Shown here: piece after piece, positions 1-45,272 of the stretch | How the letters are laid out: every line of letters starts with the position of its first letter | Numbering within the stretch: the stretch's first letter is position 1 | Origin: Deltaproteobacteria bacterium | GTDB taxonomy: Bacteria > Desulfobacterota > Desulfobacteria > Desulfobacterales > Desulfosarcinaceae | Reading direction: 5' to 3' | Assembly: GCA_020444075.1 (NCBI GenBank) | Contig: JAHLLR010000040.1 | Coordinates: 1 to 45,272, forward strand | Length of the DNA stretch: 45,272 bases | Notes under the pieces: model-generated | Seen by the model: the letters and a program-made list of their open reading frames with translations, nothing else | Databases searched by the model: none | Told to the model about the DNA's origin: nothing | Position numbers and translations under genes: made by a program

Positions 1-896
1 CCATCGCCCTGGCATCGCTGCGGGTCATGGCCGGCTGGTCCGAGGTCACCATGGGCGGCGGTGTGGAGTCCATGACATTCGTGCCCATGGGCGGCAACCT
101 GCCGCGCCCTCACCCCGAGCATGCCAAAGCCCACGCGGACCTCTATGCATCCATGGGCATTACGGCTGAAAACGTGGCCAATCGTTACAAGGTCACCCGC
201 GAAGACCAGGATGCCTTTGCATATGAGTCCCAGATGAAGGCGGTCAAGGCCCAAAAAGAGAGACTGTTCACCGAGATTGTGCCCACGCCGGCGGCCAAGT
301 ATGTGCTTCAGGAAAACGGAACCTACAAGAAAGAGACTTTCATTCAGGATTTCGATGACGGCGTTCGCGACACCACCACCAAAGAAGGCCTGGCAAAATT
401 GCGTGCCGTATTCGCGGTCAACGGATCAGTCACCGCGGGTAACTCTTCTCAGACCACGGATGGGGCGGCGGCAACCATGATTGCCAGCGGTGAAGCGGTA
501 AAAAAATATGGACTGAAACCCATTGCCAAGCTGAAGATGTACACTACCGTCGGCTGCGAACCCGATGAAATGGGTGTGGGACCGGCAGTGGCCATTCCCA
601 AGCTGCTGGATCTGGCTAAAATGAAAACCAGCGATATCGGTCTGTGGGAAATCAACGAAGCATTCGCCTCACAGGCACTATACAGCATCCGCACCATCGG
701 CATCGAGGATCAGATGGACCGCATCAACATCAACGGCGGCGCCATCGCTCTGGGTCACCCCCTTGGATGTACCGGCGCCAAACTGTGCGCCACCTTGCTG
801 GCTAACATGCAGCGCAAGGGTGTGAAATACGGTGTCGAGTCCATGTGCATCGGCGGCGGCATGGGTGCGGCCGCCCTGTTCGAACTTTGCGATTGA
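1..896 (+). CDS. Thiolase (acetyl-CoA/3-ketoacyl-CoA acyltransferase), C-terminal part
   Basis: The reading frame is open from the first complete codon at base 3, so the gene begins outside the window. The N-terminal region with the nucleophilic cysteine is missing. What remains has thiolase signatures in order: GGGVESMT near the left edge, NEAFA about 75 residues before the end, GGAIALGHPLGCTG with the catalytic His, and CIGGGMGAA with the second active-site Cys just before the stop. The enzyme cleaves 3-ketoacyl-CoA with CoA (beta-oxidation) or condenses two acetyl-CoA; sequence alone does not decide which. A hairpin terminator follows 22 bases after the stop, so this is the last gene of its transcript. 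Family assignment is firm, chain-length specificity is not. Confidence 0.93.
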   Translation, partial: IALASLRVMAGWSEVTMGGGVESMTFVPMGGNLPRPHPEHAKAHADLYASMGITAENVANRYKVTREDQDAFAYESQMKAVKAQKERLFTEIVPTPAAKYVLQENGTYKKETFIQDFDDGVRDTTTKEGLAKLRAVFAVNGSVTAGNSSQTTDGAAATMIASGEAVKKYGLKPIAKLKMYTTVGCEPDEMGVGPAVAIPKLLDLAKMKTSDIGLWEINEAFASQALYSIRTIGIEDQMDRININGGAIALGHPLGCTGAKLCATLLANMQRKGVKYGVESMCIGGGMGAAALFELCD

Positions 897-918
897 ACCA
901 GTTGAGGATCGATTGAAG

Positions 919-952
919 AAAAAAAGGTCGCTCGTTGCAGCGGCCTTTTTTC
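919..952 (+). terminator. Intrinsic terminator after thiolase
   Basis: Arms AAAAAGGTCGCT and AGCGGCCTTTTTT pair around a short loop with one G-U pair and end in a run of six T. The hairpin separates the thiolase transcript from the DAHP synthase unit. Confidence 0.8.
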
Positions 953-970
953 ATTTTGGGGTTTGCATCT

Positions 971-999
971 TTGAAAACCCTGTGTTACAGGCATACCAT
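971..999 (+). promoter_or_regulatory. Sigma-70-type promoter for the leader peptide/DAHP synthase
   Basis: TTGAAA (971-976) and TACCAT (994-999) are separated by exactly 17 bases, and the first leader codon lies 25 bases further on at 1024. AAAAGG at 1007-1012 is a possible ribosome-binding site for the leader peptide. The -10 box matches the consensus imperfectly. Confidence 0.5.
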
Positions 1000-1023
1000 C
1001 TGAACGAAAAGGCGATTTTTATA

Positions 1024-1104
1024 ATGTGTAAAGAGGCAGTCACCAGCGCAACTTATTTCGGTTTTTATTTTTATTTCAGCCGAGGTGCGCCTGTGGTCTG
1101 CTGA
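1024..1104 (+). CDS. Aromatic attenuator leader peptide, 26 residues
   Basis: This short frame starts at ATG 1024 and stops at TGA 1102-1104. Codons 11-18 read Tyr-Phe-Gly-Phe-Tyr-Phe-Tyr-Phe, so seven of eight consecutive codons are aromatic (bases 1054-1077). Such runs are the sensing element of amino-acid attenuators such as the pheA leader. The coding sequence ends just before a rho-independent hairpin that precedes DAHP synthase. Its last codons (1088-1096) can pair with the 5' arm of that hairpin. The product itself is expected to have no function beyond ribosome stalling when Tyr- or Phe-tRNA is uncharged. The call rests on the codon run, position and competing structures, not on homology. 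Confidence 0.85.
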   Translation: MCKEAVTSATYFGFYFYFSRGAPVVC

Positions 1105-1141
1105 ACCCGTGAAAACAAGGAAAAAGCAAGAGCCGCAGGCG
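1043..1141 (+). promoter_or_regulatory. Attenuator: pause and antiterminator RNA segments
   Basis: Segment 1 (CCA plus GCGCA, 1043-1050) can pair with segment 2 (TGCGC 1086-1090 and TGG 1094-1096). Segment 2 CGCCTGTGG (1088-1096) can instead pair with segment 3 CCGCAGGCG (1133-1141): nine pairs, one of them G-U. Segment 3 is also the left arm of the terminator, so the two folds exclude each other. A ribosome stalled on the Tyr/Phe codons at 1054-1077 would cover segment 1 and favour the antiterminator. Confidence 0.8.
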
Positions 1142-1162
1142 AAACCGTCTGCGGCTCTTTTT
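1129..1162 (+). terminator. Attenuator terminator hairpin before DAHP synthase
   Basis: A perfect 10-base-pair stem, AGAGCCGCAG (1129-1138) with CTGCGGCTCT (1149-1158), has a 10-base loop and is followed by a T run to 1162. It begins 24 bases after the leader stop codon and ends 54 bases before the DAHP synthase start. It therefore acts as a conditional terminator within the operon. Confidence 0.9.
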
Positions 1163-1216
1163 GTTTGTGGAGTCCAGAATTAGAACCTCTATCTTCGATC
1201 GGAAAGGAAAATCAGC

Positions 1217-2308
1217 ATGGAAAAGACTTACGACATTCGCGTGGAAAAATTTGACCCGCTCATTTCACCGTCCCAGTTGAAAGACCAGCTTCCGCTCAAT
1301 GAAACCTCTCATCGAACGGTGGTGGAGGGGCGCCGGGCCATTTCGAACATCCTCGACGGAACTGATCCCCGGTTGCTGGTAATCACCGGGCCCTGCTCCA
1401 TCCATGACGAGGCGGCGGCCCTGGACTATGCCCGGCGGCTCAAAGCCTTGAGTGATACGGTTGCGGAAACCATGCTGCTGGTGATGCGGGTCTACTTTGA
1501 AAAGCCCCGCACCAATGTGGGCTGGAAAGGATTGATCAACGATCCCTGGCTCAACGGCAGCTACGACATCAACACCGGTCTTCAGAAAGCCCGCAGCCTT
1601 CTGATCCGGGTTACGGGAATGGGCATACCTACCGCCACCGAGATGCTGGACCCCATCGTCCCCCAGTACATTGCCGGAATGGTGTGCTGGGCTGCCGTCG
1701 GGGCGCGGACCACCGAATCCCAGACTCACCGTGAAATGGCCAGCGGCCTTTCCATGCCCGTTGGGTTTAAAAACTGCACCGACGGGGACCTGTCCACCGC
1801 CATCAATGCCATGATTGCCGCCGCCTCTCCCCAGCATTTTTTAGGCATCGATCCGGACGGTCAGACCTGTATCGTTAAAACCACCGGAAACCCCTATGCC
1901 CACATTGTGCTGCGTGGCGGATCCAGGCCCAACTACGATACCGTCAGCATCAATGAAGCCAGAGCCATGCTGGAGGCCAAAGGACTGACCCGGGCGATCA
2001 TGGTGGATTGCTCTCACGACAATTCGAGAAAAAACCACACCCTTCAAGCATCGGTGTGGCAGGATGTGATCAATCAGCGCATCGACGGAAACGACAGCAT
2101 CATCGGCATGATGCTGGAAAGCAACCTGAAGGCGGGAAATCAGAAAAACACGGGTAATCTGGAAACCATGCAATACGGGGTTTCCATTACCGACGCCTGC
2201 ATCGACTGGGAGACCACCGAGCAGTTGATTCTTTCCGCCCACGATCAGTTGGTCAGCCTCGGGAACTCAGCTGTGAACGGTGGGCTCGGGCGGTATAAGG
2301 TGGGGTGA
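1217..2308 (+). CDS. aroF: 3-deoxy-7-phosphoheptulonate (DAHP) synthase, class I
   Basis: Condenses phosphoenolpyruvate with erythrose 4-phosphate, the first step of the shikimate pathway. At 363 residues it is close to the roughly 350 of the E. coli AroF/G/H enzymes. Visible motifs: GPCSIHD near residue 57, KPRTNVGWKGLINDP near 95, GARTTESQTHRE near 160, GFKNCTDGD, HIVLRGG, the metal-binding VDCSHDNSRKN and the C-terminal YGVSITDACIDWE. GGAAAGGA at 1201-1208 is a good ribosome-binding site for ATG 1217. The gene stands alone behind the Tyr/Phe attenuator at 1024-1162, so synthesis should rise when charged Tyr- or Phe-tRNA is scarce. Which amino acid inhibits the enzyme allosterically cannot be read safely. 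The symbol aroF is used in the generic sense. Confidence 0.95.
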   Translation: MEKTYDIRVEKFDPLISPSQLKDQLPLNETSHRTVVEGRRAISNILDGTDPRLLVITGPCSIHDEAAALDYARRLKALSDTVAETMLLVMRVYFEKPRTNVGWKGLINDPWLNGSYDINTGLQKARSLLIRVTGMGIPTATEMLDPIVPQYIAGMVCWAAVGARTTESQTHREMASGLSMPVGFKNCTDGDLSTAINAMIAAASPQHFLGIDPDGQTCIVKTTGNPYAHIVLRGGSRPNYDTVSINEARAMLEAKGLTRAIMVDCSHDNSRKNHTLQASVWQDVINQRIDGNDSIIGMMLESNLKAGNQKNTGNLETMQYGVSITDACIDWETTEQLILSAHDQLVSLGNSAVNGGLGRYKVG

Positions 2309-2417
2309 TCTTTTGTTGAAGAGGTACCTCTGAAAAGGTGTTACGCCGATTGCCGGCATCATCGTATATTCAATGCGTTAGGGGTGGATAAACCGGAAAG
2401 ATGAATGGCGCCCTAAA

Positions 2418-3014
2418 TCACTGATCCCGCGAGTGGAGAACTCTCGTTGGCAGGGTCTTCCGGCAGGCTTCAAGTGGTTCACACAGGCCGTCGATCAGCA
2501 GTGCGGTTTCATTCGGTAATTGCTGTTTTTTCAACCGCGTAACGGTTTCAACCATCTGCTCCATGCGCATGCTGAGTTCTTGGGCGTCGGTATTGAACCG
2601 GTCGATGATGGCATTTACCCGGGCGGCCTCGGCTTTAAGAAAGTCATTTTTGCGCAGGTGTACCTTGCGGGAATAATCGCCTTGAAGCCATTCTGTCGAA
2701 GGTGTGACCGAAGTTGACCAGCGGCCCGCAAAAGCGGTGGGACAGGATCATCTGGTGGACTGCGGCCATGACCAGGATCAGCAGCATGGCCAAGCCGATG
2801 CGCCGCAGCAGGATCAGAAACAGGTTGCCGGAAACGTGCTGGACCCACAGGTCCTTGGCGTTGAGCATGTCATTGTACAACGGGGAGAGCAGGACGGCGA
2901 TGAGTACGGTGGCGACGATGGCCAGAAACGCAAGATTTGCAGTGATGATGGGTGCTGTACATCCTTGCGAACCAGAAAATTTTTCCAGCTTCGGTTGTCG
3001 GGCTTATCTGTCAT
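2418..3014 (-). pseudogene. HAMP-domain membrane protein, two compensating frameshifts
   Basis: The protein starts MTDKPDNRSWKNFLVRKD at 3014. Near 2950 the frame must shift (one base missing in CAGCACCCATCATC) to continue as IITANLAFLAIVATVLIAVLLS, a transmembrane helix. It then runs through SPLYNDMLNAKD, a second helix (LILLRRIGLAMLLILVMA) and a HAMP-like segment (RFCGPLVNFGHTFDRMA). Near 2685 one extra T breaks the frame again. Removing it gives QGDYSRKVHLRKNDF, a helical segment and the stop at 2418-2420, in the original frame. The product would be about 198 residues: two membrane helices plus HAMP, with no kinase or signalling output. The coding signal is clear on both sides of each break, so this is either a recent pseudogene or two sequence errors. 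It is the last gene of the pilin/HD-GYP cluster. Confidence 0.75.
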
Positions 3015-3047
3015 GGCGATGTAATCCTTTGGCATTTCTGGAGGTGG

Positions 3048-3497
3048 CTATTTAAAAGCGGGGTTGTAGATCGGTTCGGGGTTTGTTCGGATCCAATAAA
3101 CCCCTGTTTGGTTTTTCATCCAGATAGTGCCGCCGTTTTGACCCACGTAGTGAAAACTGAGTTGGTAGTCTGTCGAGGCCATGTCAACGTAGCGGAGGTG
3201 GACCAGTGTGCTATTTCCCGCCGGTTCGCTGTCAAGCTCGTCAATGGCATAGGCGCCGGCGTCCGCTTCCCCCCATCCGAAGGCAACCGTAGCGTCGGAA
3301 AATTGAAGAAACCGGTCCTGGTATTGAGGATGGGTGGTGGTCCAGACCCCTTGCAGGTCGGCCAAGGATACCGGGTAGAGCAACCTCGCTTTGTCGGGTG
3401 CGAGGAGCCAGTATATCGCGACGAGCGTGATGCCGAGCAATATGACATCGCGAATCGTATCGGCCAGGGTGCTTTTTTTGGGGTTTGTTGGTTGCAT
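3048..3497 (-). CDS. Small membrane-anchored protein, function unknown
   Basis: A 149-residue protein with one predicted membrane helix at about residues 16-34 (RDVILLGITLVAIYWLLAP) and a soluble C-terminal domain beginning LADLQGVWTTTHPQYQDRFLQF. The LQGVW...DRFLQF pattern suggests a small beta-rich, lipocalin-like fold outside the membrane, but I do not recognise the family. No strong ribosome-binding site precedes ATG 3497. It lies 38 bases after the HD-GYP gene and 33 before the HAMP gene on the same strand, so co-transcription with the sensor is likely. Confidence 0.7.
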   Translation of the reverse strand: MQPTNPKKSTLADTIRDVILLGITLVAIYWLLAPDKARLLYPVSLADLQGVWTTTHPQYQDRFLQFSDATVAFGWGEADAGAYAIDELDSEPAGNSTLVHLRYVDMASTDYQLSFHYVGQNGGTIWMKNQTGVYWIRTNPEPIYNPAFK

Positions 3498-3535
3498 AAT
3501 TTTTATCGTGCGGCTAACCGCGACGGCGGGCGATT

Positions 3536-5599
3536 TTATGCCGCCAGTGCAGATTTTTCTTGGATCAATTCCAAAAATGCCTCCACCACCGCGGGATCAA
3601 ATTGATGCCCGGCTTCAGATTTCATGATGGAGAAAACGCGCTCACGCTCCATGCCTTTGCGATAAGGCCGGTCGGAGGTCATGGCGTCATAGACGTCGGC
3701 CACGGCCATAATGCGCGCCTCCAGCGTGATGACATCGCCGGACAGGCCGTCCGGGTAACCCTTGCCGTCCCAGCGTTCGTGGTGCTGGCGGATCATGGGG
3801 ATGATCTCCTTGAATGCCGTGATGGGTGTGAGAATTCTATTTCCGATAACCGGGTGGGATTTAATGATATCGAACTCTTCATCGGTCAACCGGCCGGGCT
3901 TATCCAGAATTTTCGATGAAATGCCGATTTTACCGATGTCGTGCAGCAGGGCGGCTCGTTCCAACCGGTCGATTCTTTCCGGGGGCAACCCCATGTGACG
4001 ACCAATACTCAGGGAAATTTGCATGACCCGGGCCGAATGGCCGGCGGTCCATGGCGATTTGGCATCCACGGTGCCGGCCAGGGCCTGCAGGGAACCGATA
4101 GTTAATCGCCGCAGGTCCCGGATCAGGTTGACATTGGACCAGGCTACGGCCAGATGATCGGCGATCTGGCGTACCAACGGAAAGGTCTCTTTCCCCGGAC
4201 CCTCTCCGGGACGACACGAAACGAAAAGCAGAGCAAACAGCTTATCCTCGATATAGACTGGAAAGAAGATCGCCGTTCCGGCTGGCGAAAAAAAGTCTGC
4301 TGGCAGGTAATGGGAAATTTCCGCAGGGTCATCCTCGACAACCCACGGCTGCTCCTGATGGAATCGGCTTAAATGCTTTTCCGAAATATGAAAGGGCTGG
4401 CTGGTTATAAAATCAGGCGTTACCCGATGAGCTGCATATATCAGCGCTTCATCGGGTTCGTCCACGTTGACCCGGGAGATCCCAACCCGGTCAAATCTGA
4501 AATCTTTCAAGAGGCGCACAATGGTGAGTCCGGAAATGTGGGTGAAATCCTTGTCTGACAAGGTGGCGTGATCAATCTTGGCCCGTGTGGCCATAAATCG
4601 GAACTGTCGTCCCAACTGGCCGGACATGGTGTTGAAGCTTTCTGCCAATTCCTGGAACTCGTCGCGACTGGAGACATGCACACGGTGGTCGAAATCTCTT
4701 TTTGCAATTCGTTGGGCACCCTTTTTTAGGGCATCGAGAGGCCCCAGGGAGCGGCGCAGGTTAAAAAGGCTCAGTACCACTACCAGCAGCAGCGCCAGGA
4801 CCACCACCAGGACGAAGATGAGCTTGAAACGGGCAATGGGGGCCAGCACATGCTCTTCCGGTTGAAGCACGACCAAGGACCAGCTGTCTGCGCCGAATTT
4901 GGGTTTGAGGAACAGGGACCCGTTGGCAACAAACCAGTCGGTGTCTGCAAGGTGCACCCGGACCTTATTTTCAGATGTGAGCCGGTTAAGCGCAGCGGGC
5001 CGCAAGGGCCAATTAAATGATCGATACAGGGACAATCCCGTTGCGTCAACCACGGCGAACTCAGACAGCGGCGGCAAGTTGTTTCCATTTTGGATGCCCC
5101 ACAGATAGTCACCGCGAACCGTTCCCATCAGGATCTCCGGCGAACCGCTGCCAACATCAACGTAGCGGACCAGGGTAATGGCAATGGTGTCGCTTCTGGT
5201 CACAACCAGCAGGGATGCGCCGCTATTCAGGTGGGTCTGCTCCTCGGGGCTTAACCGGGTGATGGGAATCAGATTGCCAAATATGGCCTCGTAACGGCCG
5301 TCGGGAAATCGCCGGCCGATGGCGCTGAACCTTTCCTGCTGAAGCTCGATGTCCACAGGTGATCGAAAGTCCATCATCTTTAACTCGTCTTCGCAAAACA
5401 TGAGGTGCTCATAAATGGAGAGCCCGTGGTTTTTGGCGGCGCGGCGCAGTCGTAGATGGGCCTGTGCCTTCAACTGGTCGCTCACCTGGTAGAGGGAGAG
5501 GACGGCCAGGATGATTACCGGAATCATGGCGCAGGCGATGAAGGTGGCAAAGATCCGCTTGGCCAGCCTGCTGTTGAAGACGTTCAATTCCACTCTCAT
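3536..5599 (-). CDS. Membrane sensor with HAMP, GAF and HD-GYP domains
   Basis: A 687-residue protein likely to hydrolyse cyclic di-GMP. Order of parts: membrane helix at 14-35, an extracytoplasmic sensing region to about 255, a second helix (LIFVLVVVLALLLVVVLSLF), HAMP (about 283-335), a GAF-like domain (about 350-490) and HD-GYP from about 505. The phosphodiesterase residues are present: HSARV near 521, LLHDIGK with the HD pair near 553, KSHPVIG, QHHERWDGKGYPDGL with the GYP near 614, and ADVYDAMTSDRPYR. The domain looks catalytically competent. The start at 5599 has only a weak ribosome-binding site. The pseudopilin gene ends 24 bases upstream, which suggests that cyclic di-GMP signalling and pilus or secretion functions share a transcript. 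Confidence 0.93.
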   Translation of the reverse strand: MRVELNVFNSRLAKRIFATFIACAMIPVIILAVLSLYQVSDQLKAQAHLRLRRAAKNHGLSIYEHLMFCEDELKMMDFRSPVDIELQQERFSAIGRRFPDGRYEAIFGNLIPITRLSPEEQTHLNSGASLLVVTRSDTIAITLVRYVDVGSGSPEILMGTVRGDYLWGIQNGNNLPPLSEFAVVDATGLSLYRSFNWPLRPAALNRLTSENKVRVHLADTDWFVANGSLFLKPKFGADSWSLVVLQPEEHVLAPIARFKLIFVLVVVLALLLVVVLSLFNLRRSLGPLDALKKGAQRIAKRDFDHRVHVSSRDEFQELAESFNTMSGQLGRQFRFMATRAKIDHATLSDKDFTHISGLTIVRLLKDFRFDRVGISRVNVDEPDEALIYAAHRVTPDFITSQPFHISEKHLSRFHQEQPWVVEDDPAEISHYLPADFFSPAGTAIFFPVYIEDKLFALLFVSCRPGEGPGKETFPLVRQIADHLAVAWSNVNLIRDLRRLTIGSLQALAGTVDAKSPWTAGHSARVMQISLSIGRHMGLPPERIDRLERAALLHDIGKIGISSKILDKPGRLTDEEFDIIKSHPVIGNRILTPITAFKEIIPMIRQHHERWDGKGYPDGLSGDVITLEARIMAVADVYDAMTSDRPYRKGMERERVFSIMKSEAGHQFDPAVVEAFLELIQEKSALAA

Positions 5600-5623
5600 C
5601 GGTTGTTCACTATCCCTGCAGGA

Positions 5624-6205
5624 TCACATATCCGAAACTTTTCCGTAATAGCCTCCATCGAAGGCCCGTACGATATCGTCCCGGCTGTCCTTGGCCGTGA
5701 AGGGGGGTCTGCTTGCCCCATCCGGGCCCTGGCTATAGAGATCGAAGTCGGTGTTCACCGGTACCATGAAGTGGTCTTTTCGGCGTTGACCCATGGATGC
5801 CGGTGGCCCGCCATCAATCCTTAGATACACAAAGGGCCTGCCCCACGGGTCGAGGATGTTTTCCATGCCGATTTGGCCCAGCGTATCCGGTAGTGATGCA
5901 TTATTGGCGACGAAATTGACTATAGCCACTTCGATGTGTTTCATGTCGGCGATGGCAACGGTCATGCGTGCTTTTTCCCGATAGCCTAAATAAAAAGGGG
6001 TGGAAATGGCGGAGAGCACCCCGATGATGCACACGGATATCATCACCTCGATCAGGGTGAAGCCGAAGATATTTACCTTTGGCGTCGCACAACCCCTTTT
6101 TTGTGCCAGCCCAAAAAGTGACCGGGTGGTTGATTCAATAGGCACGTGTATTGCCATCGCTGATGATATATTTAGCTGCCGGTTGCATTCAGAGTTTGCC
6201 GACAT
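5624..6205 (-). CDS. GspG-like major pseudopilin (type II secretion/type IV pilin family)
   Basis: A 193-residue pilin-like protein. A class III signal is visible: NIFG followed by FTLIEVMISVCIIGVLSAI, cleaved after the Gly near residue 48 by prepilin peptidase, with the Glu at position 5 of the mature protein. The C-terminal DLYSQGPDG motif matches the calcium-binding loop of GspG, and ILDPWGRPFVY is also GspG-like. The leader of about 48 residues is far longer than the usual 6-10, so either the true start is internal or the leader is unusual; no better start with a ribosome-binding site was found. TATAAT on the minus strand (6262-6267) is a possible -10 box. There is no other gsp gene in the window, so this is an isolated pseudopilin in a sensor cluster. 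Confidence 0.85.
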   Translation of the reverse strand: MSANSECNRQLNISSAMAIHVPIESTTRSLFGLAQKRGCATPKVNIFGFTLIEVMISVCIIGVLSAISTPFYLGYREKARMTVAIADMKHIEVAIVNFVANNASLPDTLGQIGMENILDPWGRPFVYLRIDGGPPASMGQRRKDHFMVPVNTDFDLYSQGPDGASRPPFTAKDSRDDIVRAFDGGYYGKVSDM

Positions 6206-6559
6206 GATTTCCAGACGGTGGTAATATCGGCAACAATGGCCAAAAGGATTAGCAGAGAGTGATTATAACTTAAGGAAAACGGTTTGCGGATGGCGGGAAA
6301 AATGAAGCACTCCCGTGGTTTAGGGCCCGGCGACGGGATAACGAACCAATGATGTTGTGGCTTGGGACGACGGGCGGGTCTTTTGCTGGCGCGGGATTAA
6401 CCGTCTCGGAGTAGCAAAGATCCTTCATTCTTGAGGTTGGCGGTGAAGTCGCCTCACCCTTTCACCGTCAGTCTGGTTGGCTATTGCATCACCTTGATAC
6501 TGATAAAATTGGGTCGAACGGTGATGAGTTCAAACCTGATGCCGGCCACCTCGAACCTG
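6206..6559. other. Intergenic gap between pseudopilin and LysE genes
   Basis: No convincing gene on either strand. The right part has a weak inverted repeat, CGGTGAA (6441-6447) with TTCACCG (6461-6467), downstream of the LysE gene and without a T run. On the left, a TATAAT hexamer on the minus strand at 6262-6267 could be the pseudopilin -10 box, but there is no -35 match at the right distance. I looked for a cyclic di-GMP riboswitch here and saw no GEMM core. Confidence 0.5.
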
Positions 6560-7195
6560 TTAAGCGATGAGCTTCCGCATACCGGACCAGGCGAACAGGC
6601 AGGAGAAGACGATGAGACAGACGGCACAGGTGCCGATCAAAATGCGGTAACCCCGGTCGGAGAGCAGCCGCCGGCCTTTCCAGATGGCGGTGGACACGGC
6701 CGCATACCAGAACAGGTCTCCCAGGATGTGGCCGGTGAAAAAGGCCACCACGCCCAAGGCGCCGGCGTTCATGCTATGAAGAATGTAGCCCAGACCAATG
6801 GTGGCCCACCAGATGCTCCAGTAGGGGTTGACCAAGCTCATGATGATGCCGGACAGAATCAGATTCTTTCCTCCGGTGTCACTGCCATCGGTGACTAGGG
6901 TCATGGTTGGCAGTGATTTTAGCATGCCGATGCCCATCCACAGCAGAACCGCTGAACCGGCCAGGGCGATGACGATAAATACCGGCTCCATTTTCAACAA
7001 AGGGGCCAGGCCCATGAGCAGGGCCAGCACCAGGACCAGTTCCAGAAGGGCGTGACCGGCGATGAGCAGCGGGCCGGTCATCACTCCCCGCCGGGAGCTT
7101 TCGGTGATGGTGACGGTCAGCAGCGGGCCGGGCATGACGGCGCCGGAAAGGGCCACGATGAACGATGTCACAAAAAGGGTGATGAATAGAGCCAT
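6560..7195 (-). CDS. LysE/RhtB-family amino acid exporter
   Basis: A 211-residue membrane protein of five to six helices with the LysE N-terminal pattern (FVTSFIVALSGAVMPGPLLTVTITESSRRG) and the mid-protein SLVNPYWSIWWATIG. Members export amino acids or small polar metabolites at the inner membrane; the substrate is unknown here. An in-frame start further upstream at 7294 would overlap the preceding gene by about 80 bases. ATG 7195 sits 20 bases after that gene's stop, has CAGGG in front, and gives the normal family length, so it is preferred. It is the last gene of a run with the DUF4126 and YihY genes. Confidence 0.88.
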   Translation of the reverse strand: MALFITLFVTSFIVALSGAVMPGPLLTVTITESSRRGVMTGPLLIAGHALLELVLVLALLMGLAPLLKMEPVFIVIALAGSAVLLWMGIGMLKSLPTMTLVTDGSDTGGKNLILSGIIMSLVNPYWSIWWATIGLGYILHSMNAGALGVVAFFTGHILGDLFWYAAVSTAIWKGRRLLSDRGYRILIGTCAVCLIVFSCLFAWSGMRKLIA

Positions 7196-7215
7196 TCGGT
7201 TACCCTGATATTGGG

Positions 7216-7845
7216 TCAGTTTAACGGCGGCGTGGCTTGCCGCGGCGTGAAAAGCGCCTTGATCCTGGCGGCCAGCATTTTGATGCCCCGCCACAATTTG
7301 GGCAGCATCCAGATCATCAGCAGGATGAAAATGGCCAGCAGGACGAAAAACAGCCAGGGGTGGTTAACCGCCGCCCAGATGCCGCCGATGACCATGAGGT
7401 CTTCCACGATGGAGGCCGTCCAGTTGGTGAAGGGTTCGGGCGAGGTGTTGATCAGCAGACGGGAGCCGGCTTTCATGCCGTGCGTGCCGGCGGCCAGGGT
7501 TCCGCCCAGGAGAGCGGCGGCCAGGCTCACCGCAGGATTCAATTCGCCCACGGCCCCGGCGGCCAGCAGGGCACCTGCCGGGATCCGGATAAAGGTGTGA
7601 AGCGTATCCCAGCCGGTGTCCACCCCGGGCATTTTGTCGGCGATGAACTCCACGGCAAACATCAGGCAGGCGGCGCCGATGACCAGGGGGTTGGCCAGCA
7701 CCTGCAGGTCCGGCGGCAGGGTCATGTTGCCGGTCACGCTCAAAATACCCAAGGTGGCGATGGCCGCATACAGATTGATGCCCGCCGCCCAGGCTGCGCC
7801 CATGGTCAGGGCGATGATATGGGTAATGTCGTTGACTTGTTGCAT
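7216..7845 (-). CDS. DUF4126 membrane protein
   Basis: A 209-residue protein with about five hydrophobic segments. The N-terminal AAWAAGINLYAAIATLGIL and the central FIADKMPGVDTGWDTLHTFIRIPAGALL are characteristic of DUF4126, a family without a settled function. The C-terminal tail (WRGIKMLAARIKALF) is basic and amphipathic and probably cytoplasmic. GGAGG lies 9 bases before ATG 7845. The gene follows the YihY-family gene by 32 bases and precedes the LysE gene by 20, so the three are probably co-transcribed. Nothing points to a specific substrate. Confidence 0.85.
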   Translation of the reverse strand: MQQVNDITHIIALTMGAAWAAGINLYAAIATLGILSVTGNMTLPPDLQVLANPLVIGAACLMFAVEFIADKMPGVDTGWDTLHTFIRIPAGALLAAGAVGELNPAVSLAAALLGGTLAAGTHGMKAGSRLLINTSPEPFTNWTASIVEDLMVIGGIWAAVNHPWLFFVLLAIFILLMIWMLPKLWRGIKMLAARIKALFTPRQATPPLN

Positions 7846-7877
7846 GGTTGATGACCTCCGTAAGGTCCAGCCGTTTT

Positions 7878-9212
7878 TCAGACGTCCATGACCAGCCGGT
7901 TGGCAGCCGATCGATCAAGTTCCGATCGGAATGCCGTCAGGGTTTCGGATAGCGTTGCCACATCGGGCAGATGGGTCAGCGGCTGGCCGTTTTTCCCCAC
8001 ATCCTCCAATGCGGCAACCACGGCGTTGACCGTCAGTCCGCCGATATCCCGGGCCGGCTGCAGGGCCTGTCCATCGTCTGAATCACTGTCGATTCGCACC
8101 AGGATCTTTGCTCTTACCAGAAGATCGGACAGGTTGTCCACCAGGGCCGGTGAAAGGGCCAGTTCTTCGGCAATCTGCGTTGTCGTCTGGGCCGGTAGAC
8201 CCTGCTGAAACAATTTAACCACATGGCGGCAGACAATCAGCGCTATAAGCCTGGTTTGAAAAATGCTCATCTCCCGGCTGCCGGCCGAATCATCCACATG
8301 GTCCGAATGCTGGTACGCATGGGAAATCTCCGCACCGATGAGAACGATAAACCAGCTGATCTGCAGCCACAACAAGAACAGGGGCAGGGCGGCAAAGCTG
8401 CCGTAGATGGCGTTGTACTTAGACACGATGATCTGAAAGTGGATGTAGGCGGCCTGAACGGCCTGGTAGGCGCTGCCGGCGATTACACCAGCCAGCAGGG
8501 CACCATCGAAGCGCACCCGGGTGTTGGGCATGATCATATAAATCAGGGTGAACAATATCCAGATGAGCGTGTAGGGCAGCAGCTTGAGCCCCACATAAAT
8601 GACCGGACCCACCATTTGCAACAGCTCGAACCGGCCGGAGATGGCCGTAACCTGAGAAGTGATGAAAACGGTGAGGCTGCCGGACATGATCACCAGCACC
8701 GGGCAGACCAGCATGATGGTCAGGTAATCGCTCAGTTTGCGGATAAATTTGCGTGAGCGAACTCCCCAGATGTGATTGAAGGAGCTTTCAATGTTGCTGA
8801 GCACCTTGATAACCGCCCAAAACAGGACGATGACGCCGATGCCGGCAATCATGCCGCCTTTGGTATTGTTCAGCATATTCTGGGCGAATCCGATGACCTG
8901 CTGGACGACCTCCTGCTGGGCGGAAAAATTATCCAGCAGCTCCTGCTGCAGCCTTCGCTCGAATCCGAACCCCTTGGCAATGCCAAACGCCATGGCGGCC
9001 ACCGGTACCAGTGACAGCAGGGTGAAAAAGGTCAGCGCCGATGCCCGCAGGGGGCCATGATTCCGTGCAAAGCCCTTGATCGAGAGAATCATGGTTCTCA
9101 ACAGCCGGATCAGCAGCCACTGGGCGGCCGAGCGTTCACGGCGGCGGGCATGCCAGATGGTGGTGGTGAAAAATCCGACGAACCGGGCTATCAGCGTCCT
9201 GAATTTTTCCAT
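7878..9212 (-). CDS. YihY/BrkB-family inner membrane protein with C-terminal winged-helix-like domain
   Basis: A 444-residue protein. Residues about 40-300 form the YihY (formerly RNase BN/BrkB) membrane domain with six helices. Family landmarks are LTFFTLLSLVPVAAMAFGIA, VLFWAVIKVLSNIESSFNHIWGV and LPLFLLWLQISWFIVLIGAEISHA. Residues about 320-440 are soluble and resemble a winged-helix domain (QTTTQIAEELALSPALVDNLSDLLVRAKIL), an extension found in some longer members. The family does not have the RNase activity once claimed; its role is unknown, perhaps transport. The start at 9212 has only a weak ribosome-binding site. Confidence 0.9.
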   Translation of the reverse strand: MEKFRTLIARFVGFFTTTIWHARRRERSAAQWLLIRLLRTMILSIKGFARNHGPLRASALTFFTLLSLVPVAAMAFGIAKGFGFERRLQQELLDNFSAQQEVVQQVIGFAQNMLNNTKGGMIAGIGVIVLFWAVIKVLSNIESSFNHIWGVRSRKFIRKLSDYLTIMLVCPVLVIMSGSLTVFITSQVTAISGRFELLQMVGPVIYVGLKLLPYTLIWILFTLIYMIMPNTRVRFDGALLAGVIAGSAYQAVQAAYIHFQIIVSKYNAIYGSFAALPLFLLWLQISWFIVLIGAEISHAYQHSDHVDDSAGSREMSIFQTRLIALIVCRHVVKLFQQGLPAQTTTQIAEELALSPALVDNLSDLLVRAKILVRIDSDSDDGQALQPARDIGGLTVNAVVAALEDVGKNGQPLTHLPDVATLSETLTAFRSELDRSAANRLVMDV

Positions 9213-9256
9213 GAGAACCCATCCGTTTTTCTGGTGTTAGGAAGCCGGCTGACCAC

Positions 9257-9847
9257 CTATGGAGCGGCAGACTGACGGGCGTTGTAGACCCATCCGCCAC
9301 GATCCACGTAGTGCTTGAGCACAGCCACCGCATCCCTTCGGGCGACGTCCCGGAGCACGGCGATGCCCCGTTTTTCCAGTGCAACGGTCCAGTTGCTCGG
9401 TTTGGGGCCTTCGTCAAAGCCGATGCCGCGGGCATCCTCATCCCGGCCACCGCAAACCAGCCGACGCACGCCGGACCACACCACGGCGCCCAGGCACATG
9501 GCGCAGGGTTCGGTGCTGGAGACCAATTCCATAGGCGGCAATCCCTCCTCCCCCAGGTCGAAGGTCCCCATTATTTTCTGGGCCACCATGATGGCGGTGA
9601 TTTCCGCGTGGGCCACCGAACAGTTGCCGGGGATTACCATGTTAACACCCGGTGCCACCAGCCGACCCGACTGCAGCTCGAAGATGCCTGCCCCGAAAGG
9701 CCCGCCGGTTTCTGATTCCACGTTTCTGCGCGCCAGTTCGATCACCAGGGCCATGCGGTCCGCCACAGTGGGATACGGATGATTCCTGTCGGTCAGGGCG
9801 TCATCCATCCAGGCGGGCAGGGTTATTTCGACCGTTGGAAAAGGCAT
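9257..9847 (-). CDS. Guanine deaminase-like cytidine-deaminase-fold enzyme
   Basis: A 196-residue zinc-dependent deaminase. Zinc and catalytic residues are intact: HAEITAI (His plus the proton-shuttling Glu) near residue 83 and EPCAMCLGA (the two Cys ligands) near 117. GGPFGAGIF near 50 and the conserved distal part (GIGFDEGP, DRGGWVYNAR) fit the bacterial GuaD group better than tRNA adenosine deaminase TadA. The expected reaction is guanine to xanthine plus ammonia. The substrate is inferred from overall pattern only; a cytosine or nucleoside deaminase is possible. The YihY-family gene starts 44 bases downstream on the same strand. Confidence 0.82.
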   Translation of the reverse strand: MPFPTVEITLPAWMDDALTDRNHPYPTVADRMALVIELARRNVESETGGPFGAGIFELQSGRLVAPGVNMVIPGNCSVAHAEITAIMVAQKIMGTFDLGEEGLPPMELVSSTEPCAMCLGAVVWSGVRRLVCGGRDEDARGIGFDEGPKPSNWTVALEKRGIAVLRDVARRDAVAVLKHYVDRGGWVYNARQSAAP

Positions 9848-9852
9848 GTTTC

Positions 9853-9931
9853 AGATTCTGGAATTGGGGATCGAGGAATTAAGCAATTTGAGGGCTGTTC
9901 AATCCTTCAATTCCAAAATCCCATTGTTTTG
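9853..9931. repeat. Intergenic imperfect inverted repeat (GGAATT/GGATT family)
   Basis: The left arm GATTCTGGAATTGGGGATCG and the right arm around TCAATTCCAAAATCCC pair imperfectly across a short centre, between the deaminase and EttA genes. Composition and arm motif match two other intergenic elements in this window, at 43941-44016 and 45221-45268. It has no T run, so it is not an obvious terminator. Confidence 0.55.
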
Positions 9932-9941
9932 CAATCATTAA

Positions 9942-11624
<1,683 letters not shown>

Positions 11625-11773
11625 CGATCGTTTTTCCTCTCAATGAAAAAGGTTGTATCGGGTAAAGTGGTTAATCAACCCGGAATCCTATCATATTTTG
11701 TGACAATTTGAACGTGGATTTTGCAGTAGAGATAAACGGTGGGCGGATGAGCGGAGGTGAAGTGTGGAAATAG

Positions 11774-11812
11774 AAGAAGCCGGATCGGTAATTGGACCGG
11801 GTCCGGCTTCTT
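11774..11812 (-). terminator. Hairpin terminator after methyl-THF transferase
   Basis: Arms AAGAAGCCGGA (11774-11784) and TCCGGCTTCTT (11802-11812) form an 11-base-pair stem with a 17-base loop, starting 8 bases after the stop of the methyltransferase gene on the minus strand. The downstream tract (TCTATTT) is only moderately T-rich. It marks the end of the methyltransferase operon before ettA. Confidence 0.7.
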
Positions 11813-11820
11813 TAAATGTA

Positions 11821-12618
11821 TTATCCCTCGAACATGCCGGCCCGAAAGGCCTTGAGATAGTTCATGCAGAAGTTGTCCCGGCCGGCCAGCGCCTCGGCGG
11901 CGATAATATTGGCCATCATCTTCTTGTCCAGCGGGTTGATGATCGCCCCGTCCAGCCCCTTGGCAATCGCCATGGTCATGAAGGTCTGGTTCATGAACTT
12001 GCGCGCCGGCAGCCCGTAGGAGATGTTGCTCAGCCCGCAGGCCGTGTGGATGCCCGGAAAAGCCGCCACGATCCGTTCGATGGCGTTGATGAATCCCGTC
12101 CCGAAGGCCTTGTCCACCGATACCGGCTGTACCAGCGGGTCCACAAAGATGTTCTCCACCGGGATGTCGTTCTTGACTAATCCATTGACCAGCGTGTCGG
12201 CGATCTTCATGCGGTCGTCCACGGTCTGGGGCATGCCGTCGTCGCTCATGCACAGGGCGATCACTTTCATCTGTGTCCCGGCGATGATCGGCATGAGCTT
12301 GTCATAGCGATCCTTTTCCAGGCTGATGGAGTTGATCATGGGCGTGCCCCGGTGAGCGGCAAGGGCTGCCTCGATGGCGGACGGGTCCGGGCTGTCGATG
12401 GCGCAGGGCTTGTCGGTGACCTGCTGCACGGTCTCGACCAGCCACTTGAGGTATTCGGGCTCCTGGCCCACGAAAATACCCGCGTTGACGTCGATGTAGT
12501 CCGCACCGGCCTCGGCCTGGTCCTTGGCCACCTGCTGGATGGCAGCCGCATCCCCGGCCTCGATGGCCGCCTTGATCGCCTTGCGACTGGCGTTGATCAG
12601 TTCTCCGATAATGATCAT
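11821..12618 (-). CDS. Methyltetrahydrofolate:corrinoid methyltransferase (MtgA-like)
   Basis: A 265-residue TIM-barrel protein of the pterin-binding family (DHPS/AcsE/MetH domain). Visible: GELINASRKAI at the start, GADYIDVNAGIF near residue 39 with the Asp/Asn that contact the pterin, PCAIDSPDP near 71, PMINSISLEKDRYD near 94 and the C-terminal TACGLSNISYGLP. It is expected to move the methyl group from the methylated corrinoid protein to tetrahydrofolate, giving methyl-THF for the Wood-Ljungdahl pathway, or the reverse. AGGAGC precedes the ATG. It is the last gene of a probable operon with the corrinoid protein and the MttB-family gene, from which a 130-base spacer with a REP-like hairpin separates it. 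AcsE itself is less likely, because no CODH/ACS genes are nearby. Confidence 0.9.
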   Translation of the reverse strand: MIIIGELINASRKAIKAAIEAGDAAAIQQVAKDQAEAGADYIDVNAGIFVGQEPEYLKWLVETVQQVTDKPCAIDSPDPSAIEAALAAHRGTPMINSISLEKDRYDKLMPIIAGTQMKVIALCMSDDGMPQTVDDRMKIADTLVNGLVKNDIPVENIFVDPLVQPVSVDKAFGTGFINAIERIVAAFPGIHTACGLSNISYGLPARKFMNQTFMTMAIAKGLDGAIINPLDKKMMANIIAAEALAGRDNFCMNYLKAFRAGMFEG

Positions 12619-12654
12619 GGTTTTTGCTCCTGTTTTCCTGCTTCAGTTTTTCAC

Positions 12655-12719
12655 TAGGAGCGGCTTCCAGCCGCGATGACAACCGTCCGGGAACCGATCG
12701 CGACTGGAAGCCGCTCCTA
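12655..12719. repeat. REP-like palindromic hairpin within the methyltransferase operon
   Basis: Two 23-base arms (12655-12677 and 12697-12719) beginning TAGGAGCGGCTTCCAG are reverse complements with one mismatch, around a 19-base centre. Core GAGCGGCTTCCAGCCGCGA strongly resembles the REP/BIME-type repeats handled by RAYT transposases. No RAYT gene is in the window. It sits between the corrinoid-protein stop and the methyl-THF transferase start, so the transcript would carry a very stable hairpin. Confidence 0.85.
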
Positions 12720-12748
12720 CCGCCTAAACGCCTTAACGCATACTGCCT

Positions 12749-13372
12749 TCAGCCTACCAGCTGTTTCACCAGCTTGACCGCCCCGGGGGCGTCGGCGCTG
12801 TAGCCGTCGGCACCGATCTGGTCGGCAAAGGACTGGGTCACCGGCGCGCCGCCGATGATCGTCCGGGTCGTCATGCCTGCTTCTTTGACTGCTTTGACCG
12901 TGCTCTCCATCGACGGCATTGTCGTGGTCAGCAGCGCCGACAGGGCAATCACGTCCGCGCTCTTTTCTGCCGCCGTTTTGACAAACTTTTCGCTGTCCAC
13001 GTCCACCCCCAGGTCCACTACCTCGAACCCGGCCCCTTCCATCATCATCGACACCAGGTTCTTGCCGATATCATGCAGGTCGCCCTTGACGGTGCCGATG
13101 ACCACCACGCCCTTGCTCTTGCTCTGGCCGGCACTCAGGTGGGGCTTCAAGATCTTCAGGCCCGCCTTCATGGCCTGGGCGGCCATAAGCATCTCGGGCA
13201 CGAACAGTTCGCCGGCGGAAAAGCGCTCGCCGACTTCGTCCATGGCGCTGATCAGCCCGTCGTTTAGGATGGTTCCAATATCCGTGCCGCCGTCCAGTTC
13301 CGCCTGGGTCCTGGCCTTTACCGTCTCTTCATCAAAGGCGATGACTGCATTAAAAATGTCCTGGGTTGCCAT
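12749..13372 (-). CDS. Methyltransferase corrinoid protein (MtgC/MttC-like)
   Basis: A 207-residue cobalamin carrier. Residues about 1-85 are the helical B12-binding-2 cap (AGELFVPEMLMAAQAMKAGLKIL). Residues about 88-207 are the Rossmann-like B12 domain with the DLHDIGKNLV motif (D-x-H-x-x-G) whose His ligates cobalt, followed by GVDVDSEKFV, SALLTTTMPSM and IGGAPVTQSFADQIGADGYSADA. It accepts the methyl group from the MttB-family protein and hands it to the methyl-THF transferase. AGGAGG sits 7 bases before ATG 13372. It lies 135 bases downstream of the MttB-family gene. No corrinoid-reactivating ATPase (RamA-like) occurs in the window, so that function must be supplied elsewhere. Confidence 0.95.
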   Translation of the reverse strand: MATQDIFNAVIAFDEETVKARTQAELDGGTDIGTILNDGLISAMDEVGERFSAGELFVPEMLMAAQAMKAGLKILKPHLSAGQSKSKGVVVIGTVKGDLHDIGKNLVSMMMEGAGFEVVDLGVDVDSEKFVKTAAEKSADVIALSALLTTTMPSMESTVKAVKEAGMTTRTIIGGAPVTQSFADQIGADGYSADAPGAVKLVKQLVG

Positions 13373-13507
13373 AAATGATCCTCCTGAATGTAGGTGATAG
13401 GATTTAAACGCTGTTATTGCTGTATCCGTTACATTTTATAATATTTCAATTAGCAGAATTGAAATTCTATATTTTAGGTCGATCCATAGGTCAACTGATG
13501 TTTGCCG

Positions 13508-14935
13508 TCAAGATTTATTCTTACGTCCGGCAACGAAGGCAGCCAAGGCCATTTCTACATCCGGATCGATGGGCGGCTTTTCATAAGCAGCCAGGCGGTG
13601 GCTCAGGCTTTCCGTGGCGACCTGGTCAATACGCTTAGAACCGGCAGCCTTCCAGGCTGCATAATTCTGCCGGTTTAAAAAGTCGGTCATGTAAAATTCC
13701 GTGCGGCACAGCTTGAATGTTTTTGGCTGGGTCAGGTACTGACCACCGATGCCTACGGTTTTAATCATCTTTACATCGATGGCGGCATCGGAAACATCGA
13801 TGGGTTTGATCAGTTTGCGAACAACGCCGCACATCTCTTCGTCCATCAGGAATTTTTCAAAACTCATGGCAATGTAAGATCCCAGGATGCCGGCCGAATG
13901 GAGAATGAAGTTGATACCGCTGCGGGCGGCGGTAGACAGGGCCAGAACAGATTCCCCTGCGGCCTGGCCGTCGGGGAAATGGGCATCGGTCAGGCTGCCC
14001 CCGCTGCGGCTGGGAAGTTTGTAAAAGCGTGCCATCTGCGCGGTGGCCGAAACCACCATGGAAAGTTCCGGACAGCCGATTGCCAGTCCGCCGGTCCGCA
14101 TATCCATGGCTGAGGATGTGGACCCGTAGATCACCGGTGCACCGGGATTGACCAACTGCGCCAGGGTAACGCCCGCCAGGATCTCGGCATTCTGCAGGGC
14201 CAGCACGCCGGAGAGGGTCACCGGTCCGGACGAACCCGCCATGATCAGCGAGGCAATCACACAAGCCTGGTTGGCCCGGGCCAGTTCAATCAGTGCGCCT
14301 GCCATCTCGTCGGAAAACTGAAGCGGAGACAGGGAATTGATCAGGGACACCGAAACCGGTCCCGCGGCGGCGAGGTTGTCCGGGCCGCCCCACAACAGGC
14401 TTGCCATCTGAATGCAGTCCCGGGCACCCGCTTTGGATACCGGACTGCCCATAAAGGGTTTATCGCACAATACGATGCTGGAGAACATCATGTCCAGATG
14501 GGCGGTTTCAGGCGGCACGTCGCCGGGTTCCACCATCATGAACCCGTTCATGTCAATGGTTTTGGAGGTCTGGATCAGTTTGCAGAGATTGTCATAGTCC
14601 GCCATGATGGCTCCCCGCTGGCTACCGTCCGGAAGAGCGATGAAGGGCGCGCCATAACCGGGCGCAAAAACGAAATCATCTTCTCCCACGGCAACGCTTT
14701 TTTCCGGATTCCGGGCGGTCACCATGAACCGTGACGGGGCGGTATCGAGCGCTTTTTGGATCTGGGTTTCGGTCATGAAAACCGTTTTCCCTTCCACCTT
14801 GAACCCGTTGGATGAGAAAATCTCCAGGGCTTCGGGTTCATTGAAGGCGACACCGACACTGGACAGCAACACCATGGATGCATCGTGAATCCGGGTTATC
14901 TGGTCAGTGGTGAACGTTTGCATTCGGTCATACAT
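13508..14935 (-). CDS. MttB-superfamily (trimethylamine/betaine) methyltransferase, non-pyrrolysine
   Basis: A 475-residue protein matching the length and pattern of MtgB-type methyltransferases: the N-terminal ITRIHDASMVLLSSVGVAF, FAPGYGAPFIALPDG near residue 115 and the SGVLALQNAEILAGVTLAQLVNPGAP segment near 245. It demethylates a quaternary or tertiary amine onto the adjacent corrinoid protein. The frame has no in-frame amber codon, so it is the pyrrolysine-free type whose characterised members use glycine betaine, proline betaine or carnitine. The substrate here is unknown. AGGAGG lies 7 bases before ATG 14935, and a sigma-54 promoter lies 109-125 bases upstream. The divergent sigma-54 activator at 15221 is the likely regulator. 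Confidence 0.92.
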   Translation of the reverse strand: MYDRMQTFTTDQITRIHDASMVLLSSVGVAFNEPEALEIFSSNGFKVEGKTVFMTETQIQKALDTAPSRFMVTARNPEKSVAVGEDDFVFAPGYGAPFIALPDGSQRGAIMADYDNLCKLIQTSKTIDMNGFMMVEPGDVPPETAHLDMMFSSIVLCDKPFMGSPVSKAGARDCIQMASLLWGGPDNLAAAGPVSVSLINSLSPLQFSDEMAGALIELARANQACVIASLIMAGSSGPVTLSGVLALQNAEILAGVTLAQLVNPGAPVIYGSTSSAMDMRTGGLAIGCPELSMVVSATAQMARFYKLPSRSGGSLTDAHFPDGQAAGESVLALSTAARSGINFILHSAGILGSYIAMSFEKFLMDEEMCGVVRKLIKPIDVSDAAIDVKMIKTVGIGGQYLTQPKTFKLCRTEFYMTDFLNRQNYAAWKAAGSKRIDQVATESLSHRLAAYEKPPIDPDVEMALAAFVAGRKNKS

Positions 14936-15043
14936 GATCGATCCTCCTTCTTATCTTCAGGTTGTCCCGGTCTGATTCGACCAAAGTTTTCACCCATGAG
15001 GGCAAAACAGCCGATAACCAGCAATCTATTGCCCGATTTGCAG

Positions 15044-15060
15044 AGCAGGTTGTATGCCAG
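15044..15060 (-). promoter_or_regulatory. Sigma-54 (-24/-12) promoter of the methyltransferase operon
   Basis: On the minus strand CTGGCATACAACCTGCT shows GG, ten bases, then GC, the invariant sigma-54 spacing, with good matches to TGGCA and TGC. It would start transcription near 15033, about 98 bases before the MttB-family ATG. An imperfect dyad, TTTTCA (15122-15127) and TGAAAA (15138-15143), lies upstream where an activator could bind. A sigma-54 activator gene is divergent at 15221. Confidence 0.8.
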
Positions 15061-15220
15061 GGGGCACCATTTTTAAAAAAAAGTCGTCAATTCCTCCTGC
15101 ATGGGTTTGAGTATGAGGAACTTTTCACATAAAATTCTGAAAAAACAATATTAATCACATTTTCCGGTAAGACGGGACGATTGATAGCCTTGACGTTTTG
15201 CAGGGTGGCCGGTAATTGGG

Positions 15221-16867
15221 GTGGCTGAACCGACAAAAAATATTACACTATTCATCGAAAAAAAGCTTTCACCGACCGTAAATTTTACATATAGATGGGA
15301 GGTCTACGATTTTATTAACGTCCAGCCATGGAGACGTCCCTTGCCTGATCACCCAGCGCACCGATCGATTCCGTCGGACCTTGGCATTCTCGATTTTCTG
15401 CCGGTGTTAGAGGCTTTTGACGAAGGCATCCTTATTACGGACACCAGCGGCCGAATCCTTTTTTACAACGAAACCCAGGCAGGCATCGACGACCTGCGTC
15501 CGGGAAATGTCATTGGTAAACGGGTCGCCGACATCTATCGACTGGATTGGCATGACAGCATGATCTTCAGATGCATTCATGCCAATGCACCCGTCATCGG
15601 CAGGCTGTTTTTTTATCGTACCTGCAAGGGGAAACTAGCCAATACAATCCACAGTGTCTTTCCGCTGCAGCGCAATGGAACACTGGTTGGCGCCATCTGC
15701 TTCGTAAAAAATTACAACCTGCTGGAAAAGGTCATGTCCGGCTTTTCCACACTGGCACCCAATACCCCCCCGGAATTGACCAATGGCACCCGCTATCAGT
15801 TCACCGATATTGTGGGGGTGGATAAAAGCTTCCTTCACGCCTTGTCCATGGCCCGTCTGGCAGCGGAGAGCACCTCGCCGGTGATGCTTTTCGGTGAAAC
15901 CGGATCGGGAAAAGAGATGTTTGCCCAGAGCATCCACAACTACAGTCCCCGCCGGGACAACCCTTTTGTCGGCATCAATTGTGCGGCGATTCCGGAAACC
16001 CTTCTGGAGGGCGTGCTTTTCGGTACAGTCAAGGGGGCCTTCACCGGAGCCGTGGACAAGATGGGCCTTTTCGAACAGGCTAACGGTGGGACCCTTTTCC
16101 TGGACGAGATCAATTCGATGCCCATCGCGCTCCAGTCCAAACTGCTGCGGGTGCTTCAGGAGAAAAAAATCAGGCGTGTCGGCGCCTCCGTTGAAGTGCC
16201 CGTCGCCCTGAAGATCATCAGTTCAGTGAACCTGCCGGCCCACAAGGCCATTCGGGAAGGTCAGTTGCGGATGGACCTGTTTTATCGTCTGGCCGTGGTT
16301 TTCATCAGCATCCCTTCGCTTCGTGACCAGCCTGAAGGAATGGAGACCCTGGTCCGCCATTTCATCTACAAAAACAATCTGGCCCTGGGGAAACGGGTTC
16401 AGGGTGTCAGCGAGCCGGTCATGCAGTTCTTTCGAAGCTATCACTGGCCTGGAAACGTCCGTGAACTTGAACATCTCATTGAAGGGGCCATGAATACCAT
16501 GGGGCCGGACACGATCCTGCGCATCTCCCACCTGCCGCCGCATCTGCTTCTCGATCAGATCCGCGATGAGGATCCGCCGCTGCATGTACTACCGGCCAGA
16601 CACGCTGGAAAGGAAGCCGTTGAAGCAACCGACATCCCAAACGTTGAGATGGCCCGCTCCGGAACCGGTGTGAGGGATCTGCGGCAGCAGCGACAGGAAA
16701 AAGAACGGAAGATGATCGATGAGGCGCTGACGGCTGCCGGTGGCAACGTCTCCGAAGCCGCCCGGATGCTCCATGTATCGCGACAACTGATCCACTACAA
16801 AATGCGTAATTATGGATTGGTAAGGCAACAGTATCGGGGGGATGTAAAAAAAGGCCGGATCGGGTAA
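15221..16867 (+). CDS. Sigma-54-dependent activator: PAS, AAA+, Fis-type HTH
   Basis: A 548-residue enhancer-binding protein. A PAS domain occupies about residues 60-165 (LEAFDEGILITDTSGRILFYN). The AAA+ domain follows at about 195-425 with Walker A GETGSGKE (225-232), the sigma-54 contact loop GAFTGA (272-277), Walker B TLFLDEI (291-297) and the arginine-finger region LFYRLAVVFISIPSLRDQ. A Fis-type helix-turn-helix ends the protein (NVSEAARMLHVSRQLIHYKM). The LLEGVLFGTVKGAFTGA wording recalls RocR-like regulators of amino-acid catabolism. The frame begins with GTG 15221 and has only a weak ribosome-binding site, so the start is uncertain. It is divergent from the methyltransferase operon, whose promoter has sigma-54 architecture, and probably activates it in response to a ligand of its PAS domain. 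Confidence 0.93.
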   Translation: MAEPTKNITLFIEKKLSPTVNFTYRWEVYDFINVQPWRRPLPDHPAHRSIPSDLGILDFLPVLEAFDEGILITDTSGRILFYNETQAGIDDLRPGNVIGKRVADIYRLDWHDSMIFRCIHANAPVIGRLFFYRTCKGKLANTIHSVFPLQRNGTLVGAICFVKNYNLLEKVMSGFSTLAPNTPPELTNGTRYQFTDIVGVDKSFLHALSMARLAAESTSPVMLFGETGSGKEMFAQSIHNYSPRRDNPFVGINCAAIPETLLEGVLFGTVKGAFTGAVDKMGLFEQANGGTLFLDEINSMPIALQSKLLRVLQEKKIRRVGASVEVPVALKIISSVNLPAHKAIREGQLRMDLFYRLAVVFISIPSLRDQPEGMETLVRHFIYKNNLALGKRVQGVSEPVMQFFRSYHWPGNVRELEHLIEGAMNTMGPDTILRISHLPPHLLLDQIRDEDPPLHVLPARHAGKEAVEATDIPNVEMARSGTGVRDLRQQRQEKERKMIDEALTAAGGNVSEAARMLHVSRQLIHYKMRNYGLVRQQYRGDVKKGRIG

Positions 16868-16925
16868 CTTGCCTGGCAATACCGAGGGTGAAGATGCGGT
16901 TCGATTTTTCGCAAACACCCATGGA

Positions 16926-17880
16926 TCAAGGTCCAAACGTCAGATTGTCCAGGTATAATGTCCGTGGGGCGGGAAGGCTGATGGCAAACAGGTTGAATTC
17001 GGTAATGTGCTCCAGGTCCATTTTACGATCAATCGGTGCATTTTCCACATCCTCCATGGGGACCTGGATGTGATTCCATCCTGGTTTAATGAACAAGGAC
17101 CGGTTGAATCGGTCTTCATAGCGGTATCCTGAGATGTCGTGGCGGTGGTCGTTGATTTTGCAGGTCAGGCGCACCGGTTCGCTGTCAGGATTATAAATAC
17201 TGCCTGAGATCCACCCCCAACCCTTCCAGTTACCCGGGAAATAATTGAAAGCCGCGCCGGAATACCGGTCCGTATTCAGATCGATTCGAAGTGATGCCCG
17301 GCCGGAAAGGGCGATTATCTCATTGACGGACAAACCCGCATTCCCCGACCAGCGGTCCAGTTCGAAGGGGGTTTCGAAATCGGCCAGGACTGGAAACTGC
17401 CGCCATGCCGTCCATTCGTCAATCAGGGCGCGGGATACCGGAATCAGGGCGCTCAGAAAAAAGCACGAGGGTGACGGTCTGAAGCAGGCGTCGCAGCGAT
17501 TGATCCAGGGACAGCCGTTTGGGAAACAGGAAGAACAGGGCTATCAGGCAGCCGATAATATCTCGCCCCACGTCGTCGAAGGAGGGATATCGGCCCAAGG
17601 CCCCTTGGGCAACTTCCACCGATCCGCCGGCAACCAGGCAAAACACGATGACGATGATTGCCTGCTTGCGAAATGAACCCGATGACAGCCATGACCACCT
17701 GTGAATCAGCAGCAGCGACCATGCCAGAAACGCCGCAATATGCCCCGGATCCCAGGCGTGTTTGAAGGATCGGCAGTGGATCAGGTCCGGGCCCCCCAAA
17801 AACAATAGCACCAGGCAGGCAGCTGAGAAAAGCAGAAGGGCCCTTTGCTTCCAACCGGAAACAGGTGACATGGTTACCAT
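16926..17880 (-). pseudogene. VanZ-like membrane protein with C-terminal carbohydrate-binding-like domain, frameshifted
   Basis: The N-terminal part (from 17880) is a VanZ-like domain with four hydrophobic segments: HAWDPGHIAAFLAWSLLL and GGSVEVAQGALGRYPSFDDV, the conserved Glu-Gln...Arg...Asp pattern. The frame breaks in a run of six A on the + strand (17457-17462). With five A the protein continues as LFLSALIPVSRALIDEWTAW, then LADFETPFELDRW and a beta-rich domain ending at 16926. That domain (RIDLNTDRYSGAAFNYFP, WNHIQVPMEDV, LYLDNLTFG) resembles carbohydrate-binding jelly rolls such as CBM11. The intact protein would be about 318 residues. As written, translation stops at 17419. The first ATG overlaps the ketosynthase stop codon. 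A homopolymer break makes sequencing error a serious possibility. Confidence 0.72.
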
Positions 17881-18902
17881 GTCACACTCATCATGGAGCA
17901 GTTAAGGCCGCTGCCGATCCCCATGAGCGCTACGTGGTCGTTCGATCGGATGCGGCCGGATTCGGCCGCCTGGCATAAGGTGATGGGTACCGCCGCCGGA
18001 CCGATGTTGCCCAGGGTCGGAAAGTTCAGATGTTGTTTTTCCGGGGTCAGGCCCAGTTTTTCGTTGAGCACCTCCATATTTCGCCGGCTGACCTGGTGGG
18101 GCATGTAGGCGTCGATCTGCGCATCGCTCCAGTTGGCCAGGGAACTGCTGGCCAGGTCCCAGGTTTTCTTGGCCAACTCCACCCCGAAGATCAGCACTTT
18201 GGACGCATCGGCACTCATCCGGTCCCGTTGTCCCAGACAGAGACGACTGTGGCGTGTGGCCGCGCGGGTCACCGATCCGTTGATGGCGTGACCGGAGGTT
18301 GACAGGTCCCGGCGGCAGACGACCATGGCTACTGCTCCGGAGCCCAGGGTGAGTGTGGCGAACTGGTCCCTGAAGTCTTCCGGTTTGGCATCCGGTTGCC
18401 TCAATCGTTCAATGGTCGCCTCTACGACTTCCCGTGAATTTTCCCCATCCACGATGAGTCCGTAGTCGACGAGACCGGCGTCGATCATCATGCCCACGCT
18501 GGACATGGCGTTGACAAAACCCAGGCAGGCATTGCCGATGTCATAGTTGATGCAGTCATCGGCAAGGCCCAGATTGCCGTGCACCAGGCTGGCCACGGAG
18601 GGCTCGATATAGTCTTTGGAGACCGACGTGCTGATCAGGCATCCGATGGCTTCTCGGGGAATGCCGGATTCTTCCAGGACTTTTTCAGCAGCCAGGGTGG
18701 CCACGTCGCTGGCCGGTTGGTCGATGTCCCAGAACCGCCGCTCCCGGATGCCGGAGAGTCCTTCGATAATCCCGGGCTTGATGCCCATGCGTTCCAACGT
18801 GGCCGAAAGCTGCGATTCAATATCGGCAGAGGTGATGATCGTCTTCGGCAGCGCACAGGCCACCGCTTCGATGACCACATTCTTAAAAAATATCGGTTTC
18901 AT
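17874..18902 (-). CDS. 3-oxoacyl-ACP synthase III-family ketosynthase (FabH/OleA-like)
   Basis: A 342-residue thiolase-fold condensing enzyme. The catalytic triad is present: Cys in NACLGFVNAM near residue 116, His in MPHQVSRRN near 268 and Asn in NIGPAAVP near 300. ATG 18902 is preferred over the longer frame from 18983 because GGAAGG lies 6 bases before it and the family start KNVVIEAVACALP follows. Such enzymes make a carbon-carbon bond between an acyl-CoA and malonyl-ACP (FabH) or join two acyl-CoAs (OleA). YDIGNACLGFVNAMSSV and the long loop around residue 180 resemble the OleA side of the family, but no oleB, oleC or oleD is seen. It overlaps the VanZ-like gene and follows the E1-beta gene by 144 bases. 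Confidence 0.85.
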   Translation of the reverse strand: MKPIFFKNVVIEAVACALPKTIITSADIESQLSATLERMGIKPGIIEGLSGIRERRFWDIDQPASDVATLAAEKVLEESGIPREAIGCLISTSVSKDYIEPSVASLVHGNLGLADDCINYDIGNACLGFVNAMSSVGMMIDAGLVDYGLIVDGENSREVVEATIERLRQPDAKPEDFRDQFATLTLGSGAVAMVVCRRDLSTSGHAINGSVTRAATRHSRLCLGQRDRMSADASKVLIFGVELAKKTWDLASSSLANWSDAQIDAYMPHQVSRRNMEVLNEKLGLTPEKQHLNFPTLGNIGPAAVPITLCQAAESGRIRSNDHVALMGIGSGLNCSMMSVTW

Positions 18903-18950
18903 GATTGTCCTTCCGGAAACTGATCGTCCAAAGGTCGTGTGTGTAACAAC

Positions 18951-18970
18951 AATTGGCTCGAATTGGCTCG
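18951..18970. repeat. Tandem 10-base repeat upstream of the ketosynthase
   Basis: AATTGGCTCG occurs twice head to tail, one helical turn apart, 49-68 bases upstream of the ketosynthase ATG. The arrangement is typical of a direct-repeat operator, but no regulator is identified. Confidence 0.5.
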
Positions 18971-19046
18971 GTTTCCGGTCCATATCATGGTTGGTATGTC
19001 AGGAAAACAGTTAAGATGTGCCCACAACCGGCGATAATTTCCCATT

Positions 19047-20081
19047 CTACCGTTTTAGGAGGAGTTCGTTGGCCGCAGCAAGGATTCGAACGGTGTTGGG
19101 CAGCGCCTGTTTCTCCATTTCAGGACTGTAGGGAATCGTTGATTCGACGCAAACCCTGCCGTATTTGGCCTGAATGCCCGACTCCAGGACAACGGCAGCC
19201 AACTCGCCGGATAATCCGAAGGCTTGATAGTCTTCATCCACCACCAGCATCCGCCCGGTTTTGGAAACAGACGCACACAGCCCCTCCCTGTCCAGTGGAG
19301 AAACCGTTCGCAGATCGATCACCTCCGCGGAATAACCGTTCTGAGCCAAGATGGTGGCTGCCTCCAGGGCCCGATGAATGCCTACGCCAACCCCAACCAC
19401 GGTGATGTCCGATCCGTTGCGGCGAATGGCCATTTTGCCAATGGGGACTGGCTGCCATGGATCCGGAACCGGTCCCGTGGCACCCATCATTGGGATGTCA
19501 TAGGTTACCGTGTCTCTTCCGCCGGCACCGAGGTAATCCAGCCAGTAGTCAGCAAGCAATTTGTGTTCGAGGAAGATTACCGGTTCCTCATGGGACAATG
19601 CGGACAGCATCAATCCGCCCGCATCCGCGGGGGTGGACGGCACCACAACCGTCAATCCCGGAATATGCGCCAACCAGCCCCAGAGGCTTTGTTCGTGCTG
19701 ACCACCATCCCCGTATCCCCCGCCGCAGGCTGCCCGAACAACCAACGGGACATGCCAGTTTCCGCCTGAAAACGCGAATGTTTTGGCTGCATGATTGAGC
19801 AATGCATCCATGGCAACCCCGATGAAATCCACAAGCATGACCTCTACAACGGGGCGCAGGCCTCCCATGGCGGCGGCTACCGCAGCCCCAACGAAAGCAC
19901 TTTCACTGATGGGTGCGGCAAGCACGCGGTCCCTGCCAAACCGGGAAAGCAGGTTTACCCGTAACAGGTGAACATCTTCCCCGATGATGATGATGCGTTC
20001 ATCTGTTGCCATTGCTGTGGCCAGCGCATCCTCAATGGCGTCGGCGAATGACATGGTTTTCATGGTTTCATTCGTTTTCAT
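19047..20081 (-). CDS. TPP-dependent 2-oxoacid/acetoin dehydrogenase E1, beta subunit
   Basis: A 344-residue transketolase-like beta chain: FADAIEDALATAMATDERIIIIGEDV at the start, the TPP-contacting Glu in APISESAFVGAAVAAAMGG near residue 60, GGQHEQSLWGWLAHIPGLTVVVPSTPADA near 130 and the C-terminal VIDLRTVSPLD and LVVDEDYQAFG. It pairs with the alpha subunit encoded 9 bases upstream. Together they would decarboxylate a 2-oxoacid or cleave acetoin. No lipoyl E2 or E3 gene is present in the window, so either the complex is completed from elsewhere or the E1 acts alone. The start may be one of several Met codons within the first ten residues. Confidence 0.88.
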   Translation of the reverse strand: MKTNETMKTMSFADAIEDALATAMATDERIIIIGEDVHLLRVNLLSRFGRDRVLAAPISESAFVGAAVAAAMGGLRPVVEVMLVDFIGVAMDALLNHAAKTFAFSGGNWHVPLVVRAACGGGYGDGGQHEQSLWGWLAHIPGLTVVVPSTPADAGGLMLSALSHEEPVIFLEHKLLADYWLDYLGAGGRDTVTYDIPMMGATGPVPDPWQPVPIGKMAIRRNGSDITVVGVGVGIHRALEAATILAQNGYSAEVIDLRTVSPLDREGLCASVSKTGRMLVVDEDYQAFGLSGELAAVVLESGIQAKYGRVCVESTIPYSPEMEKQALPNTVRILAAANELLLKR

Positions 20082-20090
20082 GTTTCACCC

Positions 20091-21110
20091 CTAACGTGCC
20101 GCCAGCGCCCGGTTGATCACTGCCTGGTTTTTGTTGATGAGCTCGTTTTCCAGCTTTTCCAGGCGCCCATTTTCTTTTTTAAGCTGCCGACGCAACCGGC
20201 TCAATGGATCTTTGCCTGAAAAATGCTGATCTCTGGCGGTCTTGCCGATCAGCGTGGTGACCGTGGCCAGACTGCCAGACCGTTTCAGTATGGACGCACC
20301 CTGAAGGTGAATGGCGGATTTAATCATTGGCCCGGCAACCTTTTTCATCTCCTTGACCGGGTGCCTGGCGATTCTCAACAGCGGGTCACCCAGAAAATGG
20401 CCTTCCGGGTGGGTGCAGGTTGCATGGATAAATGACGGACCTTTGCCCTTGCGTGCCCGTATCAGTGATTTGCTGGCTGTCTTCCACACGGCCTCGACAT
20501 CGGTTCCGTCAATGCTGGTGGCGGGCATCCCCATACCAATTGCGCGGTTAACGAGTTTGCCGCCAGTCACCGACGCGGATAGGGTCGTAATGGCCCACTT
20601 GCTGTCTTTGCAGATAAAAACGACGGGTAGCCGCCATGCCACCGCAAGGTTCATCGATTCAAGCAGCATGCCTTGATTCATGGCTCCGTCACCGAAAAAT
20701 GCCAGGGCGACGCTGCCGGGTCTGAGGGCCCTGTTGGCAAGGGCAAAACCGGCTGCCGCCGGTCCCGTGGCTCCCACGATGCCAGACGAAGCGGCGAGAT
20801 GTCGCTTCGAGAACAAGTGCATGTGCCCTCCTTGTCCGTGGCAGAGTCCATCGCTTTTGCCCATGAATTCTCTCAGCAGGCGGAACGGGTCCACTCCCCG
20901 CATCAACATGGCCGAGGTCCCGCGATGATCCAGTGCCATGGCATCACCCGCTTGAAGCTGAAGTACCGTACCGGCCGTGATCGCCTCTTCGCCGGTACTC
21001 AGGTGCATTTCACCTGAAATTTTCCCACTGCGCCAGACGGTGGTCACCGACGCTTCGAACTGGCGACTGGAGAACATGTTTTCATAACAATGCCAATGAT
21101 TGATTTCCAT
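20091..21110 (-). CDS. TPP-dependent 2-oxoacid/acetoin dehydrogenase E1, alpha subunit
   Basis: A 339-residue alpha chain with the TPP-binding motif FFGDGAMNQGMLLESMNLA near residue 160 (GDG...N) and the HGQGGHMHLF segment near 92. Two usual signatures are altered. The HRGH loop reads DHRGTSAMLMRG, and the CENNxYAIS segment after the TPP motif reads CKDSKWAITT. The C-terminal 60 residues are highly charged and helical. AGGCG precedes the ATG. The divergence from standard pyruvate, branched-chain and acetoin E1-alpha chains, with the lack of E2/E3 and a ketosynthase downstream, suggests a dedicated biosynthetic or acyloin-type role, but that is inference. Confidence 0.85.
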   Translation of the reverse strand: MEINHWHCYENMFSSRQFEASVTTVWRSGKISGEMHLSTGEEAITAGTVLQLQAGDAMALDHRGTSAMLMRGVDPFRLLREFMGKSDGLCHGQGGHMHLFSKRHLAASSGIVGATGPAAAGFALANRALRPGSVALAFFGDGAMNQGMLLESMNLAVAWRLPVVFICKDSKWAITTLSASVTGGKLVNRAIGMGMPATSIDGTDVEAVWKTASKSLIRARKGKGPSFIHATCTHPEGHFLGDPLLRIARHPVKEMKKVAGPMIKSAIHLQGASILKRSGSLATVTTLIGKTARDQHFSGKDPLSRLRRQLKKENGRLEKLENELINKNQAVINRALAAR

Positions 21111-21214
21111 TTTTTCGCCTCAACAGGTGTTTCGGAACTTTTCATCCGACTGAAAATGGGATAACAACGGCTCTGCCTATTCGTTCAGGCGATCGCTAAA
21201 CACACATACTGTAT

Positions 21215-22192
21215 TTGCATGATATGAAGGGTTTCGACGATTTTCCATATATGTCTCCGGTGGCCGAGGGCATCTGGCTTGCCAAAGGCTCCGGAAAAAG
21301 CCGGTTTCCATTTTGCAACGGGTTCCTGATGCTCGGGGACCGGACCGTGTTGATCGATGCCGGTATCGGTGCCGACCGAATCCGTGAGATCGATCGCCGG
21401 AAGCGCATCGACGCACTGATCATCAGCCACCCCCATCCCGACCATATTCTGTCATGGCACGTGCTGAACGATCGGCAGCTGTTTTTACCGGCCCAGACCC
21501 CGGCGTCCGTGGGCGACCTGCGACTTCTCGGGCAGCGTTTCGTCGAGGGTCGGCAGGAGGCCCAATACTGGACCTGGGTGGCCTCAAGCCGGCTGGGCAT
21601 CCATCCCCTGCGCCGGCCGGACCACCAATTTGACGACGGGGACATCCTCGATTTCGGAGCCATTCAACTCCAGGCGATTCGGGCTCCGGGCCACCTGGAG
21701 GATCATTATTGTTTCCTGGAGAAGCATTCGGGGACGCTGTTTTCCATCGATATCGATTTCACCGGATTCGGTCCCTGGTACGGCAACCCGGAAGGCGACA
21801 TCCGCCGGTTTCGGGACAGTGTAATGATGCTCCGCAACCTGCCCTACCGTCAGATCTGTTCATCCCATAAACTGCCGATCGACCGACCGGATGCCGATGA
21901 GGCCTTCGATCGGTACTTGAATGCATTTGACCGGCAGAAGGCGGCGGTTTTCGATTTGTGCCGCAAGGGGATGGATCTGACGGCGATGGTCAGGCACTCA
22001 CCCCTTTACAGGAACCGGATGCCCGACGGCACGCTTCAACAGATATTCGAAACCCAGATGATCCGTAAGAATCTGGCCCTGTTGGTTCGGGAGGGCCGAA
22101 TCATTGAAGAGAAAGGGAAATATCGTCCGGTTGGCTGTCGCCCACCCCATCGACCGGTATCAGAGGGTGAATCGACAAGACTATTGTCTTAA
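21215..22192 (+). CDS. MBL-fold metallo-hydrolase
   Basis: A 325-residue metallo-beta-lactamase-fold enzyme. Metal ligands are visible: SHPHPDHI (H-x-H-x-D-H) near residue 72, APGH near 151, DIDF near 171 and SSHKLP near 222. After about residue 235 a helical C-terminal domain follows, like the winged or substrate-binding tails of glyoxalase II-type and lactonase-type members. The substrate is unknown. The frame begins with TTG 21215; ATG 21224 is an equally good start and neither has a clear ribosome-binding site. Its 3' end overlaps the convergent FMN reductase gene by 12 bases. It is divergent from the E1 genes. Confidence 0.85.
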   Translation: MHDMKGFDDFPYMSPVAEGIWLAKGSGKSRFPFCNGFLMLGDRTVLIDAGIGADRIREIDRRKRIDALIISHPHPDHILSWHVLNDRQLFLPAQTPASVGDLRLLGQRFVEGRQEAQYWTWVASSRLGIHPLRRPDHQFDDGDILDFGAIQLQAIRAPGHLEDHYCFLEKHSGTLFSIDIDFTGFGPWYGNPEGDIRRFRDSVMMLRNLPYRQICSSHKLPIDRPDADEAFDRYLNAFDRQKAAVFDLCRKGMDLTAMVRHSPLYRNRMPDGTLQQIFETQMIRKNLALLVREGRIIEEKGKYRPVGCRPPHRPVSEGESTRLLS

Positions 22193-22756
22193 CGCGCCGT
22201 TGATGTCTCCGGCCAGCTTCCGGGCGGCGGCACGGGCGTCCTCTCCCAGAGCGTCCGGTGTCGTGCAGAAAGGGATGACGGTCTTGTTCACGGCCCGGGC
22301 CTTGCCATATTGACATACCCGACTGAAAACTGTCTGGATGACATCGGCGTTGCCTTTCACCGGCCCGCCGCAGGTCACAAGCAGGGCTGTGGGTTTGTCG
22401 GCGATCAGGGAGCGATGGTTGGCTGTGCCGTAACCCGTGACCAGGCAGAAGTGGCGGTCGATGAGGGCCTTCATCTGGGCGGAGAAATCCCAGCAGTAGA
22501 GAGGGCTGCTGTAAATCACGGCATCGGCGGCCATCATACGTTCGAATATGGCGACGGCGTCATCTTTCTGCACGCACCCGGGCTGGTCCGCCACCTTCTG
22601 GCACGCCCCGCATCCCAGGCAGCCGTTGACTTTCATGGAGCAGATGGCGAGACGTTCCACCTGGTGCCGGTCGGACAGTTCCTTTTCAACCATTTCCAAT
22701 ACGCCTGCCGTGTTGCCATTTTTTCGTGGGCTTCCCAAAATGGTGAGGATGTTCAT
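22181..22756 (-). CDS. NADPH-dependent FMN reductase/flavodoxin-fold oxidoreductase
   Basis: A 191-residue flavodoxin-fold protein: GSPRKNGNTAGVLEMVE at the start is the FMN phosphate-binding loop and SSPLYCWDFSAQMKALIDRH near residue 85 is the second flavin contact. The cluster CLGCGACQKVADQPGC at about residues 47-62 supplies four cysteines, as in iron-sulfur flavoproteins, so an Fe-S cluster next to FMN is possible. It would transfer electrons or act as a quinone/nitro reductase in the cytoplasm. GGAGG is placed 6 bases before ATG 22756. It lies 99 bases downstream of the acyl-CoA synthetase-like gene and may belong to that operon. Confidence 0.88.
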   Translation of the reverse strand: MNILTILGSPRKNGNTAGVLEMVEKELSDRHQVERLAICSMKVNGCLGCGACQKVADQPGCVQKDDAVAIFERMMAADAVIYSSPLYCWDFSAQMKALIDRHFCLVTGYGTANHRSLIADKPTALLVTCGGPVKGNADVIQTVFSRVCQYGKARAVNKTVIPFCTTPDALGEDARAAARKLAGDINGALRQ

Positions 22757-22855
22757 CCGCGGCCTCCGGGTGACATTTTTGTATTAGGTTTGATTCAATC
22801 CTAAAAAATAGGGTGGGAAGGGTTTGGTTTTTCCCGTTGGATCCATTCGCCGGTG

Positions 22856-24382
22856 TCAGGCGTTTTTTATCTGTTCCCCACCATACAGAGCCTTTACCGC
22901 CTCCCGATCGATGGTGCCGTTTTTTTCCGGAAGAGATTCCACGAATTGAACGTACTGGGGTTTTTTATAGCGGGCGATGCGGCTGCCGACGAATTCCATC
23001 AACTCCCTTTCGGTCAGCTGCCGGCCGGGGTTTAACACACATACCGCCTTGATGCCTTCCTTCCATTTGGGGTCGGGCACCCCAAACACGATCGTCTGAG
23101 AGACCGCCGGATGCTCAAGGATCACCTTTTCCACCTCCGCCGGATACACATTTTCACCACCGGGTTTGATCAGCTCTTTTTCGGGCTTGCGACCGGCGTA
23201 CCACAGGAATCCGTCTTCGTCGAAGCGACCCAGATCACCGGTGTGATGCCGCCCGTTGCGGAAGGTCTGTGTATTATCCGCGTCGAGATTCCAGTATCCT
23301 TTGAACACCATGGGGCCTTTTAGGGTAATTTCACCCACCAGGCCCGTCGGCACCGGGTGGTCCGCATCATCCACCAGTTCCACCCGTCCCATTGGGATCG
23401 GCCGTCCGGCTGAGCCGGGCCGGTCATCGTAGCGGCCCATGGTGGTGAGGCAGGAGGTCTCCGTCTGGCCGTACATATTGTAGAAACAGCCGCCGGTTGT
23501 CTTCTGGTAACGCGCGATGGTATCCGGTGCATCCAGGCCCATGACCGACTGCAGCGAAGAAATATCGGCGCCACACTTTTCCTGTGCGTCGAGGATGGAT
23601 CCGAGAATCGGCGAGAAATCGAAAAGTACGGAGACCTTGTGAGACTGGATCAGGTCCACGGCTTTTTCGGCGTCGAACTTGCTCATGTTGACATTCAGTG
23701 CCCCGGCATGAAAGGCATTGACGGCCATGAACAAGCCGCCCACGTGGAACAGGGGCAGCAGGTTCAGGTGGACGTCATCAGGCGACAGGCCGAAGCAGTA
23801 GTTGAGGTGCAGGCTGGCACACAGCAGATTGATATGACTCACCAGCGCCCCCCGCGGCCGGCCGGCAACGGCTGCCGTGTGGATGATCACCAGGCCGGCG
23901 TCGTCAGCTACTGGTTCGACGGAAAAAGGTGCATCGCCTATCAGTGGGTCGAAGGCATCCAAAGGACCGGTATTGTTCAGGTTAAAAAATCGCCTGACCG
24001 AAGGGAGCCGATCCCGGACGCCTGATACGGCGTCGCCGAATTCATCATCGGCAAATACTACCGCCGGCGTGCAGTCGTTAAGGTTAAATGCCATCTCATC
24101 GACGGAAAGGCGCCAGTTGATGGGCAGCACAATAGCCCCTAAAGCGGCAGCCGCGCCATATATCTGGAAAAAGGGCAGGCTGTTTTTTCCCACGATGCCG
24201 ACCCGGTCTCCGGTTTTGATTCCGGCTCTCTGCAGGCCTGAGGCCAGTCGGTCCACCTGCCCCTTGAATTGCCCGAAGGTTGTCGTCTCGCCGGTGTCGG
24301 CTTCGAACCAGGCCGGCCGGTTCCGGAAACACTGGGCATTGCGACAAATCAAATCATAAAGGGAGAAATCGTAAAGCCCCAT
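22856..24382 (-). CDS. Class I adenylate-forming acyl-CoA synthetase-like protein with altered core motifs
   Basis: A 508-residue ANL-superfamily protein. The overall fold is clear: TTFGQFKGQVDRLASGL, the GQTET motif (MYGQTETSCLTTMG near residue 302), HTGDLGRFDEDGFLWYAGR near 387 and GGENVYPAEVEKVILEHP. Two motifs are abnormal. The phosphate loop TSGTTGxPKG reads HTAAVAGRPRG (near 171), and the C-terminal catalytic segment PxxxxGKIxR reads LPEKNGTIDR, with Thr where the adenylation Lys should be. The enzyme may be impaired in adenylation or use an unusual mechanism. GGAGT precedes ATG 24382. It sits downstream of the liv transporter and universal stress protein genes, consistent with a role in the same uptake pathway. 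Confidence 0.85.
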   Translation of the reverse strand: MGLYDFSLYDLICRNAQCFRNRPAWFEADTGETTTFGQFKGQVDRLASGLQRAGIKTGDRVGIVGKNSLPFFQIYGAAAALGAIVLPINWRLSVDEMAFNLNDCTPAVVFADDEFGDAVSGVRDRLPSVRRFFNLNNTGPLDAFDPLIGDAPFSVEPVADDAGLVIIHTAAVAGRPRGALVSHINLLCASLHLNYCFGLSPDDVHLNLLPLFHVGGLFMAVNAFHAGALNVNMSKFDAEKAVDLIQSHKVSVLFDFSPILGSILDAQEKCGADISSLQSVMGLDAPDTIARYQKTTGGCFYNMYGQTETSCLTTMGRYDDRPGSAGRPIPMGRVELVDDADHPVPTGLVGEITLKGPMVFKGYWNLDADNTQTFRNGRHHTGDLGRFDEDGFLWYAGRKPEKELIKPGGENVYPAEVEKVILEHPAVSQTIVFGVPDPKWKEGIKAVCVLNPGRQLTERELMEFVGSRIARYKKPQYVQFVESLPEKNGTIDREAVKALYGGEQIKNA

Positions 24383-24528
24383 GGTTTTTACTCCTTGTGC
24401 GGTCGTTAGGCGTTGCGTTGCATGCGGAAAAAACAGTCCACCGGTATGAGGCGACCACCCTTCTCGGACAGAGCCTCCTCATCAGTTGCGCGTCAATGGC
24501 ATTTGCCGGATTGGTTTGCGGTCGCAGG

Positions 24529-24921
24529 TTACTTGATGGTGGTCACCGGACAGGCCGCTTTCAGAATTATGTATTGTGCCGTTGAGCCGAGTAACAGTTT
24601 CCGGGTCCTGGATTTTTTTTCGATGCCCACGAAAATCTGGTCGATACTGTTCTCCTGTGCAAAAATCACAATATCCTCACCCGGAGAAAGCCCTCTCGCC
24701 ATCTCATGGACTTCGTGTTCCGCCCCGGCGTCCTCGAGCTTCTGTCGAACCCGCTTCAGCTCCTGGTTCACCCGCGCGATGTCCTCGGGCTTTTCGCTGT
24801 GGCCGCCTTCCATGCTGGTGATGACAAAAACCTTGGCCTTGAAGGTCGACGCATGCTTAATCGCCAGATCGAGGGCTGCCCTGGACTCTGCTGAACCGTT
24901 GTAGGCAACGAGAAACTTCAT
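24529..24921 (-). CDS. Universal stress protein (UspA family)
   Basis: A protein of 130 residues from ATG 24921, which has AGGG 9 bases upstream and gives the normal family start MKFLVAYNGS. An in-frame ATG at 24942 would add seven residues without a ribosome-binding site. The ATP-binding type motif G-2x-G-9x-G-(S/T) is recognisable as GIEKKSRTRKLLLGSTAQYII, although the first part is imperfect. The role is a cytoplasmic stress or energy-state protein, here tied by position to the transporter operon: it starts 47 bases after the livF stop. Confidence 0.85.
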   Translation of the reverse strand: MKFLVAYNGSAESRAALDLAIKHASTFKAKVFVITSMEGGHSEKPEDIARVNQELKRVRQKLEDAGAEHEVHEMARGLSPGEDIVIFAQENSIDQIFVGIEKKSRTRKLLLGSTAQYIILKAACPVTTIK

Positions 24922-24968
24922 GATTGTATGCCCTTTCCCCATCGGCGAGACGCTGTCGTCCGGAACAC

Positions 24969-25829
24969 CTACATCCAGCGCTTGCGCCGCTTATAGGACT
25001 TGACTTCTTTGAAGGATTTCCGTCCGCCGCCCTGGGTGATGCCCATGTAAAACTCTTTGACATCCGGGTTGTTCTTGAGTTCCCTGGACGGGCCCTCCAG
25101 GACGATCTTGCCTGACTCCATGATATAGGCATAATCGGACACCTGCAGGGCGATCTTGGCATTCTGTTCAACCACCAGAATGGTGGTGCCCAACTCCCGG
25201 TTGATGGTCTGGACGTTTTCGAATATCTCTTTTACCAGCAGCGGTGCCAAGCCCAGGGAGGGTTCGTCCAGCATGAGCATGACCGGTGATGCCATCAGGG
25301 CCCGGGCAATGGCGATCATCTGCTGCTCCCCGCCGGAGCAGTACCCGGCCAGCCGGTTGGTGATTTTGGCCAGCCGGGGGAAGTGATCGTACATTTTATC
25401 GTGGTCTGCGTGAATTTTTTGAGATCCGTCTTTACGGGTGATGGATCCCACCCGTATATTTTCTTCCACCGTGAGATGTTTGAATACCCGGCGCCCTTCC
25501 GGCACCATGATTGCGCCAAGCCTGACCACCTGGGTACCCAGGACATTGGTGATGTCACTGCCTGCAAATTTGATATACCCATCGCGGATATAGCCGTTTT
25601 CCGGTTTGAGCAGGCCGCTGATGGCTCGCAACGTGGTGGTTTTACCGGCGCCGTTGGTGCCCAGCAGGGCGACGATGCCGCCTTGGGTGACATGCAGGCT
25701 GACACCTCGCAATACCTGGATGATATCGTTGTACACCACTTCAATGTTGTTGACTTCGAGCAGACTTCCGGATTTTTGTTTGTCCATAAGGCCGTTTTCT
25801 AATTCCAGGTGAAACCTTTTCGCCTTCAC
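24969..25829 (-). CDS. livF: Liv-type ABC transporter ATP-binding protein (LivF)
   Basis: Second ATPase of the branched-chain-amino-acid-type (HAAT) importer. Motifs: Walker A LLGTNGAGKTTT near residue 55, the Q loop, signature YCSGGEQQMIAIARAL near 166 and Walker B LMLDEPSLGLAP. The C-terminal GKIVLEGPSRELKNNPDVKEFYMG is typical of LivF. The longest frame starts at GTG 25829; ATG 25787 (MDKQKSGSLLEVNN) gives a more standard N terminus, but neither has a strong ribosome-binding site. After the family core, a basic tail (FKEVKSYKRRKRWM) extends the protein. It is separated from livK by a strong hairpin. Confidence 0.92.
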   Translation of the reverse strand: MKAKRFHLELENGLMDKQKSGSLLEVNNIEVVYNDIIQVLRGVSLHVTQGGIVALLGTNGAGKTTTLRAISGLLKPENGYIRDGYIKFAGSDITNVLGTQVVRLGAIMVPEGRRVFKHLTVEENIRVGSITRKDGSQKIHADHDKMYDHFPRLAKITNRLAGYCSGGEQQMIAIARALMASPVMLMLDEPSLGLAPLLVKEIFENVQTINRELGTTILVVEQNAKIALQVSDYAYIMESGKIVLEGPSRELKNNPDVKEFYMGITQGGGRKSFKEVKSYKRRKRWM

Positions 25830-25886
25830 CTAATTAACTTGAGCGCAGCAAATCTTGCGCCTTCTTCTATCCGGCACAAGCGGTGT

Positions 25887-25929
25887 AAAAACGGCCGACC
25901 GGCCCGGACAGCCGGGCCGGTCGATGCCG
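25887..25929 (-). terminator. GC-rich hairpin terminator between livK and livF
   Basis: A perfect 12-base-pair stem (25896-25907 with 25912-25923, arm CGACCGGCCCGG) has a 4-base loop and is extended by CGGC/GCCG. On the minus strand it ends in TTTTT. It begins 3 bases after the livK stop. It should let the binding protein be made in excess over livF by partial termination, or protect the upstream mRNA end. Confidence 0.85.
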
Positions 25930-25931
25930 AT

Positions 25932-27158
25932 TTATTTAATTTTTCCCGTGTATTCCGGAATAAACGGTTTGCCCACTGACTTGAACTCTCCGTTTTTCAC
26001 CGCGTAAAGCTGCAGGGTGTCGACACCTTGCTTGTCGGTCTTGGAATAGGTTACCGGTCCTACCGTTGTGACCGTCTTGAATTCATTGGCGCCATTCATG
26101 GCCAGCAATTCTTCATAAAGGCTTTCTTTGGTGATTTTCAGGCCCTTCTTTTTGGCCCGCAGGATGCATTCGGAAGCGACCTGGGCCACCATCGCCCCAT
26201 TGATGTAATTGTGGGAGTTGGCCGTCTTCTCGTCACGCCCGTATTTCTTGGCCAGGGAAAGCTGGAAATCCGTTCCAGGACCGGGTTCGGAGGTGACGAT
26301 GTAGGAGGTCGTCCAGAAGAAATTCTCCGCGGCCGGTCCGGCCAGGGCCACCAGGTCGTTGCCGCCGGTGTAGTGACATCCGAGGAACGTGATCTTGCCC
26401 TTTTCTCCAAAGGTTTTGGCGATCAGTCCAAGGCGGCTGGCATCCTTGAGCATGGTGGCAACCGGGGACTGGATGGTCTGGCTGATGATGTATTGGACAC
26501 CCTTGCTCTTAAGGCGCTGGAGCATGGCGGTGTTGTCCAGATCTGTGCCGTGCTCGACCACTTCCACAATCTCCATTTTGAGGCCGGCGGCAACCGCTTT
26601 TTCCACATCGGAGACAGGCCCCCTGCCAAAGGCTGAGGGATGGATGTACATCGCCACTTTCGGTGTGTCCCCTTTGTGGTTTTTGACGATATATTCAGCC
26701 AGTCCGATGGCCTGGGCCGAATAGGTGGCGATGGGCAAAAAGATATACGTGGACCCTTCCAGGTTTCCGGCATGGAAGGAGGCCGGGATGGTGGGCATCT
26801 TCTCCTCGTCAAAATCCTTTTTCAGGGCCATGGTGCTGCCGGTGGAGTAGTTGAGGTAAAAAACGATGCCCATATCCAGGAAATCTTCAAAATTCCGTTT
26901 GGTGACATCCGTCTTGTACTGGTCGTCCCGGATGGTGCAATCGATTTTGTCATCCCCCAGAAGCTTCATGTCGTTGACATAATTAAAATAGTCTTCAACG
27001 CCTTTCGAATACGGGTCGCCTGCGTCCGAGGTCGGTCCGGTTATGGCTAGAGAGAGGCCCAGCTTGTAGGTCTCTCCGGCCTGGGCTTGAAAAGTGAATG
27101 CAAATAGCACAATCAGCGTAAGCGATACGGCAACTGTCATCCTCTTCCTGTTTTTCAT
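25932..27158 (-). CDS. livK: Liv-type ABC transporter periplasmic substrate-binding protein (LivK)
   Basis: A 408-residue periplasmic protein of the Peripla_BP_6 family. A Sec signal is visible at residues 1-27 (basic MKNRKRM, hydrophobic SLTLIVLFAFTFQ, AQA cleavage). The mature part begins GETYKLGLSLAITGPTSDAGDPYSKGVEDYFNYVND. No lipobox Cys is present, so it is soluble. GGGGGAG precedes the ATG closely. Neighbouring acyl-CoA synthetases suggest an organic or aromatic acid as ligand in place of leucine, but the ligand cannot be read from sequence. A strong hairpin follows the gene. Confidence 0.92.
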   Translation of the reverse strand: MKNRKRMTVAVSLTLIVLFAFTFQAQAGETYKLGLSLAITGPTSDAGDPYSKGVEDYFNYVNDMKLLGDDKIDCTIRDDQYKTDVTKRNFEDFLDMGIVFYLNYSTGSTMALKKDFDEEKMPTIPASFHAGNLEGSTYIFLPIATYSAQAIGLAEYIVKNHKGDTPKVAMYIHPSAFGRGPVSDVEKAVAAGLKMEIVEVVEHGTDLDNTAMLQRLKSKGVQYIISQTIQSPVATMLKDASRLGLIAKTFGEKGKITFLGCHYTGGNDLVALAGPAAENFFWTTSYIVTSEPGPGTDFQLSLAKKYGRDEKTANSHNYINGAMVAQVASECILRAKKKGLKITKESLYEELLAMNGANEFKTVTTVGPVTYSKTDKQGVDTLQLYAVKNGEFKSVGKPFIPEYTGKIK

Positions 27159-27266
27159 AACTCCCCCTTTTAGTTGTTTGGGTGTTGATTAGTGGGCTGA
27201 ACAAAACGGATATTTACTCGTTTACCGGCCTTTTGGACTGCCCGCAAGCCGCTGGTCCCCGCAGGT

Positions 27267-28361
27267 TCAATAGCGGAACGGCCATAGTTTGGTGTACGAG
27301 CGTACGATGCGCCACCAGTTGGCGATTCCTCTCGGTTCAAACATTAAAAACAGAACGATCACCAGGCCAAAAGAAAAAGGTTTTAAGGCAGTGGCAAGAT
27401 TCCAGCTCGACGGAAATATCTGGCCGGCGTGTTCGGCCAGGGTTTCCACCTGAAGCTCGAGCGTTATTATCGCGGCCGGCCCCCAGAACGATCCGTTGAG
27501 TGTTCCCAGGCCGCCCACGATGGCCATGGCCAGATAGGTGATCGAGTGATGCAGGGTAAAGGATTCAAAACCAGCACCCCGGTATACGTAGGCGTGCAGG
27601 GCTCCGGCCATACCGGCAAAAAAGCCGGCCAGACCGAAGGCGTACACTTTGGTCAGACCGGGATGCATTCCCATGGCATCGGCGGCCCGGTCATTGTCCC
27701 TCACGGCGCTCAGGCAGCGCCCATAACGGGTTCTAAGCAGGTTTCGTACCATGAATCCCGAAAGAACCACCACCACGAGAAGTACGTAATACCAGAAGAG
27801 GTAGTGCTCGTCCCTGTCCAGTTTGCCGGTGAACCAGAATACCCGGCTGACAGGGATGGTTTGCCCCTGGTTAAAGAACTCCAGAAAATTGATCGTCCAT
27901 GAAAATATCATCTGAAAGCTCAGGGTCGCGATGGCCAGGTAAAGATGCTTCAACCGCATGGCGGGAAGTCCGACGATGGCCCCGAAAATTGCACCCATCA
28001 ACCCGGAAAGGATAATCATCAGCGGCCAGGCGTGCGTGATGATCACATGACTGTCACCCAGGGTTCTTGAAAACGATGCGACCGTATATGCGCCGATACC
28101 CACAAAGGCGGCATGTCCGATGGATATCAAGCCGGCAAATCCGGTTACGATGTTAAGGCCGATGATGGCAACGATGGCAATGAGGATGTTGTCTATTACC
28201 AGCATGTACTTGTTGCTCACCGCAAAAAGCAAGGGCCAGACAAAAAGAAGGGAGAGGAAAAAGGTGAAAATGGTCCGATCCAGATGCGTAAAAAAGATTC
28301 TCTGTTCGTCCCGGTACGATGTAAAGTAGTTGCCGGTGGCTAACCAACGATTGGTTGACAT
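27267..28361 (-). CDS. livM: Liv-type ABC transporter permease (LivM)
   Basis: A 364-residue inner-membrane permease of the LivM type with about ten hydrophobic helices: AIVAIIGLNIVTGFAGLISIGHAAFVGIGAYTVA near residue 61 is the family hallmark, and GRCLSAVRDNDRAADAMGMHPGLTKVYAFGLAGFFAGMAGAL near 217 is the cytoplasmic EAA-like loop that meets the ATPase. The C terminus ends FMFEPRGIANWWRIVRSY. It follows livH with a 3-base gap. Confidence 0.94.
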   Translation of the reverse strand: MSTNRWLATGNYFTSYRDEQRIFFTHLDRTIFTFFLSLLFVWPLLFAVSNKYMLVIDNILIAIVAIIGLNIVTGFAGLISIGHAAFVGIGAYTVASFSRTLGDSHVIITHAWPLMIILSGLMGAIFGAIVGLPAMRLKHLYLAIATLSFQMIFSWTINFLEFFNQGQTIPVSRVFWFTGKLDRDEHYLFWYYVLLVVVVLSGFMVRNLLRTRYGRCLSAVRDNDRAADAMGMHPGLTKVYAFGLAGFFAGMAGALHAYVYRGAGFESFTLHHSITYLAMAIVGGLGTLNGSFWGPAAIITLELQVETLAEHAGQIFPSSWNLATALKPFSFGLVIVLFLMFEPRGIANWWRIVRSYTKLWPFRY

Positions 28362-28364
28362 GAT

Positions 28365-29258
28365 CTATACCCGTTCTATTTCATGGATGCCGAAAAGTCC
28401 GTGGGGTTTGAAAAGCAGGATGATTAACAAAATGATATAGGGCAACACCTCGGCGGTACCGTTGAGCCCCCAGTTGCCGTCCAGATAGCCGCTGGCGAAC
28501 TGCTGGATGATGCCCATGATGATACCGGCCACAACCGCGCCTAAAATGGAATCCAATCCTCCTAGAATAACCACGGGGAAAACGGTAATGCCAAAGGCTT
28601 GGAGCGTCTCAAAATTGAGACCGGTGATATTGCCGATGATGACACCGGCGGCAGCGGCGCTCAACCCGGCCGTGGCCCAGGCGAGACCGAACACCCGTGG
28701 CACGGAAATGCCGACAGACATGGAAGCGAACTGGTCGTCCGATACCGCCCGCATGGAGATGCCCACCGTTGATTTTTTAAAAAACCATGAAAATCCCCCG
28801 ATCATGACAGCCGTCACGATTACGCCCACAAGCTGGGTCCAGGAGATGGACACCCCGCCGAAGGATATCAGCGTCCGGGGTAGAAATCTTGGAAAAGAGA
28901 AGTTTACCGACCCGAATGGTGTTAAAAAAATCAACCCGTCGAGGATGGACATCAATCCGATCGTCACCATGATCACAGAAATGATCGGCTCTCCGATCAG
29001 GCGACGCAAAAATATCCGCTCCACGCTCATGGCCAGGAAAAAAGTAATCACCATGCTCAGAAAAAAGGATAGGTAAATCGGAATCCCCGCCATGCCGGTT
29101 AACGCGTAGGCGATAAATGCACCGGCGGCAATAATTTGTCCGTGAGCGATATTGAGTACCTTGCTTGATTTATAGATCAGGACAAATCCAAGGGCCGCCA
29201 AGGCATAAATGGAGCCCACCACGATGCCGCTGACCACCAGTTGAAAAAAATAACTCAT
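28365..29258 (-). CDS. livH: Liv-type ABC transporter permease (LivH)
   Basis: A 297-residue permease with about eight helices: GIVVGSIYALAALGFVLIYKSSKVLNIAHGQIIAAGAF at the start is diagnostic for LivH, and MRAVSDDQFASMSVGISVPRVFGLAWATAGLSAAAAG near 175 is the ATPase-contact loop. The C-terminal LLFKPHGLFG is also typical. The ATG overlaps the synthetase stop codon by one base (TGATG), which implies translational coupling. AAGGG lies 5 bases before the start. Confidence 0.94.
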   Translation of the reverse strand: MSYFFQLVVSGIVVGSIYALAALGFVLIYKSSKVLNIAHGQIIAAGAFIAYALTGMAGIPIYLSFFLSMVITFFLAMSVERIFLRRLIGEPIISVIMVTIGLMSILDGLIFLTPFGSVNFSFPRFLPRTLISFGGVSISWTQLVGVIVTAVMIGGFSWFFKKSTVGISMRAVSDDQFASMSVGISVPRVFGLAWATAGLSAAAAGVIIGNITGLNFETLQAFGITVFPVVILGGLDSILGAVVAGIIMGIIQQFASGYLDGNWGLNGTAEVLPYIILLIILLFKPHGLFGIHEIERV

Positions 29259-31189
29259 CAGAGCCCTTCCATGGTATAAAATGAAATCTTGGTTTTCACC
29301 GTGGTTGATTGCCCGTCCTGGTACTGGAAGAAGGCCTCGACCTCCTTTTCGCTGATGCTCTCATCGTATAGGGCATCGTACAAGTCCTGGTATTTCTCCC
29401 TTACGAATTTCCTGCGGATTTTTCCCGTTTTGGTCAACTCGCCGTCGTCCATATCCAAAAGCTTGTATAAAACGGCAAATCGTTTGATCCTGAAGTGATC
29501 TTTTTCGGCCCGTGAATTGATTTCGGCCACCTGTTCCTTAACCAGTGCGGCCACTTCGGGTTTGGCCGACAGATCCATGAAGGTGGTGTAGGAGATTCCC
29601 CGATCTTCCGCCCATTTGCCCACCACGATGGGGTCGATGTTGATCAGGGCGGCTACATAATCGCGCTTGTCGCCGAAGATGACCGCCTCTTTTATATAGG
29701 GGCTGAATTTAAGCTTGTTCTCCAGAAACATGGGACTGAACATCTCACCATTGGCATTGTGCATCACATCCGCCAAACGGTCGATGACCACCAGGTGACC
29801 GTGTTCATCGATGTATCCGGCGTCGCCGGAGTGCAGCCAGCCGCCGGCCAGCAGTTCCTTTGTCTTTTCGGGCAGTTTGTAATAGCCGGGGGTTACCGAG
29901 GGCGATCGGGAGAGAATTTCCCCCTCTTCTGAAATCTTGCATTCGGTGTTGGGCAGGGGCTTGCCCACCGTATCGGGCCGCACGTCGCCGTCCCTGTGCA
30001 TGTAGGCGATACCCACGATTTCGGTCTGGCCGTAGATCTGCTTCAGGTTGACGCCGATGGCCTGGTAGAAGGTGAACAGTTCGGGACCCAGGGCGGCGCC
30101 ACCGGTATACGCCCGTCGCAGACGCAGCAGGCCGATCTGGTTGATCAGGGGCCGGAACATTATCTGGTACCCAAGCCAGGCCTTGAATCTCAGACCGGGC
30201 GGCATGGATTTTCCCGACATGCGGTAACCGGCAGCCTTTTCGCCGATTTTAATGAAATAATAATAGAGTTTTCGATTGAGCCAGTACGACTCGTCGATTT
30301 TGAGCCAGATCTGGGAGCGGATGGTCTCATAAATCCGGGGTGCGCCGAACATGAAGTGGGGACCGATCTCCTTCAGGTCTTCCATGGCCGTTTCGACCGA
30401 TTCGGGAAAATTGATGGTGATTCCGGTGGCCATGGCCACACCAAAGGAGTTCATCTGTTCGCCGATCCAGGCAAAGGGCAGGAAAGAGAGGTACTCGTCG
30501 GTATCCTCCAGGGGATCCGCTTCGGTGAGCTGCAACCCCATGCTGATAAAGTTTTTATGGGTCAGCATAGTTCCCTTGGACAACCCGGTGGTGCCCGAGG
30601 TCAGGCAGAGATGGCAGACCTGGTCGGGGGTGCCTTCATCCACCAGCGACTCGTACAGATCCGGGCTTTGATCATGGACGTCATCGCCTAGCCGATAGAG
30701 GTCTTCGATGAAAACGAACCAGTCGTCTGACCGGTAGCCCCGCATGCCGCGGGGGTCTTCGTAGATCACGTGCTTGACCTCCGGAACCCGCTCGCGGATC
30801 TCGACGATCTTGTCGACCTGCTCCTGATTGTCGCAAAAGACCATGGTGACGTTCATGTAGGCCAGCAGCTGGGCGATTTCGTCCGGCATGGTGGTCTGGT
30901 AGATGGCTGCGGAAATGCCGCCCACCGCCTGGGCCCCGATGGCGGTGAACAGCATTTCCGGAATGTTGTCGCCGATCAGGGCGATGGCATCGCCTTTTTT
31001 CAAGCCGAGCTTCTGCAGGCCCAGCCCTGTCTTTCGAACCAGATGGTAATAGTCGTTCCAGGTGTAACTGTTCCAGCGACCGAATTCCTTTTCCCGCAAG
31101 GCGACTTTGTCGCCGGTGCTTTCGACGCGCCAGCGCAGCAATTGTGGAATGGTCAGTGACTGAAGGAGTTGCGTGTCTTTCTTGTCCAA
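29258..31189 (-). CDS. Long-chain acyl-CoA synthetase (AMP-forming, FadD15-like)
   Basis: A 643-residue ANL-superfamily ligase. Motifs are standard: phosphate loop LTSGTTGLSKGTMLTHKN near residue 196, IYGQTEIVG near 389, GDAGYIDEHGHLVVIDR near 457 and the C-terminal LTKTGKIRRKFV with the adenylation Lys. It converts a carboxylic acid, ATP and CoA to acyl-CoA plus AMP. The length and N-terminal WNSYTWNDYYHLVRKTGLGL match the Faa1/FadD15 branch. The start is TTG 31189, directly after the livG stop, with GGAG 8 bases upstream. Its place between livG and livH implies that the substrate taken up by the transporter is activated to its CoA ester on entry. Confidence 0.93.
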   Translation of the reverse strand: MDKKDTQLLQSLTIPQLLRWRVESTGDKVALREKEFGRWNSYTWNDYYHLVRKTGLGLQKLGLKKGDAIALIGDNIPEMLFTAIGAQAVGGISAAIYQTTMPDEIAQLLAYMNVTMVFCDNQEQVDKIVEIRERVPEVKHVIYEDPRGMRGYRSDDWFVFIEDLYRLGDDVHDQSPDLYESLVDEGTPDQVCHLCLTSGTTGLSKGTMLTHKNFISMGLQLTEADPLEDTDEYLSFLPFAWIGEQMNSFGVAMATGITINFPESVETAMEDLKEIGPHFMFGAPRIYETIRSQIWLKIDESYWLNRKLYYYFIKIGEKAAGYRMSGKSMPPGLRFKAWLGYQIMFRPLINQIGLLRLRRAYTGGAALGPELFTFYQAIGVNLKQIYGQTEIVGIAYMHRDGDVRPDTVGKPLPNTECKISEEGEILSRSPSVTPGYYKLPEKTKELLAGGWLHSGDAGYIDEHGHLVVIDRLADVMHNANGEMFSPMFLENKLKFSPYIKEAVIFGDKRDYVAALINIDPIVVGKWAEDRGISYTTFMDLSAKPEVAALVKEQVAEINSRAEKDHFRIKRFAVLYKLLDMDDGELTKTGKIRRKFVREKYQDLYDALYDESISEKEVEAFFQYQDGQSTTVKTKISFYTMEGL

Positions 31190-31951
31190 TTAATCTTCTC
31201 CGATGTAAGCCTCGATAACTTTTGGATTCGCAGCCACTTCTTTCGGTGTCCCCGATCCGATAACTTCCCCGAAATCCAGCACATTGATGCGATCGGAAAT
31301 ATCCATGACAACACCCAGATCATGTTCGACCAGAATGATCGTTGTCTTGCGCTCCTTTTTGATGTCCATGATGAATCGTACGATATCTTCCTTTTCTTCA
31401 ATATTCATACCCGCCATGGGCTCGTCCAGCAGCAGCAGTCGGGGGTCCAGCGTCAGGGCCCTGGCGACCTCGACCCGCTTCTGAATACCGTAGGCCAGAT
31501 TGCCCACCGTGCTTTTGCGATAGGGTTCGAGTTCCATGAAATCGATGACATCTTCCACGTAGGCGCGGTTTTCGGCCTCCAGCCGGGAGGCCTTGCCGAC
31601 GTAAATCATGGCCTGGAAAAAATTGTATTTCAGGTTGGTATGGCGGGCCAGCAGCAGGTTGTCGAGAACGGAAAGGCCTCTGAACAGTTCCAGATTCTGG
31701 AACGCCCGGGCGATGCCCAGTTTGGTCAGCTGATGGGGGGGGGCCTGGGTCAGGCGCTTGTCGCCATATCGGATCTCCCCTGATGTCGGGTGGTAAAACC
31801 CTGAGATGCAGTTCAGGATGCTGGTTTTGCCGGCACCGTTGGGACCGATGATGGAAGTGATCAGCCCCGGCTCGATGGTCATATTTACTTCGGAAAGCGC
31901 ATTCAATCCGCCGAAAGTCAGCGTAACATTCTCAATGGATAAGGTGGTCAT
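31190..31951 (-). CDS. livG: Liv-type ABC transporter ATP-binding protein (LivG)
   Basis: A 253-residue ATPase, first gene of the transporter operon. Walker [13 protein letters not shown] near residue 36; the LivG-specific insertion after GIARAFQNLELFRGLSVLDNLLLARH; signature LAYGIQKRVEVARAL near 147 (the degenerate LAYGxQ form is normal in LivG); Walker B LLLDEPMAGMNIEE. The C terminus ends VIEAYIGED. The ribosome-binding site is weak. The upstream 298-base gap is AT-rich and probably holds the operon promoter. Confidence 0.94.
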   Translation of the reverse strand: MTTLSIENVTLTFGGLNALSEVNMTIEPGLITSIIGPNGAGKTSILNCISGFYHPTSGEIRYGDKRLTQAPPHQLTKLGIARAFQNLELFRGLSVLDNLLLARHTNLKYNFFQAMIYVGKASRLEAENRAYVEDVIDFMELEPYRKSTVGNLAYGIQKRVEVARALTLDPRLLLLDEPMAGMNIEEKEDIVRFIMDIKKERKTTIILVEHDLGVVMDISDRINVLDFGEVIGSGTPKEVAANPKVIEAYIGED

Positions 31952-32249
31952 ATAAGCTCAACCTGGTTTGTGTGACAGCTGAAGATGTTGCCGGATTCAA
32001 TTTCTTATACCACGGCGATGCTGATTTAAAAAGATACCTTAATATTTCGCTTGGTAATTAAATAAATAAATTAGATTCATATTATTGTAACTATTTTAAC
32101 ATATGCTTATAATCATTTTAATTTTAATATGTTATATTGATTATCCCAAGGTCTTGAAGTGGTGGGGCGATCCGTTAGCATTCATTATTGATTTAACGAA
32201 CAAGAATGTCAAGTTGATAAGATAGTAGGTAAGTAGTGGGTAATAACCA
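31952..32249. other. AT-rich intergenic region upstream of the liv operon
   Basis: No gene is visible. From about 32040 to 32150 the sequence is markedly A+T-rich against GC-rich surroundings. An inverted repeat, TAACATAT (32097-32104) and ATATGTTA (32127-32134), could be an operator. Several weak -10-like hexamers occur on the minus strand; none has a convincing -35, so I do not call a promoter. Confidence 0.5.
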
Positions 32250-33797
32250 CTATTCTTCATATGAGAGCAGATGGGTTCTGAGATTGATTTTCTTGTTTTT
32301 GAGTCCCAGCTTGGTACGGATGTGGTGACGGTGAAATAAAACCGTGTTTTTTGAAATAAGCAGCAATTCGGCGATCTCCTTATTTGTTTTTCCTTCTTTG
32401 ATCAGGTTGGCCACGCGGATTTCGGTGGGAGTGAAGCTCAGGTATCGTGAAGAGAGCTTGCTGATAAAGGGCGAAATAATATTGTCCAGGTTGGACTGCA
32501 GGATTTCAAGCATGGTTTCCTGGTGGGGTTCCAGGTGCCCTCGCTTCAGCCGGATCAGATAGGGAGAAACCAGCTCCTTGACATTGGACAGTACATTTTC
32601 CTGCATTTCCCGTTTGTCTTCTTCGCGTTTTTTGAGAAGCACCTGCAAAGCGGTGTTCACCTCTTCCAGATAACTGGATTGAGCCCTCAACGCCGCTTCC
32701 GCCCGCTTGCGTTCTTCAATCTGCTGCTTCAACTGGCGGTTGGTGTCGGCCAGTTCCGCGGTACGTTCCTGGACCAGTTCCTCCAACTGGCCGTGGTATT
32801 GCTGGAGGGCATCTTCCGCCCGCTTGCGGGCACTGATATCCCGAAGGGTGACGATATTGCCAACCGGTCGGCCGTTTTGGTTCTGGAACAGGGTGGAACT
32901 GATCTGAACATCGAGAACCCGACCATCTTTGGCCAGCCGTTTGGTTTCGAACATGGTGATCTTTTTGCCGCTGAGCATGCGATCAATGGCCGCTTTGGTC
33001 TCCGGCCAGCATTCTGCGGGAACGAAATCGATCTGTTTGCCCAGCAATTCGTGGCGGGATAGACCGAAGGTCTGCTCAAAGGCAGGGTTGACGTAGGTGG
33101 CCACGCCTTTCATGTTGTATGCGACAATGGGATCAGGGGAAGACTCAAGGAAAGACCGGTACCGCTGTTCGCTCTCACGGATGCGGGACTCGGCTTTTTT
33201 CCGTTCGGCCAGCTCGCGGGTGACTTTGCTGTACAGGGTGGCCTTTTCCAGTGCCAGCAGCGCCAGCGCGGCAAAGCGTTCAAGGACAATCACATCCTCC
33301 TGGTCGAAGCGCTTTTCCGGATCCACGTGGGCCAGGCCGATGACACCCTGGACCTGCCGATCGGATTTTAACGGGATCCCCACGATGCAGCGCAGGCCGT
33401 CAAGGGCCGGGTCGTTCAGCCGCCCTGACCAGCTGCTGTAATCCGCCACGAGCACGGGGGCTTCTTTCTGCCAGACACACCCGCCCATACCTTCGCCCTT
33501 GCGGACGGACCGCCCCAGCTGTTCGGCAAAAAAACCCTTGCCCAGACGCATCTGCATTACCTGTTTGTCCGGCTCCAACAGGTAGATGTAGCCATGCTGG
33601 GTGCCGGTCAGAGCCGCCGCACGCTCGATAATCGTCTCCAGCACTTCTTCTTTATCGATTTTATCCAGAAGGCCTAAAGCGGTTTCGTGAAGGGCCCGCA
33701 GGGACGCGTTCTGGCGCCGGACGGTTGGATCGGCCGGATTCGTGGACAAGGATTCCCCGGATTCGCTGCCCTGCTGTTCAGAATTCGACATCGACAC
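32250..33797 (-). CDS. GAF-PAS sensor with LuxR-type DNA-binding domain
   Basis: A 515-residue cytoplasmic regulator. GAF domain at about 37-190 (LLDKIDKEEVLETIIERAAALTG; GIPLKSDRQVQGVIGLAHV), PAS at about 205-325 (YRSFLESSPDPIVAYNMKGVATYVNPAF), a coiled coil at about 330-400 (ELVQERTAELADTNRQLKQQ) and a LuxR/GerE helix-turn-helix at about 450-510 (LSFTPTEIRVANLIKEGKTNKEIAELLLISKNTVLFH). There is no receiver or kinase domain, so it is likely a one-component sensor. It lies 25 bases after the LOG-family gene and 298 bases upstream of livG on the same strand, and could regulate either. Confidence 0.9.
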   Translation of the reverse strand: MSMSNSEQQGSESGESLSTNPADPTVRRQNASLRALHETALGLLDKIDKEEVLETIIERAAALTGTQHGYIYLLEPDKQVMQMRLGKGFFAEQLGRSVRKGEGMGGCVWQKEAPVLVADYSSWSGRLNDPALDGLRCIVGIPLKSDRQVQGVIGLAHVDPEKRFDQEDVIVLERFAALALLALEKATLYSKVTRELAERKKAESRIRESEQRYRSFLESSPDPIVAYNMKGVATYVNPAFEQTFGLSRHELLGKQIDFVPAECWPETKAAIDRMLSGKKITMFETKRLAKDGRVLDVQISSTLFQNQNGRPVGNIVTLRDISARKRAEDALQQYHGQLEELVQERTAELADTNRQLKQQIEERKRAEAALRAQSSYLEEVNTALQVLLKKREEDKREMQENVLSNVKELVSPYLIRLKRGHLEPHQETMLEILQSNLDNIISPFISKLSSRYLSFTPTEIRVANLIKEGKTNKEIAELLLISKNTVLFHRHHIRTKLGLKNKKINLRTHLLSYEE

Positions 33798-33822
33798 ACT
33801 GGCTGATTAAGGGGTGCGGTCG

Positions 33823-34473
33823 TCAGACGACCAGGATTTTACGGACCGTGCTTACAATATCCTCGGGATCATCCAGCACCTGAATGATGTCCATGTCTTT
33901 GGGAGAAATCAGGGACTGGGCCAGCAACTGGTTGCGGATCCACTCCAGCAGGCCGCTCCAATGGTCGGTCCCCACCATGATGATGGGAAAGGGCCGAATG
34001 CGACGGGTCTGCACCAGGGTCATAACTTCGAAAAGCTCATCCATGGTGCCGAAGCCTCCGGGCATGACCACGTAGGCGGCCGCATATTTGATGAACATGA
34101 CCTTGCGGATGAAAAAATACTTGAACTCCATCTGGAGGGTTGCATATGGGTTGGGCTTTTGCTCGAAGGGAAGCCGGATGTTCAGGCCGACCGAGGTGCC
34201 GCCGGCTTCCGCGGCGCCCTTGTTGGCCGCCTCCATGATGCCGCCGCCCCCACCGGTTATAACCCCGAATCCGTTGTTAACGAAAAGGGCCGCGATGGCT
34301 TCCGCTTTTTTATATTGCGGATCGTCGGGCTGGGTTCTGGCGGATCCGAAAATGCTGACCGCAGGGCCCAGGTCGTGAAGCCCCTCCACCCCTTCTACAA
34401 ATTCCCCCATGATTTTGAACAGTCGCCAGGATTCTCCCAGCTTCAGATCGTCGATTAAAAACTGCTTCTCCAT
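33823..34473 (-). CDS. LOG-family protein (TIGR00730-type)
   Basis: A 216-residue Rossmann-like protein with the PGGxGTxxE motif (VMPGGFGTMDELFEVMT near residue 136) and GVITGGGGGIMEAANKGAAEAGG near 70. Plant LOG proteins and some bacterial ones release free cytokinin bases from nucleotide 5'-monophosphates as phosphoribohydrolases. In bacteria a general nucleotide monophosphate nucleosidase role is more likely, and older annotations call it lysine decarboxylase in error. AGGAAG precedes the ATG. It follows the selenoprotein gene and precedes the GAF-PAS-LuxR gene on the same strand. Confidence 0.9.
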   Translation of the reverse strand: MEKQFLIDDLKLGESWRLFKIMGEFVEGVEGLHDLGPAVSIFGSARTQPDDPQYKKAEAIAALFVNNGFGVITGGGGGIMEAANKGAAEAGGTSVGLNIRLPFEQKPNPYATLQMEFKYFFIRKVMFIKYAAAYVVMPGGFGTMDELFEVMTLVQTRRIRPFPIIMVGTDHWSGLLEWIRNQLLAQSLISPKDMDIIQVLDDPEDIVSTVRKILVV

Positions 34474-34538
34474 TCACTTCCTCTTTGCTGTCGATGGCCG
34501 GCAGGGAAAACCATTTTTGGGGCGGTTATCTGCTAAGG

Positions 34539-34555
34539 GGCGGCGTCCCGCCGCC
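34539..34555 (-). promoter_or_regulatory. SECIS-like hairpin downstream of the second UGA
   Basis: GGCGGCG and CGCCGCC form a perfect 7-base-pair stem with a GGA apical loop on the minus strand. The loop begins 20 bases after the TGA at 34571-34569, inside the 16-37-base window used for bacterial SECIS elements, and has a G in its first two bases. It might instead be a terminator stem, but no T run follows. Confidence 0.5.
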
Positions 34556-34559
34556 GGAT

Positions 34560-34787
34560 TCAAACCGTTCACCCCTTTCCCTGAAAACCCACCGTGACCC
34601 GTTCACCCTCTACGATCACGGGAATCTTTCGCCGGCCCTTGGAGAGAACCAGCATTTTTTCCAATGCATCAGGATCATCGATCACGCTGACGTAGTCAAC
34701 CGGTCTGTTTTCCCTGGCATAGGCCTCACGGGCCGCTGTGGTATGCGGTCACGAGTTTTTTCCGAAGATCGTCACCTGTGCGGTCAT
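34560..34787 (-). CDS. Uxx-star-type glutaredoxin-like selenoprotein (UGA read as Sec)
   Basis: From ATG 34787, with GGGAG 6 bases upstream, the frame reads MTAQVTIFGKNS, then TGA at 34751-34749 (codon 13), then PHTTAAREAYARENRP. It runs through YVSVIDDPDALEKMLVLS and RRKIPVIVEGERVTVGFQGKG to TGA 34571-34569. The beta-alpha-beta pattern is that of a small glutaredoxin, with Ser-Sec-Pro-His-Thr replacing the CxxC/CPYC site. A cis-Pro segment (KIPVIVE) is in the right place. This matches, from memory, the Uxx-star (seleno)protein family. A SECIS-like hairpin lies 18 bases after the UGA. The second TGA may also encode Sec, giving a C-terminal U-T-V before the stop at 34562-34560; the conservative end is 34569. 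Standard gene finding misses it because of the TGA. It probably reduces a thiol or selenol substrate. Confidence 0.85.
34722..34734 (-). promoter_or_regulatory. SECIS-like hairpin after the first UGA
   Basis: GGCC-CGTGA-GGCC on the minus strand forms a 4-base-pair stem with a 5-base loop containing GU near its start. Eighteen bases separate the UGA from the loop, within the bacterial SECIS range. The stem is short but perfect, and lies within the coding region as required in bacteria. Confidence 0.6.
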
Positions 34788-34863
34788 GGCCGTCTCCCAT
34801 GGGTTAAGCATAGTATGGCCGTCGGTGAAAAGATGCGACGCATGCCTGAATTTATTGGCAATC

Positions 34864-34892
34864 AACATATCTCCACGGGCCGGTATTGTCAA
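34864..34892 (-). promoter_or_regulatory. Sigma-70 promoter for the selenoprotein-LOG-sensor genes
   Basis: On the minus strand TTGACA (34892-34887) and TATGTT (34869-34864) are 17 bases apart, predicting a start near 34857 and a leader of about 70 bases before the selenoprotein ATG. Confidence 0.65.
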
Positions 34893-34908
34893 TGTTTACA
34901 CATTGACA
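34887..34908. promoter_or_regulatory. Palindromic operator between divergent promoters
   Basis: TGTCAATGT (34887-34895) and ACATTGACA (34900-34908) are perfect 9-base inverted arms 4 bases apart, flanked by a further GCCGGTA/TACCGGC pair (34879-34885, 34913-34919). Both divergent -35 boxes lie inside the arms, so a dimeric regulator bound here could control both directions. Confidence 0.65.
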
Positions 34909-34931
34909 TCAGTACCGGCGGTTGATAAATA
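34903..34931 (+). promoter_or_regulatory. Possible divergent promoter toward ptsH
   Basis: TTGACA (34903-34908) and a weak -10 TAAATA (34926-34931) are 17 bases apart on the + strand. The -35 is perfect, the -10 poor. It is the mirror image of the minus-strand promoter across the palindrome. Confidence 0.4.
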
Positions 34932-34945
34932 AATTAGGTTCTAAT

Positions 34946-34967
34946 AAAGGGATCATTCCCTTTTTTT
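34946..34967 (+). terminator. Intrinsic terminator upstream of ptsH
   Basis: AAAGGGA (34946-34952) and TCCCTTT (34957-34963) pair around TCAT and end in seven T (34961-34967). No + strand gene ends nearby. It may attenuate the transcript leading to ptsH or insulate the divergent genes. Confidence 0.75.
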
Positions 34968-35053
34968 GTTTGCGGGATGGCCCGGCAGGCCGGTTTTGAC
35001 GACTTTCTGCGGTTTCCTTTAATGAGTCGTGGTCATCAGACTATAGGGACAAC

Positions 35054-35326
35054 GTGAATACCGCCCAATCCAAAACCATTCGGATCGTCAATGATCTCGG
35101 GCTGCATGCCCGATCCGCCGCCAAGTTGGCCAAACTGGCCGCCCAGGCCGGCGGCGGGGTATGGATTATGAAAAACGGCAGCACGGCAGACGCTACCTCC
35201 ATGCTGGATATCCTGACGCTGGCCTGTCCCAAGGGCACGGAGATCACCGTCAGTGTCGACGATGAAGCTGATCTGGACATCCTGGAGCACATCGCGGCGT
35301 TGGTTCGTTCCGGGTTTGGAGAATAA
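35054..35326 (+). CDS. ptsH: HPr-family phosphocarrier protein
   Basis: A 90-residue HPr. The phosphorylated His is in DLGLHARSAAKLAKLA near residue 19, and the regulatory Ser region is SMLDILTLACPKG near 49. It takes phosphate from enzyme I, encoded immediately downstream, and passes it to EIIA-type proteins. No sugar EII gene is in the window, so a regulatory PTS is likely. The start is GTG 35054 with AGGGA closely upstream; a short in-frame-incompatible ORF (35022-35057) overlaps the GTG and could couple translation. It is first in a tight run with ptsI, smpB, DUF2062 and rsmA. Confidence 0.93.
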   Translation: MNTAQSKTIRIVNDLGLHARSAAKLAKLAAQAGGGVWIMKNGSTADATSMLDILTLACPKGTEITVSVDDEADLDILEHIAALVRSGFGE

Positions 35327-37111
35327 TTGTTCATGGAAAATCAGGACCACCAGGAAATCATCCTCAGGGGGATCGGCGGATCCCCTGGAATATGTATCGG
35401 CAAAGCCTACCTCGTCGATAAGGAAGGGGTGGACGTCGTCAAAAAGTATTATATCCGTAAAGAATCACGGCCTGCCGAAGTGGGCCGCTTCAAGACGGCG
35501 GTGAAAAAAGCCCGGGAAGCGCTGCGCCGGATCATCGAAAATACACCCGAAGAATTTCGCCAGCATGCTCAGATTTTAGAGACCCACATGCTGCTTCTTG
35601 AAGACAAGATGCTCTACGACCGGACGATCGAGGTGATCGAGAAGGAGCGGGTCAACGCCGAGTGGGCGTTGAAAAAGGTGGTTGCCCTGGTCAAACCCAT
35701 GTTCGAGAACATGTCCGATGACTACCTCAAACAGCGGGCCGAGGATATCACCCATGTGTCGGACCGCATCATGGAAAACCTGGTGGGCGCGGACCAGGTG
35801 AACATCGCCCGCATCGACAAACGCGTGATCCTGGTGGCGCGGGACCTGTCTCCGGCAGAGACCAGCCAGATCCAGTTGGAGCGGATCAAGGGCTTTGTCA
35901 CCAATCGCGGCGGCCGGGCTTCGCATACCGGAATTATCGCCCGTACCCTTGAAATTCCCGCCGTTTTGGGGGTGGGCAACGCCACCTTAACGATCAAGAA
36001 CGATGACATTATCATTGTGGACGGCGAGGCGGGCATCGTTGTGGTCAACCCCACCGAGCAGACGCTGCTGGAAACCGAGGAGCGCCGGGAGCATTACGAA
36101 ATTCAAAAGGCGCTGATGGCCAGAAAAAGCCATCTGCCCGCCCGGACCAGGGATGGCGTCCGGATTTCAGTCATGGGCAACATCGAACTTCCCGAAGAGG
36201 TTGTTTCCGTGCTGGATCACGGCGGCGACGGTATCGGTCTTTACCGGACTGAATTTCAGTATCTCAGCCGGCCGGATTTTCCCGGCGAAGAGATGCTGTT
36301 TGAAAACTACAAGGACGTGCTCGACGTGATGGGCAAGCATCCGGTGACCATCCGGACCCTTGACATCAACGGTGATAAGGCAGTGAATTATATCCGGGAC
36401 AATCATGAACTGAATCCGGCCCTGGGCCTTCGCGCTATCCGCTACTGTCTCCAGAAGCCGGAAATCTTCAAAACCCAGCTTCGGGCCATCCTGAGGGCCG
36501 CGGCTTTCGGCAATGTCCGTATCCTCATCCCCATGATTTCCGGAATCGAAGAGGTGGAACAGGCCATCGATCTGCTGGACGAGGCCGCCCGATGCCTGGA
36601 AAAGCAGGGGGTGCCTCACAACCGGGAAGTCCCCGTGGGAATTATGATCGAAGTGCCGTCGGCGGTGGTTACCGCCGACATTCTGGCTGAAAAGGTCGAT
36701 TTTTTCAGCATCGGCACCAACGACCTGATCCAGTATACGCTGGCCATCGACCGGGGCAACCGGCATGTGGCCCATCTTCACCAGCCGTTGCATCCGGCCA
36801 TCCTGCGGATGATCAAGCGAACCTGCGATGTGGGCCGGGAAAAAGGCATCAAAACCTATATGTGCGGTGAAATGGCCGGCGAGCCGCTTTTTGCTCCCCT
36901 TTTGTTGGGCCTGGGCGTGGACGAACTGAGCATGAACCCCCAGGCTATCCCCATGGTGAAGAACGCCATCCGGTCAATCAATACCGAAGATCTGGGCGAT
37001 TTTATGGATGCGGTAATGCGCCTGACTACCGCAAGCGAAGTTCAGGTGCTGGTGGAGCGGCATTTCGGCGCCGTGGTTTCGAAGATCGAGCCCGAACAAC
37101 AGGAGCAGTAA
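35327..37111 (+). CDS. ptsI: Phosphoenolpyruvate-protein phosphotransferase (PTS enzyme I)
   Basis: A 594-residue enzyme I that autophosphorylates from PEP and phosphorylates HPr. The active-site His is in [12 protein letters not shown] near residue 200. The PEP-binding barrel follows with GIGLYRTEF near 300, [11 protein letters not shown] near 340, [16 protein letters not shown] near 465 and the catalytic Cys in [10 protein letters not shown] near 512. There is no N-terminal GAF domain, so it is the EI type and not PtsP. It abuts the HPr stop: TTG 35327 (GGAG 5 bases upstream) or ATG 35333 are both possible starts. Confidence 0.95.
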
Positions 37112-37115
37112 CCCC

Positions 37116-37577
37116 GTGGAAAAGAACCCGATCAAAATAGTGGCGGAAAACCGCAAGGCCCGACACGATTACATTATCGAAGACAAGTATGAAGCCGGGA
37201 TCGTGCTGGCCGGCACCGAGGTTAAATCCCTGCGAATGGGCAAGGCCAATCTCAAGGATTCATACGCCCGCATCAAGAACGGGGAGGTCTTCGTCTACCA
37301 GATGCATATCGGCGCCTATCCCTTTGCCTACTTCGACAATCACGATCCCCTGCGTCCCAGGAAGCTATTGCTCCACAATTACGAAATTAAAAAGCTCTAC
37401 GGCAAAGTTAATGAAAAGGGCTATTCACTTATTCCCTTGAGACTCTATTTCAAGGCTGGCAAGGCCAAGCTCAGCCTGGCCCTGGCCAAGGGAAAGCAGA
37501 GTCACGACAAACGTGAAACCATCCGGCGTCGGGATCAGAAGCGGGAGCTGGATCGGGAACGCAAAAACAACCGATGA
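37116..37577 (+). CDS. smpB: SsrA-binding protein SmpB
   Basis: A 153-residue tmRNA-binding protein for trans-translation. Motifs: [29 protein letters not shown] near residues 10-38, [28 protein letters not shown] and the basic C-terminal tail with [23 protein letters not shown] that enters the ribosome. The start is GTG 37116, with AGGAG 10 bases upstream, 4 bases after the ptsI stop. The tmRNA gene is not in the window. Confidence 0.96.
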
Positions 37578-38173
37578 TACCGGAAACAGAACCCTACCCG
37601 GTGCTTCCGACGGGGACACTTAGAGCCTTATATGCAGGGACGGTTGCCAGAACCATGAATTCAAAGCGTGTGCCATACAAGAAAAAACCGCCTGTTTTTA
37701 CGGGCCCCCGGGAACGCTTCGGCCAGATGCTGGTCCGCATGCGTCAACTGGAGGGCAGTCCCCACTATCTCGCCCTGGGCATGGCGGTGGGCATTTTCGT
37801 CTCCATCACCCCCATCATTCCCCTGCAGACCATCGTTGCCGTTTTCCTGGCCTTTCTGGTCCGGGGAAGCAAATCGGCCGCTGCCCTGGGCACATGGCTG
37901 AGCAACCCGCTCACCATCCCCGTGGTCTACTATGCCAACTACAAGCTGGGGTGCATGCTGCTGGGATACCAGAAAACACTGGACAGCATCGCCTTTGACT
38001 CTTTTTCCCAGTTGATGGGACTGGGGCTGGAGGTCACCTGGGCCATGATCGTCGGCGGCGTGGTCATCGGGGCAGTTCTTGGCGTAGCAGCCTATTTCAT
38101 CACCTTTCACGTATTCATCACCATCCGACGCCGGGCCCGGCCGGTCGATACCGGTTCAGGGCCACGGCCATGA
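37574..38173 (+). CDS. DUF2062 membrane protein
   Basis: A protein of up to 199 residues whose ATG overlaps the smpB stop (ATGA). The DUF2062 core is clear: [65 protein letters not shown], then two more hydrophobic segments. An internal ATG at 37655 ([13 protein letters not shown]) may be the true start and would give about 172 residues. The family has no settled biochemical role. It also overlaps the rsmA start by 4 bases. Confidence 0.88.
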
Positions 38174-39036
38174 CATCTCCGCGGGCGCTGCTGACCGCCT
38201 GGAACATCCAGGCCAAAAAGCAGCTGGGGCAGAATTTTCTCAACGACCCCAACGTAGCCCGGGCCATCGTGAACAAAGCCGGTATCGCCGGTGACGATGT
38301 GGTGCTGGAGATCGGCCCCGGACTGGGGGCCATGACTGTTCCCGCCGCCGCTGTTGCCTGCCGGGTTATAGCCGTGGATAAGGACGACCGTCTTATCGAC
38401 CTGCTCCGGACTGAGCTGCTGGCCGCCGGCATCGAAAATGTCGAGATTCGGGAGGCAGATATTCTGAGGGTGGATCTGGACGCGATCGCCCGTGAGGCCG
38501 GACGGCCGCTGGTGGTTCTGGGAAATCTGCCCTACAATATTTCATCCCAGGTCGTCGTCCAGTTGATCCATGCCAGACGCCGGATCGACCGGGCGGTGCT
38601 CATGCTGCAGAAAGAGATGGCCCAGCGCATATGTGCCGGTCCCGGATCCAAGGACTACGGCCGGCTGTCCGTCATGCTGGGGTATTGTGCCGAAACGAAG
38701 GTACTGATGCAGGTGCGGGCGCCCCTTTTTTTTCCTGCCCCCAAGGTGGACTCAACCGTGGTCGGCATCCGGTTTGCCGGTCCACCTCCCTTGCCGGCCG
38801 ATGATGAAGCCCTTCTTTTTCGCGTGGTTAAGGCGGCCTTCGGCAAGCGGCGCAAAACCCTGAGAAACGCCTTGTCCCAGAGTGATCTGAAACTTGAACC
38901 CGCCATCTGCGAGCAACTTTTGGAGAAGGCTCGGATCGATCACCAACGGCGGGCCGAGAGTCTTTCCGTTGCGGAATTCGTCCGCTTGAGCAACGGGATC
39001 GGCAGCTATCGGAAAATTGTCGAAGCCGGTGGGTAA
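38170..39036 (+). CDS. rsmA: 16S rRNA adenine-1518/1519 N6-dimethyltransferase (RsmA/KsgA)
   Basis: A 288-residue SAM-dependent enzyme that dimethylates two adjacent adenines near the 3' end of 16S rRNA during 30S assembly. Motifs: KKQLGQNFLNDPNVARAIV near residue 16, motif I VLEIGPGLGAMT near 44, VDKDDR near 67 and the catalytic NLPYNISSQVV near 119. The C-terminal helical domain contains FGKRRKTLRNALS. The ATG overlaps the DUF2062 stop (ATGA). It is the last gene of the run that begins with ptsH. Confidence 0.96.
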   Translation: MTSPRALLTAWNIQAKKQLGQNFLNDPNVARAIVNKAGIAGDDVVLEIGPGLGAMTVPAAAVACRVIAVDKDDRLIDLLRTELLAAGIENVEIREADILRVDLDAIAREAGRPLVVLGNLPYNISSQVVVQLIHARRRIDRAVLMLQKEMAQRICAGPGSKDYGRLSVMLGYCAETKVLMQVRAPLFFPAPKVDSTVVGIRFAGPPPLPADDEALLFRVVKAAFGKRRKTLRNALSQSDLKLEPAICEQLLEKARIDHQRRAESLSVAEFVRLSNGIGSYRKIVEAGG

Positions 39037-39685
39037 AGCCTGAGTCCGGATGATCCGTTTTCGCAGGGGAATTTGCCGAAGGTTTCATACCTGTCCGGTC
39101 GAACCCGTTGACGGCAACGACGTTCCGAAGAGGCGGCATCGATTACTGTGCCAAGGCCTGAAGTGATTTTGCATGATTGTCAATTAGCTGTCTGGAATGG
39201 GGTTGATCGGTACTAAGTTGGGGTTATCTTACGTTTTGTTATTCATATTTATTTATATGATATTATGAACGTGAACTAATATTTCAAAGTGTTAAGGAAA
39301 CAACCTCCTCCTCCGCCATCGTTAGTATCCACGTCGATTTCCGGAGAATCTAACATATAAAGAACGGGTCGTTCACTTCCTACCCAATATGGATTCTTGG
39401 GAGACCTGAATGAATGATTACAATCATCAATACGTGACGGGTATTCTATTCGCGTGGCCCCATCGCCGCGGCTTTTCGTTTTTGTGTTGTTACCGATATT
39501 CACCATTTCCCTTTCTGATGGCGACTGCATGGTGCAACCCCGTCCAGGATCACGGAAATCGGTTTGGCATTGACGGTAGATGGTCAATTTGATTTGATGG
39601 GAGGCCGCTGACTCCTGCCGGTTGCTGTTTTGCACCGGGCAATCAGCCTCGATTCATTTTAACATACCGGAACGGAACCTCACTT
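39037..39685. other. Gene-poor gap between rsmA and the ABC exporter
   Basis: About 650 bases with no strong coding signal. The stretch near 39200-39290 is A+T-rich with short TATATGA/TCATATT repeats. The only candidate gene is a short minus-strand frame listed separately. I could not identify a terminator for rsmA or a clear promoter for the exporter. Confidence 0.5.
39276..39506 (-). CDS. Doubtful small protein or gene remnant with Gly5-Cys C terminus
   Basis: A 76-residue frame from ATG 39506 (GAAAGG immediately upstream), open further to 39635. The last 20 residues, IDVDTNDGGGGGCFLNTLKY, resemble from memory the glycine-run-plus-Cys-Phe tails (GGGGGCFI) that end some exported Desulfobacterota proteins. 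The rest has no recognisable domain and no signal peptide. It may be a real small protein, or the degraded 3' end of a larger surface-protein gene in a low-GC gap. Confidence 0.3.
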   Translation of the reverse strand: MVNIGNNTKTKSRGDGATRIEYPSRIDDCNHSFRSPKNPYWVGSERPVLYMLDSPEIDVDTNDGGGGGCFLNTLKY

Positions 39686-40708
39686 TTGTCCCAAATCGAT
39701 GTCCATGGCCTCGCTAAACACTATCGGGTCCACCGCAAAGCCGCCGGATTCATGGGATCGGTGCGCAGTTTCTTCCAACGCCAATACCAGAACGTGAAGG
39801 CCGTCGATGACATTGGCTTTCAGATAGAAGAAGGGGAGGTTGTCGGCTTTTTAGGGCCCAACGGTGCCGGCAAGACCACAACCCTGAAGGTTCTCTCCGG
39901 CCTTCTGCATCCGACCGCCGGCAGGGCGCGCATTCTCGGCTTCACCCCCCACGAGCGCCAATCATCGTTCCTCAAGCAGATCACCCTGGTCATGGGTCAG
40001 AAAAACCAGCTTAACTGGGACCTTCCCGCCATGGAAAGCTTTATCGTCAACCAGGCCATCTACGACATTCCCGTCGACGCCTTTCGCCAAACCCTGGCCG
40101 AACTGACCGAACTGCTCGATCTCGACCCGCTGGTCGACAAACAGGTGCGCAAGCTTTCGCTGGGCGAGCGCATGAAGTGCGAACTGGCGGCAGCCCTGCT
40201 GCATCGCCCCCGGGTCCTGTTCCTGGACGAGCCGACGATCGGGCTGGACGTCGTCATGCAGACGCGCATCCGCCAGTTCGTGGCCGAGTACAACCGCCGC
40301 TACGGGGCCACGGTGATTTTGACAAGCCACTACATGGCGGACGTGACCGCCCTGTGCAAACGGGTGCTCGTCATCGACCACGGAAAATTGATCTATGACG
40401 GCGATCTGCGGGCCATGATCGCCCGGTTGGCCCCCTACAAGGTCCTCAAGCTGATTTTGCGCAGCCCGGTGACCTGCGAGGCGCTGTCACCCTACGGACA
40501 GGTGGTGGACTGCAACGGCTTGCGGGCGGTGATCCGGGTACCCCGCGAGACGGCCACCCGAGCCGCTGCGCAGCTGCTCGGCGCTGTGGACGTGGACGAT
40601 GTCACCATCGAGGAACCGCCCGTGGAAGCGATTGTTTCGGAGCTGTTCGATCGTGGCCAGGTGGACGACGCGCCGACGCAGAGGGAGGGCGCAGGCAATG
40701 CTCCATAA
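39686..40708 (+). CDS. ABC-2-type exporter ATP-binding protein
   Basis: A 340-residue ATPase. Walker [10 protein letters not shown] near residue 56, Q loop at MGQKNQLNWDLPAMESF near 104, signature LSLGERMKCELAAALLHRP near 160, Walker B RVLFLDEPTIGLD and the switch His in LTSHYMADV. The insertion GFMGSVRSFFQRQYQNVKAVDDI and the GQKNQLNWDL segment are typical of the ATPase that pairs with two ABC2_membrane_6-type permeases (viologen/daunorubicin-type exporters). The start is TTG 39686 and the stop overlaps the next gene by 11 bases. The substrate is unknown. Confidence 0.92.
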   Translation: MSQIDVHGLAKHYRVHRKAAGFMGSVRSFFQRQYQNVKAVDDIGFQIEEGEVVGFLGPNGAGKTTTLKVLSGLLHPTAGRARILGFTPHERQSSFLKQITLVMGQKNQLNWDLPAMESFIVNQAIYDIPVDAFRQTLAELTELLDLDPLVDKQVRKLSLGERMKCELAAALLHRPRVLFLDEPTIGLDVVMQTRIRQFVAEYNRRYGATVILTSHYMADVTALCKRVLVIDHGKLIYDGDLRAMIARLAPYKVLKLILRSPVTCEALSPYGQVVDCNGLRAVIRVPRETATRAAAQLLGAVDVDDVTIEEPPVEAIVSELFDRGQVDDAPTQREGAGNAP

Positions 40709-41486
40709 ATACTGGGTGCTGCTGAAGGTCAACTGGAGTCTGCTTCTCGAGTACCGGGCCGGCATGATCATCTGGGTGCTGGCCAACACTTTGCCGTTGG
40801 TGATGCTGGCCGTGTGGATCTCCATCGCCGATGCGGGACCCGTGGGCAATTACGGTGCCGCTGAGTTCACGGCCTACTACCTGGCGCTGCTGCTTGTGCG
40901 CCAGATGACCTCGGTCTGGGTCGCATGGGAGCTCGACTACGATATCCGCCTGGGCGAACTCTCCCCGAAACTGCTGCGCCCCATCGACCCGATCCACAAC
41001 CACCTGGCGCTGCACCTGGCCGATAAGATTTTCCGTCTCTTCACGGTGGTACCCCTGATCCTGCTGGCCGCGGCGGTCGTGCCCGGTGTCGCCTATCCCA
41101 CCGATCCGGTCACCGTGGCCCTGTTTCTTGTTTCCACGGCATGTGCCCTGGCCATTCGCTTCATGATGCAATACAGCGTGGGACTGCTCAGCTTCTGGAT
41201 CACCCAGTCGCTGGCCATCAACGAGATGCTCTACGCCGGCATGGTGATGTTCGGGGGCGTCATCGCGCCGTTGGAGCTCTTTCCACCCGGAGCAGCCCGA
41301 CTGGCGGCGGTTCTGCCGTTTCGCTACATGCTGTCCCTGCCCGTGGAACTTCTGCTCGGACGGCTCGCCGGGCCGGAGCGCCTGGCCGCCTTGGGTATTC
41401 AGATCCTGTGGCTGGGAGTTTTTATCGCAATCTATCGCCTGCTCTGGCGGATCGGTCTTAAACATTACAGCGCCGTCGGTGCCTGA
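40698..41486 (+). CDS. ABC-2-type exporter permease 1
   Basis: A 262-residue membrane protein with about six helices, starting MLHKYWVLLKVNWSLLLEYR at ATG 40698 inside the end of the ATPase gene. A longer frame begins at 40599, but its extra 33 residues are basic and derive from the overlapping gene, so it is rejected. WELDYDIRLGELSPKLLRPIDP is the conserved cytoplasmic loop of this permease family. It forms a heterodimer with the next gene product. Confidence 0.9.
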   Translation: MLHKYWVLLKVNWSLLLEYRAGMIIWVLANTLPLVMLAVWISIADAGPVGNYGAAEFTAYYLALLLVRQMTSVWVAWELDYDIRLGELSPKLLRPIDPIHNHLALHLADKIFRLFTVVPLILLAAAVVPGVAYPTDPVTVALFLVSTACALAIRFMMQYSVGLLSFWITQSLAINEMLYAGMVMFGGVIAPLELFPPGAARLAAVLPFRYMLSLPVELLLGRLAGPERLAALGIQILWLGVFIAIYRLLWRIGLKHYSAVGA

Positions 41487-41507
41487 CGGCAGGAGAGATG
41501 GACGTCA

Positions 41508-42293
41508 ATGCGCTACCTCAGGCTGTTGAGCATCTTCTACCGCAACTCCCTTTACACCGAAATGGAGTATCGGGCCAATTTCATCGCCAACTTTTTCATG
41601 AGCGCCTTCTGGCTGGCCTTTGCCATCCTGGGCCTGCATGTTTTCTTCTATCATCGCGATCAGATCGGCGCGTGGGGCTATTACGAGGCCATGCTGGTGG
41701 TGGGATTCTACTCCCTCTTCAACGGCCTCATCGAGGCGTTGTTGCAGCCGAATCTGAGCCGCGTCATCGAGCAGATTCGCATGGGCACGTTCGACTTCGT
41801 CCTGATCAAGCCGGTCAACAGTCAGTTCATGGCCTCGCTGCGGCACCTGTCCATCTGGAAACTGGCGGATGTCGCCATGGGCCTGGGCATCTGCGTCTAT
41901 GCCATGGTCCGCCTCGGCCTGGTACCGTCGATGGGGGATTTGATCGCCGGGGCCGGTTTCGTTTTGTGCGGCGCCGTGATCCTCTACAGCATCTGGCTGA
42001 TGATGGTGACCTCCGCGTTCTGGTTTGTGCGCATCGACAACATCAGCGAACTCTTCACAGCCATTTACGAAACCGGACGGTTCCCGGTTTCCGTGTATCC
42101 CTCCTGGATGCGCGGCGTGCTGACCTTTGTGGTGCCCATCGCCTTCATCACCACCTTCCCGGCAGCCGCCCTCCTGGGCCGTGCGAAGGTGCCGTTGTTG
42201 TGGGTGGCTTTACTGCTGGCCGCCGGACTCTTTTGCGGCTGCGTGTGCTTCTGGCGCTATGCGGTCAAGCGTTACAGCAGCGCAAGCAGCTAA
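41508..42293 (+). CDS. ABC-2-type exporter permease 2
   Basis: A 261-residue membrane protein (ABC2_membrane_6-like). It begins RYLRLLSIFYRNSLYTEMEYRANFIANFF and has the loop RVIEQIRMGTFDFVLIKPVNSQFMAS, which mirrors the loop in permease 1. Six helices are predicted. The C terminus (WRYAVKRYSSASS) is typical. It starts 21 bases after permease 1. Its stop codon overlaps the stop codon of the convergent trmO gene. Confidence 0.9.
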   Translation: MRYLRLLSIFYRNSLYTEMEYRANFIANFFMSAFWLAFAILGLHVFFYHRDQIGAWGYYEAMLVVGFYSLFNGLIEALLQPNLSRVIEQIRMGTFDFVLIKPVNSQFMASLRHLSIWKLADVAMGLGICVYAMVRLGLVPSMGDLIAGAGFVLCGAVILYSIWLMMVTSAFWFVRIDNISELFTAIYETGRFPVSVYPSWMRGVLTFVVPIAFITTFPAAALLGRAKVPLLWVALLLAAGLFCGCVCFWRYAVKRYSSASS

Positions 42294-43039
42294 GACGGCT
42301 GCCCTGCCCGGTGCGTGTCTGATCCGGCAGAGACCTTGTCGATGGAATCCACGACGATGGCGCCTTCATGGACGGACCATCGAATATTGCGGTCATACAG
42401 GCGCAGGCCGAAGGCTGTTCTATCGGAGCGGTTTTCCAGGTAGGCGGGACGGGGGTCGGCGCAAAGCACCTGGATCACCAGTTCAGTGAACCCCGGATAG
42501 GTGCTTTCCGCCTCGGTACATGCGTTCTGTCCCCGGATCGAAAATTCAATCGAGACCGACGGCCGGGGTGGTTCGTTTGCATAGCCGCCGTTCGCATCCG
42601 GAATCGAATCCGCATAGGGCAGATAGGGCTTGATGTCCAGAACCGGGGTTCGATCCAGCAGGTCGATGCCGGACAGGTCCAGCAGCATTTTTCCACGCTC
42701 CCGCCGGATGCCTTTCAGGGTTACACAGGACATTCCGATGGGATTGGGACGGAATCCGGACCGGCTGGCAAACACGCCGATCCGCGTGTTGCCCCCCAGC
42801 CGCGGCGGCCGCACAGTGGGCTGCCATTGGTTGCCGTCGATGGCATGAAAGACAAAGACGATCCACAGATGCGAAAAGTCACTGAGCCCCCTGAAAGCTT
42901 CATCCCGATCATAGGGCGGCAGCATCTCCAGGGTGGCCCGGGCGGCAGGCGCCAGCCCCGGCTGTCGCGGAATGCCGAATTTCTCGGAAAAGCAGGAGTG
43001 GATAATGCCGATGGGGTGAAAGGTGAAATTTGTATCCAT
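42290..43039 (-). CDS. trmO: tRNA (t6A37) N6-methyltransferase TrmO-like (YaeB/VirR family)
   Basis: A 249-residue SAM-dependent enzyme that methylates threonylcarbamoyl-adenosine at position 37 of certain tRNAs. Family landmarks: FHPIGIIHSCFSEKFGIPRQPGL at the start, FSHLWIVFVFHAI near residue 53, RPPRLGGNTRIGVFASRSGFRPNPIGMSCVTL near 75 and LDIKPYLPYADSI near 130. ATG 43039 (GAGG 5 bases upstream) is preferred over 43138, because the extra N terminus carries no family residues. The C-terminal domain (about 165-249) is the variable TrmO extension. Confidence 0.92.
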   Translation of the reverse strand: MDTNFTFHPIGIIHSCFSEKFGIPRQPGLAPAARATLEMLPPYDRDEAFRGLSDFSHLWIVFVFHAIDGNQWQPTVRPPRLGGNTRIGVFASRSGFRPNPIGMSCVTLKGIRRERGKMLLDLSGIDLLDRTPVLDIKPYLPYADSIPDANGGYANEPPRPSVSIEFSIRGQNACTEAESTYPGFTELVIQVLCADPRPAYLENRSDRTAFGLRLYDRNIRWSVHEGAIVVDSIDKVSAGSDTHRAGQPS

Positions 43040-43252
43040 AAGGGCCTCGATCGTGCCTGAACGGCGGTTTGGCAATGCGTGCTTCGATCCTGGTTTGTAG
43101 CATACCCGGCTGCTGATGAACAGCGCGTTAAGGGGCATTGAATTTGACCTTGACAGGGCACCGCCGCTCCTTCAGAATCCGGTTCAGCAGCTAAGCGGCG
43201 TGTGCTGTCGGCGACCTTTTTCTCATCATCCATATGACAGGGGGAGACCATC

Positions 43253-43921
43253 ATGTTTAATCCTGAAAAACTGCTTGGCGGCCTGATCCGCAGCAGCACC
43301 CGGGGCAGCCGAGGTGGACTCGGAGGCCTGATTTCCAGTGGAGCCGCATTAGGTGTGCTGGGTGTGGCCATGGAGGCCGTTGAACATTTCATGAACCCGT
43401 CCCAGAGTGCGGGCCGCCCACCTCAAACGCCCGGAACTCCGCCGCCCATGCCCGGCTCGTCGCCACTTCCCCCACCGCCATCGGGGCGCGCTTCGGCTAC
43501 TCCGCCACCGCCGCCCATGCCGGGGAAACCGGTGCCGGTTGCTCCGCCATCGGCGGCCGCCGAACCGGTCGGCAATCCGGAGGCGATAATTCTGATCCGG
43601 GCCATGATTGCGGCGGCCAATGCCGACGGCGTCATCGACCAGACGGAGCGGAACCATATTCTGGAACGCCTGCAGACCATTGATCTTTCGCCGGAGGAGC
43701 ACACCTTTATCGTCCGCGAGCTGCTTTCTCCGGTGGATCTGGAAACCATTGCGGGCGGCGTCACCTCCCCGGAAATGGCCCGACAGGTGTACACCGTATC
43801 GCTCATGGCCATTGAGGTGGACACCGAACCAGAGCGCCGGTACATGAATACCCTGGCCAGTCGGCTGGGGCTGGATGAGTCGACCGTTGGACAAATCCAC
43901 CGCAGCCTAAAATCACAATAA
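43253..43921 (+). CDS. TerB-like DUF533 protein
   Basis: A 222-residue protein. Residues 1-45 hold a glycine-rich amphipathic or membrane-associated segment (GGLIRSSTRGSRGGLGGLISSGAALGVLGVAMEAV). Residues about 50-105 are a proline-rich linker with several PPPP runs. Residues about 108-222 form the helical DUF533/TerB domain (ILIRAMIAAANADGVIDQTERNHIL; VYTVSLMAIEVDTEPERRYM). The family occurs in the inner membrane and in stress-related contexts, with no proven activity. GGGGGAG lies before the ATG. It is followed by an inverted repeat, then the GYF_2/AIM24 gene. Confidence 0.88.
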   Translation: MFNPEKLLGGLIRSSTRGSRGGLGGLISSGAALGVLGVAMEAVEHFMNPSQSAGRPPQTPGTPPPMPGSSPLPPPPSGRASATPPPPPMPGKPVPVAPPSAAAEPVGNPEAIILIRAMIAAANADGVIDQTERNHILERLQTIDLSPEEHTFIVRELLSPVDLETIAGGVTSPEMARQVYTVSLMAIEVDTEPERRYMNTLASRLGLDESTVGQIHRSLKSQ

Positions 43922-43940
43922 TGGTTGGTACAATGGATTT

Positions 43941-44016
43941 AAGGGGTCCCGGGTTCGAGGGATCAAGAGAAGAACAGCAATCCCGACCCCTTGATCCCTC
44001 GAATCCTTGAACCCTT
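43941..44016. repeat. Intergenic inverted repeat (GGATT/TTCGAGGG family)
   Basis: TTCGAGGGATCAAG (43954-43967) and CTTGATCCCTCGAA (43990-44003) are perfect 14-base arms, flanked by AAGGGGT/ACCCTT outer arms. It could form a hairpin between the TerB-like and AIM24 genes. It shares arm style with the elements at 9853-9931 and 45221-45268. Confidence 0.75.
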
Positions 44017-44037
44017 TCTTTAAAGGAGGTACCCTAA

Positions 44038-45048
44038 ATGACCCAATGGTATCTAAGCTTTGACGGAAAGCAGGCGGGCCCCATGGACCTGTCCCAGGCC
44101 ATCGGTCAGGTCCGGCAGAATCCCAACGGTTTCGCGTGGCGGGACGGCTTTGCCGAATGGCAGCCCATCGCCAGCATCGCCGAGCTCAATCCGGCATCCG
44201 GTGTGTCGGTGCCCGCACCGCCGCCGGCCGCTTTTCCCCGTGCGGGCGCGGACGAAATCGACTTCAAGATCTTCGGTGCCGAGATGCAGTTCGTGGAGGT
44301 GGAACTGGACCCCGGCGAAAGCGCCGTGGCAGAAGCCGGCGCCATGATGTACAAGGACAGCGCCATCGACATGCAGAGCGTATTCGGTGATGCGTCAACG
44401 CCCTCCGGCGGCGGGGGCGGATTCATGGACAAGCTCATGGGGGCGGGGAAAAGATTGCTCACCGGCGAAAGCCTTTTCATTACCGTGTTCACCCATACGG
44501 GCCAGGGCAAGGGCCACGTGGCCTTCGGCGCCCCTTATCCGGGCAACATCATTCCGGTTCCCCTGACCAGCGTCAATGGCTGCCTGATCTGCCAGAAGGA
44601 CAGCTTTTTGTGTGCGGCCAAGGGGGTGTCCATCGGCATCTTCCTGCAGAAGAAAATTCTCACCGGTCTCTTCGGCGGCGAGGGCTTCATTATGCAGAAA
44701 CTGGAGGGGGACGGCATGGTTTTCGTTCATGCCGGCGGTACCGTGGTCGAGCGCCAGCTCAAGTCCGGGGAGGTGCTGGATGTGGACACCGGCTGCATCG
44801 TGGCTCTGGAAAAAACCGTGAACTTCGATATCCGCCAGGCGGGCAACATCAAGACGGCCCTGTTCGGCGGCGAGGGGCTCTTCTTTGCCACCCTCCATGG
44901 GCCGGGCAAGATCTGGCTCCAGTCCCTGCCATTTTCACGCCTGGCCGGAAGGATGCTCCAGGCCGCTCCCCAGCGAGGCGGCAGCCGGGGTGAAGGATCC
45001 CTTCTGGGATCGCTGGGCGGGCTTATTGATGGCGACAACCGGTTTTAA
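44038..45048 (+). CDS. GYF_2 domain fused to AIM24/TIGR00266-family protein
   Basis: A 336-residue protein. Residues 1-55 are a GYF_2 (DUF4339) domain: WYLSFDGKQAGPMDLSQAIGQVRQ with WRDGFAEWQPI. A Pro/Ala linker follows. Residues about 75-310 are the AIM24 beta-helix-like domain (FKIFGAEMQFVEVELDPGESAVAEAGAMMYKDSAIDM; LLTGESLFITVFTH; GGEGFIMQKLEGDGMVFVHAGGTVVERQL). A glycine-rich insert (SGGGGGFMDKLMGAGKRL) and a Gly/Arg-rich tail are present. AIM24 relatives include a mitochondrial inner-membrane protein; the bacterial role is unknown. GGAGGT is an ideal ribosome-binding site 9 bases before ATG. Confidence 0.92.
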   Translation: MTQWYLSFDGKQAGPMDLSQAIGQVRQNPNGFAWRDGFAEWQPIASIAELNPASGVSVPAPPPAAFPRAGADEIDFKIFGAEMQFVEVELDPGESAVAEAGAMMYKDSAIDMQSVFGDASTPSGGGGGFMDKLMGAGKRLLTGESLFITVFTHTGQGKGHVAFGAPYPGNIIPVPLTSVNGCLICQKDSFLCAAKGVSIGIFLQKKILTGLFGGEGFIMQKLEGDGMVFVHAGGTVVERQLKSGEVLDVDTGCIVALEKTVNFDIRQAGNIKTALFGGEGLFFATLHGPGKIWLQSLPFSRLAGRMLQAAPQRGGSRGEGSLLGSLGGLIDGDNRF

Positions 45049-45055
45049 AAAGAAG

Positions 45056-45191
45056 TCCTCTCAAAAAGGTCTTTGGGTCCAATCTCCGTGTTGGTGCCAC
45101 GTTTCAATTCCTCGACATACCCACGTATGCCTGCGGATTGAAACGCGGCACCGCCTTGACCTTGAACCCAAATCCTATTTTTCAGAGGGAT
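45056..45191. repeat. Long imperfect palindrome downstream of the AIM24 gene
   Basis: Two arms of about 64 bases pair with scattered mismatches. Perfect islands are TTTGGGT/ACCCAAA (45072-45078, 45166-45172), GGTGCC/GGCACC and CGTTTCAAT/ATTGAAACG (45100-45108, 45137-45145), with CTCTCAAAAA/TTTTTCAGAG near the outer ends. It begins 8 bases after the stop codon. The size suggests a mobile-type hairpin (MITE-like) or long RNA hairpin, not a simple terminator. The minus-strand reading frame across it is open but not recognisable. Confidence 0.75.
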
Positions 45192-45220
45192 TCTATCCAT
45201 GGAAGGATTTAGGAATTCGG

Positions 45221-45268
45221 GGATTAGGGGATTGGAAAAGCGGTGGGGCGCCGCCAATTCCCTAATCC
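45221..45268. repeat. Intergenic inverted repeat at the window end
   Basis: GGATTAGGGGATTGG (45221-45235) and CCAATTCCCTAATCC (45254-45268) pair with one mismatch around a GC-rich centre (GGTGGGGCGCCGCC). It belongs to the same arm style as the repeats at 9853-9931 and 43941-44016 and may continue beyond the window. Confidence 0.7.
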
Positions 45269-45272
45269 ACAA

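Follow-up and report, generated by a model that had tools for sequence, protein, structure and literature searches.

A UXX-star family 1 selenoprotein gene with two probably recoded UGA codons and a SECIS-like hairpin beyond its stop codon

UXX-star selenoprotein family 1 (NCBIfam NF041114) has been described under the name 'Distant Grx-like protein 1' (PMC13188914; PMC9312934). Both the family and its two selenocysteine (Sec) residues are already in print: PMC13188914 gives UxxT as the motif of family 1 and lists two Sec for it in a table. The same paper, a review from 2026, places bacterial SECIS elements within coding regions. Its bSECIS model consists of a loop of 3-9 nt, a stem of 4-16 bp, a distance of 16-37 nt and a minimum free energy (MFE) of -7.5 kcal/mol or lower, and it also asks for a G in the first two loop positions. 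For the Desulfobacterales, a selC* tRNA-Cys working with SelB* has been reported, with A1:U72 and U73 among its features (PMC7609411). Our literature search found no functional study of UXX-star family 1, though the family is listed in reviews, and no account of a SECIS in the 3' untranslated region (3'-UTR) for it; the Haft papers may contain one.

The window analysed here is a stretch of 45,272 nucleotides from a member of the Desulfosarcinaceae. A gene of this family is located on its minus strand (34560..34787), and a plus-strand reading of the same positions was dropped. The gene lies in the 580-base gap to which the original prediction had assigned it, at 34474-35053 between a TIGR00730/LOG-type gene and an HPr gene. 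Starting at the ATG at 34787, the translation is MTAQVTIFGKNS-U-PHTTAAREAYARENRPVDYVSVIDDPDALEKMLVLSKGRRKIPVIVEGERVTVGFQGKG-U-TV-stop, which amounts to 75 residues with two probable Sec, and the stop TGA is at 34562-34560. The first UGA (codon 13, 34749..34751, minus strand) stands in the context S-TGA-P-H-T, exactly as first noticed, albeit without a strand. It would encode the U of UPHT (codons 13-16), which corresponds to the N-terminal UxxT motif of family 1 and occupies the active-site position of glutaredoxins. The second UGA (codon 73, 34569..34571, minus strand) is the probable U of the C-terminal U-x-x-stop, and the third (codon 76, 34560..34562, minus strand), nine bases 3' of the second Sec codon, is the probable true stop. 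The coding end reads TGA-ACG-GTT-TGA at 34571-34560, corresponding to ...GKG-U-T-V-stop. With TGA at both codons 73 and 76, the originally estimated length of 72-75 residues was right, but one must place the stop at codon 73 to obtain a frame with no interruption other than the TGA at codon 13.

The family call of the original prediction was borne out by a search against the NCBIfam models: the protein scored 96.7 bits with NF041114 (curated cut-off 72, E 6.7e-28) and 77 bits with the wider model NF041212 (cut-off 66). It also exceeded the gathering cut-off of the glutaredoxin model PF00462 (33 versus 22.9 bits), and a genome search with read-through recovered the gene at E 1.4e-24. The predicted cis-Pro segment is present as KIPVIV. 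Purifying selection acts on the frame after the first UGA, as indicated by dN/dS values of 0.145 and 0.167 between UGA13 and UGA73 in comparison to two relatives of the same genus. The analysis confirms the gene as a true, conserved member of a named selenoprotein family with two probable Sec residues, whose insertion we infer; the name 'UXX-star' itself we read as the second UGA, two codons and the stop. On balance, we consider it probable that the gene encodes a 75-residue UXX-star family 1 selenoprotein with a glutaredoxin fold, in which UGA13 and UGA73 are both decoded as Sec via two SECIS elements, the second of them past the stop, UGA76 terminates translation by virtue of its register, and Sec13 is the likely attacking residue with Sec73 as its partner.

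To place the gene within its family, we searched genomes with NF041114. Matches over the cut-off were found in 174 of 389 genomes of the order and in none of 14 control genomes. Within the window's genus only four of the 12 other genomes have a match, at E 1e-22 or better, so the gene is patchily distributed. The alignment comprises 151 distinct members, namely the best-scoring among the matches listed in the order together with five further loci (157 HMM rows minus five duplicates, L009, L064, L065, L167 and L173, and minus one spurious LOG row); this is a non-random sample of mutually related sequences, which the family model itself favours. Among these best-scoring members, the C-terminal site is TGA in 151 of 151, whereas codon 13 is TGA in 143 and a Cys codon in eight. 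The stop follows exactly two codons after the C-terminal TGA in 147 of the 151 and three codons after it in the other four, and position U+2 is occupied by V in 131 and by I in 16 sequences, hence by V or I in 147 of the 151 best-scoring ones. For the two variable positions of U-x-x-stop, Thr-Val is found in the window gene and Gly-Val is the commonest pair among the members. A wider sample of the phylum, in which 30 loci were translated, gave 18 that end in U-x-x-stop. Four of these 18, from other families of the phylum (L235, L236, L237 and L240), combine an ordinary CPxC active site with the C-terminal U-x-x-stop. In two further loci over the NF041212 cut-off (L245 and L247) the U is replaced by Ser or Thr, and the remaining 10 resemble plain glutaredoxins with a longer C-terminus. 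Since the wider sample includes CPxC members, the C-terminal U-x-x-stop is more constant than the active-site U, and this predicted terminus is the constant feature of the family.

The best of five AlphaFold models shows a glutaredoxin fold (pLDDT 86.8; the other four were poor, 48-56), and the nearest PDB chains include glutaredoxins and NrdH (3ic4, 7c12, 1h75). Sec13, at the position of the nucleophilic Cys of glutaredoxins, would be the likely attacking selenol, and due to the UxxT motif and the lack of a second (resolving) Cys it would act as a monothiol-type nucleophile. Sec73, on a short C-terminal tail, would be its likely partner, either in a diselenide or selenosulfide shuttle or as a second ligand, so that the two Sec may act together. 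The main functional rival holds that both Sec are ligands of a metal or metalloid, for binding or trafficking, rather than a redox pair. A metal-binding ligand role has been suggested for UXX-star Sec in PMC13188914, and it agrees with the missing resolving Cys and with a C-terminal Sec that is replaced by Cys in none of the 151 best-scoring members. The glutaredoxin fold, the cis-Pro and the active-site position are nevertheless kept, although the fold alone is not decisive, and we regard a pure ligand role as possible but rather unlikely.

The original prediction counted a single Sec and overlooked the second recoded UGA at codon 73; its coordinates, 34560-34787, also leave out a second decoding hairpin at 34555-34539. 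This SECIS-like hairpin 2 (34539..34555, minus strand; GGCGGCG-GGA-CGCCGCC) is situated wholly 3' of the stop, with its loop 20 nt after UGA73. As evaluated by our own script (not bSECISearch), its 7-bp stem, the GGA loop, the distance of 20 nt and an energy of -12.8 kcal/mol agree with the bSECIS model. Hairpins within these rules at -7.5 kcal/mol or better occur in 111 of the 151 members, compared to 23 of 755 dinucleotide-preserving shuffles. The distance of the loop from the UGA is 16-27 nt, and 17-21 nt in 130 of 146 members; no hairpin 2 was found under the rules in five of the 151, three of which have three residues after U. Covariation was counted on 150 distinct sequences: the five consensus pairs are formed in 644 of 750 cells (86%), compared to 26-46% when slid by 1-3 columns, and double changes are present in 216 cells versus 31-97 in the slid versions, bearing in mind that, for both hairpins, the alignments used to count the pairs had also served to predict them, which favours these pairs. 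The number of extra pair types in hairpin 2 (22) was hardly above that of the slid versions (18-22). Folded singly, the hairpin regions of the window were no stabler than shuffles (z 0.02, -1.12, -0.30, -0.77 and 0.03), and an Rfam search gave no match. Hairpin 2 was also considered as an intrinsic terminator, which we rejected: it has no T run and was not listed by a terminator scan.

These data bear directly on the view that only UGA13 is recoded and UGA73 is an ordinary stop, leaving a protein of 72 residues with one Sec. Termination and recoding compete at a UGA (PMC4513850), another UGA lies close behind UGA73, and a model that reads through UGA13 alone would end at UGA73. This view is hard to reconcile with the conserved spacing of two codons to the stop and the V or I at U+2, with a covarying hairpin at SECIS distance past UGA73 in non-coding sequence, with the two Sec listed for the family in PMC13188914, and with the eight Cys-13 members, all of which (8/8) keep the C-terminal UGA. 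We judge it very unlikely and favour recoding of both UGAs.

The hairpin 18 bases after UGA13 that had been noted in the original prediction does exist (SECIS-like upper hairpin 1, 34722..34734, minus strand; GGCC-CGUGA-GGCC, inside the CDS), but its region folded alone is no stabler than shuffles (z 0.02). In the window it has a 4-bp stem, the loop CGUGA at 18 nt and an energy of -5.3 kcal/mol according to our own script, compared to the model limit of -7.5. A contiguous stem of -7.5 kcal/mol or lower was found in three of 143 members, no better than in shuffles (23 of 715), whereas a hairpin fitting the rules for loop, stem and distance after UGA13 was found in 130 of 143 members versus 460 of 715 shuffles. 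Compared to recodings with synonymous codons, the 42-base region was only slightly stabler (z averaging -0.45 and falling below -1 in 36 of 143 members), and its minimum-energy fold differs from the proposed hairpin. Due to this different fold and the lack of excess stability, the support for hairpin 1 is comparative. On 140 distinct sequences, 524 of 560 cells of the stem columns are paired (94%) versus 29-62% when slid, and double changes are found in 86 cells versus 0-14. One of the covarying pairs links the wobble positions of two codons, for Ala and for Glu, and is UA in 90 and CG in 40 sequences. A lower stem can be seen in the window, but its conservation was rejected, because 57% pairing was matched by 52% when slid by two and all four pairs were present in only 16 of 140 sequences.

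The loop of hairpin 1 contains an Arg codon, which is CGT in 110, CGG in 23, AGG in eight and CGC in one of 142 members. CGC, CGA and AGA thus account for one of 142 codons at this position, while together they provide about 49% of all Arg codons in 440 long ORFs taken from these loci; CGT makes up 13% of the Arg codons in the ORFs compared to 110 of 142 in the loop. The codon choice results in GU or GG in the loop, as favoured by the published bSECIS model (PMC13188914). Six of the eight Cys-13 members still use CGT in the loop and are therefore no clean negative control.

SelA (607.9 bits), SelB (372 bits) and SelD (371.5 bits) are encoded in the genome, all over their cut-offs, and the SelD gene carries an in-frame TGA of its own. 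Thus, neither of the two observations that would have spoken against the original prediction was made: the Sec machinery is represented by SelA, SelB and SelD, and the homologues have U (143) or C (8) at codon 13 in the 151 best-scoring members. Among the sel genes that it had proposed to look for, selC is the one not cleanly present, as only a 27-base canonical fragment was detected. A single 'tRNA-Sec', called by ARAGORN on contig C148, exceeds the Rfam cut-off (50.6 bits); it shows on inspection by eye an 8-bp acceptor stem, A1:U72, U73 and the anticodon UCA. Considering A1:U72, U73 and PMC7609411, we dropped it as proof of selC; it looks like a selC* tRNA-Cys, and a tRNA call alone can mislead. 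Directly downstream of it, a second, divergent SelB is encoded that is 31% identical to the main SelB.

The UCA tRNA followed by the divergent SelB on C148 (positions 23176-25192; L208, L012) has the arrangement of a selC* tRNA-Cys/SelB* pair and is flanked by genes for iron-sulfur/CCG, HGD-D, rhodanese and MauE proteins (Pfam). In 10 of 116 genomes, SelB is matched a second time at about 240 bits or higher, and in seven of seven loci examined ARAGORN called a UCA tRNA near it. In other genomes, SelB* has neighbours that on inspection by eye resemble dehydratase, Hdr or formate dehydrogenase genes.

The window's draft genome yielded no intact canonical tRNA-Sec but only the last 27 of its 98 bases, at a contig end (C40:1-27). 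Relatives have a canonical tRNA-Sec of 72-77 bits in 13 of 17 genomes, and of 11 genus genomes searched, the window's among them, eight carry the complete 98-base gene with 100% identity; two same-genus drafts with the UXX-star gene, G286 and G235, gave no match to the canonical tRNA-Sec. In three relatives, 3' pieces of tRNA-Sec are found apart from the intact gene (27 bases at G268:C1:5581262-5581288 and at G322:C1:471759-471785, 64 bases at G250:C2:10043-10106), and for this reason the C40 fragment may be either a broken gene or an adjoining repeat. The stray 3' ends resemble an attachment-site repeat, as if an element had integrated at tRNA-Sec. In the window's genome, the canonical gene was presumably lost at the assembly break.

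The same findings have to be weighed with regard to the amino acid, since the UGAs of the window's organism could be read as Cys by the selC* tRNA-Cys(UCA) and SelB*. The UCA tRNA, with its A1:U72 and U73, immediately precedes a divergent SelB, which corresponds to the arrangement in PMC7609411, and the intact canonical tRNA-Sec is absent from our searches of the own draft, G286 and G235. Yet, among the first 116 genomes of the order, four of the 52 with a UXX-star gene carry a second SelB that reaches about 240 bits (five with G110, a partial match of 220.9 bits), while the hairpins are family-wide. The genome furthermore retains SelA, SelD and the main SelB as well as the 27-base end of the canonical tRNA-Sec, and six ORFs checked around SelB* include no cysteinyl-tRNA synthetase. 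We therefore hold a Cys reading to be very unlikely and keep to Sec as the probable residue. At E 1e-50, SelB was not detected in three of the 52 genomes (G011, G079 and G103; 70-83% complete). The two internal stops could also have arisen by chance in a decaying glutaredoxin gene, but the probability of this is negligible in view of the dN/dS values after the first UGA and of UGAs conserved in 143 and 151 of the 151 best-scoring members.

How two UGAs could be read as Sec and a third one as stop is suggested by their distances from the hairpins. After initiation at 34787, SelB with Sec-tRNA-Sec, positioned by the SECIS inside the CDS, would read UGA13 as Sec, and the second SECIS, 3' of the stop codon, would position Sec insertion at UGA73. 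The release factor would then terminate at UGA76, because its distance to the loop of hairpin 2 is just 11 bases (20 minus 9), which is outside the 16-37 range of the model and hence out of decoding register. UGA is not avoided as the final stop: the 151 best-scoring members end in TGA (60), TAA (59) or TAG (32), and the share of TGA is no lower than among long ORFs from these loci (144 of 440, p 0.14). A hairpin 2 is present in 59 of the members that stop at UGA, and in these the loop is 17-22 nt from the Sec-UGA, which places the stop-UGA 8-13 bases from the loop. All 11 members with a loop distance of 23 nt or more stop at UAA or UAG (one-sided Fisher 0.003), a pattern that we take as a hint only, as the test was devised post hoc and a single genus contributes 10 of the 11; at such distances, a UGA placed three codons further would approach or enter the model range.

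From these positions, we slightly favour the idea that a SECIS outside the CDS decodes by register, with a UGA about 17-22 bases before the loop being read as Sec and one nine bases nearer as stop, and that in the window's organism selC*/SelB*, presumably inserting Cys, adds a further meaning of UGA that SECIS recognition must keep apart. If so, three UGA codons of one mRNA, all within a span of 64 codons, would be read in turn as Sec, Sec and stop. Less expected, and of specialist interest, are the location of the second SECIS in the 3'-UTR and the spacing of nine bases between a Sec-UGA and the stop-UGA that follows it. The gene and its relatives offer a compact natural test of how Sec-UGA and stop-UGA are distinguished nine bases apart on the ribosome, and likewise of whether a bacterial SECIS can act from the 3'-UTR.

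Upstream of the gene, the ribosome-binding site of the original prediction was recovered as GGGAG (34794..34798, minus strand). The promoter it had claimed is present as TTGACA-17-TATGTT (34864..34892, minus strand; 10 of 12 consensus matches), but this is a consensus match only, as one was found versus 0.5 expected in shuffles. Between the divergent UXX-star and HPr genes, there is an inverted repeat, TGTCAATGTGTAAACATTGACA (34887..34908), with perfect 9-base arms and back-to-back TTGACA hexamers; repeats of the TGTCAAT...ATTGACA kind are found upstream of 17 other members of the 151. Downstream, 86 bases past the UXX-star stop, follows a TIGR00730 gene with a LOG-like Rossmann fold (33823..34473, minus strand; 164.4 bits, cut-off 96.35). 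A LOG-like gene of the same BLAST cluster is located downstream on the same strand in at least 79 of the 151 loci (72 within 300 bases) and a divergent HPr/EI/SmpB block in at least 78, these counts being lower bounds because the flanks cover about 1.5-3 kb and are cut at contig ends. Both are present in 55 loci and the LOG-like gene alone in 24, so the LOG-like link is not merely a by-product of the HPr/EI/SmpB block. As a neighbour shared by about half of the loci, the LOG-like gene offers a clue to function.

Inspection by eye of read-through ORFs from two further gaps of the window revealed no selenoprotein. At about 2380-2880 on the minus strand, a small membrane protein with a coiled region appears, by eye, to be split over two frames, which is due either to a frameshift or decay of the gene or to a misassembly. 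A corrinoid methyltransferase cluster is located at 11821-14935, also on the minus strand. It includes an MttB-like gene with an open frame without TAG, which at 362.8 bits does not reach the pyrrolysine model's cut-off of 525, a corrinoid protein nearest to MtgC but below the MtgC cut-off, and, by its look, an apparent pterin-binding methyltransferase.

Compared to the known systems, the window gene resembles NF041114 family 1 in its score over the cut-off, the UxxT motif, the C-terminal U-x-x-stop and the two probable Sec, and shows no excluding difference, the x-x being Thr-Val. UXX-star families 2 and 3 and the HUGP/GUXX-star fusion have a related glutaredoxin-like domain; with NF041211, NF047338 and NF045501 the window gene reaches 48.8, 50.6 and 42 bits, below the cut-offs of 100, 97 and 325. 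Typical glutaredoxins possess a CxxC or CxxS motif and a C-terminal helix. The window protein has the fold and the cis-Pro segment in common with glutaredoxin and NrdH (PF00462, TIGR02194), but differs from them in UxxT and in the short tail that would bear Sec. Mammalian thioredoxin reductase ends in Gly-Cys-Sec-Gly and has its SECIS in the 3'-UTR. The likeness to this enzyme consists in a Sec near the C-terminus and a 3'-UTR SECIS, both probable in the window gene, whereas the reductase is an unrelated protein with a eukaryotic SECIS and eukaryotic decoding.
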